Below, piece after piece: positions 1-64,000 of a DNA stretch of 64,000 nucleotides; the stretch's first letter is position 1, and each line of letters begins with the position of its first letter. Position numbers and translations under genes: made by a program. The stretch covers positions 124,001-188,000 of the forward strand of contig NZ_WMBA01000002.1 in assembly GCF_009707865.1 (NCBI RefSeq), read 5' to 3'. The stretch comes from Amycolatopsis pithecellobii (GTDB lineage: Bacteria; Actinomycetota; Actinomycetes; Mycobacteriales; Pseudonocardiaceae). The notes below the pieces were generated by a model. The model did no database searches. It worked only from the letters and a program-made list of their open reading frames with translations, and was not told where the DNA came from.

Positions 1-2
1 GC

Positions 3-248
3 TTCGCGGTCGTACATGAGACGGGGGCGGCGAAAGGGCGCGAGCAGCGTTGCGCGGCCGCCTTCCCGGACACCGATGTGCTGGTGTTCGGGCACAGCCA
101 CATTCCGTGGGATTCCTTGGCGGACAACGGATTGCGCCTGCTCAACCCTGGGTCGCCGACCGACCGTCGCCGCCAGCCGCACTGTACTTATCTCACCGCG
201 CTCATCGCGGATGCGGAGTTGACCGACGTGCGGCTGCACCGCCTCTGA
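3..248 (+). CDS. Metallophosphoesterase (YfcE-like), C-terminal end
   Basis: The first 82 codons of the window are the end of a gene that begins outside it; the stop is TGA at 246-248. The visible part carries VFGHSHIP, the C-terminal metal-binding GHxH signature of calcineurin-like phosphodiesterases of the MJ0936/YfcE type, followed by LLNPGSPTDRR, the Asn-Pro-Gly-Ser turn seen after it in that family. Such proteins are small cytoplasmic phosphodiesterases that use two metal ions. The N-terminal metal-binding half is not in the window, so the natural substrate and full length cannot be judged. Confidence 0.8.
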   Translation, partial: FAVVHETGAAKGREQRCAAAFPDTDVLVFGHSHIPWDSLADNGLRLLNPGSPTDRRRQPHCTYLTALIADAELTDVRLHRL

Positions 249-297
249 CTCAACCGCCTCTGACTCAGGCGACGACCCGGAAGATCAGCCTGCGCGC

Positions 298-472
298 GAG
301 TCGCACGTTGCGTGCGGCCGAGTCGCACGTTGCGTGCGGCCGAGTTGTGCGTTCCATGCGACGGGAACGCGCAACTCGCGCGGCGGGAACGCGCAACTCG
401 CGCGACGGGAACGCTCGACTCGCGTGGCGGGAACGCGCAACTCGCGCTGCGGGAACGCGCAACTCGCGTGGC
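298..472. repeat. Cluster of 22-bp tandem repeats, two opposed arrays
   Basis: This fills most of the 315 bases between the phosphodiesterase stop and the MaoC-like gene. Five units of 22 bp run head to tail at 363-384, 385-406, 407-428, 429-450 and 451-472, with core GGGAACGCGCAACTCGCG. Just before them are three units of 21-22 bp at 298-319, 320-341 and 342-362 with core GAGTCGCACGTTGCG or GAGTTGTGCGTTCC, which is the same motif in reverse complement. The left array can pair with the right array to form one long hairpin, so it could act as a transcription end or RNA stabiliser after the upstream gene. No coding function is supported. Confidence 0.85.
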
Positions 473-563
473 GGCGCGCCGGTGAACCCCGTCGCGCCGA
501 AAGAACCAGGTCAAGGCCGGTCATGCCGGTACCGTGACCGGTTGGTGTGGGAGGCTGCTCGTC

Positions 564-1022
564 ATGAGCGATCGCTACTTCGAGGACTACGTCGAGGGTT
601 CGACGGAAGAATTGGGCAGCATCAAGGTGAGCGAGGACGAAATCCTCGAGTTCGCCACCAAGTACGACCCGCAGCCGTTCCACGTCGACCCCCCGGCGGC
701 CGCGGCCGGCCCGTACGGCGGCCTCATCGCGAGTGGCTGGCACACCGCGAGCCTGATGATGAAGCTGGTCGTGCGGAACTACCTGTCCGCTGCGTCGAGC
801 CTCGGCAGCCCCGGCATCGACGAGTTGCGCTGGCTCAAGCCGGTGCGCCCCGGTGACGAGCTGCGCGCCCGGGTTCAGGTGCTCGAAGCGCGGCCGTCGA
901 AATCCAAGCCGGACCGTGGTTTGCTGCGCAGCCTCGTCGAGCTACGCAACCAGGATGACGAGACCGTGTTCACCGCCGTCGCGCTCAACTTCGTCCTCCG
1001 CCGGTGGGCGACCGCAACTTGA
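564..1022 (+). CDS. MaoC-family hydratase/dehydratase
   Basis: A 152-residue hot-dog-fold protein. After an acidic N-terminus (YFEDYVEGS) it has the family layout: FATKYDPQPFHVDPP, where Asp and His form the hydratase catalytic pair, then GGLIASGWHTASLMM on the long central helix, and a C-terminal strand ending NFVLRR. MaoC proteins add water to, or remove it from, enoyl-CoA thioesters, or simply bind acyl-CoA. ATG 564 was preferred to the upstream in-frame ATG at 534 because GGGAGG lies about 10 bases ahead of it and the family begins close to this point. It is transcribed alone, after the repeat cluster; its substrate is unknown. Confidence 0.85.
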   Translation: MSDRYFEDYVEGSTEELGSIKVSEDEILEFATKYDPQPFHVDPPAAAAGPYGGLIASGWHTASLMMKLVVRNYLSAASSLGSPGIDELRWLKPVRPGDELRARVQVLEARPSKSKPDRGLLRSLVELRNQDDETVFTAVALNFVLRRWATAT

Positions 1023-1101
1023 GTCACACAAAAAGGCAGGTGTAGCCGCGAATCGGGCGGGGTAGTTCCCTTGCGACAGCGTCACGTGAGGGAGTCTGAC
1101 C

Positions 1102-1422
1102 ATGGCCGATACGTCACGGCTGCCCACCCCGGTCGCCGAAATCTGGGAGTGGCAGCGCAACGGCAACTGCCGGAACCTCGACAGCTCCGTCTTCTTCCAT
1201 CCCGACGGGGAGCGCGGTTTCGCCCGCGCGGACCGGGTGGCCAGGGCCAAGCGGATCTGCCAGTCCTGCCCCGTCATCGTCGAGTGCCGGCACCACGCGT
1301 TGACCGCCGAGGAACCGTTCGGGGTCTGGGGCGGTCTGGACGAGTCGGAGCGCCGTGCCGCGATCTCGCGTCGCAAGCAGCGTGAGGAGGACAGCGAGAA
1401 GTGCGTTTCGGTTACACACTGA
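1102..1422 (+). CDS. whiB3: WhiB-family iron-sulfur regulator, WhiB3/WhiD type
   Basis: A 106-residue WhiB protein. The four cluster-binding cysteines are Cys23, Cys53, Cys56 and Cys62 (C-x29-C-x2-C-x5-C), and the sigma-factor-binding turn FGVWGG follows. The stretch SSVFFHPDGERG is characteristic of the WhiB3/WhiD subgroup. WhiB proteins hold a [4Fe-4S] cluster sensitive to oxygen and nitric oxide and bind region 4 of the principal sigma factor to steer promoters. GAGGGAG precedes the ATG. The gene overlaps the next by 22 bp, and sigD lies just beyond, matching the whiB3-sigD neighbourhood of mycobacteria. Its last residues (KCVSVTH) lie in the overlap and add a non-canonical cysteine. Confidence 0.93.
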   Translation: MADTSRLPTPVAEIWEWQRNGNCRNLDSSVFFHPDGERGFARADRVARAKRICQSCPVIVECRHHALTAEEPFGVWGGLDESERRAAISRRKQREEDSEKCVSVTH

Positions 1423-2381
1423 TGACCGAGCAGGCCGGGCCGAAGGATCTGGTCCGGTTCGCGAAAGCCGCTGAGGACAGCGGGTTCCGGTTCGAGGTCT
1501 GCAGTGACCACTACTCGCCATGGCTCGACGAGCAAGGGCATGCGCCGTATGCCTGGAGTGTGCTCGGCGCAGTCTCCCAGGTGACGGATCGGGTGGAGCT
1601 GCTGAGCTTCGTGACGTGCCCGATCATGCGATACCACCCGGCGGTCGTCGCACAGAAGGCGGCGACCGTGTCCCTGCTGTCGGACAACCGGTTCATCCTG
1701 GGTCTCGGCGCGGGGGAGAACCTCAACGAGCATGTCGTGGGCCGCGGCTGGCCGCCGGTCAACGTGCGGCACGAGATGCTCAGCGAGGCCGTGAAGATCA
1801 TCGGCGACCTGTTCGACGGCGGCTATGTCAACTTCTCCGGCGAGCATTACCGCGTGGATTCGGCGAAGCTGTGGGATCTCCCCGATCGACGCACCCCGAT
1901 CGCGGTCGCGGTGTCCGGGCGGCAGTCGGTCGAACGGTACGCGCCGGTCGCGGACGCGATGATCACCACCGAGCCGGACCCGGAGCTGATCAAGTGGTGG
2001 GACGGCGAACGGGAACAGGTGAGTCTGGACACGACTCGCAAGTTCGCGCAGCTGCCGGTGGCGTTCGGCCCGGACCGGGACGAAGCCGTCCGGCGCGCGC
2101 ACGCGCAGTTCCGCTGGTTCGGTGGCGGCTGGAAGGTCAACGCCGAACTGCCGGGCACCCCGGCGTTCGCGGGCGCGACCAAGTTCGTGACGCCGGACGA
2201 CGTGGCCGACTCGATCCCGTGTGGACCCGACGCCGGTGCGATCGTGGAAGCGGTGAAACCTTTTGCCGATGCCGGATTCACCGATCTGGCACTGATCCAG
2301 ATCGGTGGCGGCGAACAGGACGGGTTCTTCGAGTTCGCCTCTTCGGAGCTCCTCCCCGAGCTCGAAAAGGCTTACGGCTGA
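1401..2381 (+). CDS. F420-dependent luciferase-like oxidoreductase
   Basis: A 326-residue protein of the bacterial-luciferase-like (LLM) TIM-barrel family, subgroup resembling the TIGR03557 F420-dependent oxidoreductases. The N-terminus RFGYTLMTEQ, the CSDHYSPW stretch, the core LGLGAGENLNEH and a C-terminal GPD-type segment near the F420 pocket fit that group, whose relatives include F420-dependent glucose-6-phosphate dehydrogenase. The start is GTG 1401 with GAGGAGG 10 bases upstream, lying inside the end of whiB3, so the two are probably co-translated. It converges with sigD, overlapping it by 10 bp. The substrate is not evident; a redox link with WhiB3 is only suggested by position. Confidence 0.85.
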   Translation: MRFGYTLMTEQAGPKDLVRFAKAAEDSGFRFEVCSDHYSPWLDEQGHAPYAWSVLGAVSQVTDRVELLSFVTCPIMRYHPAVVAQKAATVSLLSDNRFILGLGAGENLNEHVVGRGWPPVNVRHEMLSEAVKIIGDLFDGGYVNFSGEHYRVDSAKLWDLPDRRTPIAVAVSGRQSVERYAPVADAMITTEPDPELIKWWDGEREQVSLDTTRKFAQLPVAFGPDRDEAVRRAHAQFRWFGGGWKVNAELPGTPAFAGATKFVTPDDVADSIPCGPDAGAIVEAVKPFADAGFTDLALIQIGGGEQDGFFEFASSELLPELEKAYG

Positions 2382-3046
2382 ACGAGATCTCCTTCCCGGG
2401 TGATCATCGCGCGCAGCTTGGTGAGTGCGCGGTGCTGGGTGACCCGCACGTTGCCGGCGGAGATGCCGAGCGCTTCGGCGGTTTCGCCCGCGGACAGACC
2501 CACCACCAACCGCAGCGTCAGGATCTCCTGTTGCAGCGGCGGCAGCGTCGCGACCAGCTTGTTCAGCCGCGCGCCGAGGTCCACGTCGAGGACGCGCTTT
2601 TCCGGCTCGTTGTCCGTCAGCGGGCGCTCGGGCAGTTCGGCGACCGGGTCGGAGCGATCCCGTGACACCAGCCGGTACGCGTCGGCGACCTTGTTCGATG
2701 CGATCGCGTGCACGAGATAGAGGAACGAGCCGCCGCGGTCCTGGTAGTTCGGCAGCGCGTGCAGGACAGCCAGGCAGACCTCCTGCGCGACGTCGTCCGC
2801 CGAAAGGTAGGACAGGTCTCGACCGCCGAGCCGGGCACGGCAGTACCGCACGGCGACGGGCGTGATCATGCTGATCAGCCGGGCGATGGCGGCCGGATCC
2901 CCGGTGGCGGCTTCCTTGACGGCCGGGTCGAGTTCCTCCTTGGTCAGTCGCTGTGCGGGACCCCGCGGAAAGGACTGCGGGATGGTGAAACCGGGTACCG
3001 ATGCTTCTGCGGGCACGGCGGTATCCGGTGGGACTTCGGTTCTCAT
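2372..3046 (-). CDS. sigD: ECF sigma factor, SigD/ShbA type
   Basis: A 224-residue extracytoplasmic-function sigma factor. Region 2 covers roughly residues 45-115 (the DDVAQEVCLAVLHALPNYQ segment contacts the -10 element and core polymerase) and region 4 roughly 150-215 (LPPLQQEILTLRLVVGLSAGETAEALG, helix-turn-helix ending TQHRALTKLR). Sequence and position beside whiB3 match M. tuberculosis SigD and Streptomyces ShbA, which directs transcription of the principal sigma gene. ATG 3046 was chosen over an in-frame ATG at 3214 because GGGGAG lies 8 bases upstream and the extra residues look non-coding. No anti-sigma gene is adjacent. The 296 bases upstream (3047-3342) hold its promoter region and no gene I can support. 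Confidence 0.9.
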   Translation of the reverse strand: MRTEVPPDTAVPAEASVPGFTIPQSFPRGPAQRLTKEELDPAVKEAATGDPAAIARLISMITPVAVRYCRARLGGRDLSYLSADDVAQEVCLAVLHALPNYQDRGGSFLYLVHAIASNKVADAYRLVSRDRSDPVAELPERPLTDNEPEKRVLDVDLGARLNKLVATLPPLQQEILTLRLVVGLSAGETAEALGISAGNVRVTQHRALTKLRAMITREGDLVQP

Positions 3047-3342
3047 AGTCGACTCCCCAACGACAACGGCGACCCCTACGGCCGGTCGCAGCCGGAGGTC
3101 AACGTCTGTCACCCTCGGTGAGCGGATACTCCCTTTAGGTCCCTGCCCATCCGCTACCGATGCGACTGAGCGTAATCGTATGCGGCCGATGTCCGGCAGT
3201 CCATATTTCAACAAGAGATCTCATTGAGATACCCCGTTTGCCGCAGCGGTCTGTTTGCTGACGATCGCCGGTTGAGCACTGTGCGCAGTTCCGAGCGATT
3301 TTCGTGCACAACTGACATCGGTGCGTTGTCGACAAGGGGTGG

Positions 3343-3774
3343 TCAACGAGTGGTGAAAACCCACCAGCGAAGAACGATAAATCGTAAGACACCACCAACT
3401 GCGCTGGTGAGGGCAAGAATTACCGCTTCCAGCGTTGCTGACGGCGCATCGACAAATGTTTGGAGCAAGAGCAGAACAATCGATCCGTAGCCGGCATAGA
3501 AGACGAAAGTCCCGAGCGACTGGACATGAAGTTTCAGCGCGGAAGTTCGCATCTGCGCGAAGGTGACGCGGCGATGGAATTCGGTGTTGGCCAATGTCGT
3601 GAGCGCGATAGCCAGGACATTCGCGGCGACCGACGTAATGAAGGGGCGGGCGGCGAGGAAGACCAGTTCCTGCAATCCCGTCGTCACCGCTCCGGCGGCG
3701 ACATACCAGACGATCGGGTGAGCAGTGTCGAACCGACGGCCGGTGTGCCGTCCGCTCCACTGCACCATGGTCAT
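3343..3774 (-). CDS. GtrA-like small membrane protein
   Basis: A 143-residue protein with four hydrophobic segments of about 20 residues each: around HPIVWYVAAGAVTTGLQELVF, FITSVAANVLAIALTTLAN, SLGTFVFYAGYGSIVLLLL and LEAVILALTSAVGGVLRFIV. It ends in a basic strand, RWWVFTTR. The layout, and TEFHRRVTF after the second segment, are typical of GtrA/DPMS-like proteins, which move or present lipid-linked sugars across the membrane during wall or lipid glycosylation. No glycosyltransferase gene is beside it, so its partner is unknown. Base composition in and just downstream of this gene is slightly less GC-rich than the surroundings. Confidence 0.85.
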   Translation of the reverse strand: MTMVQWSGRHTGRRFDTAHPIVWYVAAGAVTTGLQELVFLAARPFITSVAANVLAIALTTLANTEFHRRVTFAQMRTSALKLHVQSLGTFVFYAGYGSIVLLLLQTFVDAPSATLEAVILALTSAVGGVLRFIVLRWWVFTTR

Positions 3775-3873
3775 GACGTCAACTTACCTAGCCTTAGCAA
3801 CTTCTTGCACGGTACAACCGAGTGACGTTGCTCTCCGGGTTTGCCCGGTTCGGGCCGGGGGTACCGCTGTGGC

Positions 3874-4128
3874 ATGAGTGAGGCACACGGACATCCCGTT
3901 CATGATGCCGTGGAGTCCGATCCGGCCGCGTTGAACAGTGCGGAAGATCTGGATGAAGACCGGCTCGGCGCCGACCCGCTGGAGGAGGGCGTCGAACCAC
4001 CGGAGCGGTATGCCCACTCCGATCGTTTCGGCACTACACCCCGCGAAGAACGCGAAGGGGAGTCGCTCGACGAGCGGTTGCGACAGGAACGCCCGGATGT
4101 CCAGCCCCCGCCGGCCGATGAGCGATGA
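3874..4128 (+). CDS. DUF5709-like small acidic protein
   Basis: An 84-residue, strongly acidic and soluble protein without cysteine, membrane segments or signal peptide. The stretch LEEGVEPPERYAHSDRFGT followed by TPREEREGESLDERLRQERPDV matches the pattern of actinobacterial DUF5709 proteins (a ...G..PPER...GTT..E.REGESLD.RL..E.PD layout). Function is unknown for the family. The ATG at 3874 was chosen over an in-frame ATG at 3841 because the conserved part starts after it. It sits divergently from the GtrA-like gene and 81 bp upstream of the HesB-like gene. Confidence 0.75.
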   Translation: MSEAHGHPVHDAVESDPAALNSAEDLDEDRLGADPLEEGVEPPERYAHSDRFGTTPREEREGESLDERLRQERPDVQPPPADER

Positions 4129-4209
4129 GGCTGACCCGTCGCGCGTGAGCGTCCCGGGGCCCCTATGGTCGGAAGACACGAGCGCACGTAACCGAAGGGA
4201 AGAACAACC

Positions 4210-4518
4210 ATGCTCGCTTTGACCGACGCTGCCGCCGAGGCGATCAGCGCGTTGACCGCCCAGGAAGGCAAACAGGAGACGGGCGGACTGCGGTTCGCCG
4301 TGCAGGCCCAGCAGGACGCGGGTGCGCAGCTGGCGCTGTCCGTGGCCGAGCAGCCCGAGGCGGGTGACCAGGTGGTGGGGACGGACGCCGGAGCCCGGGT
4401 GTTCCTGGAGCCGCAGGCCGCCCAGTTCCTCGACGACAAGGTCCTCGACGTGCAGCAGGATGACCAGGGCCAGCTCAACTTCGCCGTCATGCCCGCCCCT
4501 GAGACACCCCAAGCCTGA
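4210..4518 (+). CDS. HesB/IscA-fold protein lacking cysteines
   Basis: A 102-residue protein. The opening LTDAAAEAISAL, the central GGLRFAV strand, the DQVVGTDAGARVFLEPQAAQFLDDKVLD segment and the DDQGQLNFAV ending follow the HesB/IscA/ErpA A-type carrier fold. Normal A-type carriers hold iron-sulfur clusters with three conserved cysteines; this protein has no cysteine at all, so it cannot be a cluster carrier in the usual way. Actinomycetes often keep such a shortened, cysteine-free paralogue of unknown role. An AAGGGAAGAA ribosome site lies just ahead. The gene is single and ends at a strong hairpin shared with the convergent HAD gene. Confidence 0.8.
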   Translation: MLALTDAAAEAISALTAQEGKQETGGLRFAVQAQQDAGAQLALSVAEQPEAGDQVVGTDAGARVFLEPQAAQFLDDKVLDVQQDDQGQLNFAVMPAPETPQA

Positions 4519-4534
4519 ACCGAAAGCGCGCGGA

Positions 4535-4563
4535 AGGCCGGGCTCCCCCTGTGGGCCCGGCCT
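4535..4563. terminator. Bidirectional hairpin between convergent genes
   Basis: A perfect 9-bp stem, AGGCCGGGC at 4535-4543 paired with GCCCGGCCT at 4555-4563, with an 11-base loop, sits in the 52-bp gap between the stops of the HesB-like gene and the HAD gene. There is no long T-run on either side, as is usual for actinomycete hairpin terminators. The position suggests it ends transcription from both directions. Confidence 0.65.
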
Positions 4564-4570
4564 ACCGCCG

Positions 4571-5254
4571 TCAGAAGTGGGTCAGCAGCTCCGGGAAGCG
4601 AGCCAGGTGCAGCACCTTCTCGTCCGCCGGATCGACCACGTCGTGCTCCAGCACCCAGGTGCTCTTGCTGGGGATGAAGACCGCGTTGAGCCCGGCCCGG
4701 CGGGCGGGGACGATGTCCGACTTCGGCGAGTTGCCGATCATCCACGCGTGCTCCGGGCGCAGCGCGTGCCGCTCGACCAGCTCCAGGTACGTGCCGATGT
4801 CCTTCTCCCGCACGATGTGCACGTGGGAGAAGTGGTGATCGAGCCCGGACGCGTCGATCTTGCGTTGCTGCTCCTCGCGATCCCCCTTGGTCAGCAGGAA
4901 CAACTCGTGCCGCGCGCCGAGTTGCGCGAGCGTGTCGGCAACGCCGGGGATCAGCTCGACCTGCTGGTTGACGAGCTGGTCGGCCAGTTCGAGGATCTGC
5001 TGCCGCTCCTGCTCGGTCGCCGGGCGTTCACGCAGCCGCGCCAGGCAGTCGTGCAGGCTGCGCAGGAAAACGGCGGTGCCGTAGCCGTGCACGACCGCGT
5101 TCGCCCGCTCGATGTCGTCGAGGATCGCGCGCAGCTCGGCTCGGTCCAGCGTCGGATGCGCGAGCCAGTCGAGGTAGTCGTCGATGACGCGCTCGAAGAC
5201 GACGTTGTTTTCCCAGAGCGTGTCATCGGCGTCGAAGATCAGGGTTTTCCGCAC
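4571..5254 (-). CDS. HAD-superfamily phosphatase
   Basis: A 227-residue haloacid-dehalogenase-type hydrolase. Motif I is IFDADDTLWENN, with the nucleophilic Asp and the general acid two residues later; motif II is LLTKGD, motif III the lysine in REKD, and motif IV GNSPKSDIVPARRAG with the metal-binding Asp. A helical cap of about 75 residues lies between motifs I and II, as in subfamily I enzymes such as phosphoglycolate phosphatases and nucleotidases. The substrate cannot be read from the sequence. It follows the 2-hydroxyacid dehydrogenase gene after a 25-bp gap on the same strand, so the two are probably one transcript. Confidence 0.85.
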   Translation of the reverse strand: MRKTLIFDADDTLWENNVVFERVIDDYLDWLAHPTLDRAELRAILDDIERANAVVHGYGTAVFLRSLHDCLARLRERPATEQERQQILELADQLVNQQVELIPGVADTLAQLGARHELFLLTKGDREEQQRKIDASGLDHHFSHVHIVREKDIGTYLELVERHALRPEHAWMIGNSPKSDIVPARRAGLNAVFIPSKSTWVLEHDVVDPADEKVLHLARFPELLTHF

Positions 5255-5279
5255 TCGAAAAACTGTACTGCCGTACCAG

Positions 5280-6197
5280 TCAGGTTCGCACCGGGTTTTC
5301 CGGCGCCTTCCCGGTGAGCACGGCAGTCACGTTGTCTGCGGCCAGCAGCGCCATCTGCGTCCTGGTCTCCACTGTCGCCGAGCCCAGATGTGGCGTGAGC
5401 ACCACGTTGTCCAACTCGAGCAGCCGCGGCTCCACGTCGGGCTCGTGCTCGAACACGTCCAGCCCGGCGCCGGCGATCTGCTTGGTGAGCAGGGCGTCGG
5501 CGAGCGCCGATTCATCCACCACCGGCCCGCGGGTCGTGTTGATCAATACGGCGGTCGGTTTCATGATCCGCAGCGCGGCGGCATCGATGAGATGGTGCGT
5601 CTGCGGGGTCAGCGGGCAGTGGAGCGACACCACATCGGCCTGGCGCAGCAGGGTTTCCTTGGGTTCTGACCGTCCACTGTAGACGACGTGCAGGCCGAAC
5701 GCCTCGGCTCGCTTTGCCATCGCGCGCCCGATCTGCCCGGGACCGATGATGCCGAGTGTCTTGGCCTGCAACCCGCTGCCGAGCATGAAGCCGAGGTGGA
5801 ACGACCACGGTTGCCCGGCGCGCAGCAGGCGGTCTCCCTCGGCGATGCGGCGGGTGAGCGTGAGCAGCAGCCCGAATGCGAGATCGGCGGTCGCGTCGGT
5901 GAGCACGCCCGGGGTGTTCGTGACGACGATGCCGCGGCTGGTGAGTGTGCGCACGTCGATGTTGTCGTGGCCGACGGCGACGTTCGCGACGATCCGCAGC
6001 TGCGGCCCGGCGGCTTCGGCGACCGACTCGTCGATCCGGTCGTGCAGCATGCTCACGATCGCGTGCGCGCCCGCGACGGCCTTCCGCAACTCGTCCGGTT
6101 CGAGCGGCCGGTCCTGTGTGGACACCCGGACCTCGCCCAGTGCCCGGAGTTCGACCAGCGCCGCTTCGGGTATCCGCCTCGTCACCACGATCCGCAT
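5280..6197 (-). CDS. D-isomer 2-hydroxyacid dehydrogenase
   Basis: A 305-residue NAD(P)-dependent dehydrogenase. The nucleotide-binding Rossmann stretch is LGIIGPGQIGRAMAKRAEAF, preceded by the conserved ANVAVGHDNID in the substrate domain. The catalytic Arg lies in INTTRGPVVDE and the catalytic His in LTPHLGSAT. Enzymes of this shape reduce glyoxylate or hydroxypyruvate, or oxidise D-2-hydroxyacids such as 3-phosphoglycerate; the short form without an ACT domain favours a glyoxylate/hydroxypyruvate reductase. ATG 6197 with AGAAGGTGG upstream was chosen over an in-frame ATG at 6233. It is divergent from the pca operon, with the putative operator between them. Confidence 0.85.
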   Translation of the reverse strand: MRIVVTRRIPEAALVELRALGEVRVSTQDRPLEPDELRKAVAGAHAIVSMLHDRIDESVAEAAGPQLRIVANVAVGHDNIDVRTLTSRGIVVTNTPGVLTDATADLAFGLLLTLTRRIAEGDRLLRAGQPWSFHLGFMLGSGLQAKTLGIIGPGQIGRAMAKRAEAFGLHVVYSGRSEPKETLLRQADVVSLHCPLTPQTHHLIDAAALRIMKPTAVLINTTRGPVVDESALADALLTKQIAGAGLDVFEHEPDVEPRLLELDNVVLTPHLGSATVETRTQMALLAADNVTAVLTGKAPENPVRT

Positions 6198-6235
6198 GCG
6201 TCCACCTTCTCTTGCGAGCCCTCGCGGCACCAACT

Positions 6236-6273
6236 ATGTTCGTATCTAGAACTACTGTGCGGAATGCGAACAT
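6236..6273. promoter_or_regulatory. Putative PcaR-type operator upstream of pcaI
   Basis: The 98-bp gap between the dehydrogenase and pcaI holds an inverted repeat, ATGTTCG at 6236-6242 and CGAACAT at 6267-6273, with a smaller GTTC/GAAC pair (6238-6252) inside. IclR-family regulators of pca genes bind GTTCG-type repeats next to the promoter, and an IclR gene closes this operon. Binding by that protein is inferred. Confidence 0.5.
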
Positions 6274-6295
6274 CGCGTTGTCATGAGGGAGCTCA

Positions 6296-7189
6296 ATGGC
6301 CGAGATACTGTCCTTGCGCGACGCGGTCGCGCGGCTGGTCCACGATGGCGACACGGTGGCGCTGGAGGGGTTCACACACCTGATCCCGCACGCGGCCGGG
6401 CAGGAGATCATCCGCCAGCGGCGGCGGGACCTGACGCTGGTCCGGATGACCCCGGACATCGTCTACGACCAGCTCATCGGTGCCGGCTGCGCGCGCAAGC
6501 TGATCTTCTCGTGGGGCGGCAATCCCGGGGTCGGTTCGCTGCACCGGTTCCGGGACGCGGTGCAGAACTCCTGGCCGGTGCCACTGGAAATCGAGGAGCA
6601 CAGCCATGCCGGGATGGCCAACCGGTATGTCGCGGGCGCGTCCGGGCTGCCGTTCGCGGTGCTGCGCGGCTACACCGGCACGGACCTGCCCAAGCACACC
6701 AGCACGATCAAGCAGATCACCTGCCCGTTCACCGGTGAGCAGCTGGCTGCGGTGCCCGCACTGAACCCCGACGTGTCGATCATCCATGCGCAGCGCGCGG
6801 ACCGTGCCGGGAACGTGCAGATCTGGGGGCTCGTGGGCGTACAGAAAGAAGCGGTGCTGGCCGCGAAGCGCAGCCTCGTCACGGTCGAGGAAATCGTCGA
6901 CGAGCTGGAGCCCGTGCCGGGTCAGCTGATCCTGCCGTCGTGGGCGGTCACGGCGGTCGCCGAGGTGCCGCACGGTGCCCATCCCTCCTACGCGCAGGGT
7001 TACTACGAGCGCGACAACGGCTATTACGAGTATTGGGATTCCATTGGGCGGAATCGGGACTCGTTCGAAGAGTGGTTGAGCGACAAGGTGTTCTCGATGG
7101 AGGTGAACACGAGCGACGATGGCGGAGCCCCGCTCGTGAGCGCCGACCGGGTGCGGGTGTCCCGCAAGGCGCAGGAGGCGGCCAAGTGA
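6296..7189 (+). CDS. pcaI: 3-oxoadipate CoA-transferase, subunit A
   Basis: A 297-residue alpha subunit of a family I CoA-transferase. It starts with the DAVARLVHDGDTVALEGFTH layout and keeps the NPDVSIIHAQRADRAGNVQIWG segment that shapes the CoA site. With PcaJ it moves CoA from succinyl-CoA to 3-oxoadipate, the second-last step of protocatechuate breakdown to succinyl-CoA and acetyl-CoA. The long C-terminal tail (YYERDNGYYEYWDSIG onward) is typical of the actinobacterial form. GAGGGAG precedes the ATG. It is the first gene of a nine-gene pca operon, and its stop overlaps the GTG of pcaJ, so the two subunits are probably made in equal amounts. Confidence 0.9.
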   Translation: MAEILSLRDAVARLVHDGDTVALEGFTHLIPHAAGQEIIRQRRRDLTLVRMTPDIVYDQLIGAGCARKLIFSWGGNPGVGSLHRFRDAVQNSWPVPLEIEEHSHAGMANRYVAGASGLPFAVLRGYTGTDLPKHTSTIKQITCPFTGEQLAAVPALNPDVSIIHAQRADRAGNVQIWGLVGVQKEAVLAAKRSLVTVEEIVDELEPVPGQLILPSWAVTAVAEVPHGAHPSYAQGYYERDNGYYEYWDSIGRNRDSFEEWLSDKVFSMEVNTSDDGGAPLVSADRVRVSRKAQEAAK

Positions 7190-7950
7190 GTGTCACGGAA
7201 GAGCGGACCTACACGTCCGACGAGATGATGTCGATCGCCGCCGCCCGGTCGCTGAGAAACGGGCAGCGGTGCTTCGTCGGCATCGGCCTGCCCTCCACCG
7301 CGGCCAATCTCGCGCGTCGCACGCACGCGCCGGATCTGGTGCTGGTCTACGAATCCGGCACGCTCGGGTCCAAACCGGACCGGTTGCCCGCGTCCATCGG
7401 TGACGGCATCCTCGCCGAGACCGCGGACGCGGTGATCAGCGTGCCCGAGGTGTTCAACTACTGGTTGCAGCCTGGCCGGATCGACGTCGGTTTCCTCGGT
7501 GCCGCGCAGCTGGACAAGTTCGGCAACATCAACACGACGGTCATCGGTGCGGATTACGAGCATCCGAAGGTGCGGCTGCCGGGCGCGGGTGGTGCGCCGG
7601 AGATCGCCGCGTCCTGCCATGAGGTGTATGTCGTGGTCCGGCAGAGCAAGCGCAGCTTCGTCGAGCAGGTCGATTTCATCACCTCCTTCGGCCACGGCCG
7701 CGGCAAGGGAGAGCGTGAGAAGCTCGGACTCCACGGTGCCGGGCCGACGTTGGTGATCACCGATCTGGGCGTGTTCCGGCCCGACCCGGAGACCGCCGAG
7801 CTGGTGCTGACCGAAGTCCATGACGGCGTGACGGTCGAGCAGGTCCGCGAGGCGACGGGCTGGGATTTGAAGGTCTCCCCGGAACTGTCCACTACGGAAC
7901 CGCCCAGCGAAGCCGAGCTGAAGACCCTGCGCGAATTGAAGGCGGCGTGA
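7186..7950 (+). CDS. pcaJ: 3-oxoadipate CoA-transferase, subunit B
   Basis: A 254-residue beta subunit carrying the CoA-transferase active site. The catalytic glutamate lies in VYESGTLG, the equivalent of the SENG motif in other family members, and GFLGAAQLDKFGNINTT is the conserved substrate and CoA segment. Start is GTG 7186, sharing four bases (GTGA) with the pcaI stop. It acts with PcaI in the cytoplasm, forming 3-oxoadipyl-CoA, which the next gene product cleaves. Together with the complete set of neighbouring pca genes this makes the substrate assignment more secure than the protein family alone would allow. Confidence 0.9.
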   Translation: MSVTEERTYTSDEMMSIAAARSLRNGQRCFVGIGLPSTAANLARRTHAPDLVLVYESGTLGSKPDRLPASIGDGILAETADAVISVPEVFNYWLQPGRIDVGFLGAAQLDKFGNINTTVIGADYEHPKVRLPGAGGAPEIAASCHEVYVVVRQSKRSFVEQVDFITSFGHGRGKGEREKLGLHGAGPTLVITDLGVFRPDPETAELVLTEVHDGVTVEQVREATGWDLKVSPELSTTEPPSEAELKTLRELKAA

Positions 7951-9125
7951 TGACCGACGCATTCGTCCTGGACGCGATCCGCACTCCATTCGGCCGCTAC
8001 GGCGGGGCGCTGGCGAAGGTGCGTCCCGATGACCTCGCCGCACATGTGCTCCGGGAACTGGCTTCCCGCAACGATCTTGATCCGTCCACTGTGGATGAAG
8101 TGATCCTCGGGGACGCCAACCAGGCCGGTGAGGACAACCGGAACGTGGCCAGGATGGCGGCACTGCTCGCGGGCTGGCCCACCAGTGTGCCCGGCAGCAC
8201 TGTCAACCGGCTCTGCGGTTCCGGGCTCGACGCGGCGATGCAGGCCAGCCGGTCCATCGCCACCGGTGATGCCTCGCTCGTCGTCGCTGGTGGCGTGGAG
8301 TCCATGAGCCGGGCGCCGCTGATCCTGCAGAAGCCGGAAAAGGCTTACGCCGCGGGAAATCAGACGTTGCATTCGAGCACGCTGGGCTGGCGCATGGTCA
8401 ACCCGGACATGCCGGACCAGTGGACGATCTCGCTGGGCGAGAGCACCGAACGGCTCGCCGAGCGTTACGGCATCGGCCGTGCCGAGCAGGACGAATTCGC
8501 GCTACGCAGCCATCTGAATGCGGCGAAGGCGTGGGACTCCGGTTTCTATGATTCGCATGTCCTTCCGGTGCCCGGCACGGAGCTGACCCGTGACGAAGGT
8601 GTCCGTCCTGACTCCACTGTGGACAAGCTGGCGAAGCTCAAACCCGCGTTCCGCAAGGAAGGTACGGTCACCGCGGGCAACGCGTCCCCGCTCAACGACG
8701 GCGCGTCCGCGGTCCTGCTCGGCGACCAGGAAGCCGCCGACCGGCTCGGGAAGGTGCCGCTCGCGCGCATTGCCGGCCGTGGCGCGGCGGGGGTGGACCC
8801 CGATGTGTTCGGCATCGGCCCGGTGCGCGCGGCGGAAATCGCGTTGGCACGTGCGGGAATCGGCTGGGACGACCTCGCCGCGGTCGAGCTCAACGAAGCG
8901 TTCGCGGCGCAGTCACTCGCCTGCCTCGCCGAATGGTCCAAAGTGGACCCGGAGATCGTCAACGTCAACGGTGGGGCGATCGCGATCGGGCACCCGCTCG
9001 GCGCGTCCGGCGGCCGCATTCTCGGCACCCTCGCCCACGAGCTGCGCCGTCGTGGTGGTGGCTGGGGCCTGGCCGCGATCTGCATCGGTGTCGGACAAGG
9101 TTTGGCAGTCGTACTCGAAGCATAG
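7950..9125 (+). CDS. pcaF: 3-oxoadipyl-CoA thiolase
   Basis: A 391-residue thiolase. The nucleophilic cysteine is Cys89 in VNRLCGSG, the histidine is in IAIGHPLGASGGR and the second cysteine in AICIGVGQG near the end, so all three catalytic elements are present. In this operon it splits 3-oxoadipyl-CoA into succinyl-CoA and acetyl-CoA, the last step of the pathway. The stop of pcaJ and the start overlap (TGATG); an in-frame GTG three bases earlier is possible. Two copies of the TCCACTGTGGA palindrome (8085-8095 and 8613-8623) lie inside this gene, coding for Ser-Thr-Val-Asp. Confidence 0.9.
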   Translation: MTDAFVLDAIRTPFGRYGGALAKVRPDDLAAHVLRELASRNDLDPSTVDEVILGDANQAGEDNRNVARMAALLAGWPTSVPGSTVNRLCGSGLDAAMQASRSIATGDASLVVAGGVESMSRAPLILQKPEKAYAAGNQTLHSSTLGWRMVNPDMPDQWTISLGESTERLAERYGIGRAEQDEFALRSHLNAAKAWDSGFYDSHVLPVPGTELTRDEGVRPDSTVDKLAKLKPAFRKEGTVTAGNASPLNDGASAVLLGDQEAADRLGKVPLARIAGRGAAGVDPDVFGIGPVRAAEIALARAGIGWDDLAAVELNEAFAAQSLACLAEWSKVDPEIVNVNGGAIAIGHPLGASGGRILGTLAHELRRRGGGWGLAAICIGVGQGLAVVLEA

Positions 9126-9135
9126 GGAGATGACT

Positions 9136-9873
9136 ATGGCGGCTCCGGCCAGTGACAGGCTGATCCTGCCGCGCTATCGGCGGGATCCCGAGGGCACGCA
9201 TCCTCCGCTCGGTTCGCCGGGCTACGGCTCGACGAGGTTGCGCCACCCGAAGCAGCCGCTCGTCCTGCTGCCACAGAAACTGACCGAGGTCACCGGCCCG
9301 CTGCTCGGCCCCGGCCGGGTCGGTGCGCACGACAACGACCTGACGGTCCAGCACGACGGCGAGCCGCAGGGGCAGCGCATCATCGTGCACGGCCGGTTGC
9401 TGGACTCCGACGGCAGGCCGATTCCCGACTCGCTGGTCGAGATCTGGCAGGCCAACGCGGGCGGGCGTTACCGGCACACAGGCGACAACTGGCCGTCCCC
9501 GATCGACCCGAACTTCACCGGTGTCGGGCGCACGGTCACCGACTCGGCGGGCCGGTACGAGTTCACCACGATCAAGCCCGGCGCGTACCCGTGGCGAAAC
9601 CACGACAACGCCTGGCGCCCGGCGCACATCCACTTTTCCGTGTTCGGGCAAGCGTTTCCGCAGCGGCTGGTCACGCAGATGTATTTCCCCGACGACCCGT
9701 TGTTCTTCCAGGACCCCATCTTCAACTCGGTCCCGGACGAAAAGGCACGGCAGCGGATGATCTCGCGTTACGACCACAGCCGCACCACCGACCACTGGGC
9801 GCTGGCGTTCGAGTGGGACATCGTGGTGCGCGGCCGTGAACAGTCCGTTTTCGAGGACGAGGAGGACGAGTGA
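9136..9873 (+). CDS. pcaH: Protocatechuate 3,4-dioxygenase, beta subunit
   Basis: A 245-residue intradiol dioxygenase subunit holding the non-haem Fe(III). The four ligands are visible: a Tyr in GGRYRHTGD, a Tyr in PGAYPWRN and the two histidines of RPAHIHFSVFG. It opens the ring of protocatechuate between the two hydroxyl groups to 3-carboxy-cis,cis-muconate, in a complex with PcaG. ATG 9136 is preferred over ATG 9130 because GGGAG ends just before 9130, which leaves a proper 6-base gap only for 9136. The length and the extended N-terminal arm are normal for beta chains. It overlaps pcaG by four bases. Confidence 0.93.
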   Translation: MAAPASDRLILPRYRRDPEGTHPPLGSPGYGSTRLRHPKQPLVLLPQKLTEVTGPLLGPGRVGAHDNDLTVQHDGEPQGQRIIVHGRLLDSDGRPIPDSLVEIWQANAGGRYRHTGDNWPSPIDPNFTGVGRTVTDSAGRYEFTTIKPGAYPWRNHDNAWRPAHIHFSVFGQAFPQRLVTQMYFPDDPLFFQDPIFNSVPDEKARQRMISRYDHSRTTDHWALAFEWDIVVRGREQSVFEDEEDE

Positions 9874-10400
9874 GCACGCCATCGCAGACGGTCGGGCCAT
9901 ACCTGGCGATCGGGCTGCCGTGGGAGGACGGGCCGACCGTGGTGTCCGCAGGCACGCCGGGCGCGGTGTGGATCCGGGGCACCGTCTACGACGGGAACGG
10001 CGACGTGGTGCCGGACGCGCTCGTCGAGACCTGGCAAGCCGATCCGGACGGCCGATTCGACCATCCCGATGACCCGCGCGGCCGGGTGCCGGGGTTCCGC
10101 GGGTTCGGCCGCTGCCCGACGGGAAGCGACGGCACGTACGGCATCCTCACCCAGGTGCCCGGCGCGCTGCAGGGGCAGGCCCCGCATATCGACGTCTCGG
10201 TGTTCGCCCGCGGTCTGCTCAACCGCGTGGTCACCAGGATCTACTTCGCCGACAAGGCCGCGGAAAACGCCGCCGACGAGGTGTTGCGCTCGGTCCCCGA
10301 GGAGCGGCGGCACACCCTGGTCGCGCAGAAAACCGAGGACGGTTACCGCTTCGACGTGCGCCTACAGGGCGAAGGCGAGACAGTATTTTTTGATGTCTGA
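9870..10400 (+). CDS. pcaG: Protocatechuate 3,4-dioxygenase, alpha subunit
   Basis: A 176-residue alpha subunit, homologous to PcaH but without a complete iron site: the region equal to the histidine pair reads APHIDVSVFA with only one His, as usual for alpha chains. The segments TPSQTVGPY, GTVYDGNGDVVPDALVETWQAD and FRGFGRC are standard; the Arg in GFGRC helps orient the substrate carboxylate in the alpha-beta active site. Start is GTG 9870, overlapping the pcaH stop. Its own end overlaps the ATG of pcaB by eight bases. Confidence 0.92.
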   Translation: MSTPSQTVGPYLAIGLPWEDGPTVVSAGTPGAVWIRGTVYDGNGDVVPDALVETWQADPDGRFDHPDDPRGRVPGFRGFGRCPTGSDGTYGILTQVPGALQGQAPHIDVSVFARGLLNRVVTRIYFADKAAENAADEVLRSVPEERRHTLVAQKTEDGYRFDVRLQGEGETVFFDV

Positions 10401-11718
10401 GCTGTTCGATCCGGTGCTGGCGGCCGGTCCCGTCCGCGACGAGGTGAGCGACGCCGCGTGGGTGCGCGCGTTGCTCGACGTCGAGGCGGCGCTGGCACAA
10501 GCCGAGGCGGATGGCGGCTTGATTCCACGCGAGCACGCCGACCGTATCGCCGAGGTGTGCCGTGAGGGGTTCTTCGACGTCGCCGAGCTCGGCGCGAAGG
10601 CGGTCGGCGTCGGCAATCCCGCCGCGCCGCTGGTCCGCGAGCTCACCAGGCAGGCCGGTTACGCCGGCCGGTTTGTCCACTTAGGAGCGACCAGCCAGGA
10701 CATCATGGACAGTGCGGTGATGCTGCTGGCGAAGCGCGCGCTGGAACCGCTCCTGGAGGACGTGGACGCGGCGGCCGCCGAGGCGGCCCAGCTGGCGCGT
10801 GCCCACGCCGGGACCGTGCAGGCCGGGAGAAGTCTGTTGCAGCAGGCGATTCCGGTGACGTTCGGGCTCACTGCGGCGGGCTGGCTGTCCGGTTTGGACG
10901 CCGCGGCCCGCCGCCTGCGTGGGGTGCGGCTCGCGGCTCAACTCGGCGGTGCGACGGGCACACTCGCGTCGCTCGGCGAAAACGGGCCGGCGGTGCTCGC
11001 CGCCTTCAGCCGCCGGCTGGGCCTGGACGAGCCCGCGCTGCCGTGGCACACCGAGCGGACCCGGATCGCGGAACTCGCCGGTGCGCTCGGCGAACTGTCC
11101 GGAGTGGCCGGTGCGGTGAGCCGGACGATCACGTTGCTGGCACAGACGGAAGTCGCCGAGGTGGCGGAAGTCGGCGAAGGCAGTGGCGGTTCCTCCACCA
11201 TGCCGCACAAGCGAAACCCGATCGCGGCGATCGCCGCGCAGGCCGCCGCCCAGCAGGCGCCCGGTCTGGTGAGCACGGTGCTCGGCGCGATGCCCCAGGA
11301 ACACCAGCGGGCAGCCGGATCATGGCACGCGGAATGGCGGCCGCTCACGGAACTGTTCCGCGGCACCGGCTCTGCGATCCACTGGCTGCGCACCAGTTTC
11401 GAGCGCCTGCGGGTCGATCCTGAGCGGATGCGGAAGAACCTCGACGCGACCGGTGGGGCCGCCTTGTCCGAACGCGTCACCACCGAACTGGCGGCCGGAA
11501 CGGGACGGCTCGCGGCGCACGACGCGGTCACCGAATGCGTGCGGCGGGCGCTCGCGGGTGAGGGAGCGCTGGTCGATCTGCTCGCGCAGGATCCTTTGGT
11601 GGGCAAGCAGTTGAGCCGGGAGCGGATCGCGCAGCTGCTGGATCCGGCTGATTATCTGGGCAGTGCGCGGGTATTCGTCGAGCGGGCGTTGAACGAAAGG
11701 GAACGCAGTGAGCGTTGA
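10393..11718 (+). CDS. pcaB: 3-carboxy-cis,cis-muconate cycloisomerase
   Basis: A 441-residue member of the fumarase/aspartase superfamily. The signature loop GSSTMPHKRNP lies near residues 266-276 and HLGATSQDIMDSA near residue 96 carries the conserved Thr-Ser pair. It closes 3-carboxymuconate to 4-carboxymuconolactone. The translation starts at ATG 10393, inside the end of pcaG, and the last residues (NERERSER) overlap the start of pcaD. The C-terminal third is in the usual helical arrangement and the length is normal for the family. Confidence 0.92.
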   Translation: MSELFDPVLAAGPVRDEVSDAAWVRALLDVEAALAQAEADGGLIPREHADRIAEVCREGFFDVAELGAKAVGVGNPAAPLVRELTRQAGYAGRFVHLGATSQDIMDSAVMLLAKRALEPLLEDVDAAAAEAAQLARAHAGTVQAGRSLLQQAIPVTFGLTAAGWLSGLDAAARRLRGVRLAAQLGGATGTLASLGENGPAVLAAFSRRLGLDEPALPWHTERTRIAELAGALGELSGVAGAVSRTITLLAQTEVAEVAEVGEGSGGSSTMPHKRNPIAAIAAQAAAQQAPGLVSTVLGAMPQEHQRAAGSWHAEWRPLTELFRGTGSAIHWLRTSFERLRVDPERMRKNLDATGGAALSERVTTELAAGTGRLAAHDAVTECVRRALAGEGALVDLLAQDPLVGKQLSRERIAQLLDPADYLGSARVFVERALNERERSER

Positions 11719-12475
11719 GGTGCACCACGTCGTCGAGGGTGACGGCCCCGCCGTCGTGTTGAGCAACTCCATCGGGAGCACCCTGCGGATGTGGGAGCCG
11801 CAGGTGAAACCCTTGGTGGACAACGGTTTCCGCGTGATCCGCTACGACACCCGGGGGCACGGCCGCTCGCCCGCGCCGAATGGTCCCTACGGTATCGACG
11901 ACCTCGGCGAGGATGTGCTCGCGTTGCTGGACCGGCTGGACGTGACCGAGGCGCATTTCGTCGGGCTCTCCCTCGGCGGGATGACCGGGGTCTGGCTGGC
12001 GCAGAACGCCCCGAACCGCGTCCGTACTCTCGTCGCGTGCTGCACCTCCGTACAGCCCGGCAACACCCAAATGTGGCTTGACCGAGCCAAAACCGCGCGC
12101 ATCGAGGGCATGGCGAGCATCGCGGACGGCGCGCTCGGCCGCTGGTTCACCCGGCCCTGGATCGACGCGAACCCCGGCGAGGCCGCCGCCATGCTGGAGA
12201 TGGCCGCCACCACCCCGGCCGAGGGCTACGCGTCGTGCTGTGAGCTGCTCGCGGATCTCGACCTTGTACCCGGCCTGCCCAAGGTCACCGCCCCGACCCT
12301 GGTCATTTCCGGGGCCGAGGACAGGGCACTGCCTTTGGAGCACGGCCGCGTCCTCGCGGACGGCATCCGTGGCGCGCGGTTCGAGATCGTGGAACACGCG
12401 GCCCATCTCGGCAATTATGAACAGGCCGGGCGCTTCACCCAGCTGATTCTGGCCCACCTGAAAGAGGACGCATGA
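11708..12475 (+). CDS. pcaD: 3-oxoadipate enol-lactonase
   Basis: A 255-residue alpha/beta hydrolase. The nucleophile is Ser88 in GLSLGGM; the acid is the Asp of SGAEDRALP and the catalytic His is in EHAAHLGNYE near the end. It hydrolyses 3-oxoadipate enol-lactone to 3-oxoadipate. Unlike in many actinomycetes, pcaD is not fused to pcaC here; the two are separate genes overlapping by four bases (ATGA). Start is GTG 11708 behind AAAGGGAA, within the end of pcaB. Confidence 0.92.
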   Translation: MSVEVHHVVEGDGPAVVLSNSIGSTLRMWEPQVKPLVDNGFRVIRYDTRGHGRSPAPNGPYGIDDLGEDVLALLDRLDVTEAHFVGLSLGGMTGVWLAQNAPNRVRTLVACCTSVQPGNTQMWLDRAKTARIEGMASIADGALGRWFTRPWIDANPGEAAAMLEMAATTPAEGYASCCELLADLDLVPGLPKVTAPTLVISGAEDRALPLEHGRVLADGIRGARFEIVEHAAHLGNYEQAGRFTQLILAHLKEDA

Positions 12476-12849
12476 ACGACGACGTTTTCGACGCCGGTAC
12501 GCGGGTCCGCCGCGAGGTGCTCGGTGACGCCCATGTGGACCGCGCGAGCGCGAACACCACCGAATTCAGCGAAAAATTCCAGGACTACATCACGCGGTCG
12601 GTGTGGGGTTCGATCTGGACCCGTGACGGGCTGGACCGCAGGACCCGCAGCTGCATCACGCTCGCCGTGCTGACCGCACTGCACTGCGAGAATGAGCTTC
12701 CCATGCATGTGCGCGCCGCGATCACGAACGGGCTCACTCCCGACGAGATCGGCGAAGTCCTGTTGCACACCGGTGCCTACGCCGGCGTGCCCGCCGCGAA
12801 CGCCGCGTTCGCCGTCGCCCAGAAAACCTTGTCGGAAATGAGCCAGTAA
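12472..12849 (+). CDS. pcaC: 4-carboxymuconolactone decarboxylase
   Basis: A 125-residue member of the AhpD/CMD fold. It shows the family core: FQDYITRSVWGSIWTRDGLD, then TRSCITLAVLTALHCENELPMHV and the ending LLHTGAYAGVPAANAAF. It decarboxylates 4-carboxymuconolactone to the enol-lactone used by PcaD. The CxxC redox pair of AhpD peroxidase relatives is absent, as expected for the decarboxylase. It is the last enzyme gene of the operon; the regulator gene starts 9 bp after its stop. Confidence 0.92.
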   Translation: MNDDVFDAGTRVRREVLGDAHVDRASANTTEFSEKFQDYITRSVWGSIWTRDGLDRRTRSCITLAVLTALHCENELPMHVRAAITNGLTPDEIGEVLLHTGAYAGVPAANAAFAVAQKTLSEMSQ

Positions 12850-12858
12850 GTTAGGGGT

Positions 12859-13647
12859 ATGGAGGAACGCGCGGCACACCACGTGCAGTCGCTGGAACGC
12901 GGTCTCGCCGTGATCCGCGCCTTCAACACGGGCGCCCCCGAACTCACTCTGTCCGATGTGGCCAGAGTGACCGGCCTGACCCGGGCCGCCGCGCGGCGGT
13001 TCTTGCTCACCCTCACCGACCTCGGTTACGTCCGCACGGACGGAAAGTACTTCTCCCTCACCGCGCGGGTCCTCGAACTCGGCTATGCATTCCTGTCGAG
13101 CATGACGCTGCCCGAGGTCGCGCAGCCGCATCTGGAGCGTTTGTCGGCGGAGGTGCACGAGTCCAGTTCGGTTTCCGTCCTCGAAGGCGCCGACATCGTG
13201 TACGTCGCGCGCGTCGCGGTTTCCCGGATCATGACCGTGACCATCAATGTCGGCACCCGTTTTCCCGCGCACGCCACCTCGATGGGCCATGTCCTGCTGG
13301 CCGGTCTCGACCGGGCCGCCCTCGAGAGCTACTTGTCGTCGGCGGTCTTGGACAAGCTGACCGCACGCACGCTCACCGAGCCTGGTGCGCTGCGGGCGGA
13401 GCTCGACGTGGTGCGTGAACAGGGCTGGGCCCTGGTCGATCAGGAGCTGGAAGAGGGGTTGCGGTCGGTCGCCGCGCCGATCCGTGACCGCCGCGGCACC
13501 GTGGTCGCCGCGGTGAACGTGTCCACCCACGCGAGCCGGACGAGCCGCGAGTCCGTGCGGGACGAGATGCTGCCGCTGTTGCTGGCGGCGGCCAAGCGGA
13601 TCGAGGACGACCTCGCCATCACCCCGGCGCAGGCCCGCCGTGGCTGA
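12859..13647 (+). CDS. pcaR: IclR-family regulator of the pca operon
   Basis: A 262-residue IclR protein. The winged helix-turn-helix covers about residues 8-70 (LTLSDVARVTGLTRAAARRFLLTL), and the ligand-binding domain spans about 85-250 with the conserved GTRFPAHATSMGHVLLAG stretch. PcaR and PcaU proteins of this family respond to protocatechuate or 3-oxoadipate and control the adjacent pca genes; the gene being last in the pca operon supports this. It probably binds the repeat at 6236-6273. GTTAGGGGT lies ahead of the ATG. Its end overlaps mocA by eight bases, but mocA belongs to a different pathway. Confidence 0.88.
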   Translation: MEERAAHHVQSLERGLAVIRAFNTGAPELTLSDVARVTGLTRAAARRFLLTLTDLGYVRTDGKYFSLTARVLELGYAFLSSMTLPEVAQPHLERLSAEVHESSSVSVLEGADIVYVARVAVSRIMTVTINVGTRFPAHATSMGHVLLAGLDRAALESYLSSAVLDKLTARTLTEPGALRAELDVVREQGWALVDQELEEGLRSVAAPIRDRRGTVVAAVNVSTHASRTSRESVRDEMLPLLLAAAKRIEDDLAITPAQARRG

Positions 13648-14236
13648 GTCGATGGCGCCGTCGGCGCGGTGCGCGGGTCTGCTGCTTGCGGCCGGCGCCG
13701 GCCGCCGGTTCGGCCGGCCGAAGGCGCTCGTCGAACTCGACGGGGAACCGTTGGTGCGCCGGGCATTGCGGGTGCTGGCCGACGGGGGCTGCGCGCCGAT
13801 CCGGGTTGTGCTCGGCGCCGAGGCCGAGGATGCCCGCGCCCTGCTGCCGGATCCGTCCGCGGCGGTGATCGCGACGGACTGGGAGACCGGGATGGGCGCG
13901 TCGCTGCGAGCCGGTCTGCGCGCGTTGCCGGCGGCGGACGCCGTGCTGGTACACCTGGTGGACCTGCCGAACGTGGACGCGCGCGTGATCGCGCGGCTCG
14001 CCGCACTGGCCGCACCCGGCGTCGTCGCCAGGGCGGCCTACGACGGTGTTCCCGGACATCCGGTGCTTTTCGGACAGCGGTGGTGGCCGGAGGTCGCCGA
14101 GTCCGCGCGGGGCGATCGCGGGGCCCGTGACTGGCTGGCGACCAGGACGGATCTGCGGCTCGTGGAATGCGCCGACCTGGGCAGCGGCTTCGACGTCGAC
14201 ACGCCCGCCGATTTGCCATCTAGGCTGGAACCGTGA
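13640..14236 (+). CDS. mocA: Molybdenum-cofactor cytidylyltransferase, MocA-like
   Basis: A 198-residue nucleotidyltransferase of the MobA/MocA fold. The N-terminal loop LLLAAGAGRRFGRPKALVEL binds the nucleotide, and the metal-binding Asp lies in HLVDLPNVD. MocA attaches CMP to molybdopterin, giving the cytosine-dinucleotide cofactor used by xanthine-oxidase-type enzymes such as the CoxL protein encoded downstream. Start is GTG 13640 within the end of pcaR, so it may be carried on the pca transcript even though it serves the cox system. The stop overlaps the next start (GTGATGG). Confidence 0.85.
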   Translation: MAESMAPSARCAGLLLAAGAGRRFGRPKALVELDGEPLVRRALRVLADGGCAPIRVVLGAEAEDARALLPDPSAAVIATDWETGMGASLRAGLRALPAADAVLVHLVDLPNVDARVIARLAALAAPGVVARAAYDGVPGHPVLFGQRWWPEVAESARGDRGARDWLATRTDLRLVECADLGSGFDVDTPADLPSRLEP

Positions 14237-15102
14237 TGGTCAACTCACCGGAAGAGCTGGCGACGGCGCTCGAAGGCACGGGCTACCTTGCCGACGAGGG
14301 CGTCGCGACGGCCGCGTTCCTCGCGCTGCGCATGCGGCGCCCGTTGTTCTGCGAAGGGGAACCGGGCACGGGGAAGACGTCGCTCGCGGTCGCGTTGGCG
14401 CGGTCGCTGGGGCTGCCGCTGATCCGGTTGCAGTGTCACGAGGGGATCGACGCGGCGCAGGCGTTGTACGAATGGGACTTCCCGCGGCAGCTGCTGCATT
14501 TGCGTGCGCTGGAAGCGGGCAGCGAGACGCTTGACGTCGATGCGGCCGAACAATCTTTGTATACTCAGCGATTTCTGCTCGCCCGGCCGCTGTTGAAAGC
14601 GCTTACTGAGTCGCCGTGTGTGTTGCTGGTGGACGAAATCGACCGCGCGGACGATGAGTTCGAGGCATTCTTGTTGCAGTTACTGGATGAGAACGCGGTG
14701 ACCATCCCGGAACTCGGCGAGGTGCGGGCGGCGGAGCCGCCGCTGGTGGTACTGACGTCGAACCGCACACGCGAGGTGCACGATGCGCTCAAGCGGCGTT
14801 GTCTGTACCACTGGCTGGCGCACCCGGATTTGTCCCGAGAGGTAGCCATCCTGCGGCGGCGCCTGCCGGGGGTGGGCGAACGCCTGGCGACCCAGATCGC
14901 GGTCGCCGTGCGGCGGTTGCGTGAGCTGGAGCTGCTCAAGCCGCCCGGGGTGGCCGAATCGCTGGACTGGGCGCAGGCTTTGCTCGCACTGGACCGGGAC
15001 GAACTGGACGTCGAAACGGCGGCGCGCACCCTCGGGGCGGTGCTCAAGTACACAGAGGACATGGAACGCGTACGAGCGAAGCTGGACGCACTACTGGCCT
15101 GA
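14236..15102 (+). CDS. coxD: MoxR-type AAA ATPase, CoxD-like
   Basis: A 288-residue AAA+ ATPase. Walker A is GEPGTGKTSLA, Walker B VLLVDEIDRAD, sensor 1 the Asn in LTSNRTREVHD, and the arginine finger region follows in KRRCLYHW. CoxD proteins work with a VWA protein (CoxE) to insert or mature the copper-sulfur or sulfido-molybdenum centre of CO-dehydrogenase-type enzymes. The start may be ATG 14236 or the in-frame GTG three bases earlier. The expected partner coxE is not next to it: four reverse-strand ESX-type genes lie between. Confidence 0.88.
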   Translation: MVNSPEELATALEGTGYLADEGVATAAFLALRMRRPLFCEGEPGTGKTSLAVALARSLGLPLIRLQCHEGIDAAQALYEWDFPRQLLHLRALEAGSETLDVDAAEQSLYTQRFLLARPLLKALTESPCVLLVDEIDRADDEFEAFLLQLLDENAVTIPELGEVRAAEPPLVVLTSNRTREVHDALKRRCLYHWLAHPDLSREVAILRRRLPGVGERLATQIAVAVRRLRELELLKPPGVAESLDWAQALLALDRDELDVETAARTLGAVLKYTEDMERVRAKLDALLA

Positions 15103-15141
15103 GGCCCGGAGGCGCCTGGCCGGTGCGGGCAGTCTGCGAGG

Positions 15142-15888
15142 TCAGCCTGCGAGTGTCTGCTCCAGCCGCAGCAGATGCTCGGTGAGTGCGGCCGGCGAGC
15201 CGGGGGCGAGGTGGATTTCCGCGTCGGGGCCGGTGCCTTGGGTGTAGTTGAGGTAGCGGCCCCAGTCGGTGTCGGCGTAGTGCAGGGGCTCTTCGAGCCG
15301 GTGGTAGCGGTTGAGCTCGTCGCGGTGGGCGACGTACAGCTCGCCGGTGCCGGTGACCGGGCGTTGCAGCACGTTCACCAGATCGCGGATGTCCCAGCTG
15401 GGAATGCGGTCCTCGCGGGCCGCGTCTTCCAGCTCGGCGACGCGGATCGTCAACGGGCGCCCGCCGCCGGGGCGGACGTCGGGGAGTTCCGCCACGAGCG
15501 CGTCGACGAGCGCTTCGCGGTTGATGGGTTTGAGGGCGATCCCGTCGTCGACTCGCACGGCGATGATGCCCTGGAGTCCGCGTGCCGCAGCGAGAATCCC
15601 GTAGGTCTTCTGTCCATTGTGGACCCAGCCGTAGTACTCGAGTGAGGCGTTGGTCAGCAGCGGGAGCCAGTCGAGGAATTCCGCGTCGAGGCGGCCGCGG
15701 TGATCCAGCAGCCGGGCTTCCCGGAGCGCCTCACGCATCCGTTGCCGCGCGGCGGTTTTTTCCGTCTCGGGTAACCAGACCGGCTCCGGGCGCAGGGCGA
15801 GGTGCAGCGTGCCCAGCCCTTCCTCGTCGACCGCGCCCGCGAGCGCGTCGAGTGGGAGGCTGAGGTAGTCGGTGCGAACGGCCGTCAT
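15142..15888 (-). CDS. EspG-family ESX secretion chaperone
   Basis: A 248-residue protein with the EspG layout: an N-terminal strand set (TDYLSLPLDAL..., LGTLHLALRPEPVWLPE), ELRE-type helices, and a central YYGWVHNGQKTYGILAAARG sheet. EspG proteins are cytosolic chaperones that bind the tips of PE/PPE-like substrates and keep them ready for type VII secretion. The adjacent substrate-like gene, whose stop lies 2 bp upstream, fits. It is the last gene of a four-gene reverse-strand group. No ESX core components (EccA-E, MycP) are in the window. Confidence 0.8.
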   Translation of the reverse strand: MTAVRTDYLSLPLDALAGAVDEEGLGTLHLALRPEPVWLPETEKTAARQRMREALREARLLDHRGRLDAEFLDWLPLLTNASLEYYGWVHNGQKTYGILAAARGLQGIIAVRVDDGIALKPINREALVDALVAELPDVRPGGGRPLTIRVAELEDAAREDRIPSWDIRDLVNVLQRPVTGTGELYVAHRDELNRYHRLEEPLHYADTDWGRYLNYTQGTGPDAEIHLAPGSPAALTEHLLRLEQTLAG

Positions 15889-15890
15889 CC

Positions 15891-17171
15891 CTATTCGCCG
15901 ATGACGGGCGGGGTGGCCCGCACGTCCGTGCCGAAGATTGAATCGGGGTCGGCTTCCAGCAGGTAGTCGGGCCGCTGGTGCTCCTCGTCGTCCTCGCCGC
16001 GGCCGCGCTGGCCCGCTGTCCCGAGCGGCGCGCCGTTGGCGCCCTTGGCGGCGTTCCGGCTGGCGGCCGCTTCCTCGGCGGCGCCGGCGAAGTTGCCCGA
16101 GCCGGTGTTCTTCCCGGCACCGAGGCGGTTCTCGGTGGGCTTCCCGTTCTCGGTGAGCCTGCCGTTCTCGCTGACCTTGCCGTTCTCGGTGGCGCGCCCG
16201 AGCCGTTCCTCGGCCGCGCCGCCGCCACGTCCTGTGCCGCCACGGAGCTTCTCGTTGTCGGTCCCGTACAGGCGGTTGGCCGCGCTGTTGCCGTTGCTGA
16301 CGCGCCCGGCGCTGTCCCCGGTGCGGCCGGGCCCCCGGTTCTGCCCGCCGGGGCCGGAGGTGCTGGCCCGGGTGCCGCCGGTCGTCGGGGTCGAGGTCCC
16401 GCCGACGAGGGGCGGTGGTGTGCTCACCGGGTTCGTCGTGCCGCTGGGGGCCGGCGAGGTGATGACCGGCCGGCCGCCGTTGAAGGTCGGTGAGGGGGCG
16501 ATGGACCCGCCGGTGGTTACCTGGCCCGCTGATGGTGTGGGGGTGGAGGTGGGGCTGTTCAGGTTGGTCGTGTACTCGGAGTTGAGGTGCCCGGCCGTGA
16601 CGTTGAGGCCGGCTGACTTGATGCCGACCGAGGTCCCGTCGATGGGGAGGGGCTGGTAGCTCATCGGGATGGTGCTCTGGGTGGAGCTGGTGGCCGAGGA
16701 GTACTGGTCCATCACGCGGACGTTCGTCTCGTTGGCGGCGTTGTGCTGGCTCATGCCGTCCTGATACGACTTGATGTCGCCGACGGCGAGCGACGGGCCG
16801 ACGATCGGGATGGCTGCCTTGAGGCCCACCGTCCAGCCACTGGGCTTCTCCGGCGCGGGCGGCACCGGCACGACGGTGCTCTTGGCCATCTCCAACGACC
16901 CGGTCTGGACGTTCATCGCGTTGGTGGTTTGATCGAGCGGATACGAGGAGGCGTTGAAGGCCACCGCCAGCGGCCCGGCACCCGCGCTGGCCGCGTCCCC
17001 GGAGGCCCCCGTCCAGGCCTTGTTCATGCGGCTCTGCAGCTCCGCAATCGCTTGCGCCTCGTCGCTATACCCCCGAGAGAGCTCCGCGATCGTGTCGCCG
17101 ATCGCCTGGAGAACCTCAGGCCGGCCGGCGTTGAAGTTGTTGTAGATCTGGGTGCCATCCAGGCCGCCCAT
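15891..17171 (-). CDS. PPE/WXG100-like secreted substrate with low-complexity tail
   Basis: A 426-residue protein. The first 180 residues are helical, with YNNFNAGRPEVLQAIGDTIAELSRGYSDEA and WTGASGDAASAGAGPLAVAF, the latter the W-x-G turn of WXG100/PPE helical hairpins. From about residue 190 onward it becomes Pro/Thr/Gly/Asn-rich, and near residue 330 it has four ENG-type repeats (TENGKVSENG, RLTENGKPTEN). No signal peptide or membrane segment is evident, consistent with type VII rather than Sec export. It belongs with the EspG chaperone and the DUF3558 lipoprotein. The tail probably spans or contacts the cell wall; that is inference. Confidence 0.7.
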   Translation of the reverse strand: MGGLDGTQIYNNFNAGRPEVLQAIGDTIAELSRGYSDEAQAIAELQSRMNKAWTGASGDAASAGAGPLAVAFNASSYPLDQTTNAMNVQTGSLEMAKSTVVPVPPAPEKPSGWTVGLKAAIPIVGPSLAVGDIKSYQDGMSQHNAANETNVRVMDQYSSATSSTQSTIPMSYQPLPIDGTSVGIKSAGLNVTAGHLNSEYTTNLNSPTSTPTPSAGQVTTGGSIAPSPTFNGGRPVITSPAPSGTTNPVSTPPPLVGGTSTPTTGGTRASTSGPGGQNRGPGRTGDSAGRVSNGNSAANRLYGTDNEKLRGGTGRGGGAAEERLGRATENGKVSENGRLTENGKPTENRLGAGKNTGSGNFAGAAEEAAASRNAAKGANGAPLGTAGQRGRGEDDEEHQRPDYLLEADPDSIFGTDVRATPPVIGE

Positions 17172-17181
17172 CGCTCCCCCC

Positions 17182-17787
17182 TCAGGAACCCTGCAACGTT
17201 TTGATCATAGCCTCGGCCAGCTGCTTCGCGGTATCGCAGGAGTCCTGCGCGTTGTTGTAGCCAGAGGCTCGCGTTACCGCGCTCTCGTCGCTGCTGAGCG
17301 CGACTATCACCGCACAGTTTCCTCGAGCCCGCTCGTCGGTCAGGTCGGCGAAGGCGGCTTGGTAACCCGACGCTTCCGTCGGGTCGGCGTAGGCAAGAAC
17401 ACCCCTGTCGCGTTGCAGGAAGGTCTTGGTAATTCCCGGAAGGTTAGGGTCTTGGTTCTTCAACAGGATCTGGATCTGGATGGTCTTGGCCCCGGAAATC
17501 CAGGCGCATCCTTGACCGGTGAAGAGCGTTGAGACTCGACTTGAGATGTCGGCCGTGCCGGGTGCTGTGTAGCCCAGTGACCGTGGCAGGTCCGCAGAAA
17601 GCAGTTCGCAGGGCTTGTCGCGATAGGGTTCGGGGTCGAGGGCGGGCATCGCTGAGCCGGAACTGGATGATGTTTCAGAAGCGGTGGTGCCAGTCGGGGT
17701 ACCAGCAGTCGTCTGCGAACAACCGGCGAGTATGAGCGCAGTTCCCAATGCGAGGGCGGCAATCAGACCGCGCGTCGTTCTGGTCAC
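17182..17787 (-). CDS. DUF3558 lipoprotein
   Basis: A 201-residue lipoprotein. The N-terminus has a basic start (MTRTTRG), a hydrophobic stretch and the lipobox ILAGC with the acylated Cys at residue 23, followed by a Thr/Ser-rich linker. The mature part has the DUF3558 features: DKPCELLSADLPRSLGY, GCAWISG and a terminal cysteine pair in the NCAVIVAL and QDSCDTAKQLAE stretches, likely disulfide bonded outside. DUF3558 proteins are common beside ESX-type genes in Pseudonocardiaceae; their role is unknown. The start overlaps the stop of the next upstream gene by four bases. Confidence 0.85.
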   Translation of the reverse strand: MTRTTRGLIAALALGTALILAGCSQTTAGTPTGTTASETSSSSGSAMPALDPEPYRDKPCELLSADLPRSLGYTAPGTADISSRVSTLFTGQGCAWISGAKTIQIQILLKNQDPNLPGITKTFLQRDRGVLAYADPTEASGYQAAFADLTDERARGNCAVIVALSSDESAVTRASGYNNAQDSCDTAKQLAEAMIKTLQGS

Positions 17788-18209
17788 TGGGTGATGCCTC
17801 CGGAGGCCTTGCGTAAGGCGTCGGTGGTCTCGCCCTCACCAGTCTGTTTGGCTGTCTTCGCGGCCTCAAGCTTTTGAATGTAGTTCCCGATGTAAGCAAG
17901 CATTGAGCTGTGTTGATCCCGAAGTTGGGTCAGTGACTGTTTCCAGGTCATCATGTAGCCGTTGGTCGCATCATCGTTTGCCGGTGGGTTCATGACGGCC
18001 TGGACCAACTGTTCGAGCGTCGTCCCTCGCTTGGCGATGCTTTCCTGGCGTGCTCGCCACGACGCCAGCACCCCGTCGATCTCCTCCACGCTCGGGAACT
18101 CGAATGCGCCCGCCACGCTGTGTGCCGTCGAGCCGACGTCGGACCAGGTTGATACCTCGCCGAAGATGTTCTGCGCGGCCTGGGTGGCCTGGCCGATCGG
18201 CTCCAGCAT
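17784..18209 (-). CDS. ESX-associated WXG100-like helical protein
   Basis: A 141-residue, mainly helical protein without signal peptide or membrane segment. It contains a tryptophan-bearing turn (ASWRARQESI) and a second one in MMTWKQSLTQLRDQHS between long helices, reminiscent of WXG100-like proteins although the exact W-x-G is missing. It is the first gene of the reverse-strand group and overlaps the DUF3558 gene by four bases, so all four are probably one operon. The role is unknown; a small secreted partner of the PPE-like protein is the most likely guess. Confidence 0.7.
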   Translation of the reverse strand: MLEPIGQATQAAQNIFGEVSTWSDVGSTAHSVAGAFEFPSVEEIDGVLASWRARQESIAKRGTTLEQLVQAVMNPPANDDATNGYMMTWKQSLTQLRDQHSSMLAYIGNYIQKLEAAKTAKQTGEGETTDALRKASGGITQ

Positions 18210-18341
18210 GCTGCCTCCCCGCTACCGGACGGTGACCGTCTGACGTAGAGAGCCTAGCGGACGGTTCCCGTCGGCGAGGGCGGATTCCGCCCGGCCGCAC
18301 GGGGGTAACCGGCAAAGCCTGAACGGCGGCACAATGGAAAT

Positions 18342-19448
18342 GTGACCACCGCTGATCCCCTCCCTTCCCTGGTCGGGTTCGCCACCGCCCTGCGGGAGGC
18401 CGGGGTGCCTGCCGGACCCCAGCGGATGCATTCCTACCTGGAGGCCGTCGAGACCATCGACCTCACCGACATCAACAACCTCTACTGGGCCGGCCGGGTG
18501 ACACTCTGCGCCGACCCCGATGACCTGCCTCGTTACGACGACGCGTTCGCCCAGTGGTTCGCCGCCGAGCCGCCCTCACCGCGCCCCGCCACCGCCACCA
18601 AACAACAGAAAGCCCAGCTGGCGGCCATGTCCGGCGAGCGGCAGGCCGACGGCACGGGCAAGCCCGAAACCGAAGAATTGCGCGTCGCCGCCAGTGACAC
18701 CGAACTACTCCGTCACCGTGACCTCGCCGAGCTCACCCCCGCCGAGCGACGCCACCTCCGCGAGCTGCTCGCGACGCTCAAACCCGTCCCCCCGAAGCGG
18801 AAATCCCAACGCCAGAAGCCCGGCAAAAAGGGCCGCCTCGATCCTGGCCGCACGTTGCGCGGCATGATCGCCGGCGGCGGCGAGCCCGTGAAACTGGCGC
18901 ACCGCAAGAAAACCACCCGCCCCCGCCGGGTGGTGTTCCTGATCGACGTGTCCGGTTCGATGAGCCCGTACGCCGACTCGCTGCTGCGCTTCAGTCACGT
19001 CGTCGTGCGGAACGCGCCACACACCGAGGTTTTCACGCTCGGCACGCGGCTCACCCGCGTTTCCCGCCAGCTCCGCCAGCGCGATCCCGAACGCGCCATG
19101 CTCGGCGCCGGCCAGGCCGTGCCCGACTTCGCCGGCGGCACCCGACTCGGCGAGACCCTCCGAGTCTTCCTTGACCGCTGGGGTCAGCGCGGGCTGGCCC
19201 GGCGCGCGGTCGTGGTGATCTTCTCCGACGGCTGGGAACGCGGAGATCCGGCATTGCTCGGTGAGGAACTGGCCAGAATGCGCAGATTGGCGCACGCTGT
19301 GTTGTGGGTGAATCCTCATGCGGGGCGCGACGGCTACGCGCCGGTCCAATCGGGAATCGTGGCTGCCCTCCCGCATCTCGACCACCTGCTCGCCGGGCAC
19401 AGCCTGGCGACATTGGAACGACTTCTCGTGGAGATACGCGATGCATGA
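18342..19448 (+). CDS. coxE: VWA-domain protein, CoxE-like
   Basis: A 368-residue protein of the VWA_CoxE family. A helical N-terminal part leads, through a basic linker near residue 170, to a von Willebrand A domain beginning VVFLIDVSGSMSPYADSL; DxSGS is the metal-ion-dependent adhesion site, completed by the Thr of AGGTRLGETL and the Asp in VIFSDGWERGD. CoxE acts with the CoxD ATPase in maturing the molybdenum site. Start is GTG 18342. It faces away from the ESX-type genes and overlaps the next cox gene by eight bases. Confidence 0.88.
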   Translation: MTTADPLPSLVGFATALREAGVPAGPQRMHSYLEAVETIDLTDINNLYWAGRVTLCADPDDLPRYDDAFAQWFAAEPPSPRPATATKQQKAQLAAMSGERQADGTGKPETEELRVAASDTELLRHRDLAELTPAERRHLRELLATLKPVPPKRKSQRQKPGKKGRLDPGRTLRGMIAGGGEPVKLAHRKKTTRPRRVVFLIDVSGSMSPYADSLLRFSHVVVRNAPHTEVFTLGTRLTRVSRQLRQRDPERAMLGAGQAVPDFAGGTRLGETLRVFLDRWGQRGLARRAVVVIFSDGWERGDPALLGEELARMRRLAHAVLWVNPHAGRDGYAPVQSGIVAALPHLDHLLAGHSLATLERLLVEIRDA

Positions 19449-20556
19449 CGTACTGGACGAGCTCTACAAGCGCTGGGCCGAGGGCGAGGCGGTCGGTCTC
19501 GGCACCGTCGTGTCGACGTTCTCGTCCGCGCCGCGCGCACCCGGTGCCGCGATGCTCGTCGCCGAGGAAGGCGAGGTCGTCGGCAGCGTTTCCGGCGGCT
19601 GCGTCGAAGGTGCGGTTTACGAGCTGGCACAGGAGGTCGTCGCCGAGCGCAAACCCGTGCTGCAGCGGTACGGGGTCAGCGACGACGACGCCTTCGCCGT
19701 CGGCCTGACCTGCGGTGGGATCATCGACGTCTACGTCGAGCGGATCGACAAGGAATCCTTGCCGGAGCTGGAAGACGTTGTCACGTCCGTCCACAAAGGA
19801 CAGCCGGTGGCGGTGGTCACCGTGATCGAGCACGCGGACCCCGGGCGCGTCGGCAGGCACATGATCGTCTGGGACGACCGCCTCAAGGGCAGCCTCGGCA
19901 CCGAGCGCATCGACGACGCGGTGGCCGACGACGCGCGTGGCCTGCTCGCCACCGGCCGCACGGGGACACTCCACTACGGACTGGAGGGCGAGCGCCGCGG
20001 CGAAGGCATGTCGGTGTTCGTCAACACCTTCGAGCCGCCGCCCCGGATGCTGGTGTTCGGCGCGATCGACTTCGCGGCCGCGATGGCCAGGATGGGCCAC
20101 TACCTGGGGTTCCAGGTGACGGTGTGCGATGCCAGGCCGGTGTTCGCGACCGCCAGCCGCTTCCCCGACGCGGACGAGGTCGTCGTCGATTGGCCACATC
20201 GTTATCTCAAGGCCGAAGCCGAAGCGGGCCGCATCGACGGGCGCACCGCGATCGCCGTGCTGACCCACGATCCGAAGTTCGACGTGCCGTTGCTGGAGGT
20301 CGCGTTGCGACTCGACGTCGGCTACGTCGGCGCGATGGGTTCGCGGCGCACGCACGACGACCGGTTGGCGCGGCTGCGCGAAATCGGGATGACAGAAGAG
20401 GAACTGGACCGGCTGTCCTCACCGATCGGGCTCGACCTCGGCGCTCGCACCCCAGAAGAGACGGCGGTGTCGATCGCGGCGGAAATCATCGCACTGCGGT
20501 GGGGCGGCGGCGGTCAGCGGCTCACGGAAATGTCCGGCCGGATTCACGCCTCCTAG
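19441..20556 (+). CDS. XdhC/CoxF-family molybdenum hydroxylase maturation factor
   Basis: A 371-residue XdhC-family protein. The N-terminal domain has the family pattern APGAAMLVAEEGEVVGSVSGGCVEG, with the cysteine of SGGCVEG, and a second cysteine in GLTCGGIID. The C-terminal Rossmann domain includes LVFGAIDFAAAMA and the conserved ending YVGAMGSRRTH. XdhC proteins bind molybdenum cofactor, protect it and promote sulfuration before insertion into the large subunit. ATG 19441 lies in the end of coxE; the in-frame upstream extension has no support. It probably serves the CoxSLM enzyme 210 bp downstream. Confidence 0.88.
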   Translation: MHDVLDELYKRWAEGEAVGLGTVVSTFSSAPRAPGAAMLVAEEGEVVGSVSGGCVEGAVYELAQEVVAERKPVLQRYGVSDDDAFAVGLTCGGIIDVYVERIDKESLPELEDVVTSVHKGQPVAVVTVIEHADPGRVGRHMIVWDDRLKGSLGTERIDDAVADDARGLLATGRTGTLHYGLEGERRGEGMSVFVNTFEPPPRMLVFGAIDFAAAMARMGHYLGFQVTVCDARPVFATASRFPDADEVVVDWPHRYLKAEAEAGRIDGRTAIAVLTHDPKFDVPLLEVALRLDVGYVGAMGSRRTHDDRLARLREIGMTEEELDRLSSPIGLDLGARTPEETAVSIAAEIIALRWGGGGQRLTEMSGRIHAS

Positions 20557-20765
20557 GTTGGTTCCACACGCGAATGATCGTTCGCGGAATTCTTGTCGTT
20601 CCGTGCACTGTGGATTTCCGCGAAAGCGGTGGAAAGCAAGGGAAATCGACGCGCCTGCGGAACCATCCAAAAGTCGTCACCCGGTCAGGACTTGTCGCGG
20701 CGGGACTTCCGTAGCACGCTCGATGTGAAGCCGATCACCCCAGCTCCCACCACTGGAGGGCCTCA

Positions 20766-21296
20766 ATGCGTATCACCGTCACCGTCGACGGAACCGAGTA
20801 CTCCGACGAGGTCGAACCCCGCACCCTGCTCGTGCACTACCTGCGGGAGACACTCGGGAAAGTCGGCACGGTCATCGGTTGCGACACCAGCAACTGTGGT
20901 GCCTGCACCGTCCATCTCAACGGTCACAGCGTGAAGTCATGCTCGGTGCTCGCCGTGCAGGCCGACGGCTGTGAGATCACCACGATCGAGGGGCTGGCGC
21001 GCGACGGGCAGCTGCATCCGGTGCAGCAGGCCTTCCACGACAACCATGCGCTGCAGTGCGGGTTCTGCACGCCCGGCATGATCATGCAGTCGATCGACCT
21101 GCTCGCCGACAATCCCGATCCGGACGAGAAGACGATCCGCGAGGGCCTCGAAGGCAACCTGTGCCGGTGCACCGGCTACCAGAACATCGTGCGCGCGGTC
21201 CGTGACGCCGCGGACCACATGAGCCCAGGTGCCGGACCCGAGGCCGAGCGGGTCGGCGACGCGGCACGCACGCCGAGCGCGATCGGGGGCGAGTGA
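20766..21296 (+). CDS. coxS: Molybdenum hydroxylase small subunit, 2Fe-2S
   Basis: A 176-residue iron-sulfur subunit. The plant-ferredoxin-type cluster is held by [16 protein letters not shown] plus the later KSC cysteine, and the second cluster by QCGFCTPG and [10 protein letters not shown], so all eight cysteines are present. It passes electrons from the molybdenum centre in CoxL to the FAD in CoxM. The last 25 residues are a non-conserved tail. A GGAGGG site precedes the ATG. CoxL begins with GTG one base after the coxS stop, so the pair is tightly coupled. Confidence 0.93.
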
Positions 21297-21297
21297 G

Positions 21298-23748
21298 GTG
21301 ACCGCGACGATCGAGCCCGAGATCGGCCGTGCCCGCGTTCGCAAGGAGGACGCACGGCTGATCACCGGCCGTACCCGCTGGACGGACAACCTGACACTGC
21401 CGGGACTGCTGCATCTGGCCACGGTGCGCAGCCCGATCGCGCACGCCGAGATCACGAGTATCGACACCGAGGCGGCTCGCGCCATGCCCGGCGTGATCGC
21501 CGTCCTCACGGGCGCCGATCTGGACGACGAGCAGGGCTCGTTGCCGTGCGCGATGCCGGTCAACGCCGAAGCCGCGCCGCCGCGGCATCCGCCGCTGGCG
21601 GTGGACAAGGTGCGCTTCGCGGGGGACATCGTGGCGATCGTGGTCGCCCGTAACGCCGCCGCCGCGCACGACGCCGCGGAAGCGGTCGACGTCGATTACA
21701 ACGAGCTGCCGGTGGCACTCGACATGGAAGCCGCGCTCGCCGAGGGCGCGCCGCTGGTCCATCCCGAGCACGGCAGCAACAAGTGGACGCATTTCGTGTT
21801 CGACTCCGCCGAGGTCGGCACGGGCAGCAGCGCCGACGACGCGATCCGGGCGGCCGAGAGCGACGCGGACTCCGTCGTGGTGCGGCGGCGGCTTCGCCAG
21901 CAGCGGCTGATCCCCGCGTTCATGGAACCCCGTTCGGTCATGGCCGATCCCACCGGTGACCAGCTGACCGTGTGGTCGGCGACGCAGGTGCCGCACATCC
22001 TCAAGACGATGGCGGCGCTGACCCTGGGACTGCCCGAGCACAAGATCCGCGTGATCGCACCGGATGTCGGCGGCGGGTTCGGCGGCAAGCTGCAGGTGAC
22101 CCGCGAGGAAATGCTGGTGATCATGGCGGCCCGCCGGCTGAACCGCCCGGTGAAGTGGACGGAGGCGCGCTCGGAGTCGCTGGTGGCGGCGCATCACGGC
22201 CGCGATCAGATCCAGGACATGACAATCGCGGCGAAGAAGGACGGCACGCTCACCGCGTTGAAGGTCGAGCTGACCGCCGACATGGGTGCCTACTTCGGGC
22301 TGTTCACGCCGGCGGTGCCGACGTTCGGCGCGTTCATGTTCAACGCGATCTACAAGATCCCGGCGTACCGGTTCACGCTCACCGAGGTGTTCACGAACAA
22401 GACGTTCACCGACGCCTACCGTGGCGCCGGGCGTCCGGAAGCGACGTTCGCGATCGAGCGGATGATGGACGAGCTCGCCGCCGAACTCGGGATCGAGCCG
22501 CTCGAACTGCGCCGCCGGAACTGGATCAAGCACGAGGAGTTCCCGTACACCACGGTGGCGGGGCTGACCTACGACTCGGGCAACTACGAGGCCGCGACCG
22601 AGAAGGCGCTGGAACTGTTCGACTACGCGGGCCTGCGTCGTGAGCAGCAGGAGCGGCGTGACCGCAACGATCCGGTCCAGCTCGGCATCGGGATTTCCAC
22701 GTTCACCGAGATGTGCGGGCTGGCCCCGTCGCGGGTGCTCGGCCAGCTCGGCGCGGGTGCGGGCGGCTGGGAGGCCGCGAGTATCCGGATGCTGCCGACC
22801 GGCAAGGTCGAGGTCGTCACCGGATCCTCGCCGCACGGCCAGGGGCACGAGACTGCGTGGAGCCAGATCGTGGCCGACCAGCTGGGCGTGCCGTTCGAGG
22901 ATGTCGAGGTGCTGCACGGGGACACCCAGATCTCTCCGCGCGGCCTGGACACCTACGGTTCGCGCTCGCTCGCGGTGGGCGGGATCGCCGTGGTGAAGGC
23001 CGCGGAGAAGGTGGTCTCGAAGGCCCGCAGGGTCGCCGCGCACTTGCTGGAAGCCGGTGAAGACGACCTGGAGTTCAGTGGCGGCCGGTTCGGGGTCAAG
23101 GGCACCGACCAGGGCGTGACGATCCAGGAAGTCGCGCTCGCGACGTTCACCGCGCACAACTTCCCCGAGGGCATGGAGCCCTCGATCGACGCCGACGCGA
23201 CGTTCGACCCGGAGAACTTCTCCTTCCCGCACGGCACACACCTGTGCGCGACCGAGGTGGACACCGAGACCGGGCGCGTGCGGATCCGGAAGTACGTGTC
23301 CGTGGACGACATCGGCGCGGTGATCAACCCGCTGCTGGCCGAAGGCCAGGTGCACGGCGGGCTGACCCAGGGCATCGCGCAGGCGCTGTTCGAGGAGGCC
23401 GTCTACGACGACAACGGCACGCTGACCACCGGCACGCTGGCCGACTACCTGCTGCCGTCGGCGGCGGATCTGCCGAGCTACACGACCGATCGCACGGAGA
23501 CCAGGGCGACGTCGAATCCCTTGGGTGTCAAGGGAGTCGGTGAGGCCGGCACGATCGCCTCGACACCGGCGGTGGTCAATTCCGTGGTCGACGCGGTGCG
23601 CCATCTCGGGGTCGAGGACATCGAGATGCCGTGCTCGCCGATGCGGGTGTGGTCGGCGATCCACCGTGGCCGCACGGCTGCCGGCGGCCTCGGGAGTGAA
23701 GCCGGTGGTGGACTTGGTTCGATCGACAGTTCCGGAGGTGCCCAGTGA
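21298..23748 (+). CDS. coxL: Molybdenum hydroxylase large subunit, CoxL form II
   Basis: An 816-residue molybdopterin subunit of the xanthine oxidase family. The active-site loop near residues 372-378 reads AYRGAGR, the form II signature; true CO dehydrogenases (form I) have AYxCSFR. Other family points are VGGGFGGK, GSSPHGQGHETAWSQI and the C-terminal GVKGVGEAGTI with the general-base Glu. Form II enzymes are of uncertain substrate: some are aldehyde or aromatic hydroxylases. Start is GTG 21298. The last segment (after about 790) is Gly-rich and not conserved. It overlaps coxM by four bases. Confidence 0.9.
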   Translation: MTATIEPEIGRARVRKEDARLITGRTRWTDNLTLPGLLHLATVRSPIAHAEITSIDTEAARAMPGVIAVLTGADLDDEQGSLPCAMPVNAEAAPPRHPPLAVDKVRFAGDIVAIVVARNAAAAHDAAEAVDVDYNELPVALDMEAALAEGAPLVHPEHGSNKWTHFVFDSAEVGTGSSADDAIRAAESDADSVVVRRRLRQQRLIPAFMEPRSVMADPTGDQLTVWSATQVPHILKTMAALTLGLPEHKIRVIAPDVGGGFGGKLQVTREEMLVIMAARRLNRPVKWTEARSESLVAAHHGRDQIQDMTIAAKKDGTLTALKVELTADMGAYFGLFTPAVPTFGAFMFNAIYKIPAYRFTLTEVFTNKTFTDAYRGAGRPEATFAIERMMDELAAELGIEPLELRRRNWIKHEEFPYTTVAGLTYDSGNYEAATEKALELFDYAGLRREQQERRDRNDPVQLGIGISTFTEMCGLAPSRVLGQLGAGAGGWEAASIRMLPTGKVEVVTGSSPHGQGHETAWSQIVADQLGVPFEDVEVLHGDTQISPRGLDTYGSRSLAVGGIAVVKAAEKVVSKARRVAAHLLEAGEDDLEFSGGRFGVKGTDQGVTIQEVALATFTAHNFPEGMEPSIDADATFDPENFSFPHGTHLCATEVDTETGRVRIRKYVSVDDIGAVINPLLAEGQVHGGLTQGIAQALFEEAVYDDNGTLTTGTLADYLLPSAADLPSYTTDRTETRATSNPLGVKGVGEAGTIASTPAVVNSVVDAVRHLGVEDIEMPCSPMRVWSAIHRGRTAAGGLGSEAGGGLGSIDSSGGAQ

Positions 23749-24599
23749 TCCCCGCGGCGTTCGACTACGTAGCTCCGTCCACAGTGGACGAAGCCGTCCG
23801 CGCGCTGGCGAGTGCCGGCGAGGACGCCAAGGTGCTGGCAGGCGGGCAGAGTCTGCTGCCGGTGCTGCGGATGCGGCTGGCGGCGCCGTCGACGATCGTC
23901 GACCTCGGCAAGATCACCGAGCTGCGCGGTGTTCGCGACGAGGGCGACAAGCTCGCGATCGGTGCCATGACGACGCATTACGACGTGCAGCGTGATCACC
24001 TGATCGCCGAGCACGCCGCACTGCTGGCCAAGGCGACGGACACGGTGGCCGACCCGCAGGTGCGCCACCGTGGCACGTTCGGCGGTTCGATCGCGCACGC
24101 CGATCCGGCCGGTGACCTGCTGGCCCCGGCGCTCGCGCTGGACGCCGAGATGGTCATCGCCGGGCAGGACGGGCGGCGCACCGTGCCCGCGGCCGAGTTC
24201 TTCCAGGACTTCTTCACCACGACGCTTGCGCCGGACGAGATCCTGGTCGAGGTCCGGGTGCCGAAGCACACCGGCTGGCGCGCGCACTACGAGAAGTTCA
24301 ACCGGGTCGCGCAGGCCTGGTCGATGGTCGCGGTCGGGGTCACCGTCCGTACCGAGGGCAACGCGATCGCCGAGGCGCGGATCGGGCTGACCAACATGGC
24401 CTCGACGCCGGTGCGGGCGACCGCCGTCGAGCAGGCCCTCGTCGGGCAGGAGGCGACGGCGGAGAACATCCGCGCGGCCGCCGCGCATGCCGCGGAGGGC
24501 ACGAACCCGACACCGGACAGCAACTCGGATGTCGAGTACCGGCAGGAGCTGGCGAGGGTGCTCACCGGTCGCGCGGTCTCCGCTGCGGTGACCGCGTAA
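23745..24599 (+). CDS. coxM: Molybdenum hydroxylase FAD subunit
   Basis: A 284-residue FAD-binding subunit. The flavin sites are AGGQSLLPVLRMRLA near residue 32 and the conserved TVADPQVRHRGTFGGSIAHADPAGD near residue 105, both standard for CoxM/CutM. The C-terminal domain ending in VEYRQELARVL is the CODH FAD C-domain. It takes electrons from CoxS and delivers them to a quinone or other acceptor at the membrane. Start is GTG 23745, overlapping coxL. A stable hairpin and the 93-bp element follow its stop. Confidence 0.92.
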   Translation: MIPAAFDYVAPSTVDEAVRALASAGEDAKVLAGGQSLLPVLRMRLAAPSTIVDLGKITELRGVRDEGDKLAIGAMTTHYDVQRDHLIAEHAALLAKATDTVADPQVRHRGTFGGSIAHADPAGDLLAPALALDAEMVIAGQDGRRTVPAAEFFQDFFTTTLAPDEILVEVRVPKHTGWRAHYEKFNRVAQAWSMVAVGVTVRTEGNAIAEARIGLTNMASTPVRATAVEQALVGQEATAENIRAAAAHAAEGTNPTPDSNSDVEYRQELARVLTGRAVSAAVTA

Positions 24600-24609
24600 C
24601 GGCGCCGAT

Positions 24610-24645
24610 GGTGCTCTGGCGGGCGTAAGGTTCCGTCAGAGCACC
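24610..24645. terminator. Hairpin after coxM
   Basis: A perfect 9-bp stem, GGTGCTCTG at 24610-24618 paired with CAGAGCACC at 24637-24645, starts 10 bases after the coxM stop. It has an 18-base loop and no T-run. It ends exactly where the 93-bp element begins at 24646. It could attenuate transcription between coxSLM and coxG, lowering coxG expression. Confidence 0.5.
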
Positions 24646-24738
24646 GTTACCAATCCGACCGAAAGCAGGCGGACACGGTCCGCAGCCGACCTGCTCGTAG
24701 ACACTTGTTTCCGCCGTGGCTGCCGACGGATTGGTAAC
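24646..24738 (-). repeat. 93-bp protein-type palindromic element, intergenic copy
   Basis: This copy lies between coxM and coxG. Its ends are GTTACCAATCCG (24646-24657) and CGGATTGGTAAC (24727-24738), a perfect 12-bp inverted repeat. Read on the minus strand it is 85 of 93 bases identical (my count) to the copy in the Lrp gene, and that strand is open in the same frame, coding for a peptide that starts VTNPSAATAET and ends PAFGRIGN. An open ORF of about 75 codons spans it but looks non-coding outside the element. It is not inside a gene, so it may be an ancestral or failed insertion. Confidence 0.85.
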
Positions 24739-24771
24739 GAACAGCGCAGTGTCGAGAAGGGAGGTCAGGCT

Positions 24772-25458
24772 GTGCGGCTTGACCACGAGTTCAGCGTTCC
24801 GGTACCACCGGCCGAGGTCTGGAAGGCCGTCACCGACCCGGAGAGCGTCGCACCCTGCATGCCCGGTGCCACCCTGACGAAGGTCGAAGGTGACAGCTTC
24901 ACCGGCACCGTCAAGGTCAAGCTGGGGCCGATCTCGTTGCTGTACAAGGGTTCTGGTGAGTTCCTGGAGAAGGACGAAGCCGCCCGCAAGATCGTGATCA
25001 AAGCGTCCGGAAAGGACTCGCGCGGTGCCGGCACCGCGGCCGCGACCGTCACCGTGACGCTGCGCGAGGACGGCGGGCAGACCAAGGGCGCGGTCGAGAC
25101 GGACCTGAACGTGACCGGGCGCCCGGCGCAGTTCGGCCGGGGCATGATCACGGAGGTCGGCGGCAAGATCCTGGACCAGTTCGCCGCGAACCTGGCGGAG
25201 AAGCTGACGGCCACGGAGAGTCCCGCGACCCCGGCAAGCACGACCGAGCCGGAGTCCGAGCCCGCGAAGCCCGCCGAAACGACGAAGCCGGCCGAAGCCG
25301 GGACGCCTGTCGAGTCGCCCGCGCCGAAGGAAACCGAGGCCATCGACCTGTTCGATCTCGCGGGTTCCTCGGTCGTGAAGCGGCTGGCTCCCGCACTGGC
25401 CGGGCTCGCGGGCCTGCTGGTGATCGTGGCGATCATCCGGATGTTGCGCCGCAGGTAA
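24772..25458 (+). CDS. coxG: CoxG-family SRPBCC membrane-anchored protein
   Basis: A 228-residue protein. Residues 1-145 are a CoxG-type SRPBCC (START-like) domain: FSVPVPPAEVWKAVTDPESVAPCMPGA followed by FTGTVKVKLGPI and GMITEVGGKILDQFA. A Pro/Thr/Glu-rich linker (about 146-185) leads to a C-terminal hydrophobic helix (APALAGLAGLLVIVAIIRML) and the basic end RRR. CoxG proteins anchor CO-dehydrogenase-like enzymes to the cytoplasmic membrane, probably by binding quinone. Start is GTG 24772 with GGGAGG upstream. It is separated from coxM by a hairpin and the 93-bp element. Confidence 0.88.
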   Translation: MRLDHEFSVPVPPAEVWKAVTDPESVAPCMPGATLTKVEGDSFTGTVKVKLGPISLLYKGSGEFLEKDEAARKIVIKASGKDSRGAGTAAATVTVTLREDGGQTKGAVETDLNVTGRPAQFGRGMITEVGGKILDQFAANLAEKLTATESPATPASTTEPESEPAKPAETTKPAEAGTPVESPAPKETEAIDLFDLAGSSVVKRLAPALAGLAGLLVIVAIIRMLRRR

Positions 25459-25526
25459 TCCGCCGGCCCGGCAGTGTCACCGGACACAGCCGGAAGCTCC
25501 GCGCCCGTCTCGCCGTTCCAGACCAT

Positions 25527-26606
25527 GTGCGAACTGACGTGGTGGTGATCGGCGCGGGGCAGGCCGGCTTGTCGGCCGCCTATCACCTGCGGCGGACGGG
25601 GTTCCGTAACGGCTCCGGGTTTGTTGTGCTCGACCATGGCAAGCGGGCCGGCGGCGCGTGGCAGTACCGGTGGCCGTCGCTGCGCCTCGGCAAGGTGCAC
25701 CGCATCCACGACCTGCCGGGGATGGCGTTCGGCACGCCGGACCCGAGCCGCCCGGCATCGGATGTCGTCTCGGAATATTTCGGGCGCTACGAACGGGTTT
25801 TCGACCTGCCCGTGCAGCGCCCGGTCGATGTGCTGGCGGTGCGCGACGAGGGGGAGCGGCTGCTGGTCGAAAGCGCGACGGACTCGTGGTCGGCGCGCGC
25901 GGTGATCAACGCCACCGGCACCTGGGACCGCCCGTTCTGGCCGCACTACCCGGGACAGGAGACGTTCCGCGGGCGCCAGCTCCACACGGCGGATTTCCAG
26001 AGTGCCGAGGAGTTCCGCGGCAGGCAGGTCGTCGTGGTCGGCGGCGGGGCCTCGGCGGTGCAGCTGCTGCTGGAGATCGCCGAGTTCGCGAGCGGTACAA
26101 CGTGGGTGACGCGCCGCGAGCCCGAATGGTTCGACTCCGAAACGTTGATGCCGGAGCACGGCCGCCAGTCGGTCGCGAAGGTGGAGCGCCGCGTCCGCGC
26201 GGGACTCCCGCCGGGCAGCGTGGTGAGCGTCACCGGGCTGGCCCTGACCCCGGAAGTGCGGGCGGGCATCGACGCCGGCATCCTCGACCGCAAGCCGATG
26301 TTCGAGCGCATCACCGAGGACGGCATCGTCTGGCCGGACGGCACGAGCCGGCGCGCCGACGTCATCCTGTGGGCGACCGGGTTCCGGGCCGCGCTGGACC
26401 ATCTCGCACCGCTGCACCTGCGCGGGCAGGGCGGCGGAATTCGGATGGACGGGACGCGGGTGGTCGGCGAGCCCCGGCTGCATCTGGTCGGTTACGGCCC
26501 GTCGGCGAGCACGATCGGCGCGAACCGCGCGGGTCGTGCCGCGGTGACGGAAATCCGGAAACTCCTGGACAGCCAGGGCTCGGGCGACGCGGCCGGGATA
26601 GACTGA
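25527..26606 (+). CDS. Flavin-containing monooxygenase-like oxidoreductase
   Basis: A 359-residue FAD protein. The FAD-binding GxGxxG is VVVIGAGQAGLSAAY at the N-terminus, and a second NADPH-type Rossmann site VVVVGGGASAVQLLLEI lies near residue 170. The middle GAWQYRWPSLRLGKVHRIHD and the late DVILWATGF stretch are typical of the YpfN-like group of flavin monooxygenases and Baeyer-Villiger relatives. The substrate is unknown. Start is GTG 25527; an ATG two bases earlier is in another frame. It is alone between coxG and the glycine riboswitch. Confidence 0.85.
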   Translation: MRTDVVVIGAGQAGLSAAYHLRRTGFRNGSGFVVLDHGKRAGGAWQYRWPSLRLGKVHRIHDLPGMAFGTPDPSRPASDVVSEYFGRYERVFDLPVQRPVDVLAVRDEGERLLVESATDSWSARAVINATGTWDRPFWPHYPGQETFRGRQLHTADFQSAEEFRGRQVVVVGGGASAVQLLLEIAEFASGTTWVTRREPEWFDSETLMPEHGRQSVAKVERRVRAGLPPGSVVSVTGLALTPEVRAGIDAGILDRKPMFERITEDGIVWPDGTSRRADVILWATGFRAALDHLAPLHLRGQGGGIRMDGTRVVGEPRLHLVGYGPSASTIGANRAGRAAVTEIRKLLDSQGSGDAAGID

Positions 26607-26635
26607 CCGCACAACTGAACATGGGCCGTCATGAG

Positions 26636-26822
26636 CCGGAGCGGGAGAGTCCCCGAGTATTCGGGGCACCGAAGGAGCAACTTCCCCGCCAATCTCTCAG
26701 GTACCAGTTACCGTTCTGGCCAGGCCACTCTGGAAAGCAGGCGCGACAGCTGCGTCTCACCCAAGGTGAAAGCCGCGCTGGCCGCGGTGAAACTCTCAGG
26801 TGCCGATGACAGAGGGGGAGTT
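26636..26822 (+). ncRNA. Glycine riboswitch, tandem aptamers
   Basis: The leader of gcvP shows both conserved cores. Aptamer 1 has GCGGGAGAGTC (26641 on), GCACCGAAGGAGCAACTTCC and AATCTCTCAGGTACC. Aptamer 2 starts near 26730 with CTCTGGAAAGCAG, TCACCCAAGGTGAAAGCC, AAACTCTCAGGTGCC and ends GATGACAGAGGGGGAG. These are the standard elements of the gcvT RNA motif, which binds two glycines and turns on glycine-cleavage genes. The exact ends are approximate; about 28 bases separate it from the gcvP start. Control is most likely at translation or through an internal terminator; neither is proven here. Confidence 0.93.
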
Positions 26823-26849
26823 CCGCAGCCGCCGAATGAGGAGCTCCCG

Positions 26850-29666
26850 ATGTCTGGATTCGCCGACCGTCATATCGGTCCCTCCGCGCACGAACAAGCC
26901 AAGATGCTCGCCGAATGCGGGTACGGCAGTCTCGACGCGCTGGTCGAGGCCGCGGTACCGGCCGCCATCCGCAACCCGCGCGAGCTGGACCTGCTGCCAC
27001 CGGCGTCGGAATCGGAGGCGACGGCCGAACTGCGTGTGCTCGCCGCGAAGAACCGCAGGCTGACGCAGATGATCGGGCTCGGGTTCAGCGACACGGTCAC
27101 CCCGCCGGTCATCCGGCGCAACGTGCTGGAGAGCCCGGCCTGGTACACCGCGTACACCCCGTACCAGCCGGAGATCTCGCAGGGCCGGCTCGAAGCGCTG
27201 CTGAACTTTCAGACGATGGTGTCCACGTTGACCGCGCTGGACACCGCCAACGCCTCGCTGCTGGACGAGTCGACCGCGGTCGCCGAAGCCGTCATGCTGA
27301 TGCGCCGCCAGTCCAAGGCGAAATCGCCGCGGGTGGTGCTCGACGCCGAGTGCCTGCCGCAGACGATCGCGGTCGTGCGGACCCGCGCGGAGGCAGTCGG
27401 GATCGAGGTCGATGTGCGTGATCTGCACAGCGGTCTTCCCGACGAGTTCTTCGGTGTGGTCGTGCAGTATCCGGGCGCCTCCGGAGTGTTACGGGGCAAG
27501 GGTTTCTACGAAGCGATCGGCACCGTCGCCAAGGCCGCGGGTGCGCTCTACACAGTCGCCGCGGACCTGCTCGCGCTGACGCTGGTCACCGCGCCCGGCG
27601 AGTTCGGCGCGGACATCGCCGCCGGGTCGACGCAGCGATTCGGCGTGCCGCTGGGGTACGGCGGCCCGCACGCCGGGTACCTGGCCGTGCGCACCGGACT
27701 GGAGCGCTCGCTGCCCGGCAGGCTCGTCGGGGTCTCGGTCGACGCGGACGGCAACCCCGCGTACCGGCTCGCCCTGCAGACGCGAGAACAGCACATCCGC
27801 CGTGAGAAGGCGACCTCCAACATCTGCACCGCACAGGTCCTGCCGGCGGTGCTCGCCGCGATGTACGCGGTCTACCACGGCCCCGAGGGGCTGAAAGCCA
27901 TCGCCGAGCGGGTGCACGGGCTGGCCAGTGGTCTCGCCGCCGCGCTGCGCGAAGGCGGTGTCGAGGTCGTCCACGAAAGCTTCTTCGACACGGTGCTCGC
28001 GCACGTGCCCGGCCGCGCCCAGCAGGTGATCGCCGCCGCCCGCCGGTCCGGTATCAACCTGGGCCCCGTCGACGCGGATCACGTCCGCATCGCCTGTGAC
28101 GAAGTGACCACAGTGGACACTCTGCGCGGCGTCTTGCTCGCGTTCGAGCTGGAGTCTCGCGTCGAGCCGGGGCCGTCTGCGGTGCCGCCGGGGCTCGCGC
28201 GGGAGAGCGAATACCTGACGCACGAGGTGTTCCATCAGCACCGTTCCGAGACGTCGATGCTGCGGTACCTGCGGCGACTGTCCGATATGGACTATGCGCT
28301 CGATCGCGGGATGATCCCGCTCGGCTCGTGCACCATGAAGCTCAACGCCACGGCCGAAATGGAGCCGATCAGCTGGCCCGAGTTCGCGGGCCTGCACCCC
28401 TTCGCTCCGGCCGAGGACGCCGCCGGGTATCACGAGCTGATCGAGCAGCTGTGCGGCTGGCTCGCCGAAGTCACCGGGTACGACAAGGTTTCGTTGCAGC
28501 CGAACGCCGGTTCCCAGGGCGAGTTCGCCGGCCTGCTGGCGATTCGCGCGTACCACAAGGCCAACGGGCAGCCCGAGCGTGACGTGTGCTTGATCCCGTC
28601 GTCCGCGCACGGCACGAACGCCGCGTCCGCCGTGCTGGCCGGGATGCGTGTGGTGGTCGTGGCCTGCAACGCCGACGGTGACGTCGATCTCGGTGACCTG
28701 CAGGCCAAAGTGGACAGTCACCGGGACACGCTGGCCGCGATCATGGTGACCTACCCGTCCACGCACGGGGTGTACGAGAACGGGATCGGTGAGCTCGCCC
28801 GGATCGTGCACGGGGCGGGCGGACAGGTGTACGTCGACGGTGCGAACCTCAACGCGCTGCTCGGCCTGGCCAAGCCCGGCGAGTTCGGCGGCGACGTGTC
28901 ACATCTGAACCTGCACAAGACTTTCTGCATTCCGCACGGGGGCGGCGGACCTGGTGTCGGCCCGGTCGCGGTGCGTGCGCATCTCGCGCCGTATCTGCCG
29001 GGGCATCCGGGCCTGCCGGAGTCCGGGGTAGGTCCGGTGTCGGCGGCGCCGTACGGTTCCGCGTCGATCCTGCCGATTTCCTGGGCGTACGTGCGGATGA
29101 TGGGCGCCGAGGGGCTGACCAGCGCGACCAAGGTGGCCGTGCTCGCCGCGAACTACATCGCCGCGCGACTTTCGCCGCACTACCCGGTGCTCTACACCGG
29201 CCGTGGCGGCCTGGTCGCGCACGAGTGCATTTTGGACCTTCGTGCGCTCACCAAGCGCACTGGTGTGACCGTGGACGATGTGGCGAAACGCTTGGTAGAC
29301 TACGGTTTCCACGCCCCGACGATGTCGTTCCCGGTGGCGGGCACGCTGATGGTGGAGCCGACCGAGAGCGAGGACGTCGCCGAGATCGACCGGTTCTGTG
29401 ACGCCATGATCGCGATCCGCCGCGAGATCGAAGAGGTCGCCGAGGGGCGCTGGGCGGTCGAGCAGAGCCCGCTACGGGGCGCCCCGCACACCGCGGAAAC
29501 CCTGACGAGCGACTGGAATCTGCCCTACGACCGCAAGCTCGCCGTCTACCCACCAGGGGTGACGCCGAAGACGAAGTACTGGCCGCCGGTCCGCCGCATC
29601 GACGGCGCTTACGGCGATCGCAACCTCGTCTGCTCGTGCCCGCCCATCGAAGCCTACGGGAGCTGA
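26850..29666 (+). CDS. gcvP: Glycine dehydrogenase (decarboxylating), P-protein
   Basis: A 938-residue single-chain P-protein, the usual length. It starts [17 protein letters not shown], and both halves have the aminotransferase-like fold. The PLP-binding lysine is about residue 690 in [19 protein letters not shown]. It decarboxylates glycine and hands the methylamine to the lipoyl H-protein. ATG 26850 follows GAGGAG. The gene is controlled by the riboswitch just upstream and shares a transcript with gcvT one base beyond its stop. The gcvH gene is not in the window. Confidence 0.95.
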
Positions 29667-29667
29667 C

Positions 29668-30744
29668 ATGCACACCGCGCTCTATGGTGTCCACAAAGGA
29701 CTGAACGCGCTGTTCACCGATTTCGCGGGCTGGGAGATGCCGGTACGGTACTCGAGCGAGCTCGCCGAGCACCGTGCCGTGCGCGAGGCGGCGGGGCTGT
29801 TCGACCTGTCGCACATGGGCGAGATCCACGTGACCGGGCCACAGGCCGCCGATGCGCTCGATTACGCACTCGTCGGCACCATGTCCGCGATCAAGCCCGG
29901 CCGGGCCCGCTACACGATGATCTGCGCCGAAGACGGTGGTGTGCTTGACGATCTGGTGGTCTACCGGCTCGCGGACGAGGAGTTCCTGGTCGTGGCGAAC
30001 GCCGGGAACGCGGCACGGGTGGCTTCGGAGCTGGTGGCGCGGGCGGCGAAGTTCGAGGCCACTGTGGACGATCGATCGGCCGGCACGGCGTTGATCGCGG
30101 TACAGGGCCCGAAATCGGCGGCGATCGTCGGTGAAGTGTCCGATGTGGACTCAACGAACCTCAAGTACTACGCGAGCATGCCGGCGAACGTGCGTGGCCA
30201 CGACGTACTGCTTGCCCGTACCGGGTACACCGGCGAAGACGGGTTCGAACTCTACGTTCCCGCGGCGGAGGCCACGGAGGTCTGGCAAGTGCTCACCGCC
30301 GCAGGTGAACCGCACGGTCTGCTGCCCGCCGGGCTCGCCTGCCGTGACACGCTGCGGCTCGAAGCGGGGATGCCCTTGTACGGCAACGAATTGAGTCGTG
30401 ACCGGTCACCGTTCGACGCCGGGCTGGGCCGGGTGGTCAAGTTCGAGAAGCCGGATTTCGTCGGCAGGGCGGCGCTCGAAGGCCGCCGCGAGCCGACCCA
30501 CGTGCTGGTCGGCCTCCGTGGCAGCGGCCGTCGCGCGCCCCGGCACGGGTACAAGGTCGTCGACGGGTCCCGTGAGGTCGGCGAGGTGACCAGCGGCGCG
30601 TTGTCGCCCACCCTGGGTTACCCGATCGCTCTTGCTTATGTGCCAACGGAACTGAGCGAGCCGGGCACAGCCCTGTCCGTCGACGTCCGTGGCAGGGCGG
30701 AACCGGTCGAAGTCGTGCCCACGCCGTTCTACCGGCGCAGCTGA
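29668..30744 (+). CDS. gcvT: Aminomethyltransferase, T-protein
   Basis: A 358-residue tetrahydrofolate-dependent T-protein. Features include FAGWEMPVRYSSELAEHRAVREAAGLFDLSHMGEI at the start, the folate-binding stretch in the middle (YTGEDGFELYVP) and the catalytic region around RYTMICAEDGGVLDDLVVYRL with its conserved aspartate. The end, LSPTLGYPIALAYVP, is the usual T-protein C-terminal barrel. It releases ammonia from the aminomethyl-lipoyl H-protein and makes 5,10-methylene-THF. It follows gcvP with a 1-base gap. It converges on the siderophore ATPase gene with a gap of nine bases. Confidence 0.95.
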   Translation: MHTALYGVHKGLNALFTDFAGWEMPVRYSSELAEHRAVREAAGLFDLSHMGEIHVTGPQAADALDYALVGTMSAIKPGRARYTMICAEDGGVLDDLVVYRLADEEFLVVANAGNAARVASELVARAAKFEATVDDRSAGTALIAVQGPKSAAIVGEVSDVDSTNLKYYASMPANVRGHDVLLARTGYTGEDGFELYVPAAEATEVWQVLTAAGEPHGLLPAGLACRDTLRLEAGMPLYGNELSRDRSPFDAGLGRVVKFEKPDFVGRAALEGRREPTHVLVGLRGSGRRAPRHGYKVVDGSREVGEVTSGALSPTLGYPIALAYVPTELSEPGTALSVDVRGRAEPVEVVPTPFYRRS

Positions 30745-30753
30745 AAGGCTGGG

Positions 30754-31563
30754 TCAGCGACGGGATTTCGGGATCACCAGTGGGGTTCCGGTTTCCGGAT
30801 CGGGGATGACCCGGCACGGGAGGTCGAAGATCTGCTCCACCCGCTCCGCGGTCACCACCTCGTCCGGGCTGCCCGTCGCGATCACCTCACCAGCGCGCAT
30901 GGCGATGACATGGGTGCCGTAGCGGGCGGCGTGATTGAGATCGTGCAGCACCGCGACCAGCGTGCGTCCCTGCTCGGCGTGCAGCTTCGCGCACAGGTCG
31001 AGGATGTCGAGCTGGTGGGAGATGTCCAGGTACGTCGTCGGCTCGTCCAGCAGCAGCAACTCGGTTTCCTGCGCCAGTGCCATCGCCAGCCACACCCGTT
31101 GCCGCTGGCCGCCGGACAGCTCGTCGACCAGCCGGTCGGCCAGCTCGCTCACCCCGGTCGCCGCCATGGACCGCTCGACGACCGCCGCGTCCTCCTTCGA
31201 CCACTGGCGCAGCAGCCGCTGGTGCGGATACCGGCCGCGTGCCACGAGATCGGACACCGTGATGCCCTCGGGCGCGATCGAGCTCTGCGGCAGCAGGCCG
31301 AGCCGGCGCGCGACCTGTTTCGCCGGTAACGACGTGATGACCTCGCCGTCCAGGTACACCATGCCTTTGCGGGGCTTCAGCAGCCGGGCCAGCGCACGCA
31401 GCAGCGTGGTCTTGCCGCACGCGTTGGGGCCGACGATCACCGTGAACGACTGGTCCGGGATCGTGACACCGAGATCTTCGGCGACGGTGCGCCCGTCGTA
31501 GGCCAGGGTCAGGCCGGCGCCGTGCAGCCTGGTGGTCGTCGTCGTGTCGGCGATCGCGGTCAT
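30754..31563 (-). CDS. Iron-siderophore ABC transporter ATP-binding protein
   Basis: A 269-residue ABC ATPase of the FepC/FhuC type. Walker A is GPNACGKTTLL, the Q-loop is LLPQSS, the signature is ELSGGQRQRVW and Walker B LLLLDEPTTYLDI followed by the H-loop VLHDLNHA. It drives import of ferric siderophores with membrane and binding proteins that are not in the window. An iron-box operator lies on its start codon (31563-31581), so it is probably repressed by a DtxR/IdeR-type regulator when iron is plentiful. As an orphan ATPase it may serve permeases encoded elsewhere. Confidence 0.9.
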   Translation of the reverse strand: MTAIADTTTTTRLHGAGLTLAYDGRTVAEDLGVTIPDQSFTVIVGPNACGKTTLLRALARLLKPRKGMVYLDGEVITSLPAKQVARRLGLLPQSSIAPEGITVSDLVARGRYPHQRLLRQWSKEDAAVVERSMAATGVSELADRLVDELSGGQRQRVWLAMALAQETELLLLDEPTTYLDISHQLDILDLCAKLHAEQGRTLVAVLHDLNHAARYGTHVIAMRAGEVIATGSPDEVVTAERVEQIFDLPCRVIPDPETGTPLVIPKSRR

Positions 31564-31581
31564 GAAGTTAGGCTAACCTAC
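31563..31581. promoter_or_regulatory. DtxR/IdeR iron box over the ATPase start
   Basis: The 19-bp site TGAAGTTAGGCTAACCTAC matches the IdeR/DtxR consensus (TWAGGTTAGSCTWACCTWA) at about 16 of 19 positions. It sits directly at the start codon, so a bound repressor would block initiation or a leaderless transcript. Confidence 0.8.
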
Positions 31582-31612
31582 CCCGCTGCCCTGGTGGAAC
31601 GGCCGTTTTCGA

Positions 31613-31804
31613 TCACCCCCGCTTGCCCATGGTCACGACCGCGTCCCGCAGCGCGGCGCGCAGCCGTCCGACGTCGAGCGGCTCGAGCACCGCGGCTTCG
31701 CCAGGGGGTGCCATGACGACGACCCTGTCTTCGCTGATGAACACGGTCAGATCGCGCTTCCTGCCGGCCATGTCCCGGCATGGGACGGACCATTCTTCCG
31801 CCAC
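31613..31804 (-). CDS. Short conserved-looking basic protein
   Basis: A 63-residue protein from GTG 31804, with GGGGAAGG a few bases upstream; a shorter start at ATG 31768 is also possible. It contains DLTVFISEDRVVVMAPPGEAAVLEPLDVGRLRAALRDAV, which reads like a real small beta-strand plus helix domain, with no membrane segment. I do not recognise the family. It lies between the divergent promoters of the ATPase and the ferredoxin reductase, in a region of codon use like its neighbours. Confidence is moderate because it is so short. Confidence 0.5.
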   Translation of the reverse strand: MAEEWSVPCRDMAGRKRDLTVFISEDRVVVMAPPGEAAVLEPLDVGRLRAALRDAVVTMGKRG

Positions 31805-31950
31805 CTCGCCTCGCCTTCCCCTCTCGCACGTTCGCCCGGACCGTGCGTGTGACCGGTATTCGCGCGGACCGTGACGGCCAGGGTGGTGAAAGTCACCCGA
31901 ATGCCGAATCACCGCTAACCTGAGTCAGATCAGCGGCGAAGGGAGACCTG

Positions 31951-33150
31951 ATGTCCGACCCCGGGCGAATCGTGATCATCGGTGCCGGCTTGGGCGGTGC
32001 GACCGCGGCCGCGACCCTGCGGGAGCGCGGCTATCCGGGCGAAGTCGTGGTACTCGGCGCGGAAAACCACCGTCCGTACGAGTTGCCGCCGCTGTCCAAA
32101 GCCGTGCTGCTGGGTGACGCCGACGAACCGGACTGGGTCCGTGACGAGGGGTTCTACCGCGAGAACGACGTCGACCTGCGCCTCGGCACGACCGCCGTCC
32201 GCGTCGACCCGGGCGCTCGCCTGGTGGTCGACGACAAGGGCGGCGAACACACCTACGACCGGCTGCTGCTGGCGACCGGCTCGCAGCCGCGCTTGCTGCC
32301 CGGCGCGCCGCCGCAGGTCCACACGCTTCGCACGATCGACGACTCGCTGGCGCTGCGGGACGCCTTCTCGAAGTCGCCGCGAGTGGTGATCATCGGCGCC
32401 GGCTGGATCGGGACCGAAGCCGCGGCCGCCGCACGGCGGCACGGCGCCGACGTGACGGTCGTCGACCAGGTCAGTGCCCCGCTGTTGTCGGTGCTGGGCC
32501 CGGAAATCGGGGCGGTGTTCCAGGAGCTGCACAGCGAGAACGGTGTGCACTGGCGCCTGGGCACCGGCGTCGACGAGATGACCCCGGATCAGGTCCGCCT
32601 GTCCGACGGGACCGTGCTGCCGGCTGACCTGGTGCTCGTCGCGGTCGGCGTCGCGCCACGGGTCGACCTGGCCCACGCGGCCGGGCTCGACATCGCCGAC
32701 GACGGCGGGATCGCGGTGGACCCCACGCTGCGCACGTCCGCGCCCCACGTGTACGCCGCCGGGGACATCGCTTCGCAGTTCCACCCGCGCTACAGCAAAC
32801 GTGTCCGGGTCGAGCACTGGGCGAACGCGAAGAACCAGGGCGCCCACGTCGCGGGCAGCCTGCTCGGCGACGACGAACCCTACCTGCGGGCTCCATATTT
32901 CTTCAGTGACCAGTACAGTCTCGGCTGCGAGTACCGCGGTCTGGCCAATGTGGACAGTCACCAGCTGGTGGTGCGCGGTGATCTCGGCAAGCGCGAGTTC
33001 ATCGCGTTCTGGACGCACCAGGGGAAGGTGACGGCCGCGATGAACGTGAACATCTGGGATGCCGGTGACGCGTTGAAGGCGCTGGTGGAGGAAGACGTGC
33101 CCGTCACGCCTGAGCAGCTGCGGGAATCGGAGCTGTCCTCGCTGGTCTAG
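31951..33150 (+). CDS. FAD-dependent ferredoxin reductase-like protein
   Basis: A 399-residue pyridine-nucleotide-disulfide oxidoreductase without the redox cysteine pair. It has an FAD site IVIIGAGLGGATAAATL at the start, an NAD site VVIIGAGWIGTEAAAAA near residue 150, and the second FAD site HVYAAGDIA near residue 265. The layout and the C-terminal reductase domain (SDQYSLGCEYRGLA) fit ferredoxin reductases that feed cytochrome P450 or Rieske oxygenases (ThcD, CamA-like). No ferredoxin or P450 gene is near. GAAGGGAG lies upstream of the ATG. It converges with the MFS gene, overlapping by 47 bp. Confidence 0.88.
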   Translation: MSDPGRIVIIGAGLGGATAAATLRERGYPGEVVVLGAENHRPYELPPLSKAVLLGDADEPDWVRDEGFYRENDVDLRLGTTAVRVDPGARLVVDDKGGEHTYDRLLLATGSQPRLLPGAPPQVHTLRTIDDSLALRDAFSKSPRVVIIGAGWIGTEAAAAARRHGADVTVVDQVSAPLLSVLGPEIGAVFQELHSENGVHWRLGTGVDEMTPDQVRLSDGTVLPADLVLVAVGVAPRVDLAHAAGLDIADDGGIAVDPTLRTSAPHVYAAGDIASQFHPRYSKRVRVEHWANAKNQGAHVAGSLLGDDEPYLRAPYFFSDQYSLGCEYRGLANVDSHQLVVRGDLGKREFIAFWTHQGKVTAAMNVNIWDAGDALKALVEEDVPVTPEQLRESELSSLV

Positions 33151-34327
33151 CCAGCGCCAAGAACGTCACCAATGCCGTGACGGAGAAACCGGCCATCACC
33201 ACACCCATCGGGAGCGCGCCGCTGCCGATGCCGACCAGTGGGGTGGCCAGCGCGCCGGTGGCGAACTGCAGCACGCCGATCAGCGCCGACGCCGCGCCGG
33301 CGCTGCGGGCGTGCCCGGCGAGGCCGAGCGAGGCCGCGTTCGGCATCACCACGCCGACGCTGGAAACCAGTACCAGCAACGGGATCAGCAGCGCGAAGAG
33401 CGGCAACGTGAACAGCGTGGCCGCGAGCACCCCGAGCCCTCCCGCCGTCGCCGTGCTCAACCCGGTCACCAGCAGCGTCCGCTCCCGGAACCGGCCGACG
33501 AGCCGGGCGTTGAGTTGGCCCGCCAGGATGATCCCGACCCCGTTCGCGCCGAACACGAGACCGTAGACCTGTGGGTTGAGCCCGTAAACACCTTGCAGCA
33601 CAAACGAAGACGCCGAGATGTAGGCGAACAGGGCGGCGAAGATCAGGCCGCCCGCGAGCGCGTTCCCGAGGAACGCACGGTCGGCCAGCAACCGGCCGTA
33701 GGTGCGCAGTGTGGCGCCGAGCCGGTTCGGGCTCCGGCGTTCCCGCGGGAGCGACTCCGGCAGTCCGAACACGGTCGCGAGCAGCAACACCGTCCCCAGC
33801 ACCGCCAGCACGACGAACACACCGCGCCACGATGTCACCCGCAGGACCTGGCCGCCGAGTACCGGCGCCAGCACCGGTCCCAGGCCGCTGACCAGCATCA
33901 TCATCGAGAAGAATCTCGTCATCGCCGTACCGGAGTAGAGATCCCGGATGACCGCCCTGGCGATCACGATCCCGGCCGCGGCGCCGAGTGCCTGCAGCGC
34001 GCGTGCCGCGATCAGCAGTTCGACCGACGGGCTCACCGCGCACAGCAGCGACGTGACGGCATAAAGAGCGAGTCCGGCGAGCAGCGGCTTGCGGCGGCCG
34101 GCCGAATCGGAGATGGGTCCGAGCACGAGCTGACCCAGCGCGAGCCCGATGATGAAGCCGGTCAGCGTCAGTTGGAGGGTGGCTTCGGCGGCGTGCAGTT
34201 CGCCGGTCATCGCCGGCAGCGCGGGCAGGTACATGTCGATCGACAGTGGCGCGAAGGCCGTCAACCCGCCCAAGATCACCATGCTGCGTACGGTCCCTGG
34301 GCGCGGGGGAATACGGGTCGCCGTCAC
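33104..34327 (-). CDS. MFS drug exporter, Bcr/CflA family
   Basis: A 407-residue protein with twelve hydrophobic segments. The N-terminal stretch LSIDMYLPALPAMTGEL and the loop GPISDSAGRRKPLL between segments 2 and 3 are characteristic of the Bcr/CflA branch, which pumps chloramphenicol, bicyclomycin and similar molecules out in exchange for protons. The ARALQALGAAAGIVIARAVIRD segment is motif C-like. The promoter faces the hydroxyacid oxidase gene. The gene is likely housekeeping; no pathway-specific link is visible. Its last 47 bp overlap the convergent ferredoxin reductase gene. Confidence 0.88.
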   Translation of the reverse strand: MTATRIPPRPGTVRSMVILGGLTAFAPLSIDMYLPALPAMTGELHAAEATLQLTLTGFIIGLALGQLVLGPISDSAGRRKPLLAGLALYAVTSLLCAVSPSVELLIAARALQALGAAAGIVIARAVIRDLYSGTAMTRFFSMMMLVSGLGPVLAPVLGGQVLRVTSWRGVFVVLAVLGTVLLLATVFGLPESLPRERRSPNRLGATLRTYGRLLADRAFLGNALAGGLIFAALFAYISASSFVLQGVYGLNPQVYGLVFGANGVGIILAGQLNARLVGRFRERTLLVTGLSTATAGGLGVLAATLFTLPLFALLIPLLVLVSSVGVVMPNAASLGLAGHARSAGAASALIGVLQFATGALATPLVGIGSGALPMGVVMAGFSVTALVTFLALARPARTAPIPAAAQA

Positions 34328-34430
34328 CTCCGCCGCAACCGGGCGCGAGCGCGTTTCTATTCCGGGATGTGACGGGCGGCGCTCAGCGCGAGCACGTAGG
34401 CTGCGGCCCAGCGTCGACGAGGAGGTGCTC

Positions 34431-35594
34431 GTGGCCGGGCGATTCGGTGGCTACCAGAACGAGATCTACCTGCAGGGGCTGGCCGGTCAGACCCCACCGA
34501 TGACGACCGATCTGGCGGCACTCGAGGAGGCCGCCGCGGCGGTGCTCACCCCGGAGGCATTCGGGTACATCGCGGGCGGCGCCGGCACGGGCGCGACGAT
34601 GCGGGCCAACCGGGACGCCTTCGAGCGCTGGAAGATCGTGCCCCGCATGCTGACCGACGCCACCGACCGCGACCTGACCACGACGCTGTTCGGCGCGGAG
34701 ATCCCCGCCCCGGTCCTGCTCGCGCCCATCGGCGTGCAGTCGATCGTCCATCCCGAAGCGGAGCTGGCGACGGCGCGTGCCGCGACCGGCCTCGGCGTGC
34801 CGATGGTGCTGTCCAGCGCCGCGTCCCACACGATCGAGCAGGTCGCGGCCGCCAGTGGGGCCGGGACGCGCTGGTTCCAGCTGTACTGGCCGAGCGATCC
34901 GGATGTCTGCGCGAGCATCCTGGCGCGGGCGCGCAAGGCGGGGTTCACGGCGCTCGTCGTCACGCTCGACACGTGGACGCTTGCGTGGCGCCCGCGGGAT
35001 CTGGACCGCGCGTACCTGCCGTTCATCAGGAACGAAGGCACCGCGATCGCGATGTCCGACCCGGCCTTCCGGGCGCGGCTGCAGAAGCCACCGGAAGAGG
35101 ACGAGGCGACGGCGATCCTGCACTGGATCGACCTGTTCACCGGTACCGATCACGGCTGGGGTCAGCTGCCGCTGCTGCGCGAACTGTGGGACGGGCCGAT
35201 CCTGCTGAAAGGCATCCAGCACGCGGACGACGCGCGGCGCGCGGTCGATGCCGGGATGGACGGGATCGTGGTGTCCAACCACGGTGGCCGGCAGGTCGAT
35301 GGGGCGCTCGGGGCGCTGGAGGCGTTGCCGGGTATCGCACAGGCGGTCGGGGATCAGGCGGAGGTGCTGTTCGACTCGGGTGTGCGCACCGGTGCCGACA
35401 TGGTCAAGGCGCTGGCACTGGGCGCGAAGGCCGTGCTACTCGGACGGCCGTACGTGTATGGCCTGGCGCTGGGCGGCGAAGCCGGGGTGCGGCATGTGGT
35501 GCGCAGCCTGCTCGCGGAACTGGAACTCACGCTGGGTCTGGCCGGGCACCGCACGCCGGCGGAGCTTTCCCCGAGCGTCCTGCGGCGCGGCTGA
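34431..35594 (+). CDS. FMN-dependent alpha-hydroxyacid oxidase/monooxygenase
   Basis: A 387-residue TIM-barrel flavoenzyme of the lactate oxidase/glycolate oxidase family. The catalytic His is in VVSNHGGRQVDGALG, followed by the FMN-phosphate-binding FDSGVRTGADMVKALALGAKAVLLGRP. The N-terminal FGYIAGGAGTGATMRANRDAFERW is also typical. The extra loop between the barrel strands (RDLDRAYLPFIRNEGTAIAM) fits lactate 2-monooxygenase-like members. GTG 34431 was chosen with GGAGG 6 bases upstream. The natural substrate (L-lactate or another hydroxyacid) is not decided by sequence. Confidence 0.88.
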   Translation: MAGRFGGYQNEIYLQGLAGQTPPMTTDLAALEEAAAAVLTPEAFGYIAGGAGTGATMRANRDAFERWKIVPRMLTDATDRDLTTTLFGAEIPAPVLLAPIGVQSIVHPEAELATARAATGLGVPMVLSSAASHTIEQVAAASGAGTRWFQLYWPSDPDVCASILARARKAGFTALVVTLDTWTLAWRPRDLDRAYLPFIRNEGTAIAMSDPAFRARLQKPPEEDEATAILHWIDLFTGTDHGWGQLPLLRELWDGPILLKGIQHADDARRAVDAGMDGIVVSNHGGRQVDGALGALEALPGIAQAVGDQAEVLFDSGVRTGADMVKALALGAKAVLLGRPYVYGLALGGEAGVRHVVRSLLAELELTLGLAGHRTPAELSPSVLRRG

Positions 35595-35599
35595 CGAAT

Positions 35600-35858
35600 G
35601 GCCCAGTCGAGCACCGCGCTGATGCGCCAGCCTGCCGCTTCCGGGACGAATTCGAGCAGCAGCAGGCCTGGTTCGACAGTGACGACGGGCGCGACCGGCA
35701 CCACGTCCGGATACCAGGCGTGCCAGCGCGGCCTCCACCTCGGCGCCGTGCGGGTACCAGCGGAGCACATAGCGCGATCCATCCGCGCAGTCCAGCCGCG
35801 CCGTGGCCACTACCCGCGGCAGCCCGAGTCGCCGCGCGTCGTCTGCGAGGTGCCGCAT
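35600..35858 (-). pseudogene. Frameshifted small gene, unknown family
   Basis: Two overlapping reverse-strand frames each hold half of what looks like one small protein. From ATG 35858 one frame reads as coding to about 35720 (PRVVATARLDCADGSRYVLR, then WYPHGAEVEAAL), and the -/+1 frame continues with WYPDVVPVAPVVTVEPG and LLEFVPEAAGWRISAVLDWA. The switch lies near 35710-35725. The joined product would be about 85 residues. A true frameshift, a sequencing error or no gene are all possible; the 3' limit is approximate. It occupies the 308-bp gap between the oxidase and hrpA. Confidence 0.35.
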
Positions 35859-35902
35859 ATTCGCAGGCTACTGAGATCACGCGGCGCTATTCTGGACGTC
35901 GT

Positions 35903-38900
35903 ATGTCTACCGCATCCCCCCTTGGCCAGTTGCGGGCCAAGCTGCCCGAGTTGACGTTGCGCGACGAGCACCGGCTGCGTCGCCGGCTTGATGGTGCGCG
36001 CAAGGCACGGGATCCCGAGCGTGTGGCGCGGCGGATCGCGCAGGATGTCGATGCCGCGGAGGAGCGGGTGCGCCAACGGCGGGACAGCCTGCCGGACATC
36101 ACCTACCCCGCCGAGCTGCCAGTCAGCCAGCGGAAGGACGATATCGCCGCCGCGATCCGGGACAACCAGGTCGTGATCGTCGCGGGCGAAACCGGGTCGG
36201 GCAAGACCACCCAGCTGCCGAAGATCTGCCTCGAACTCGGCCTCGGCGTGCGCGGGCAGATCGGGCACACCCAGCCCCGGCGGCTGGCCGCGCGCACCGT
36301 CGCCGAGCGCATCGCCAGTGAGCTCGGCACGGAACTCGGCGGCGCCGTCGGCTACAAGGTCCGCTTCACCGATTCGAGCGGCGACGACACGCTGGTCAAG
36401 CTGATGACCGACGGCATACTGCTCGCCGAGATCCAGCACGACCGGATGCTCCGCCAGTACGACACGCTGATCATCGACGAGGCGCACGAGCGCAGCCTCA
36501 ACATCGACTTCCTGCTCGGCTACCTCAAGCAGCTTCTGCCGCGCCGCCCCGAGCTCAAGGTGATCATCACCTCCGCGACCATCGACCCCGAGCGTTTCGC
36601 GGAACACTTCGACGGGGCGCCGATCGTCGAGGTGTCCGGGCGCACGTATCCGGTGGAGGTGCGCTACCGGCCCATTGTGGACCCCGATCAGCCGGACGAG
36701 GACCGCGACCAGGTCACGGCGATCTCCGACGCGGTGGACGAGCTGTGCGCCGAAGGTCCGGGTGACATCCTGGTTTTCCTTTCCGGGGAACGGGAAATCC
36801 GCGACACCGCCGATGCACTGTCCAAACAGGAGCGTCGCAATACCGAGATTCTTCCGCTGTACGCCCGGCTTTCCGCGGCGGATCAGCATCGGGTCTTCCA
36901 GCGGCACACCGGCCGCCGGATCGTGCTCGCCACCAACGTCGCCGAGACCTCGCTGACCGTACCCGGAATCAAGTACGTCATCGACCCTGGCACCGCGCGG
37001 ATTTCCCGCTACAGCCACCGCACCAAGGTGCAGCGGCTGCCCATCGAGCCGGTCTCGCAGGCTTCGGCCAACCAGCGCAAGGGCCGCTGCGGTCGTACGT
37101 CCGACGGTATCTGCATCCGGCTGTACACCGAAGCGGATTTCCAGACCAGGCCCGAATTCACGGACCCGGAGATCCTGCGGACGAACCTCGCGTCGGTGAT
37201 CCTGCAGATGACTTCGCTCGGCCTCGGTACTGTGTCGAACGTGACCAATCCGACCGGCAGTCACGGCGATCCGGCTGGCGTAGGCCAACTTCCGGTTGAT
37301 CAGGGTGGGCCTACTTTCGGTCGGATTGCTCATGTCGCCGCATTCCCGTTCGTCGAGCCACCGGATCGCCGTCAGATCAACGACGGCATGCAGTTGCTGG
37401 CGGAACTGGGTGCGCTGGAGTCCGGAAAGCTCACGGAGACCGGGCGCGGTCTGGCACAGCTGCCCGTCGACCCGAGGCTGGGCCGGATGGTGCTGGAGGC
37501 TGCGAAGAACGGGTGCGTCCGCGAGGTGATGATCATCGCCGCCGCACTGTCCATTCAGGACCCACGCGAGCGCCCGGCGGACAAGCAGGAGGCCGCGCGG
37601 CAACAGCATGCGCGGTTCACCGACAAGACCTCCGACTTCCTGGCCTACCTGAACCTGTGGGAGTACCTGCGGGAGCAACAGAAAGCGCTTTCCAACAACC
37701 AGTTCCGCAAGCTGTGCCGTGCGAAGTTCCTCAACTACCTGCGCGTGCGCGAATGGCAGGACATCTACAGTCAGCTGCGCCAGCTCGCGAAACCGCTGGG
37801 CGTCACGCTCAACAGTGAGCCTGCCGATCCGCAGCGCGTGCACATCTCCTTGATCGCCGGGCTGCTTTCGCATATCGGGCTCAAGGATCCGGAAAAGGGT
37901 GACTACGTCGGCGCCCGCGGTGCGCGATTCGCCGTGTTCCCCGGTTCGGCGCTGTTCCGGAAACCGCCGCGCTGGCTGATTTCGGCCGAGCTGGTGGAGA
38001 CGTCGCGGCTGTGGGCGCGGGTCAACGCGCGTATCGAGCCGGAGTGGGTCGAGCCGCTCGCCGGGCACCTGGTGAAGCGCAACTATTCCGAGCCACACTG
38101 GGAACGCAAGCGCGGCGCGGTGATGGCGAGCGAGCGCGTGACGCTGTATGGCGTACCGCTGGTGGCCGACCGCAAGGTCAACTACGGCCGGATCGACCCG
38201 GAACTGTCGCGCGAGCTGTTCATCCGGCATGCGCTGGTCGAGGGTGACTGGGACACCAACCACAAGTTCTTCGCGGAGAACCGGGCGTTGCTCGACGAGG
38301 TCGAGGATCTGGAGAACCGGGCCCGCAGGCGTGATCTGCTGGTCGACGATCAGACGTTGTTCGAGTTCTACGACCAGCGGGTCGGGCAGGAAGTGGTGTC
38401 CGGGCGGCATTTCGACACCTGGTGGAAGAAGGCGCGGCACGATCAGCCGGACCTGCTCAATTTCGAAAAGGCCATGTTGATCAACTCCGCGGCCGAGCAG
38501 GTCCGCGAGTCCGATTACCCGGACACTTGGCTGCAGGGCACGCAGCCGTTGACGCTGACCTACCAGTTCGAGCCGGGCGCCGACGCCGACGGTGTGACCG
38601 TCCACATTCCACTGCCGGTGCTCAACCAGATCACCCCCGACGGGTTCGACTGGCAGGTACCGGGCCTGCGCGAGGAGCTCGTGACCGCGCTGATCAAGTC
38701 ACTGCCTAAACAACTGCGGCGGAACTTCGTGCCGGCACCGGACACCGCGAAGTACGTACTGTCGCGTGTGGACCCGGCGGACGGGCCGTTGCTCGACGTG
38801 CTGGCGGCCGAGCTGGCGGAGCTGAGCGGGGTGACCGTGCCGGCGGACGCATGGCAGCTTTCCGCCGTGCCCGAGCATCTGCGCGTCACGTTCCGGGTGA

Positions 38901-39862
38901 TCGACGACAAGGGCCGGAAACTGCGTGAGGGCAAGGATCTTGTGGCGCTCAAGCATGCGTTGAGCGGGCAGGTCCGGGCGACGATCTCGAAGGCGGCGAC
39001 CAGTATCGAGCGCGGCGGGCTGACCAAGCCGGCGTTCGGTGAGCTGCCGCGCGTGTTCGCGAGCACCCAGCGCGGGCATGACGTGAAGGCGTTTCCCGCT
39101 CTGGTCGACGAGGGTGACAGTGTGGCGGTGCGGATGCTCGACACACCGATCGAGCAGAGCCAGCAGATGTGGCTGGGCACGCGCAAACTGTTGCGGCTCA
39201 ACCTGCCCTCGCCGATGAAGTTCATCAGCCGCAACCTGTCGAACGCGTCGAAACTCGTGCTGGGGCGGAACCCGCACGGGAGCGTCGCCGGGTTGCTGGA
39301 GGACTGCGTGAACTGCGCGGTGGACAAGCTGATCGCCGACAACGGCGGACCGGTGTGGGACGAGGCGGGATTCGCGGTGCTGCTGGAAAAGGTCCGTGGC
39401 GGGGTGAACTCGACTGTCCTGGATGTACTGTCCGAAGTGGAGCGGATCCTGCGTGCGGCCAACGACGTGGAGGCCCGGCTACCGGACGCGCGTGGCCCCG
39501 CGGAGTCGCTTTCGGACATCCGGCAGCAGCTGGATTCCTTGATATTTTCCGGTTTTGTGACCGCGACGGGCTTCGGAAGACTGCCCGATCTGGTGCGCTA
39601 CCTCCGGGCGATCGAGCGCCGGATCGACAAGCTGCCCACCGCCGCCGCGAAGGACGTCGAGCTGATGCGGGACCTGCGGTGGTTGCACGAGGAGTACCAG
39701 GCCGCGGTCGACGCCCTGCCGCCCGGCGTCGCACCGGGCCCCGCACTCGTCGGAGTCCGGTGGATGCTGGAAGAACTGCGGGTCAGCTACTTCGCCCAAA
39801 CGCTGGGCACCGCATACCCGGTCTCCTCGAAGCGAATCCTGAAGGCACTGGACGCCGCCTGA
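35903..39862 (+). CDS. hrpA: ATP-dependent RNA helicase HrpA, with in-frame element insertion
   Basis: A 1319-residue DEAH-box helicase, close to the 1300-residue HrpA of E. coli. Walker A GETGSGKTTQ lies near residue 95, DEAH near 191, SAT (IITSATIDPERF) near 218, followed by the QRKGRCGR motif near 391. It then has winged-helix, helicase-associated and the long HrpA-specific C-terminal DUF3418 region. Residues 447-477 are a 31-residue insertion from the 93-bp element at 37241-37333, placed between TSLGLG and AAFPFVEPPD, a stretch that is continuous in other HrpA proteins. HrpA rescues stalled ribosomes in bacteria. The inserted loop seems tolerated, since the rest is intact. Confidence 0.93.
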   Translation: MSTASPLGQLRAKLPELTLRDEHRLRRRLDGARKARDPERVARRIAQDVDAAEERVRQRRDSLPDITYPAELPVSQRKDDIAAAIRDNQVVIVAGETGSGKTTQLPKICLELGLGVRGQIGHTQPRRLAARTVAERIASELGTELGGAVGYKVRFTDSSGDDTLVKLMTDGILLAEIQHDRMLRQYDTLIIDEAHERSLNIDFLLGYLKQLLPRRPELKVIITSATIDPERFAEHFDGAPIVEVSGRTYPVEVRYRPIVDPDQPDEDRDQVTAISDAVDELCAEGPGDILVFLSGEREIRDTADALSKQERRNTEILPLYARLSAADQHRVFQRHTGRRIVLATNVAETSLTVPGIKYVIDPGTARISRYSHRTKVQRLPIEPVSQASANQRKGRCGRTSDGICIRLYTEADFQTRPEFTDPEILRTNLASVILQMTSLGLGTVSNVTNPTGSHGDPAGVGQLPVDQGGPTFGRIAHVAAFPFVEPPDRRQINDGMQLLAELGALESGKLTETGRGLAQLPVDPRLGRMVLEAAKNGCVREVMIIAAALSIQDPRERPADKQEAARQQHARFTDKTSDFLAYLNLWEYLREQQKALSNNQFRKLCRAKFLNYLRVREWQDIYSQLRQLAKPLGVTLNSEPADPQRVHISLIAGLLSHIGLKDPEKGDYVGARGARFAVFPGSALFRKPPRWLISAELVETSRLWARVNARIEPEWVEPLAGHLVKRNYSEPHWERKRGAVMASERVTLYGVPLVADRKVNYGRIDPELSRELFIRHALVEGDWDTNHKFFAENRALLDEVEDLENRARRRDLLVDDQTLFEFYDQRVGQEVVSGRHFDTWWKKARHDQPDLLNFEKAMLINSAAEQVRESDYPDTWLQGTQPLTLTYQFEPGADADGVTVHIPLPVLNQITPDGFDWQVPGLREELVTALIKSLPKQLRRNFVPAPDTAKYVLSRVDPADGPLLDVLAAELAELSGVTVPADAWQLSAVPEHLRVTFRVIDDKGRKLREGKDLVALKHALSGQVRATISKAATSIERGGLTKPAFGELPRVFASTQRGHDVKAFPALVDEGDSVAVRMLDTPIEQSQQMWLGTRKLLRLNLPSPMKFISRNLSNASKLVLGRNPHGSVAGLLEDCVNCAVDKLIADNGGPVWDEAGFAVLLEKVRGGVNSTVLDVLSEVERILRAANDVEARLPDARGPAESLSDIRQQLDSLIFSGFVTATGFGRLPDLVRYLRAIERRIDKLPTAAAKDVELMRDLRWLHEEYQAAVDALPPGVAPGPALVGVRWMLEELRVSYFAQTLGTAYPVSSKRILKALDAA
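37241..37333 (+). repeat. 93-bp palindromic element inside hrpA
   Basis: This copy starts GTGACCAATCCGACCG and ends CGGTCGGATTGCTCAT. CAATCCGACCG (37245-37255) and CGGTCGGATTG (37319-37329) form an 11-bp inverted repeat, and GTAGGCC pairs with GGCCTAC inside. It begins on a codon boundary (446 codons after the ATG) and reads VTNPTGSHGDPAGVG... to PTFGRIAH. The inner half differs from the other two copies, so it is a diverged or different subtype with the same ends and the same reading frame. Confidence 0.85.
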
Positions 39863-41497
39863 TCACTTCGCGTCCGCGTAGGTGTCGACGACCGCGGTGT
39901 GCATGGGGAAGTGGACCGGGCAGGAGGCGCCGAACAGGAGCGCCGTGGTTTCGGCCACCGCGGAGTCGATGAGGGCCGGTACCTCGCTTGCGACGGCTTT
40001 GGGGGCGTGCACGATCACCTCGTCGTGCTGGAAGAACACCAGTTGCGCGCCTTCGGGCAGGCGGCGGCGCAAGGTTGCCAGGAGGACCGCGGTGAAGTCC
40101 GCCGCGCTGGCCTGGACGACGAAATTGCGCGTGAACCGGCCCCAGTTGCGAGCAGCTTGCCGGGCGCGGCCGTCGTCTTCGGCCGCGCCGGTGAGGGTGC
40201 GCCACGCCTCCGACGGCGCGGGCGATGTGCGCCCCAGCCGGGAACGGACGCGCTCGCCGCGTTCGCCTGCCTGCGCCGCACGCTCCACATAGGACACTGC
40301 GTCCGGGAAACGACGGCGCAGCAAGGCGAGCAGGGATGAGGCCTCGCCTGCCGTGCCGCCGTACATTGCCGACAACATCGCGATCTTCGCCCGCCCACGC
40401 GATTTTTCATCCACGGCAGGAAACATCGCCTCGGCCAGCCGTGCGTACAGGTCCGTCGACGCCGACACCTCGGCCAGCCGCCGGTCACCGGACAGTGCGG
40501 TCAGGATGCGCGGTTCGAGCTGCGCCGCGTCGGCGACCACGAGCTTCCAGCCCGGATCCGAGCGCACACACACCCGCAGCGTCTTCGGGATCTGCAACGC
40601 ACCGCCGCCCTGGCTCGCCCACCGGCCCGAGACCACCCCGCCGACCACCCAAGCCGGGCGGAATCGGCCGTCACGCACCCACTCGTCCAACCACGCCCAG
40701 CCGTTGGCCGAATGCAGCCGCGACAGCTCGCGGTACTCGATCAGCGGCGCCACCGCGGGATGATCGATCTTGCGCAGCACATGCGCCCGCGCCGAAGGGA
40801 TCGAGATCCCTTCGCGACCGAACGCACGCACGATCGACGGCGGGCTGTCCGGGTTGACGGGTTTGCCGCCGAACTCCTCGCTGATCCGCGCGGCCAGCTC
40901 CACCAGTTTCCGCGGCCGCTGACCGGAGGGCACGCGCGGACCGAGGATCTCGGTCAGCAGGTCACGGTGGATATCCGCTCGCCACGGCAGTCCATCATCC
41001 GCCATTTCAGCGGCCACCAGCGCACTCGCCGACTCCGCCGCGATCAGCAGCCGCAGCCGATCTGAGTACTCGCTCGCCCGCATGCGGCGTTCTTGTTCGG
41101 CCAGCACGATTTTCGCGGCGTCCACTTCGGACAGACCGGGCGGCAACCCCGAACCGCGGGTGTCGAACAACGCCGGTTGCGCATCGGCGTGCGACGGCTC
41201 GTCCGGCGGCGGCTCCTGCCCGTTCGCTCTGGCCAGCGCCGCCGCCAGCCCACGCGGCCCGCCGCGGCCCTCGTGCGCCAGCAACAACCCCTCGGCGAGC
41301 GACAGATCGTGACAGCGGCTGATGCGCAGGCCGCCGCGCACCAGCTCCGGGTACAGCCGCTCGACGGAAGCGAAAACCCAGCGCGGCCGGTGTTTTCGCT
41401 CCAGCTCGGCGAGCCCCGCGAGGTCGGTCGTCCGCCGGCCGGATGGTTCCAGCACGGACCACGTGCCGTCGCGATCCTGACCGGCGAAAATGTACAC
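39863..41497 (-). CDS. Bifunctional 3'-5' exonuclease/DNA polymerase I-like protein
   Basis: A 544-residue protein related to the C-terminal part of DNA polymerase I. The polymerase palm motifs are modified: motif A reads VVADAAQLEPRILTALSGD, motif B is RGRAKIAMLSAMYGG, motif C is FFQHDEVIVHA with the acidic pair of the catalytic site. The N-terminal 150 residues are a degenerate exonuclease-like domain without the full DEDD set. Actinomycetes carry this smaller second polymerase beside PolA; its in-vivo task is unknown, possibly repair. It converges head-on with hrpA with no gap between the stops. Confidence 0.85.
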   Translation of the reverse strand: MYIFAGQDRDGTWSVLEPSGRRTTDLAGLAELERKHRPRWVFASVERLYPELVRGGLRISRCHDLSLAEGLLLAHEGRGGPRGLAAALARANGQEPPPDEPSHADAQPALFDTRGSGLPPGLSEVDAAKIVLAEQERRMRASEYSDRLRLLIAAESASALVAAEMADDGLPWRADIHRDLLTEILGPRVPSGQRPRKLVELAARISEEFGGKPVNPDSPPSIVRAFGREGISIPSARAHVLRKIDHPAVAPLIEYRELSRLHSANGWAWLDEWVRDGRFRPAWVVGGVVSGRWASQGGGALQIPKTLRVCVRSDPGWKLVVADAAQLEPRILTALSGDRRLAEVSASTDLYARLAEAMFPAVDEKSRGRAKIAMLSAMYGGTAGEASSLLALLRRRFPDAVSYVERAAQAGERGERVRSRLGRTSPAPSEAWRTLTGAAEDDGRARQAARNWGRFTRNFVVQASAADFTAVLLATLRRRLPEGAQLVFFQHDEVIVHAPKAVASEVPALIDSAVAETTALLFGASCPVHFPMHTAVVDTYADAK

Positions 41498-41609
41498 AAA
41501 CTGATTCTGCGCCCCGCCACCGCCAAATTCGACGGCCCCCTGGTCAACAGGCGGCCCCTTTACTACTCTCCGGTAGGCTCATTCGCCCGGTCGGACCAAC
41601 GGAGGTGCC

Positions 41610-43214
41610 ATGCTCGTCGGCAAGGTGACGGAGACCGTCCGCAGCATCGAGGTGATGTGGAGAGCGGGCCTCATTCCGTTCCCGCGTGTGGACGAGGGGC
41701 TCTTCGCGTTGCTGGCGATGCGCAGAATCGGCCCGTTCGCGGCGGCGGCGCAGGTCGCGGCCCGGCGCTCCCCGGACGTGACCGGCCTCGTGGACGATCG
41801 CGGCTCGCTCACCTTCAAGCAGCTCGAACAGCAGTCCAACGCACTCGCCCGCGCCCTGCAGTCCCGCGGGGTGACGACCGGAACCGTGATCGCCGCGCTG
41901 TGCCGCGACCATCGCGGGCTGGTGCTGACGATGTCGGCCGCCGGGAAGCTCGGCGCCCGCCTCGTGCTGCTGAACACCGGGTTCGGCCGCACGCAGCTGG
42001 CCGATGTGGTCCGGCGCGAGAACGCCACCGTCCTCATCTACGACCAGGAGTTCGCAGAACTGCTCGCCGACGTTTCCGGTCAGGTCGAGCGCTACGCGGC
42101 GTGGGTGGACAACCGGCGCGCGCTGGGCCGCATCCCCGTGCTGGACGAGCTGATCGCGAGCACGGACGACCGCCCGGTACCGTCGCCGGAGCGCCGAGGC
42201 GGGTTCGTGCTGCTGACCAGCGGGACGACCGGCACTCCCAAGGGTGCGCCTCGTGATCACACCTCACTGATGTCGTCGGTGCAGTTCCTGGACCGGATTC
42301 CCTTGCGTTCCGGGGAATGTACGTATCTCGGCGCGCCGTTGTTCCACGCCACCGGGGTTTCGCAGTTCATTCTCTCGTACGCGCTCGGCTGCAAGGTCGT
42401 GCTGCGCCGGCGATTCGACCCGGAGGCGACGCTGCGCGGGGTGCACGAGCACCGGTGCACGGCGCTTGTGCTGGTGCCGACGATGTTGCAACGGATCGTC
42501 GATCTGGGGCCGCGGATACTCAGCCGGTACGACACGTCGTCGCTGCGGATCATCTTCGTGGCCGGCTCGGCGTTGTCCCCGGACCTGGGGAACCGGGCCA
42601 CCGCGGCTTTCGGTGACGTCATCCACAACCTTTACGGCTCAACGGAAGTAGCTGTCGCGACCGTGGCGACGCCGGAGGACTGGCGCAAGGCGCCGGGCAC
42701 CGTCGGTCGCCCGCCGGTCGGCTGCACGGTCGCGTTGTACGACGCCGAGGGCAAGCGCATCACCGAACCCGGCGTGACGGGGCGGGTTTTCGTCGGCAGC
42801 GCGCTGAGCTTCCACGGCTACACCGACGGGCGGAACAAGGAGCTGATCGACGGGCTGCTCTCGACCGGGGACGTCGGGCATTTCGACGAGGACGGCTTGC
42901 TGTTCATCGACGGCCGGGACGACGAGATGATCGTTTCCGGCGGGGAGAACGTGTTCCCCATCGAAGTGGAGAACCTGCTGGAGGCGCGCCCGGACGTCGT
43001 CGAGGCGGCGGTCATCGGCGTGCCGGACCCGGAATTCGGCCAGCGGCTGAAAGCCTTCGTGGTGCCGGCGGCGGGGTCCAGGCTCGACGCCGACACGGTC
43101 CGGGAATATGTGCGGTCGAACCTCGCGAGGTACAAGGTGCCGCGTGAAGTGGCCTTCCTGGCGCGGTTGCCGAGGAACGCCACGGGGAAGGTGCTGCGCA
43201 ACAGGCTGGCGTAG
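41610..43214 (+). CDS. Acyl-CoA synthetase, AMP-forming
   Basis: A 534-residue adenylate-forming enzyme. The phosphate-binding motif is LLTSGTTGTPKGAPR, the adenine stretch YGSTEVAVA, the hinge STGDVGHFDEDGLLFIDGRDDEMIVSGGENVFP, and the catalytic lysine lies in NATGKVLR near the end. The long-chain fatty-acid CoA ligase (FadD) layout is normal. It activates a fatty or related acid with ATP for beta-oxidation or lipid synthesis. The first 40 residues form a short extra helical region seen in some mycobacterial FadD paralogues. It is divergent from the polymerase gene and abuts the XRE gene at its stop. Confidence 0.88.
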   Translation: MLVGKVTETVRSIEVMWRAGLIPFPRVDEGLFALLAMRRIGPFAAAAQVAARRSPDVTGLVDDRGSLTFKQLEQQSNALARALQSRGVTTGTVIAALCRDHRGLVLTMSAAGKLGARLVLLNTGFGRTQLADVVRRENATVLIYDQEFAELLADVSGQVERYAAWVDNRRALGRIPVLDELIASTDDRPVPSPERRGGFVLLTSGTTGTPKGAPRDHTSLMSSVQFLDRIPLRSGECTYLGAPLFHATGVSQFILSYALGCKVVLRRRFDPEATLRGVHEHRCTALVLVPTMLQRIVDLGPRILSRYDTSSLRIIFVAGSALSPDLGNRATAAFGDVIHNLYGSTEVAVATVATPEDWRKAPGTVGRPPVGCTVALYDAEGKRITEPGVTGRVFVGSALSFHGYTDGRNKELIDGLLSTGDVGHFDEDGLLFIDGRDDEMIVSGGENVFPIEVENLLEARPDVVEAAVIGVPDPEFGQRLKAFVVPAAGSRLDADTVREYVRSNLARYKVPREVAFLARLPRNATGKVLRNRLA

Positions 43215-44108
43215 TCAGCGCCATTCGATGCCGAACACGCCCGGCCCGAAATCCAGTGCCACCGCGTGCACTCCGCCCGTCCCGTCCAGCTGGAGGTCCC
43301 GCTTCTCATCGGCATCGTCGGTCCGCGCGTACTGCCAGCACAGGCCGGGCGCCGCGTCGAACTGGATCTCCAGCAGGTATTCGCGGACGGGACGGCGGAA
43401 CTCGCGGTAGTAGGTGTTCGCGCACTCGGGATAGGGCGGACCACCGTTGGTCAGCGTGTACTCGATGAGATGGGTCTCGCCGCGGTCGATTGTCCGGTCG
43501 AAGATCAGCACTGCCGCGGTCAGGCCGTGTTCCACGTCGACCTCGACCCGCCCCGCCTGACAGTTGCGCAGCGCGTGCAACCGGGGCGGGTCGGCGCCGC
43601 CGTGGTCGTACACCAGCAACCACCGGTCCTGACCGTCCGCAGTGGACTGGAACACTGCCCGCGAGGTCATCGAGCGTTGCCCGCCGTCCTCCGCGATTTC
43701 GCAGCGATCGTGCAGACTCGCGAGGTTGAGCTGGTGCTGCTGTTCGAGCGCGTGTGGCGCGCCGATCCGCTCGAGCAGTGCTTGCAGTGCTTCCAGCGGG
43801 AAGTTCACCGGCTCGGGGCGGCGTCGCGCGGTGCCACGCGGGCGCGGGGGCGGCAGCAGGCTGAGCAGCTCACCCGGCCGCAGCCCGAGGATGTCTTCGA
43901 GCACCCGCACCGCGGACAGAGAGTTGCGCCGTTCGGGCTGGCGTTTGCCGGATTGCCAGTAGCTGAGCGCGGTGACGCTGACCGGGATGCCGTTGGCCTG
44001 GATCCGGGCTTGCAGCCGGTCGAGGCTCAACCCGCTGCGCGCGATCGCCGCCCGGAGTGCGTTCGAGAACGCGGTGTCGGAACTGTCCACCTTTGCCGCC
44101 TCGAACAC
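43215..44108 (-). CDS. XRE-type helix-turn-helix regulator with unknown C-terminal domain
   Basis: A 297-residue protein. Residues 10-80 are a helix-turn-helix (FSNALRAAIARSGLSLDRLQARIQ, VSVTALSYWQSGKRQPER) with a basic Pro/Arg-rich linker near residue 90. The remainder, about residues 105-297, is a beta-rich domain (ADGQDRWLLVYDHGGADPPRLHAL, NTYYREFRRPVREYLLEIQFDAA) that I do not recognise by name; it may bind a ligand. It faces the subtilase gene, and the TAACCC palindrome at 44141-44156 lies between, so it may regulate itself or the protease. Confidence 0.8.
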   Translation of the reverse strand: MFEAAKVDSSDTAFSNALRAAIARSGLSLDRLQARIQANGIPVSVTALSYWQSGKRQPERRNSLSAVRVLEDILGLRPGELLSLLPPPRPRGTARRRPEPVNFPLEALQALLERIGAPHALEQQHQLNLASLHDRCEIAEDGGQRSMTSRAVFQSTADGQDRWLLVYDHGGADPPRLHALRNCQAGRVEVDVEHGLTAAVLIFDRTIDRGETHLIEYTLTNGGPPYPECANTYYREFRRPVREYLLEIQFDAAPGLCWQYARTDDADEKRDLQLDGTGGVHAVALDFGPGVFGIEWR

Positions 44109-44140
44109 TGGTTTACGCCTCCTTCCCCGTTGAGCAACGC

Positions 44141-44156
44141 TAACCCATGCGGGTTA
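44141..44156. promoter_or_regulatory. Perfect palindrome in XRE/subtilase gap
   Basis: TAACCCATGCGGGTTA is a perfect 6-4-6 inverted repeat lying 33 bases upstream of the XRE start and 88 upstream of the subtilase start. GGTT and AACC half-sites follow nearby. It is a plausible operator for the XRE protein. Confidence 0.55.
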
Positions 44157-44243
44157 ATACTGGTAACTGTGAACCATTGCCGAGTGGTTTCAGAACCAGA
44201 TTGCATGAACTCCTAGTCACCAGTCGGGTGGAGAGGACAGTTC

Positions 44244-45413
44244 ATGAGCAACGCTCGGAAATTGCTGGTTGCTGGTGTGGCCCTGGCGGCCGTCGCCGGC
44301 GGCACCGCGAGCGCGCAGGCACAGGAGGGACAGGTCCGCGACGCGAACACGACCGGCGCGGTCACCGACAGCTACATCGTGGTGCTCAAGAAAGCCGGCG
44401 TCGTCGAAACACTCTCGAAGACATTGGCCGGGCGTTACGGCACGGATGTCCTGCGCACCTACGACTCCGCACTGCACGGTTTTTCGGTGCACGCCACGGA
44501 ACGTGAGGCCAAGCGGCTCGCGGCCGACAGCAACGTGGCCTACGTCGTGCAGAACCATTTCGTCCACGTCGCCGACACACAGCAGAACCCGCCGTCGTGG
44601 GGTCTGGACCGCATCGACCAGCGCGACCTGCCGGTCGACTCGTCGTACACGTACAACACGACGGCGTCCAATGTGACGGCCTACGTCATCGACACCGGTG
44701 TGCGCGCTACGCACGAGACCTTCGGCGGCCGGGTCTCCGGTGGGCACGACTTCGTCGACAACGACGACGACCCGACCGATGAGCAGGGCCACGGCACGCA
44801 CGTCGCGGGCACCATCGGCGGTAACGAATACGGCGTCGCCAAGGGCGTCAAGATCGTGCCGGTGCGGGTGCTCGACGCCAGCGGCAGCGGCACGTTCGAG
44901 CAGGTCATCGCCGGGATCAACTGGGTGGCGGACAACGCGTCCGGCCCGTCGGTGGCGAACATGAGCCTCGGTGGTTCCGCGGACGACGCGGTCGATCAGG
45001 CCGTGCAGGGCGCGATCGCGAAGGGCGTCACGTTCGCCGTCGCGGCCGGGAACTCCGCCGACGACGCAGGCAACTACTCGCCGGCCCGCGTTCCCGAGGC
45101 GATCACCGTCGCGGCGAGCGACGAGAAAGACCAGCAGGCCGATTTCTCCAACTTTGGTGCCGCGGTGGACATTTACGCGCCGGGCGTGAACATCACGTCG
45201 TCCTGGGGCACGGGTGACACCGCGACCAACACGATCAGCGGCACGTCGATGGCGACCCCGCACGTCACCGGCGCGGCCGCGCTTTACCTCGCCGACCACC
45301 CGGACGCCGGCCCGGCGCAGGTGTCCGACGCGCTGACCGCGGCCGCGACGCCGGGCAAGATCAGCAACGCGACGGCGGGCACGCCGAACAAGCTGCTCTA
45401 CACCGGTCAGTGA
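44244..45413 (+). CDS. Secreted subtilisin-like serine protease (S8)
   Basis: A 389-residue pre-pro-protease. A Sec signal peptide (about residues 1-27, cleaved after a string of Ala ending AQAQ) is followed by an I9 inhibitor propeptide (YIVVLKKAG to about 108). The catalytic domain has Asp150 (YVIDTGVR), His183 (GHGTHVAG) and Ser335 (SGTSMATPHVTG), with the Asn oxyanion residue in VAAGNSADD. The length matches the proteinase K/aqualysin-like actinomycete enzymes. It acts outside the cell. The last 40 residues are the usual short C-terminus without extra domains. A strong hairpin follows its stop. Confidence 0.93.
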   Translation: MSNARKLLVAGVALAAVAGGTASAQAQEGQVRDANTTGAVTDSYIVVLKKAGVVETLSKTLAGRYGTDVLRTYDSALHGFSVHATEREAKRLAADSNVAYVVQNHFVHVADTQQNPPSWGLDRIDQRDLPVDSSYTYNTTASNVTAYVIDTGVRATHETFGGRVSGGHDFVDNDDDPTDEQGHGTHVAGTIGGNEYGVAKGVKIVPVRVLDASGSGTFEQVIAGINWVADNASGPSVANMSLGGSADDAVDQAVQGAIAKGVTFAVAAGNSADDAGNYSPARVPEAITVAASDEKDQQADFSNFGAAVDIYAPGVNITSSWGTGDTATNTISGTSMATPHVTGAAALYLADHPDAGPAQVSDALTAAATPGKISNATAGTPNKLLYTGQ

Positions 45414-45434
45414 CCGGCAGGTAGGTTGACTCCA

Positions 45435-45488
45435 GGCGGAGCCGCGCGCGGTGTGGGCCGGAAAGCCCCGCATCCTTGCGGCTCCGCC
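45435..45488. terminator. Long-loop hairpin after the subtilase
   Basis: GGCGGAGCCGC at 45435-45445 pairs perfectly with GCGGCTCCGCC at 45478-45488, an 11-bp stem with a 32-base loop, starting 22 bases after the protease stop. There is no T-run. It lies just before the phosphatase start at 45521, so it probably ends the protease transcript. Confidence 0.6.
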
Positions 45489-45520
45489 ACTCGCGCAGCC
45501 AACTCGAGACAGGCTTTTCC

Positions 45521-46183
45521 ATGGGAGCGATCTACCTGATTCGGCATGGTCAGGCCACTTTCGGTGAAGTGGACTACGACCGGTTGTCCTCGCTCGGCCT
45601 CGAGCAGGGCGTGATCGTCGGGGCGGAACTGTTGCGCCGCCACGTCCGCTTCACCGAGGTGCGTTCGGGTTCGCTTGTGCGGCAACAAAAGACCGCCGAG
45701 ACCGTGCTCGACTGGCTGGGCGTCAAGACACCGGCCAAAGAAGACCCGCGGTGGAACGAGTACGACCATGTCGACGTGCTGGCCTGCCATGGCGCCGGTG
45801 CGTTGCCGCACGGTATCGATCCCCATGGCTACCAGGCGATTCTCGACGGTGCGCTGGAGGAGTGGGTCGCCGCCGGGGACAAAAGTCCGTGCGCGGAAAC
45901 CTGGCCCGCGTTTCTCACGCGCGTGTGCGATGCGCTCGCAGAGCTGGTCTCCTTGCTGGGCAAGGGAGAAAACGCCGTCGTGTTCACCTCGGGTGGTGTG
46001 ATCGGCACGATCGCCGGGCAGTTGCTGGGAGATCCCGCGGTCGGGCTGTGCCGGCTGCAGCGGGTCATGGTCAACGGCGGTGTCACGAAATTGGTGTCCG
46101 GGCGTAGTGGGGTTTCCCTGCTGTCGTTCAACGAACACTCGCATTTCGACGGCCGGGCTTCCCGGTTGCTGAGTTATCGGTGA
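45521..46183 (+). CDS. Histidine phosphatase (phosphoglycerate-mutase-like)
   Basis: A 220-residue histidine-phosphatase superfamily member. The phosphoacceptor His is in IYLIRHGQATFG, and the second active-site His equivalent sits in the FTSGGVIGTIAG region, although no clear second His is visible there; family members normally have H in a G-x-x-I/L strand. It acts on phosphorylated small molecules; the substrate is unknown. ATG 45521 was chosen because the RHG core starts there and the upstream in-frame stretch is hairpin sequence. The TetR gene is convergent, 40 bp after the stop. Confidence 0.8.
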   Translation: MGAIYLIRHGQATFGEVDYDRLSSLGLEQGVIVGAELLRRHVRFTEVRSGSLVRQQKTAETVLDWLGVKTPAKEDPRWNEYDHVDVLACHGAGALPHGIDPHGYQAILDGALEEWVAAGDKSPCAETWPAFLTRVCDALAELVSLLGKGENAVVFTSGGVIGTIAGQLLGDPAVGLCRLQRVMVNGGVTKLVSGRSGVSLLSFNEHSHFDGRASRLLSYR

Positions 46184-46223
46184 AGGAAAACTACGCGCCA
46201 GTACTTTCCTTTCCGGGGCAAAG

Positions 46224-46850
46224 TCAGCTCGCGTCGGCCTGCACTTTCGGGAACACATCCTCGAGAAGCGCGATCAGCGTGTGGTACAGCATCAAATGCA
46301 CTTGAGCCCGGTCGAGTTCACCGCGTAGCAGCCATTCCCGGCCGGCCGCTTTCACCATGCCCCCGAAAGCCCGGCACATCGCGTTGAGCCGGGGCCGGGC
46401 GTCGCTGTCCGACGGCAGCTCGAAAGCGTCCAGCAGCCGTTCGGCGGATTTACGTTCGGCTTCGATGATGATCTGGTCCACCTCGGTGTCCTTGCCGATG
46501 CCCTCGGAGGTGGCGACCAGCCACATCTTTCCCTGGCTGACCACCATGTCGAGGAACCAGTCGACCATGTCGTGTGCCCTTTCGGGCAAAGAATCGGCGG
46601 CACCGTACGGGCCGGCTTCGGGTGCCGGCATCGTGACCGCACGGCGGATCACCGCCAGATAGAGTTCCCGTTTGGTCCCGAAATAATGATTGATCAGGCC
46701 ACGTGCGACGCCCGCCGCGGCTGCTATGTCCGAAGTGGACACACTGGCATACGGCCGCTCGCCGAACAACCGGCTGGCGCAGGCAAAGATCTGCTCCCGT
46801 CGTTGATCGGGTTCGAGTCTTCGCCAGCGGGGCTCCGATGCGGTCGTCAT
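46224..46850 (-). CDS. TetR-family regulator
   Basis: A 208-residue TetR repressor. The helix-turn-helix spans about residues 18-65 (RREQIFACASRLFGERPYASVSTSDIAAAAGVARGLINHYFGTKRELYL). The C-terminal ligand-binding helices are not specific. It lies convergent to the phosphatase gene and upstream of nothing obvious on its strand, so its targets cannot be read. Some TetR proteins of this type control fatty-acid or efflux genes. Confidence 0.85.
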   Translation of the reverse strand: MTTASEPRWRRLEPDQRREQIFACASRLFGERPYASVSTSDIAAAAGVARGLINHYFGTKRELYLAVIRRAVTMPAPEAGPYGAADSLPERAHDMVDWFLDMVVSQGKMWLVATSEGIGKDTEVDQIIIEAERKSAERLLDAFELPSDSDARPRLNAMCRAFGGMVKAAGREWLLRGELDRAQVHLMLYHTLIALLEDVFPKVQADAS

Positions 46851-47035
46851 GGCGCAATCGTGGCACGCTTATCGAGTGGGTGAGTGGTTTTCCGCTCAGT
46901 TTCCGTCCAGCGTCAGTCGATTGGACCACGGTAACCGGAAAAGGGGGAACCCCACCGAAAAAGCAAGGGGGCCATTTTCGCCGGACGGAGTTGGCCGCGC
47001 TTTTCCGCGTCCGGTAATCAGTCCATTGTGGACTT

Positions 47036-48076
47036 TCAGCGGCGGCGCCGGACCTTCGCCGTGCTGTCCCGCAGGACCACCTCGGCGGCCACCCGCCGTA
47101 CCCGGCTGCGGCCGGTGCGGGTCCCGCTCAGTGCCAGATCGAGCATCTGCTCGCCGAGCTCCTCCAACGGCAAGGCGACGGTGGTGAGAGAGGGGTTCAG
47201 ATCACGTGACACGGGAATGTCGTCGAAGCCCGCGACCGAAATGTCGTCGGGAACCGAGCGCCCCGCCTCACGTAGCGCGCTCATCGCGCCCAGCGCCATC
47301 TGGTCGTTCACCGCGAACACGCAGCTCGCCCGGTGCCCGGCGGCGAGCAGCGCACGCGCTGCCGCGTAACCGCCGTCCCGGTCGAAATCACCTTCGAACA
47401 CGTCGCGTTCGGACAGTTCGATCCCGCCCTCGGAGAGCCCTTCCCGGAACCCGGACAGCCGGTCGAGCACCGTGGTCATCGTGCGCGGGCCGGTGAGCAC
47501 CGCGAACCGCCGGTGTCCCAGCCGCACCAACGCTTCGGCGAGCGCCTTCGCGCCCGTCCGGTTCTCCGGCTGGACACTGTCGGCCTTGAGCGTGCGATGC
47601 CGCGTGAGCACGCCCACCTGCCCGCCGCCGCGCCGGTACGGGTCCAGCTCCGCGGCCAGCGCCCGCTCCCAAGCCTTGTCCTCGAAGGCCGAGCCGGCGA
47701 GCAGGATCGCCGACGCACGCTGGCTGCGCAGGACCGAGACGGCCGCGACTTCCTTTTCCGGGTCGCGGAACGTGTTCACGAGCATCACGAGCAGCCCGTT
47801 GCGGTCCGCCACCCGCAGCACACCACGGATGACCGAGGCGAAGTACGGATCGCCGGCGTCATGGCACACAACACCGACCGCCTTCCGGGACGCGCCGGCC
47901 AGCGCCTGCGCGTGCACGTTCGGCGTGTACTCCAGATCGGTCGCGGCGGCCAGCACCCGGTCGCGGAGATCATCGCGGACCTTGGTGGTTCCGTTGAGCG
48001 CTCGAGATGCCGTGGCCAGTGACACATTGGCCAGCTGCGCGACATCTTCGAGTGTCACATGGCTCCTGGCGATCAT
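47036..48076 (-). CDS. LacI-family transcriptional regulator
   Basis: A 346-residue LacI protein. The N-terminal helix-turn-helix VTLEDVAQLANVSLATASRALNG is followed by the hinge and a periplasmic-binding-protein-like sugar domain (VGVVCHDAGDPYFASVIRG to FDDIPVSRDLNPSLTTVALP). Residues HTFRD and NDQMALGAMSALREAG fit a carbohydrate sensor. No sugar genes flank it, so its target may be elsewhere; the operator-like site at 48093-48106 suggests self-regulation. ATG 48076 stands alone with no close alternative. Confidence 0.9.
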   Translation of the reverse strand: MIARSHVTLEDVAQLANVSLATASRALNGTTKVRDDLRDRVLAAATDLEYTPNVHAQALAGASRKAVGVVCHDAGDPYFASVIRGVLRVADRNGLLVMLVNTFRDPEKEVAAVSVLRSQRASAILLAGSAFEDKAWERALAAELDPYRRGGGQVGVLTRHRTLKADSVQPENRTGAKALAEALVRLGHRRFAVLTGPRTMTTVLDRLSGFREGLSEGGIELSERDVFEGDFDRDGGYAAARALLAAGHRASCVFAVNDQMALGAMSALREAGRSVPDDISVAGFDDIPVSRDLNPSLTTVALPLEELGEQMLDLALSGTRTGRSRVRRVAAEVVLRDSTAKVRRRR

Positions 48077-48092
48077 CGGTCCTCCCCCTGCC

Positions 48093-48106
48093 GGTAAGCG
48101 CTCTCA
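48093..48106. promoter_or_regulatory. LacI-type operator upstream of the LacI gene
   Basis: GGTAAGCGCTCTCA, or TGAGAGCGCTTACC on the other strand, resembles the TGNNANCGNTNNCA operator of LacI-family regulators and lies 17-30 bases ahead of the LacI start. It is a likely autoregulatory site. Confidence 0.65.
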
Positions 48107-48232
48107 GTAGAGAGGAATTCTAAGTCGGTTCCCGGATTTTGCCTGGTCACATGCACTCGAACGGGTCCGATTAGCAGGTGTGGGACTGGCGTGGGAAGGT
48201 GGCTGTGCCCGACGAGGAATGGGAGATGACTG

Positions 48233-48637
48233 ATGCTCTTCGGTGACGAACACGTCCGTCGTTACGAAGAGACCGACGGTGAAGTCGGTCACGACTGGCA
48301 GCCCGGTGTTCCCGCGCTGATCCTCATCACGACCGGTCGCAAAAGCGGGCAGGAGCGCAAGTCCCCGCTCATTTACCAGGAGGTCGACGGCGCGTATGTG
48401 GTCGTCGCGTCCAAGGGCGGTGCGCCCGAGCACCCCGCCTGGTACCTGAACCTGCAGGCGAACCCGGCGGTGAAGGTGCAGGTCAAGGGTGACAAGTTCG
48501 CGGCGAAAGCGCACACCGCGGACGCCGCCGAGCGCGCCAAGCTGTGGCCGGTCATGGCGAAGGTGTGGCCGAGCTACGACGAATACCAGAAGAAAACGGA
48601 CCGCCAGATCCCGGTCGTCGTGCTCGAACGCGCCTGA
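48233..48637 (+). CDS. Deazaflavin (F420)-dependent nitroreductase-like protein
   Basis: A 134-residue protein of the DUF385/Ddn family. The typical core is visible: ALILITTGRKSGQERKSPLIY, then VVVASKGGAPEHPAWYLNLQANPAVKVQV and a C-terminal WPSYDEYQKKTDRQIPVVVLERA. Ddn relatives bind F420H2 through these segments and reduce quinones or nitro compounds. A Gly/Ala-rich N-terminus and no signal peptide indicate a cytoplasmic or membrane-surface enzyme. It stands divergently from the LacI gene and 67 bp before lpdA. Confidence 0.9.
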   Translation: MLFGDEHVRRYEETDGEVGHDWQPGVPALILITTGRKSGQERKSPLIYQEVDGAYVVVASKGGAPEHPAWYLNLQANPAVKVQVKGDKFAAKAHTADAAERAKLWPVMAKVWPSYDEYQKKTDRQIPVVVLERA

Positions 48638-48704
48638 TTCCCGCCCCGCCTGGCGCCTCGGTACCGCGTCCTGATGTCGGCGCCAGGCGGCATAGGCTGG
48701 TCAC

Positions 48705-50090
48705 ATGTCTGAACACTTCGACGTTGTGGTGCTGGGCGCCGGGCCTGGCGGTTATGTCGCGGCGATCCGGGCGGCGCAGCTCGGACTGAGGACGGCCGTG
48801 GTGGAGGAAAAGTACTGGGGCGGCGTCTGTCTGAACGTCGGCTGCATTCCCTCCAAGGCGCTCCTGCGCAACGCGGAGCTAGCGCACCTTGTCACCAACG
48901 AGGCGAAGACTTTCGGCATCTCCTCGGACGGTGAGATCCGCTTCGACTACGGCGCGGCATACGACCGCAGCCGGTCGGTCGCGGACGGCCGGGTCAAGGG
49001 CGTGCACTTCCTGATGAAGAAGAACAAGATCACCGAGTACAACGGGCGCGGTTCCTTCGTCGACTCGCACACGTTGCAGGTGAACGGCGAGACCGTCACG
49101 TTCGACAACTGCATCATCGCCGCCGGGGCGACGACGCGGCTGCTGCCCGGTACCTCGCTCAGTGAGCGCGTGGTGACCTATGAGGAGCAGATCCTGTCGC
49201 GGGAGCTGCCCGGCAGCATCATCATCGCCGGCGCGGGCGCGATCGGGGTCGAGTTCGCCTACGTGCTGCACAACTACGGCGTCGACGTGACGATCGTCGA
49301 GTTCCTGGACCGGATGGTGCCGCTCGAGGACGCCGAGGTGTCCAAGGAACTGGCGAAGCGGTACAAGAAGCTCGGCATCAACGTGCTCACCTCCACGAAG
49401 GTCGAGTCGATCGACGACAGCGGCGACAAGGTCAAAGTCACCGTCTCGTCGAACGGGTCCCAGCAGACGCTGGAGGCCGACAAGGTCCTGCAGGCGATCG
49501 GCTTCGCCCCGCGAGTCGAGGGCTACGGGCTGGAGAACACCGGCGTCGAGCTGACCGAGCGCCGCGCGATCGCGGTCGACGAGTACTGCCGGACGAACGT
49601 GCCGCACATCTTCGCGATCGGGGACGTGACCGCGAAGCTGATGCTGGCGCACGCGGCCGAGTCGATGGGCATCGTGGCGGCCGAGACGATCGGCGGCGCC
49701 GAGACGATGCCGCTGGACTACCCGATGATCCCGCGCGCGACGTACTGCCAGCCGCAGGTGGCGTCGTTCGGCTGGACCGAGGAGCAGGCGCGGGAAAAGG
49801 GCTTCGATGTGCAGGTCGCGAAGTTCCCGTTCACCGCGAACGGCAAGGCACACGGGCTGGCGGACCCGGGCGGCTTCGTGAAGATCGTGTCGGACGCGAA
49901 GTACGGCGAGCTGCTCGGCGCGCACCTGATCGGCCCGGACGTGACCGAGCTGCTGCCGGAGCTGACGCTCGCCCAGCAGTGGGACCTGACCGTGCACGAG
50001 GTGGCGCGCAATGTACACGCGCACCCGACACTCGGTGAGGCGGTCAAGGAGGCCATCCACGGTCTCGCCGGCCACATGATCAACTTCTGA
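48705..50090 (+). CDS. lpdA: Dihydrolipoamide dehydrogenase
   Basis: A 461-residue flavoprotein disulfide reductase. The redox-active pair is Cys42 and Cys47 in [13 protein letters not shown], the FAD site is [15 protein letters not shown], the NAD site [15 protein letters not shown], and the active-site His is in [13 protein letters not shown] near the end. It reoxidises lipoyl groups in pyruvate and oxoglutarate dehydrogenases and in the glycine-cleavage system; gcvP and gcvT lie 20 kb away. The length is normal. It is followed four bases on by an SDR gene on the same strand. Confidence 0.93.
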
Positions 50091-50094
50091 GTTC

Positions 50095-50826
50095 ATGCCG
50101 GTCGCGGTGGTGACGGGGGCCGGGTCCGGTCTCGGCAGGGTGATCACGCGTGCCCTGCTCGGCGCGGGATACCAGGTGGCGCTGGCCGGTCGCAGGCCCG
50201 ATGCGCTGGCCGAGACCGCCGAAGGCCGGGACGCGCTTGTCGTGCCCACCGACGTGGCGGACGAGAACCAGGTCGATGCGCTGTTCGAGGCGGTCCGCGG
50301 GAAGTGGGGCCGCCTCGACCTGCTCGTCAACAACGCGGGCACGTTCGGCCCATCGGGTGACGTCGATGAGCTGGACGTGGCCGCGTGGCGACGCACCGTG
50401 GACACCAACCTGACGGGGGCGTTCCTGTGTGCGCGGGCGGCCGTCCGGTTGATGAAGGAGCAGCGGCCCCACGGTGGCCGCATCATCAACAACGGGTCGA
50501 TCTCGGCGCACACGCCGCGCCCGGGGAGCGCGGCGTATACGGCGACCAAGCACGCGATCACCGGCCTGACGAAGTCGATTTCCTTGGACGGACGGCGTTT
50601 CGACATCGCGTGCGGCCAGATCGACATCGGTAACGCCGCGACGGAGATGACGGCGGGCATCGGCGAGGGCGCGCGTCAGGCCGATGGCTCGGTGCGCCCG
50701 GAACCCACCTTCGACCCGGCGCATGTCGCCGAGGCGGTGCTGTACATGGCACGCTTGCCGCTGGACGCGAACGTGCAGTTCATGACCCTCGCCGCGACGA
50801 AGATGCCCTATCTCGGCAGAGGCTGA
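50095..50826 (+). CDS. Short-chain dehydrogenase/reductase
   Basis: A 243-residue SDR. The nucleotide-binding [15 protein letters not shown] motif in LVNNAGTFG, catalytic Ser in [11 protein letters not shown], and Tyr/Lys in [10 protein letters not shown] are all present. The substrate is unknown. It starts four bases after the lpdA stop, so they share a transcript, but no functional link is obvious. The Gly-rich tail is typical. The tRNA-Arg gene lies 86 bp after its stop. Confidence 0.9.
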
Positions 50827-50912
50827 AACGCTCGGCCGGTGTCGAGCGATACGTAGGGTGACGTCGACTAAGCTGCAGACGTGACCGCGCCTGCAGCGGC
50901 CGTCGGCGTCAG

Positions 50913-50986
50913 GCCCTGGTAGCTCAGCCGGATAGAGCAAGAGCCTTCTAATCTCTAGGTCGCAGGTTCGAGTCCTGCCCAGGGCG
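50913..50986 (+). tRNA. tRNA-Arg, anticodon UCU
   Basis: A 74-nt cloverleaf. The acceptor stem GCCCTGG pairs with CCAGGGC, the D-arm is GCTC/GAGC, the T-arm GCAGG/CCTGC with loop TTCGAGT, and the anticodon loop CTTCTAA gives UCU, decoding AGA. The anticodon stem AGAGC/TCTCT has one mismatch next to the loop (C31 with U39). No CCA is encoded. Position follows the SDR gene. Codon AGA is rare in this GC-rich sequence. Confidence 0.93.
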
Positions 50987-51297
50987 CAACGGTGCAGGTC
51001 AGAGGCGGTGGCGGTACGCATCGCCCCGGCTGGCACATGCTTATGCCTCATTGTTTCAGCAAGAGATGTTCGGGCGTTTCGGGTGCGCGGCCCCGCCGGC
51101 TCGCGATAAGGAGACTTCGGGCTCGTCCGTGAGGAGAACCGGAAGTCCCGGGGCCAGCCCGCGGTGGCGCCTGGCAGCGTCAGGTTCACGGACGCGGCCC
51201 GCCGCGGCCCTCTCCTCGAAGGCGCCCAGCATGGTGATGATTTTCAATGCTGAGCGAGGATGCGGCGTCCGGGCGAGGACAGCCGGTTTGGTGCGCC
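50987..51297. other. Gene-free stretch after tRNA-Arg
   Basis: This 311-bp stretch contains no gene I can support. One reverse-strand frame (51056-51244) is open from a possible start in MLGAFEERAAAG but has no recognisable domain and a biased Arg/Ala/Pro composition; it may be decayed coding sequence. No direct repeat of the tRNA 3' end and no integrase are visible. Confidence 0.4.
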
Positions 51298-52722
51298 TTA
51301 CTGCGACCGGCGGACCAGGCCGGTGAAGCCGGCGACGAACAGTGTCAGGAACGCCCATGCCAGCGCCTGCAGCGCCCAGTTCGCCACGAGCACGGCCTGC
51401 CCGGTGACCGTGGTCGTGTTGACCAGGCAGCGTGCGGGCGTGTCGGCCTTCACGAGCGGCGTTACCGTGCTCAGTGCCGGCCCGACCCGCTCCACCACCG
51501 AGCACGATCCGGTCGGCCGCGCAGCGACCACCGTTACCAGCACCGACGTCAGCACGGTACCGATGAGCCACACAAGTGCGAGTGCCGGGCGATAACCGTA
51601 GCCGACAGTCAGACCTGTGATGCGATGCCACAGGCGGCCCCAGAATCCGAGCTGCCCGCGCCGCAGCAAATCCTTCTGCCGCACGATATGGATGCGCCGG
51701 ACGTCCCGTTCGTGGCCCGCAGCGGCATGCGCGGTCGCGAGCTGGAAGTACGGTTGGCTGGCGTAATAGTTCGTCCGGGTCGTCAGTAGCTCCAGCCACT
51801 CGTCGAGGGTGGCGAGGCGTGGCTGGCCGCCGTAGGTCAGGCCGTTCACATCGAGCCGGCCCTCGGTGAACGACGCGGGCAGCAGCAGGTCGCCGACGAC
51901 GGATGTCTGCGACAGGTTCAACGCCAGGTGCTCGTGGTCGGCTGCGCGCGCCAGGCCGTCCTCGGCCGTGAGCCTGCCGCCGATGCGAGCACCGACGAGC
52001 CGCACGGTGCCGGTGTCCTGCCGTCCCTCGGCAACGAAACCCTGGCCAAGCATCACGCTGCTCTCGGTGCGTAGGTAGTCGGCGATGAGCGCGGGCCCGT
52101 CCGGATTTGTGATTCGGGCTCCGGTGAAGTTGAGTTGACCGCCGATCGACGCACCCGAGAGCCGCACCGCACCGAGATCTCCCGTGCCCTCCGCGCGGAA
52201 GCGGTGGTTGAGGAACACACCTCCGCCCGTACGTACGTTGCTACCTTGCAGCGCCACGCCATCCGTATTGGCCAGGCGCGCCCTGGCAAGGTTGAGCAGG
52301 CCGCCGATCTCGCTGCCTCCGACGTGCAGCGCGGGAGGTCCAACGCTGGTCAGCCGCGCGTCACGCAAAGTAAAGCTGTGTTCGAACGTCGCCTCCTGGG
52401 CGGCGACGTAGGGCGCCACGAGCCCGGTAAGGTCCACAGTGGATAAGTTGGCACGGATGAGCTGGACCGGCTCGTCGGTCCGGCAGCTCAGCAGCCGCAA
52501 CGGAAACCGGGTCTCGATGTCGCACAGGTCCAGCCCACCGACAAGGTGCGCGCGCTTGAGCCAGATTCCCCGCGGATCCACCTCGCCGAGCCTGCCCAGC
52601 ACCAGATCACGAAAGACGACACCCCGTACCTGCTGATCTTCCGCTTCCGAAAGGTCCGCCCACTCGCCGACGCGTGCCGCTTGCACCAGCGCTAGCTCGG
52701 CTTCCGTCAGGTCCCCAGACAT
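51298..52722 (-). CDS. Membrane-anchored repeat (beta-helix-like) protein, unknown family
   Basis: A 474-residue protein. After an acidic helical start (LTEAELALVQAARVGEWADLSEAEDQQ) it contains a long series of short repeats such as LGAVRLSGASIGGQLNFTGARI and TGTVRLVGARIGGRLTAEDG, about 20 residues apart, suggestive of a right-handed beta-helix. The end has two hydrophobic segments (LALVWLIGTVLTSVLVTVVAA and VLVANWALQALAWAFLTLFVAGF). The ATG at 52722 was chosen; TAGGCT 9 bases upstream fits a leaderless promoter, whereas the longer start at 52764 lacks such support. Similar proteins occur in actinomycetes as hypothetical membrane proteins. Confidence 0.75.
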   Translation of the reverse strand: MSGDLTEAELALVQAARVGEWADLSEAEDQQVRGVVFRDLVLGRLGEVDPRGIWLKRAHLVGGLDLCDIETRFPLRLLSCRTDEPVQLIRANLSTVDLTGLVAPYVAAQEATFEHSFTLRDARLTSVGPPALHVGGSEIGGLLNLARARLANTDGVALQGSNVRTGGGVFLNHRFRAEGTGDLGAVRLSGASIGGQLNFTGARITNPDGPALIADYLRTESSVMLGQGFVAEGRQDTGTVRLVGARIGGRLTAEDGLARAADHEHLALNLSQTSVVGDLLLPASFTEGRLDVNGLTYGGQPRLATLDEWLELLTTRTNYYASQPYFQLATAHAAAGHERDVRRIHIVRQKDLLRRGQLGFWGRLWHRITGLTVGYGYRPALALVWLIGTVLTSVLVTVVAARPTGSCSVVERVGPALSTVTPLVKADTPARCLVNTTTVTGQAVLVANWALQALAWAFLTLFVAGFTGLVRRSQ

Positions 52723-52768
52723 GCGCGTCAGCCTAGCGAACGGCGATTCAGCGCCGGTGGACATCGCT

Positions 52769-53674
52769 TCAGGGCATGGTGATGATGATGCGGCCTCGGA
52801 CGTGGCCGGTTGCGCTTGCGGCTTGGGCGGCCCCCGCCTGGGGGAGTGGGAAGGTTTGCGTCACGGGCAGGGTGAGCCGGCCCGTGGCGGCCAGGCGGGC
52901 GCCTTCGCGCAGGGCCGGGGTCTTGTCCCGGCCGAAGCCGGTCGATACGCGGGCGCCGTGGGCAGGGGCGGTGAAGTCGGCGATGGAGACAACCCTGCCG
53001 GGATCCCCGGTCAGGTCGATCAGTTCGCTGATCACACCCGAACCGGCCACGTCCACGGCAACGTCGATACCGTGCGGGGCGAGTGCACGCGCCCGGTCGA
53101 CGAGGCCTGGGCCGTAGGTGGTCGCGACGGCGCCCAGCGACGTGACATAGTCCTGATTGGACGGACCCGCCACACCGATGACCGTGGCACCACGATCGAC
53201 CGCGAACTGGACGGCGGCCGACCCGACGCCACCACTCGCGCCATTGACCAAAACCGTGTGGCCGCGCCGCACTTCTGCCTCATCGAGCACCCGCAGAGCG
53301 GTCTCGAACGGGGTGGGGAACCCGGCCGCTTCCTCGAAAGACACCTTTTCCGGCTTCGGCGCCCACGACGTGAGCACCGCGTGTTCGGCATAAGTTTCTT
53401 GTCCCGAACCGAAAACGGCATCGCCGACCCGGACATCCGTGACGCCGTCACCGACCTCATCGACGACGCCGGCCGCGTCACCGCCGATACCGGCCGGCAG
53501 CCGCAGCGGCTGGAACTCCTCCAGCAGACCCTGCCGGATCTTCCATTCCAGCCCGTTCACGCCCGCGGCACGCACGGCGATGCGGATCTGGCCCGCCTCC
53601 GCATGCGGCGCCTCGACGTCGACGAATTCCAGGACTTCCGGCCCGCCGTAGCGGGCGAATCGCACAGCTTTCAC
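52769..53674 (-). CDS. NADPH:quinone oxidoreductase-like MDR protein
   Basis: A 301-residue medium-chain dehydrogenase/reductase without the zinc ligands. The start is KAVRFARYGGPEVLEFVDVE, the nucleotide site is VNGASGGVGSAAVQFA, and the C-terminus ends HVRGRIIITMP. This matches quinone oxidoreductase-like members that reduce quinones or alpha,beta-unsaturated carbonyls using NADPH. GTG 53674 with GGAGAA just upstream was chosen. It is divergent from the Lrp gene. Confidence 0.9.
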   Translation of the reverse strand: MKAVRFARYGGPEVLEFVDVEAPHAEAGQIRIAVRAAGVNGLEWKIRQGLLEEFQPLRLPAGIGGDAAGVVDEVGDGVTDVRVGDAVFGSGQETYAEHAVLTSWAPKPEKVSFEEAAGFPTPFETALRVLDEAEVRRGHTVLVNGASGGVGSAAVQFAVDRGATVIGVAGPSNQDYVTSLGAVATTYGPGLVDRARALAPHGIDVAVDVAGSGVISELIDLTGDPGRVVSIADFTAPAHGARVSTGFGRDKTPALREGARLAATGRLTLPVTQTFPLPQAGAAQAASATGHVRGRIIITMP

Positions 53675-53753
53675 AGTTCTCCATGATCGGCGCTGAGCGC
53701 CGGAACCTGAACTACTTCCAGCCACACTGCAAGAATCCGGCACAATATCGACT

Positions 53754-54842
53754 ATGGAGAAGGATTCCGTCACACTCGACCACGTCGACCGGAAGCTGCT
53801 GCACGCCCTGCACGTCGACGCGCGGGCGTCTTTCGCGCGGATTGGGGATGTGCTCGGCGTATCCGATCGGACCGTCGCGCGCCGTTACGTGCGGCTGCGT
53901 GAGCGCAAGGTGATCAACCTCGTGGGCATCACCGACTCGAGCCGCCTCGACGGGGCCGAATGGGTCGTCCGTATGCAGTGCAAGCCCGGATCCGCCGTGC
54001 AGGTCGCCGACGCACTCGCCCGCCGCGACGACACCCGATGGGTCAGCCTGCTCTCCGGCGGCACCGAGATCAGCGCCAGTGTGCGGGCCTGGTCCGCACG
54101 CGAACGTCCTGTGCCGTTCGTTACCAATCCGACGGCAGCCACGGCGGAAACGGGTTTCTACGAGCAGGTCCGCTGCGGACCGTGTCCGCCTACTTTCGGC
54201 CGGATTAGTAACGAGCCGATCCTGCAACGCCTGCACCGCACCGCGCCGGTCGTTTCGGTCACCGCGCACAGTGTGCTGCACGTGTTCAGCACCACCCGGC
54301 ACGGCTTCGAAGGCCCAGGATCCCTTACCAGACACCAAATCGCTGCCCTGCAGCCGGCCTACGACGCCGGCGCGGGCACTCTCGCCGACGACGATCGGCC
54401 ACTGCTGGAGGCACTCGCCGTCGACGGCCGCGCACCTTATCCGGCACTCGCCGTCGCGACCGGCTGGTCCGAATCCACCGTCGCCCGCCGTATCCACGCA
54501 CTGCGCGCGGCCGACCTGCTCCGGTTCGATCTCGACGTCAACGCGGCGGCGCTGGGATACCACGCCGAAGCACGGCTGTGGGCCAGCGTGCCCCCCGCCC
54601 ACCTCGCCGATACCGGTGCCGCCGTGGCCACCCACCCCGAAGTCACCTTCTGCGCCGCCACCACCGGACCGGCCAACCTGCTCATCTCCACGGTCTGCCG
54701 CGACAGCCGGGACCTCTACCGATATCTGACCGAACGCCTCGGTGCCCTGCCACAGATCCACGAGGTCCAGACCGCGCCCGTGATCCGCGTCGTCAAACGT
54801 GCCGGCCGCCGGCCCTCAGCCATCGGCGCGGCGCACGGCTAA
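53754..54842 (+). CDS. Lrp/AsnC regulator, double module, with in-frame element
   Basis: A 362-residue protein with two Lrp/AsnC modules in a row. The first helix-turn-helix is about residues 10-60 (RKLLHALHVDARASFARIGDVLGVSDRTVARRYVRL) with its sensor half at about 70-190, and the second helix-turn-helix is about 212-258 (LLEALAVDGRAPYPALAVATGWSESTVARRI) with the second sensor half to about 350. Residues 123-153 are an insertion from the 93-bp element, between SARERPVPF and EPILQRLHR; TAPVVSVTAHSVLHVF then resumes. It probably binds an amino acid or related ligand. Target genes are unknown; the flavin-like MDR gene is divergent. The stop lies within the convergent response-regulator gene, overlapping by 27 bp. 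Confidence 0.88.
   Translation: MEKDSVTLDHVDRKLLHALHVDARASFARIGDVLGVSDRTVARRYVRLRERKVINLVGITDSSRLDGAEWVVRMQCKPGSAVQVADALARRDDTRWVSLLSGGTEISASVRAWSARERPVPFVTNPTAATAETGFYEQVRCGPCPPTFGRISNEPILQRLHRTAPVVSVTAHSVLHVFSTTRHGFEGPGSLTRHQIAALQPAYDAGAGTLADDDRPLLEALAVDGRAPYPALAVATGWSESTVARRIHALRAADLLRFDLDVNAAALGYHAEARLWASVPPAHLADTGAAVATHPEVTFCAATTGPANLLISTVCRDSRDLYRYLTERLGALPQIHEVQTAPVIRVVKRAGRRPSAIGAAHG
54120..54212 (+). repeat. 93-bp palindromic element inside the Lrp gene
   Basis: The ends are GTTACCAATCCG (54120-54131) and CGGATTAGTAAC (54201-54212), a 12-bp inverted repeat with one mismatch. Inside, GGCGGAAACGG pairs with CCGTGTCCGCC and GGTCCGC with GCGGACC, so the whole element folds as a long hairpin. 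It starts on a codon boundary (122 codons after the ATG) and adds VTNPTAATAETGFYEQ... to PTFGRISN, including a CGPC dithiol-like motif. Confidence 0.9.
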
Positions 54843-55505
54843 CCGGTAACCGACGCCCCGCACATTGAGAATCCAGTTCTTCGAACCGAGTTTCGCGCGC
54901 AGGCTGCTGACATGCGTATCCAGCGTCCTGGTCGGGACACGGGAATCGCAGTTCCACACGCCGGCCATGAGTTCCTTGCGGGACACCACATCCGTCGGGC
55001 GCAGCGCGAGTGCCCGCAGCAGATCGAACTCCTTCGCCGTGGTCGGTATCCGCCGTTCGTCCAGCCAGACTTCCCTGTCTTCCAGATATATCCGCAATCC
55101 GCCCAGTTGCAGGATCTGCTCGCTTTCCGCGGACAGTGGCCACTGCCGGCAGCGGCGCAACACCGCCTCCATTCTGGCCAGCACCTCACCGTGGCCGCAG
55201 GTGCTGAGCACGCAGTCGTCGGCGCCGGTCTGCAATGCCAGTATTCGCTCGCCTTCACTGTCCCGGTCGACCAGCATGATCACGGGCACTCGGCTTTTCG
55301 CGCGAATCGTCCGGCAAACTACCAGTGCATCGAGGTCGACGAAGTCCGTGCCAAGCAGCACCAGATCCGTATCCGGCAACCGCTCCACCGCCGACCGCCC
55401 GTGACCGGCGTATTCGACCGCCCATTCCGATTGCCGCAAGAATTCGGCCAAGTCTGATTTTGATTTCGCGGCATCGACAAGAAGAACTCGCCTCATCAAT
55501 ACCAC
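54816..55505 (-). CDS. Atypical OmpR-type response regulator (degenerate receiver)
   Basis: A 229-residue regulator. The receiver domain (about 1-120) is degenerate: the phosphoacceptor Asp position reads LVLLGTDF, with Gly about residue 52, the acidic pair is reduced to VDAA, and the conserved Thr and Lys positions are Val and Ser/Thr-like (MLVDRD, VLSTCG). The C-terminal winged helix is intact (RIPTTAKEFDLLRALALRPTDVVSRKELMAGVW, LDTHVSSLRAKLG). This is the pattern of atypical JadR1/ChlK-like regulators, which respond to a product rather than phosphorylation. GTG 55505 was chosen for its spacing from GGGGAGG; ATG 55514 or 55496 are alternatives. It probably controls the adjoining cluster. 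Confidence 0.85.
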   Translation of the reverse strand: MVLMRRVLLVDAAKSKSDLAEFLRQSEWAVEYAGHGRSAVERLPDTDLVLLGTDFVDLDALVVCRTIRAKSRVPVIMLVDRDSEGERILALQTGADDCVLSTCGHGEVLARMEAVLRRCRQWPLSAESEQILQLGGLRIYLEDREVWLDERRIPTTAKEFDLLRALALRPTDVVSRKELMAGVWNCDSRVPTRTLDTHVSSLRAKLGSKNWILNVRGVGYRLAVRRADG

Positions 55506-55642
55506 ACTCGCCATCCTCCCCAGATAATGACAAAGTATGCAGACAGAAATTGTGGAGCTTCGTTCAAGGTAGCACACTCTCGGCTGCAAATTGCATTTTT
55601 TGCGGCGCACGTCGCAGTTCTTTGGGCCGATCGCAGCAGACC

Positions 55643-57127
55643 TCAGTCCCGTATTGCGCGTCCCGTCGCGAGTTTGTCTGCGGCGAACCGGAAATTCCGG
55701 AACACCGGCGCCTCCGGTGCGGGCGAACGCAGCCGCAGCGCATAACCGATGAGCGCGTGGTGCAGCATGTAGAGCCGAGGTTCCCGGTGTGCGCCAGGGG
55801 AAAGCCGGGAGATCACCCAGTCGATCGCGCAAGCGCCACCATAGGCGGGCCGTGGCTCGAAAAGGAGGTGATCACGGCCCACTTCGGCGAGCACGTTGAG
55901 TGCGTAAGCGAACGGGTACGGGCGATTGACCCGGTCGTCGTCGGTGCGGTCCAGGTCGGGGAAGCAGTCAACAAGGCGGTTCAGGAAATCGTCGGTCACC
56001 AAGTCGGACCGGCCGGTGAACACCGCGGCCTGGATGAGATATGCGTAGGAAATCCCATTCAGGAAGTAGTTCCTCCCGGGGTCGATGTTCCGCCACTCGC
56101 CGACGAGTTCTTCGACGAAATCGTCATATGCCGGCAGCTGATCTTCCAGTCGGCCCAGGTTGTGCAGCGCCATTATGTAGTACAGCCCCATATGCGTGCG
56201 CTCCACCGGGCGCAGTGCCCGCAACAGCTCGTCGGCCTGTGCGAGCCGATCCCGCCCGTGGTGCAGATATTCCGTGGCCCTGCCGCTCATCGCGATGGTA
56301 TTGAGCATGGTGAGCAGCGGGTAGATCTCGACGAACGCCCGCGACATGGGTTGCGGGAAAACCGGAACCGTCACGCCGGGGCCTGACCGGTCCAGATAAT
56401 TCAATGTTTCCGCGATCCGGTCCCGGCCGCCCGCGCGCCACAGGTCCTCGTGGCCCAGCAGTGCGACTGCCGACATCAGGACGGAGCCGCCACGTCCCCG
56501 GAAAAACGGTGAGGGCACACTGTCGAGGAGGTCCAGCGCGTCGAGCAGGTAGTTGCGACGGCCACTCGTCAGCCGGTGTCCGAGGCCGAGTTGCGCCATC
56601 GCGAGAAACATAGCCGACGACGCCGACAATCGCTCGTAGTGACCATGCCTGCCGGAGTTCTCGTCGCGAATGCGGTCCGGTTCGATGGCGTCAACGGCGG
56701 CGGGCAACTCGCCGGCGATATCCGTGCCCGGAAGGGAAATCAGTTCGTCGCCCAGTCCGAGCTTGCCGAACGCGTCCATCGCGATACACCAGGCCATGAC
56801 CCGGAAATACGGGTTGGGGTGTGCCTGTGCCTGCGCCACGATCTCCTGCATCCGTGCCGGGTCCGCCGCGCCCGATACGGCGTGCTCCAAGGCGAATTCG
56901 GCGAGCAGCCGGGCGAACCGGGCATAGGCATTCTGCTCCACCCCGCGTGCCGACAACGCGGCGAAGGTGTGGCGTATCCGGTCGGCGGCGGCCGCGTCGT
57001 AGCCGACCGGATGCTGGCCGAGGCCGATACCGCGCACCATCCTGCTCCACGGCGTGGCGATGATCCTGCTTTCGGTCCGCAGGTCCGCCAATCCGGTCAC
57101 CGGAGGTTTGACGCTGGGCGTCCTCAT
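55643..57127 (-). CDS. Unknown helical protein coupled to the fusion gene
   Basis: A 494-residue protein that I do not recognise. It is almost entirely helical with aromatic and small residues, recalling alpha/alpha toroid enzymes such as terpene-cyclase or lanthionine-cyclase-like folds: HPNPYFRVMAWCIAMDAFGKLGLG, SSAMFLAMAQLGLG and LGRLEDQLPAYDDFVEELVGEW are examples. It has no signal peptide, membrane segment or known metal motif (no DDxxD or zinc site). Its ATG overlaps the stop of the acyltransferase-kinase gene by four bases (ATGA), so the two proteins are made together and probably work together. Confidence 0.75.
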   Translation of the reverse strand: MRTPSVKPPVTGLADLRTESRIIATPWSRMVRGIGLGQHPVGYDAAAADRIRHTFAALSARGVEQNAYARFARLLAEFALEHAVSGAADPARMQEIVAQAQAHPNPYFRVMAWCIAMDAFGKLGLGDELISLPGTDIAGELPAAVDAIEPDRIRDENSGRHGHYERLSASSAMFLAMAQLGLGHRLTSGRRNYLLDALDLLDSVPSPFFRGRGGSVLMSAVALLGHEDLWRAGGRDRIAETLNYLDRSGPGVTVPVFPQPMSRAFVEIYPLLTMLNTIAMSGRATEYLHHGRDRLAQADELLRALRPVERTHMGLYYIMALHNLGRLEDQLPAYDDFVEELVGEWRNIDPGRNYFLNGISYAYLIQAAVFTGRSDLVTDDFLNRLVDCFPDLDRTDDDRVNRPYPFAYALNVLAEVGRDHLLFEPRPAYGGACAIDWVISRLSPGAHREPRLYMLHHALIGYALRLRSPAPEAPVFRNFRFAADKLATGRAIRD

Positions 57128-60100
57128 GCGATGGAGCTCCCCTCAGTAGTTTGCGGGATGGACGGCGCCGTCCCGGAGTCGATCCGGAGTTCGTCGGGCA
57201 ATGCCACCGGGATTCCCAGGAAATCCGTGCGTCTGCCTTGCAACATCTGCAGGCTCCAGTTGAGCCATTTGATGCCTTCGCAATAGATCGCGATCGGGCG
57301 ACGCTGGTTCTGGTGACTGTCCAGCAGGGTGCCGTCGAGTTCCCGCTGGAAATGAAACGGGGGCATGGCGGTGAAATGCTGGCCCATCATGAAGACGAAT
57401 CTGACCAGCCAGAACGGATCGCTCCGTTCATGAGAACGGTCGGGATCGGCGAGATCGAGCGCGGCGCTCATCACCGGCGCGAAGTGGTCTTCCAGGCCAC
57501 GGGGACGGCGATGGTCCGCCCGGCCGCCGTTCGCGACCAGGTCACGCACCCGGTATGACCGCTGGTATGGATTGCCCGTGGTGAACCGGATTGCGATCCG
57601 GGGTGCTGCCGGCGTCGTGTCCATCGACAGGGAGAAATGCTCGTAATGGATTTCGTCGTAGTGGCCGATCGAGTTGTGCCACGGTTTGTTGTCGTACATC
57701 GGATCGTCGCGGGTTTCGCGTCCGGTGCCGGCGAAGCCGATGGCCCGAGGGTCGAGGAAACGCAGGTCCAGTGATTCCTCGGTGATCGCCTGCACGGCTG
57801 CGTCCACCGCCGCGGCGCTGCCGCCGCTTTCGATCACCCGCTGGGCGTGCAGCAGGGAACGGGTGTCACCGATCTTGATGTTCTCCGTGTTGGTGTCACC
57901 GACGACCAGCGAGTGGTATCGGGGTTCCAGCACCTCCCGGAACAGCGGGTTCTCCCGGAACTGCCGCAGCAGCGCGGCCGAATTCAGATAGGAGGCGCCG
58001 TCGATGACGATGAACTCGCTGTCGAGCAGCGCCGGACCAAACGTCTTGGGGGCCGTCCGGCGGCACAGTTGCAGCCGATCCTCGATCTTGCGGAAGTAGG
58101 AGGTCTCCAGCGTCTCCCCGGGCGCGGGAATCCGGCCGATACTGTGAACTCGGTCCCGCAACACCCGGATGATCTGCTCGTACAGGCGCGCGATCACGGC
58201 GGGCGGCGGCGAGTACCGGCGCACGAATCCGCTGACCTCTTCGCCGGCGACGTAGGTCATTTCGTAGATCACTTCACGGTCGGAGCGGTACCCGTGTTCC
58301 GCGGTCAGCGTGTGGATCCGGCGCTCCCGGGTTTCGAGTACCCGAGGGAAATACCGGCGCACCGGATCAGGCAGGCCGTCCAGGAATTCGGCCTGCTTCC
58401 GCGCTTTGGCGAACGGCGGAAGCATCACACCGGCGCCGCGCGGATCCCATCGGGCTGTGGTGAGCGATTCACTCAGGATCTTCCGGACGGTGACCTGGTC
58501 CTGCCCGTCCTCGAGAAGGAAAATCGTCATCGATTCGCTGCCGCCGTCACCGAAACCGACGATCGACTCAGCGGGCCGGACGTAGGCGTTGACCGTCCCG
58601 ATGGTGATCCGCCGGTGCTTCGCGGTGTTGACCACCATGGTGTTTTCCCTGGTCCGCCGGAGCTGGCAAGAGAGCTCATACCGGTCGAGCGCACTGTCAC
58701 GCCGTACTCGGACGTCGTCCGGACCGGACACGGTGACCACCTGCACGGCAGACGGGCCGGCATCGATATCGCCGACGTTCAATTTTCCGCCGAGCGAGAT
58801 GGCGTGACAGTTGGCGTTCAACCGCAAGCCCGCGGGGCGTATCCCGGGCTCTGACAGCACTGTGCGTACGGCAGCGAGCACGTCGCGCCGGGACTGCATC
58901 GGTATTCCGTGCGGCGAAATGACCGGGATGGCCGCGGTCCCGACCAGGCCGGGCAATTCGTCGTCGGTGCGCTCACCGCGGTGCAGCGCCAGCGCATCGG
59001 CGATCGAGAGGGCGCCGGATACGGCGAGCGCGCTGAGCCAGCCGACACGATCACCGGCGTGCAGGCACAGGTCGCTGTGCTCGAACAACCCGGGACGCTG
59101 GTCGGCCAGCTCGTGGAACAGCAGGTACTGGTGGATGATCGCCAGCTCGTCACCGGCCGGCTTCGATGCTCCGGCGAGGAAGCCACATCTTTCCCGTTGT
59201 CGTGGCCCGGACTCCAGCAGTTGCCTTATCCACAAACGCAAAGTCGTCTCGTCCGCGCCATGGGGTTGTCCGAAGTGGACGATCTGCACCTCGGGAAGAT
59301 CGGTGTCGATCAGCCGGGTCTTGGTGTTTCCATCCGGCCCGGATACGGTCAGTTCGAGCTGCGTCCTGCCCGGGACCGGCGGCAGCTCGGTGCACAGTCT
59401 TTTACGCAGCCGGGCCCGGACCACCAGCTCGCCGGCTTCCGGCCGGATCAGCGCGCTGTGCTGCAACGTGTGTTGCACGATCTCGACACCACGTACGAAT
59501 GCCGAGCTCCGCGCGGGGGCGGTCGACTGCGGCCACCCGCTCGTCACGGCAATCTTCCGGCACAGCAACGCACGGCCGAAGTCGTCGGTCGCGGTGGCCC
59601 GGACGGCCCGCCGGAGCACGCTGAGGTCGGTGGGGCCCGTGGACGAGTACAGCTGTGTCAGGTGGCTGAGCAGGTTGCCGACCACACTGAGGGAACGGCC
59701 GAACCGGTCGGCGTCAGGCGCCGACAGCGGGGCGGTCCGTACGATTGCCGGCGATTCGTTGTCGTGCAACAGTTCGATCGATTTGCCGCCGGGGCCCAGT
59801 TCGAGGATGGCGTCGAGGTCCATGCGGCCCAGCTCGCGGCAGGTGGTCCGGGAATCCATCACGAGGTCGGTCATGGCGAGCACCGCATCCTGCACCGCGT
59901 CGGCCGAACGCAGTAGTCCGCCGCCGCTGTTGGACAGTATGGGCACGCTGGGCGCGGTGAACTCGATTCTGTTGGCCGCGAGATAGTCGCGCAAGGCGCC
60001 CCGTGCCGGCCGCATTCGTGCCGAATGTGCGAGAAACGTGGTGGGCGCTTTGAGTTCGAGTACTCCGACACCGGGATTGTTGGCCCGCATGAACTCGGCG

Positions 60101-60840
60101 AATTCGCCGTATGCGCCGCCGCGGACGTAGAAGTTCGCCTGTCGTGCCGAGTACCTTTTGTGCAATTCGACCTCGTGTGCCGGGAACCGTAACCGCAGCC
60201 CTTCCACCGCGGAGGCGAGATCGGCGCGGGTCGTAGCGCGCAAGCCCACCACATGGTGTGGTTCGGAGACCGGTCGATGGCGCACCGAGTCAGGCAGATA
60301 GGGCAGCAGTTCGTTTTGCATTCGGCCGCCGTCCCGCTCCCCGGCACTGAGCAGCACCAAAGGCGTGAACGTACGAGCGATCCGGGCACCGTCCGCCACT
60401 GTCAGCGCGCCTGCCGCCACCGCCGCGGCGAGAATTCCGAAGCTTTCCCCAGTGTAGACAAGGAAATCCAGCGGATATCCCGCCGCGGCGGCCCGCGCCC
60501 GTAACTGGACGTGCAATGCCAGGCTGTGCACCAGGACGCCGGCCCCGAGCGCCCCTTGGCGGTCGAGCCGTCCCGCGGCCGGGTCGACCGCCAGTGACTC
60601 GATCGCCGCCGGACCGCTGAGCCCCAGAGCGTCGGCGGCCTCCTCGTATACGGCGGCGATTTCCGGCGAACCGGAGTGCGGTAATTGACCGCCGATGTCC
60701 CGGTAGAACGATCGGCTGCCCAGGCCGGGAAAGAACCCGGCGAGCCGTATTTCCGGGTGTATCGGGCTGTGTGGGGAAATCAATCGGGAATTTTCCCTGC
60801 CCGTTATTACATTAACGCAGGAAGCATCGGTTGAGGTCAT
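57124..60840 (-). CDS. Acyltransferase-kinase fusion protein, unknown pathway
   Basis: A 1238-residue protein with an unusual make-up. Residues 30-380 form a PKS-type acyltransferase with the nucleophile about Ser133 (YTGESFGIL, in place of GHSxG), the His about 272 (TTFLAHSARM) and the usual VPILSNSGG and ILELGPGGKSIELL ends. Residues about 540-740 look like a second, shortened acyltransferase without the GHSxG serine (HAGDRVGWLSALAVSGALS). The last 480 residues look like a protein-kinase/phosphotransferase fold: a glycine-rich loop (VGFGDGGSESM), a lysine in TVRKI (about 787), a hinge YEMTYVAGEEV, catalytic VGDTNTENI (Asp about 982, Asn about 986) and the metal Asp in FLDPRAIG (about 1030). 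ATG 60840 was taken; an earlier in-frame ATG at 60882 is possible. No carrier protein or ketosynthase lies nearby. Confidence 0.8.
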   Translation of the reverse strand: MTSTDASCVNVITGRENSRLISPHSPIHPEIRLAGFFPGLGSRSFYRDIGGQLPHSGSPEIAAVYEEAADALGLSGPAAIESLAVDPAAGRLDRQGALGAGVLVHSLALHVQLRARAAAAGYPLDFLVYTGESFGILAAAVAAGALTVADGARIARTFTPLVLLSAGERDGGRMQNELLPYLPDSVRHRPVSEPHHVVGLRATTRADLASAVEGLRLRFPAHEVELHKRYSARQANFYVRGGAYGEFAEFMRANNPGVGVLELKAPTTFLAHSARMRPARGALRDYLAANRIEFTAPSVPILSNSGGGLLRSADAVQDAVLAMTDLVMDSRTTCRELGRMDLDAILELGPGGKSIELLHDNESPAIVRTAPLSAPDADRFGRSLSVVGNLLSHLTQLYSSTGPTDLSVLRRAVRATATDDFGRALLCRKIAVTSGWPQSTAPARSSAFVRGVEIVQHTLQHSALIRPEAGELVVRARLRKRLCTELPPVPGRTQLELTVSGPDGNTKTRLIDTDLPEVQIVHFGQPHGADETTLRLWIRQLLESGPRQRERCGFLAGASKPAGDELAIIHQYLLFHELADQRPGLFEHSDLCLHAGDRVGWLSALAVSGALSIADALALHRGERTDDELPGLVGTAAIPVISPHGIPMQSRRDVLAAVRTVLSEPGIRPAGLRLNANCHAISLGGKLNVGDIDAGPSAVQVVTVSGPDDVRVRRDSALDRYELSCQLRRTRENTMVVNTAKHRRITIGTVNAYVRPAESIVGFGDGGSESMTIFLLEDGQDQVTVRKILSESLTTARWDPRGAGVMLPPFAKARKQAEFLDGLPDPVRRYFPRVLETRERRIHTLTAEHGYRSDREVIYEMTYVAGEEVSGFVRRYSPPPAVIARLYEQIIRVLRDRVHSIGRIPAPGETLETSYFRKIEDRLQLCRRTAPKTFGPALLDSEFIVIDGASYLNSAALLRQFRENPLFREVLEPRYHSLVVGDTNTENIKIGDTRSLLHAQRVIESGGSAAAVDAAVQAITEESLDLRFLDPRAIGFAGTGRETRDDPMYDNKPWHNSIGHYDEIHYEHFSLSMDTTPAAPRIAIRFTTGNPYQRSYRVRDLVANGGRADHRRPRGLEDHFAPVMSAALDLADPDRSHERSDPFWLVRFVFMMGQHFTAMPPFHFQRELDGTLLDSHQNQRRPIAIYCEGIKWLNWSLQMLQGRRTDFLGIPVALPDELRIDSGTAPSIPQTTEGSSIA

Positions 60841-60968
60841 TATGAATCGACTTTCCCCTAGGTGGCGGGTGGAATTCACCATTGATCCACATGACGGCAG
60901 CGCCATCCAATAGTGGCTATCGATCCACGCGTTTTCAATACCGGGGAATGACGAAGTCGCCGTTGCTT

Positions 60969-61031
60969 TGTCAATCTTTTCAAAATCCCGAGACGGCGTA
61001 TGTCAGGAAATGTCAGAACGTCTTGCTGTCA
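60969..61031. promoter_or_regulatory. Direct TGTCA repeats in the fusion-gene promoter region
   Basis: Four TGTCA sequences stand at 60969, 61001, 61011 and 61027 on the + strand, two of them exactly 10 bases apart (TGTCAGGAAATGTCAG). Tandem half-sites near helical-turn spacing are typical of OmpR-type and SARP-type binding sites. The region is AT-rich compared with its surroundings and lies 130-190 bases upstream of the fusion gene start. Confidence 0.45.
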
Positions 61032-61037
61032 AGTGAG

Positions 61038-61076
61038 AAAAAGAAAAAGCCCCGGAAGGCATTCGCCTTCCGGGGC
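61038..61076 (-). terminator. Intrinsic terminator of the MFS gene
   Basis: GCCCCGGAAGGC at 61049-61060 and GCCTTCCGGGGC at 61065-61076 form a perfect 12-bp stem with a 4-base loop. On the minus strand it is followed by a T-rich run (TTTTTCTTTTTC), 17 bases after the MFS stop. This is a classical rho-independent terminator, unusual for its clarity in this window. It separates the MFS gene from the fusion-gene cluster. Confidence 0.9.
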
Positions 61077-61092
61077 CGGATCCGGGCCGTGG

Positions 61093-62286
61093 TCAGAGAC
61101 GCTCTTCGATCGTTACTTCGGGTGTCGCGGGTACCGGCGGCCCCTGCCGGCGTGCCGTCGCGGCGGCGCCGATGGCGACCACCAAGCCGGCCAAGGCCAG
61201 TGCCGCGCCGACCCAGAGTGGGGACACGAAGCCCAGCCCGGCGGCCAGTGTCAGCCCGCCGATCCAGGCGCCGATGGCGTTGCCCACGTTGAAGGCGGCA
61301 ATGGTCGCGGCCGACGCCATGCTCGGGGCGTCCTGGGCGTATTTCATGCCCCGTACCTGGAGTCCCGGTGCACCGGACAGGCCGACCGTGCCCATCAGCA
61401 ACAGGGCGATGATGGTGGCTATCTGGTTGTGCGCGGTCAGTGCGAAGAGGGCCAGAACCACCGTCAGCACGGCCAGGATGCCGATGAGCGACCGGTCGAG
61501 TGCCTTGTCGGCAGCCTTGCCGCCGACGAAGTTCCCGACGAAGGTGCCGACCCCGAAGAGCACGAGCAGCCACGGAACCGCGGTGGTCGCGAAACCACTC
61601 ACCTCGGTCAGGGTGAACGCGATATACGTGAACGCGCCGACCACCGAACCGAACGTGAGCACTCCGAGCAGGATCGAGAACCAGACCTGCCCACGCCGGA
61701 ACACCGACAGTTCGCGCCGCAGGCTGGTGCCGGCCGCGGCGGGCGTCTTGGGCACGAGAATCTGGATACCGATCAGCGTGATGATCCCGATGACCGTGAT
61801 CGCCCAGAAGGTCGAACGCCAGCCCAGCTGCTGGCCGAGGAAAGTGCCCAGTGGCACGCCGAGGACGTTGGCCGCGGTCAGCCCGCCGAACATCAGCGCC
61901 ACCGCGCTCGCCTTCTTGTTCGGCGCGACCATATCGGAGGCGACCACGGCGCCGACGCTGAAGAACGCGCCATGGCACAGTGCGGCGACGATCCGGCCGG
62001 TGAGCAGCACGCCGTAGCCGGGGGCCACGGCCGAGACCAGGTTGCCGGCGATGAACAGGAGCATCAGGCCGAGGAGGGCGTTCTTGCGGTCGAACCGGGC
62101 GAGTGCCGCGGTGAACAGCAGCGCCCCGATGGCGACGCTCAGCGCGTAGCCCGAGACGAGAAGACCGGCCGTGGATTCCGAGGTCTGGAAGTCACGGGCG
62201 ATCTCCGGGAGCAGGCCCACGATCCCGAACTCTGTGAGCCCGATCCCGAACCCGCCCAGTGCTAGGGCGATGAGCCCGATAGGCAT
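61093..62286 (-). CDS. MFS exporter, AraJ/YdhP-like (DHA1)
   Basis: A 397-residue protein with twelve membrane segments. The start, GGFGIGLTEFGIVGLLPEIARDF, and the motif A-like loop AALARFDRKNALLG are typical of the DHA1 arabinose-efflux-like/chloramphenicol-resistance group, which exports small hydrophobic molecules. The gene is divergent from an ArsR regulator, with the inverted repeat 62321-62350 between, so it is probably switched on by a toxic ligand. It is terminated before the fusion-gene cluster, so a role in exporting that cluster's product is possible but not shown. Confidence 0.88.
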   Translation of the reverse strand: MPIGLIALALGGFGIGLTEFGIVGLLPEIARDFQTSESTAGLLVSGYALSVAIGALLFTAALARFDRKNALLGLMLLFIAGNLVSAVAPGYGVLLTGRIVAALCHGAFFSVGAVVASDMVAPNKKASAVALMFGGLTAANVLGVPLGTFLGQQLGWRSTFWAITVIGIITLIGIQILVPKTPAAAGTSLRRELSVFRRGQVWFSILLGVLTFGSVVGAFTYIAFTLTEVSGFATTAVPWLLVLFGVGTFVGNFVGGKAADKALDRSLIGILAVLTVVLALFALTAHNQIATIIALLLMGTVGLSGAPGLQVRGMKYAQDAPSMASAATIAAFNVGNAIGAWIGGLTLAAGLGFVSPLWVGAALALAGLVVAIGAAATARRQGPPVPATPEVTIEERL

Positions 62287-62320
62287 GTGCTTACCCCTCC
62301 GTTACCCTACGACGCGAGAA

Positions 62321-62350
62321 CGCATCGTAGTATCGCAGAATTACGATGCG
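62321..62350. promoter_or_regulatory. Operator palindrome between MFS and ArsR genes
   Basis: CGCATCGTA at 62321-62329 and TACGATGCG at 62342-62350 form a 9-bp inverted repeat with a 12-base gap. A related half-site, TACGACGCGA, is at 62308-62317. This arrangement suits a dimeric winged-helix repressor such as the ArsR protein and lies across both promoters. Confidence 0.75.
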
Positions 62351-62426
62351 AGTTGTCAAGCGTGTCACCCGGCTGCGGACGGCGGCTATCCTTGACGGCG
62401 GCAGTGAAGGGGGTGGCTACGTCGTG

Positions 62427-62780
62427 ATGAGCGTGGTCGCAACGAACACGTCCGAGGACTCGTCCACCGTGGTGGAGGCGCTCAAGGCGCTGGCGAACCC
62501 GGTGCGGTGGCAGATCCTGCGCTGGTTGCGTGAGCCGGAGCGGAACTTCCCGGTGCAGCCGGAAATCACCGATCCGTACACGGTCGGCGTCTGCGTCAGC
62601 CACATCCAGGAGCGGACCGGGCTGGCCCAGTCCACCGTGTCCGCCTACATGGCCACGCTGGAGCGAGCCGGTCTGGTGCGCTCGACGAGAGTCGGCAAGT
62701 GGACGCACTACCGTCGCGACGAGGAACGCATCAGCGAGTTGCTCGATCTCATGGCCAGTGAGGTCGGCGACCGGACCTGA
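62427..62780 (+). CDS. ArsR-family regulator
   Basis: A 117-residue winged helix-turn-helix protein. The DNA-binding part covers EALKALANPVRWQILRWLREPE, then the QERTGLAQSTVSAYMATLERAGLVRSTRVGKWTHYRR wing. A cysteine (GVCVSH) lies in the middle, but there is no ELCVCDL metal motif, so it is probably not a simple arsenic sensor. ATG 62427 was chosen because the longer in-frame start at 62346 would overlap the operator. It probably represses the divergent MFS gene and itself. Confidence 0.85.
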   Translation: MSVVATNTSEDSSTVVEALKALANPVRWQILRWLREPERNFPVQPEITDPYTVGVCVSHIQERTGLAQSTVSAYMATLERAGLVRSTRVGKWTHYRRDEERISELLDLMASEVGDRT

Positions 62781-62813
62781 CCCGCAGGCGCCGCTGGCTG
62801 CGGGCGGTTCTCG

Positions 62814-64000
62814 CTACGACATCCCCGCGCATGGGCGAGCCGGTGCCACCCGGGTCGCGCGGCGGTTCATCAGGCCGGCCGCGAACAACGCGGCCACCGC
62901 GAAAGTCGCCGCCTCGTAGGTCATCGCGTGCCACAGTGCCGTTTCGGCGTTCCCGGCGGGCGCCGCATAAGCGATGCCGGCGAACGTGACGCCCAGCGTC
63001 CCGCCGAGTTGTTGTGCGGTCGGGAGCAGACCCGAGACCGAGGTTGCCGCCTCCGGGCGGAGCCGCTCGATGATCTGGGTGAACGCCGACGCGGTGAACA
63101 CCCCGAAGGCGACGCCACCGGCGCACAGCGCGAGCCAGTACACCCACAGCAGGTGGTGATCGCCGATGGTCACCGGCACGACGAGCGACACGAGGCCCAA
63201 GGTGAGCGAGGACGCGGCGAGTGCCCAGGGACCGAACCGGCGGCCCAGGCTGTTCGCGACCCCACTACCGGCCAGCGCACCGAGGGCATACGGGGTGACG
63301 CTCAGTCCAGTCTCAAGTGGACTCCAGCCCCGCGCGCCTTGCAGGTGCATCGACAGCAGCAGTGTGAAAGACGGCACGGCGGCGTTGAAGACCAGCACGA
63401 TGCCCAGACCCCACCTCGTCGCCGGTTCGGCCAATGTGGACGGATGCACGAGCGGATCGGCCACCCTGCGCTGGGAAATCGCGAACCCGGCCAGCAGCAC
63501 TACGGCCAGTCCGAGGCTCACCCATGTCCACAGTGGCCAGCCCGCGTCCCGTCCCATCGTCAGCGGGAACACCAGCAGCGCGAAGCCCAGCAGGCTCAGA
63601 CTTGCCCCGACCGGATCGACGCGCCTCCTCTCTCGTCCACTGTGGACGGATGGAATGGTGGGCGAAAGTGCGAGCGCCGCGATCCCGATGGGCACCGTCA
63701 GCAATATCGCCGCTCGCCAGCCGAGGCCGAGCGGGTTGAGCTGGAGCAGCACGCCGCCGAGCACCGGGCCCGCAAGCGAGGCCGCCGCCATGGTCGCCCC
63801 GAACGCGCCGAGTGCGGCAGGCCTGCGGTGCGGCGGCACCGCGGACTGGATGATCGACAGGATCTGCGGCGCCATCAGCCCGCTGCCGAAACCCTGTAGC
63901 AGGCGGCCGACGATCAGCACCCAGGCGTCGGGTGCCGCGGCCGCGCCGATCGAGGCGGCGGTGAACAACGCCATCCCGGTGATGAACATGCGCCGGTAGC
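62814..64000 (-). CDS. MFS exporter, DHA2 (EmrB/QacA) family, partial
   Basis: The gene runs off the end of the window; about 395 codons are visible, and the readable end (YGRRRMFITGM) is motif A of the first half, so the first two membrane segments are missing. The remainder contains motif C-like GRLLQGFGSGLMAPQ and the pattern of a 14-segment DHA2 drug exporter. The convergent ArsR gene ends 33 bases away. Direction and substrate (hydrophobic drug-like) are inferred from the family. Confidence 0.85.
   Translation of the reverse strand, partial: YRRMFITGMALFTAASIGAAAAPDAWVLIVGRLLQGFGSGLMAPQILSIIQSAVPPHRRPAALGAFGATMAAASLAGPVLGGVLLQLNPLGLGWRAAILLTVPIGIAALALSPTIPSVHSGRERRRVDPVGASLSLLGFALLVFPLTMGRDAGWPLWTWVSLGLAVVLLAGFAISQRRVADPLVHPSTLAEPATRWGLGIVLVFNAAVPSFTLLLSMHLQGARGWSPLETGLSVTPYALGALAGSGVANSLGRRFGPWALAASSLTLGLVSLVVPVTIGDHHLLWVYWLALCAGGVAFGVFTASAFTQIIERLRPEAATSVSGLLPTAQQLGGTLGVTFAGIAYAAPAGNAETALWHAMTYEAATFAVAALFAAGLMNRRATRVAPARPCAGMS

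Follow-up and report, generated by a model that had tools for sequence, protein, structure and literature searches.

A 102-nt palindromic repeat family of Amycolatopsis with copies in frame in HrpA and other protein genes

Introduction

Palindromes inserted in frame into conserved proteins are best known from Rickettsia, for which the small genome and the weakness of selection provide a convenient explanation. The available passages of two sources describe the Rickettsia palindromic elements (RPEs) as palindromic stem-loop units of 105–146 bp that are fused in frame in Rickettsia proteins, and report for an RPE in guanylate kinase that the product is translated and active, with a changed substrate affinity (PMC2229807, PMC10969869). 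Nearly half of the RPE copies lie in ORFs, according to the text available from the second of these (PMC10969869), and the corresponding passages of a third source state that RPE sequences end in CGTC and that CGTC repeats occur without a dedicated transposase (PMC3733652). Other families, namely ERIC, RU-2/YPAL, NEMIS, and RUP, are described in part of the first source as units of approximately 100–170 bp with long stem-loops and several ORF fusions (PMC2229807). For mycobacteria, the passages available of a further source describe MIRUs as short repeats, apparently mobile, whose insertion sites are start codons and whose ORF is coupled to the gene (PMC12548453). In the literature searched (listings, abstracts, and passages), we found no palindromic in-frame element from Amycolatopsis or any other actinobacterium.

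Here, we followed up a preliminary description of a palindrome inside the HrpA helicase gene of Amycolatopsis pithecellobii, located in a window of 64,000 nt (positions 124,001–188,000 of contig NZ_WMBA01000002.1, forward strand). This case concerns an 8-Mb, GC-rich actinomycete in which the hosts are its only HrpA match and several enzymes. The readable empty sites within the genus render the insertion rule testable, and the presence of 7 carriers versus 12 non-carriers makes a search for a mobilising gene feasible. Our main conclusion, to which we give a probability of roughly 0.87, is that the insert in HrpA belongs to a family of small, non-autonomous mobile palindromes of Amycolatopsis and is probably tolerated in frame.

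Results

An in-frame insert in HrpA

The identity of the interrupted gene (Table 1) is supported by NCBIfam PRK11131.1, which matched with 2054.1 bits in two stretches (cut-off 1400), and a 200-aa HrpA query gave a single match in the insert-bearing genome at E 1e-30. When re-read from the window, the bases at 37241–37333 were as reported in the preliminary description; the insert is open in the helicase frame, flanked by TSLGLG and AAFPFVEPP, and the ORF is intact. It separates the helicase C domain from the winged-helix domain HA2_N, Gly or Pro account for 11 of its 35 residues, and a home-made frame analysis found coding signal on both sides of it.

Comparison with orthologues, which had been proposed as a check, showed that the insertion is specific to the window's genome, HrpA in all 18 other genomes of the genus being without the residues. 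In every one of them, the 200-aa query stopped at residue 84 or 85 and restarted at 117 or 118 with the DNA contiguous, and the loci of eight relatives, read on the gene strand, showed GLGDIAAFPF or near variants (Glu replaces Asp in one). Likewise, in the one PDB alignment, the HrpA chain of entry 9ggr, presumably the E. coli protein, aligned at residues 10–444 and 478–1317 and lacked the insert. The net gain relative to uninterrupted HrpA is 102 nt, that is 34 codons and not the 31 residues first claimed, and the 35 residues TVSN...IAH occupy the place of a single residue; together with flanking bases the element reads TVSNVTNPTGSHGDPAGVGQLPVDQGGPTFGRIAH. The 93 bp initially delimited thus cover only the palindromic part of a 102-nt unit, since the family consensus begins 13 nt upstream with TACTGTGTCGAAC. 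Nor does the element start on a codon boundary, as had been thought; its first base is the last position of a GGT codon. From the proposed 12-mer ends, the HrpA copy (GTGACCAATCCG / CGGATTGCTCAT) deviates at one left-hand and three right-hand bases.

Table 1. Features of the window related to the element
Feature	Position	Strand	Remarks
hrpA, ATP-dependent RNA helicase	35903..39862	+	1319 aa (start codon chosen by us), intact ORF; element after residue 442
5' one-sided element tail TACTGTGTCGAAC	37228..37240	+	Conserved across the family
Element copy in hrpA, subfamily B, 102-nt unit	37228..37329	+	Covariance model match at 37228–37332, 93.1 bits
TCAT in the position of the TAAC that follows other copies	37330..37333	+	From filled/empty comparison and bases after the unit in 144 copies
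Lrp/AsnC-type regulator ORF	53754..54842	+	Pfam PF13404 (two stretches), PF01037
Element copy, subfamily A, 102-nt unit	54107..54208	+	In frame in the Lrp/AsnC-type ORF; TAAC at 54209–54212
Element copy, subfamily A, 102-nt unit	24650..24751	−	Intergenic; TAAC (as GTTA) at 24646–24649

Elsewhere in the window, Rfam RF00504 matched twice in a row at 26632–26822 on the forward strand (58.4 and 41 bits), which indicates a pair of glycine riboswitch aptamers. Because they overlap the listed start of ORF 26631–29666, the true start of this ORF is probably further downstream. At positions 297–474, a 22-nt unit is repeated in two short tandem arrays, of 2.2 and 5.3 copies, and all five window occurrences of the 18-mer GGGAACGCGCAACTCGCG (up to 2 mismatches) fall within this array.

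A repeat family found in part of the genus

A covariance model built from 36 sequences, the copies at 54107 and 37228 among them, matched the window at 54107–54211 (+, E 3.9e-24), 24647–24751 (−, E 7.7e-23), and 37228–37332 (+, E 6.8e-21). The kinship claimed for the copies at 54120 and 24646 is borne out by these matches; the shared reading frame, in contrast, applies to the former, which is inside the Lrp/AsnC-type ORF, and not to the latter, which is intergenic according to our frame caller. Taken alone, the 12-mer is modestly above chance (7 window matches with up to 2 mismatches versus 3.03 expected; 4 of 100 shuffles reach this number). For the whole element, chance is far exceeded, as judged by the E value of the HrpA copy, obtained with a model built from that copy among others, and by the genome-wide counts below.

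In the 36-copy alignment, the repeat opens with TACTGTG, 12–13 nt ahead of the palindrome, and closes with GGATTGG followed by TAA(C). Counted from the T of TACTG through the last base ahead of TAA, the unit measures 102 nt in 97 of 144 copies (101 nt in 25, 100 nt in 11, 103 nt in 5, and other lengths in 6). Sorting by eye gave four loose subfamilies, the copies at 54107 and 24650 belonging to A and the HrpA copy to B; these two subfamilies have common ends and the internal boxes CAGYCACGGC and GCCTACTTT, and their middles differ.

The genome search that had been suggested returned at least 95 matches to the element in the window's genome, and at least 57, 39, 36, 9, 7, and 2 in the relatives G004, G009, G007, G018, G006, and G010, respectively, all these counts being lower bounds with the best 150 candidates scored per genome. 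In total, at least 245 matches were found in 7 of the 19 genomes of the genus, and none among the candidates scored in the other 12. BLAST over 61 genomes gave matches in nine, of which eight were Amycolatopsis and one was a weak short match in another genus; among the eight, G015 showed a short match that the covariance model did not confirm. An exact pattern matched 32 stretches of named genomes, all of them Amycolatopsis, including A. alkalitolerans, A. acidicola, and Amycolatopsis sp. GM8. No element match was found in viral contigs with the exact pattern or in phages and plasmids with blastn, and none of the Rfam families matches the element at gathering thresholds.

Identity between copies from unrelated places reaches 98%. 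Only three cross-genome pairs sharing a site were found among 144 copies (blastn with 600-nt flanks; 144 of at least 245 known). The repeats make up a real family of small mobile palindromes, which we did not meet in the papers searched. We also observed copies in tandem: three with a 102-nt period on contig C82 (L166, G000:C82:16665–16973), and two 101 nt apart on contig C100 (L167). Tandem copies at a 102-nt period are as expected from insertion at the element's own end.

Conserved pairing of the outer stem

The pairing of the outer stem is conserved through double changes. In the alignment of 36 sequences, from which the stem was also read, a circumstance somewhat in its favour, 91.3% of the cells in its 15 pairs are standard pairs. 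Nine of the 15 pairs have changed on both sides, with 22 such cells where shuffles give 3.3 (0 of 500 shuffles reached 22). Slid controls of the stem collapse, and 3 of 500 shuffles match its number of pair types, compared with 0 of 500 for the other measures. The consensus fold has an energy of −11.6 kcal/mol and comprises little past the outer stem, the interior being without a convincing fold. As DNA, the HrpA copy forms the stem despite bases that differ from the consensus (z −2.95; 1 of 200 shuffles as good). Two of five single-copy DNA folds, those of the 54107 copy and of L052, showed no clear gain in stability over shuffles (z −1.03 and −1.26); for the 54107 copy, the outer stem is missing from the minimum-energy fold.

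Insertion next to a TAAC-like site

The insertion site in a thiolase gene reads GTCC-TAAC-AGG when empty (G018) and GTCC-[102 nt]-TAAC-AGG when filled (G004), and the empty site of the amidohydrolase gene in G007 reads GG-TAAC-CG. At other empty sites we found CGAC, CAAC, TGAC, TGAT, CAAG, or other tetranucleotides, and at the HrpA site the eight relatives have, on the gene strand, CGAC (7/8) or GGAG (1/8); these are the relatives' bases and not necessarily those present before insertion. The site preference is apparent in the bases that follow the unit in the 144 copies, with frequencies of 0.88 for T, 0.94 for A, 0.84 for A, and 0.56 for C.

Direct repeats in the flanks of the 144 copies were no higher than in shuffled pairs, with the exception of one site, the hydantoinase B junction, which has a 10-bp direct repeat. 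TA is found at both ends of 79 of the 144 copies, and the ends are not both TA in the remaining 65. At all sites but one there is no duplication beyond TA. Together, the sites and the flank repeats indicate insertion 5' of a TAAC-like site either without duplication or with duplication of TA, two outcomes that are indistinguishable.

Copies inside genes

Eight of the 144 copies examined are located in genes, 7 of 79 in the window's genome and 1 of 65 in three relatives, and all eight are in frame without a stop. The hosts in the window's genome are HrpA, the Lrp/AsnC-type regulator, hydantoinase B, an amidohydrolase, an ETF-alpha-like protein, an MMPL transporter, and CutC. The eighth copy, in the G004 thiolase, has the opposite orientation, and the shared frame is therefore a tendency only. 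The regulator at 53754–54842 contains two HTH_AsnC-type stretches, that is, a tandem Lrp/AsnC arrangement.

In all six genes with a readable empty site, the net insertion is a multiple of three. It amounts to +102 in HrpA, in the amidohydrolase (five relatives), and in the thiolase (G018), to +99 in CutC (two relatives), to +111 in hydantoinase B (two relatives), and, depending on the relative, to +102 or +105 in the ETF-alpha-like gene (four relatives; in one of them an alignment gap shifted the length by one base, and the value was taken by eye). Element-free thiolase sites are readable in both G018 and G007. The MMPL site is variable, with 0 to 11 nt differences between relatives, so that its net length is not definable, and for the Lrp/AsnC-type gene five relatives gave weak partial matches only, from which no empty site was read.

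Seven of the eight in-gene copies exit in the VTNPT...FGRIGN frame, compared with 41% predicted (P 0.01) when coding TAAC sites are weighted by codon phase and by the openness of each element frame. Six of these seven also enter in that frame, one of the six, the ETF-alpha-like copy, shifting mid-element; the CutC copy enters in another frame and joins the VTNPT...FGRIGN frame after a 1-nt deletion. The remaining bias may reflect the peptides encoded, as the VTNPT frame gives a loop-like peptide and the other open frames are Arg-rich. Outside genes, we saw no clear sign of coding constraint, the VTNP frame being open in 104 of 135 copies versus 94 for the next frame.

Depletion in genes and copies between genes

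Genes were delimited with a home-made frame caller based on the codon usage of 29 window ORFs. It made two errors, placing the copy between a hydrolase gene and hisC inside a gene and missing the one in CutC, and both were corrected by comparison with relatives. According to this caller, TAAC occurs at 0.42–0.61 per kb in genes versus 1.56–2.39 outside. Even so, 57–63% of TAAC sites are coding, whereas approximately 6% of the copies are in genes, a strong depletion (binomial 4e-19 or lower; 7/79 in the window's genome, 8/144 overall). The in-gene copies look like rare survivors.

We found no evidence of gene disruption among tightly flanked copies. Sixteen of 79 same-strand gene pairs were tightly flanked, and the 15 scanned with Pfam revealed no split gene, 12 having different families on the two sides and 3 being uninformative. 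Outside genes, copies are found in each of the four neighbour arrangements and in both orientations, and some provide the stop codon of the upstream gene. For instance, a copy between rimM and trmD (L042, G000:C57:3890–3993), in opposite orientation, contains a TAG that ends the rimM frame. At the hydrolase/hisC copy (L048), several relatives show TGAC or TGAT before the ATG. In G004, the hydrolase/hisC spacer (L150, L155; G004:C34, ~304176–304252) contains ~73 extra nt of a different sequence, in which an inverted repeat was recognised by eye; a second small mobile family may have used this spot.

Search for a mobilising enzyme

The Y1 transposase domain (Y1_Tnp, PF01797) was detected in none of the seven carrier genomes by a search that was positive in 5 of 14 control genomes, and its sole match in the genus is a partial one in the non-carrier G012. 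The Y2 domain (PF04986) was found in none of six carriers and gave one weak match in the seventh, G007 (23.8 bits, cut-off 20.9, in a 1289-codon frame); this search is without a positive control, as 0 of 14 control genomes match, and two non-carriers show matches like that of G007. An autonomous partner was sought in the 7.5–8 kb around six partial BLAST matches, which turned out to be five truncated copies and one full copy, with no distant second end.

Discussion

The observation made in the preliminary description is partly confirmed by this analysis and its interpretation partly supported. Neither of the two outcomes that it named as refuting was observed. The reading of the HrpA residues as an ordinary conserved loop, with the similarity of the DNA being coincidental, would account for the intact ORF and the coding signal on both sides. 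We rejected it, and give it practically no chance, because HrpA of the 18 relatives and of the PDB entry does without these residues and because the same genome holds at least 94 further matches, making the stretch part of a genome-wide repeat. RNA excision or ribosome bypassing, which would take the insert out before or during translation in the manner of a miniature intron, is also very improbable. The HrpA copy does fold better than nearly all of its shuffles, but the frame is stop-free through all eight in-gene copies, which excision would not require.

As to how a mobile palindrome of this kind is moved, the palindrome itself, the tetranucleotide site, the lack of clear duplication, and the asymmetric ends are hallmarks of the IS200/IS605 group, and would suit a REP- or PATE-type element moved by a transposase of that type (Y1, RAYT). 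The same hallmarks are given for REP and RAYT in the available part of PMC3733652. The absence of PF01797 matches from the seven carriers and unit ends without GTAG or CGTC make this origin doubtful. Less likely again is that the element is a RUP-like MITE of the classical kind, mobilised by a DDE transposase (IS630 type) that duplicates a TA target. The 79 copies with TA at both ends are what one would look for in that case, as bacterial MITEs of the IS630-type class mostly have TA termini according to the accessible text of PMC2229807. Against this, the other 65 copies depart from the rule, conservation continues past the right TA into A and C, the unit has no terminal inverted repeats (its palindrome begins 12–13 nt inside the left end), and the surroundings of the six partial BLAST matches contained no distant second end.

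For the mobile palindrome of Amycolatopsis, we tentatively consider an enzyme class new to such elements, a possibility that we rate somewhat above the transposases just discussed and still well short of even odds. Such an enzyme would recognise the folded 102-nt unit and place it 5' of TAAC with no duplication; the 34-codon length would be held as copies that pass in frame survive better. In our main reading, which we hold with much more confidence, the mobilising enzyme is probably neither of the two kinds searched (Y1 and Y2), and the hairpin is probably the feature that it recognises. In that reading, the ends of the unit pair into a stem of ~15 bp, leaving a one-sided tail of 12–13 nt, and the unit enters directly 5' of a TAAC-like tetranucleotide that is not itself duplicated. 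An insertion within a gene can leave the protein full-length because 102 nt correspond to 34 codons and several frames are open, the added stretch being predicted to be rich in Gly, Pro, Thr, and Asn. Most copies are found between genes because selection probably purges other in-gene insertions. Judging from the sequence, the HrpA insert is probably translated and tolerated. If the new enzyme class were real, the genome would represent a natural, ongoing experiment in protein insertion.

Among known systems, REP/REPIN with RAYT and the IS200/IS605-derived PATEs resemble the Amycolatopsis element in having a palindrome, a short site, and no clear duplication, but they differ from it in their GTAG ends and in their Y1 transposase, which the seven carriers lack in our search. 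ERIC, RU-2/YPAL, NEMIS, and RUP mostly have terminal inverted repeats and a target duplication, as far as described in the passages of PMC2229807, whereas we found neither in the Amycolatopsis element, save a possible TA. The earlier statement that no such element had been described in actinomycetes stands for the papers searched in so far as palindromes in frame are concerned, with the qualification that mycobacterial MIRUs, as presented in the available text (PMC12548453), are comparable, apparently mobile repeats. They are the nearest actinobacterial parallel that we found, being short repeats at gene boundaries, as is the copy ahead of hisC. Unlike MIRUs as described there, the Amycolatopsis copies occur in all neighbour arrangements and both orientations and are not bound to start codons. 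The available description of MIRUs, on which and not on sequence this comparison is based, mentions neither a palindromic stem nor insertion within conserved protein domains.

The parallel drawn initially with Rickettsia holds for an in-frame, probably tolerated palindrome and is not supported as family kinship. With a unit of 102 nt, a 15-pair stem, and copies in frame in protein genes, the Amycolatopsis element is similar to RPEs as these are described in the passages available. However, its stem is offset by 12–13 nt on one side, it begins with TACTG and ends with GGATTGG followed by TAAC instead of CGTC, only 8 of its 144 copies (~6%) are in genes versus nearly half, and it uses a TAAC-like site in another phylum. 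The Amycolatopsis element works like RPEs, and is set apart from them by its ends and by the share of its copies that lie in ORFs.
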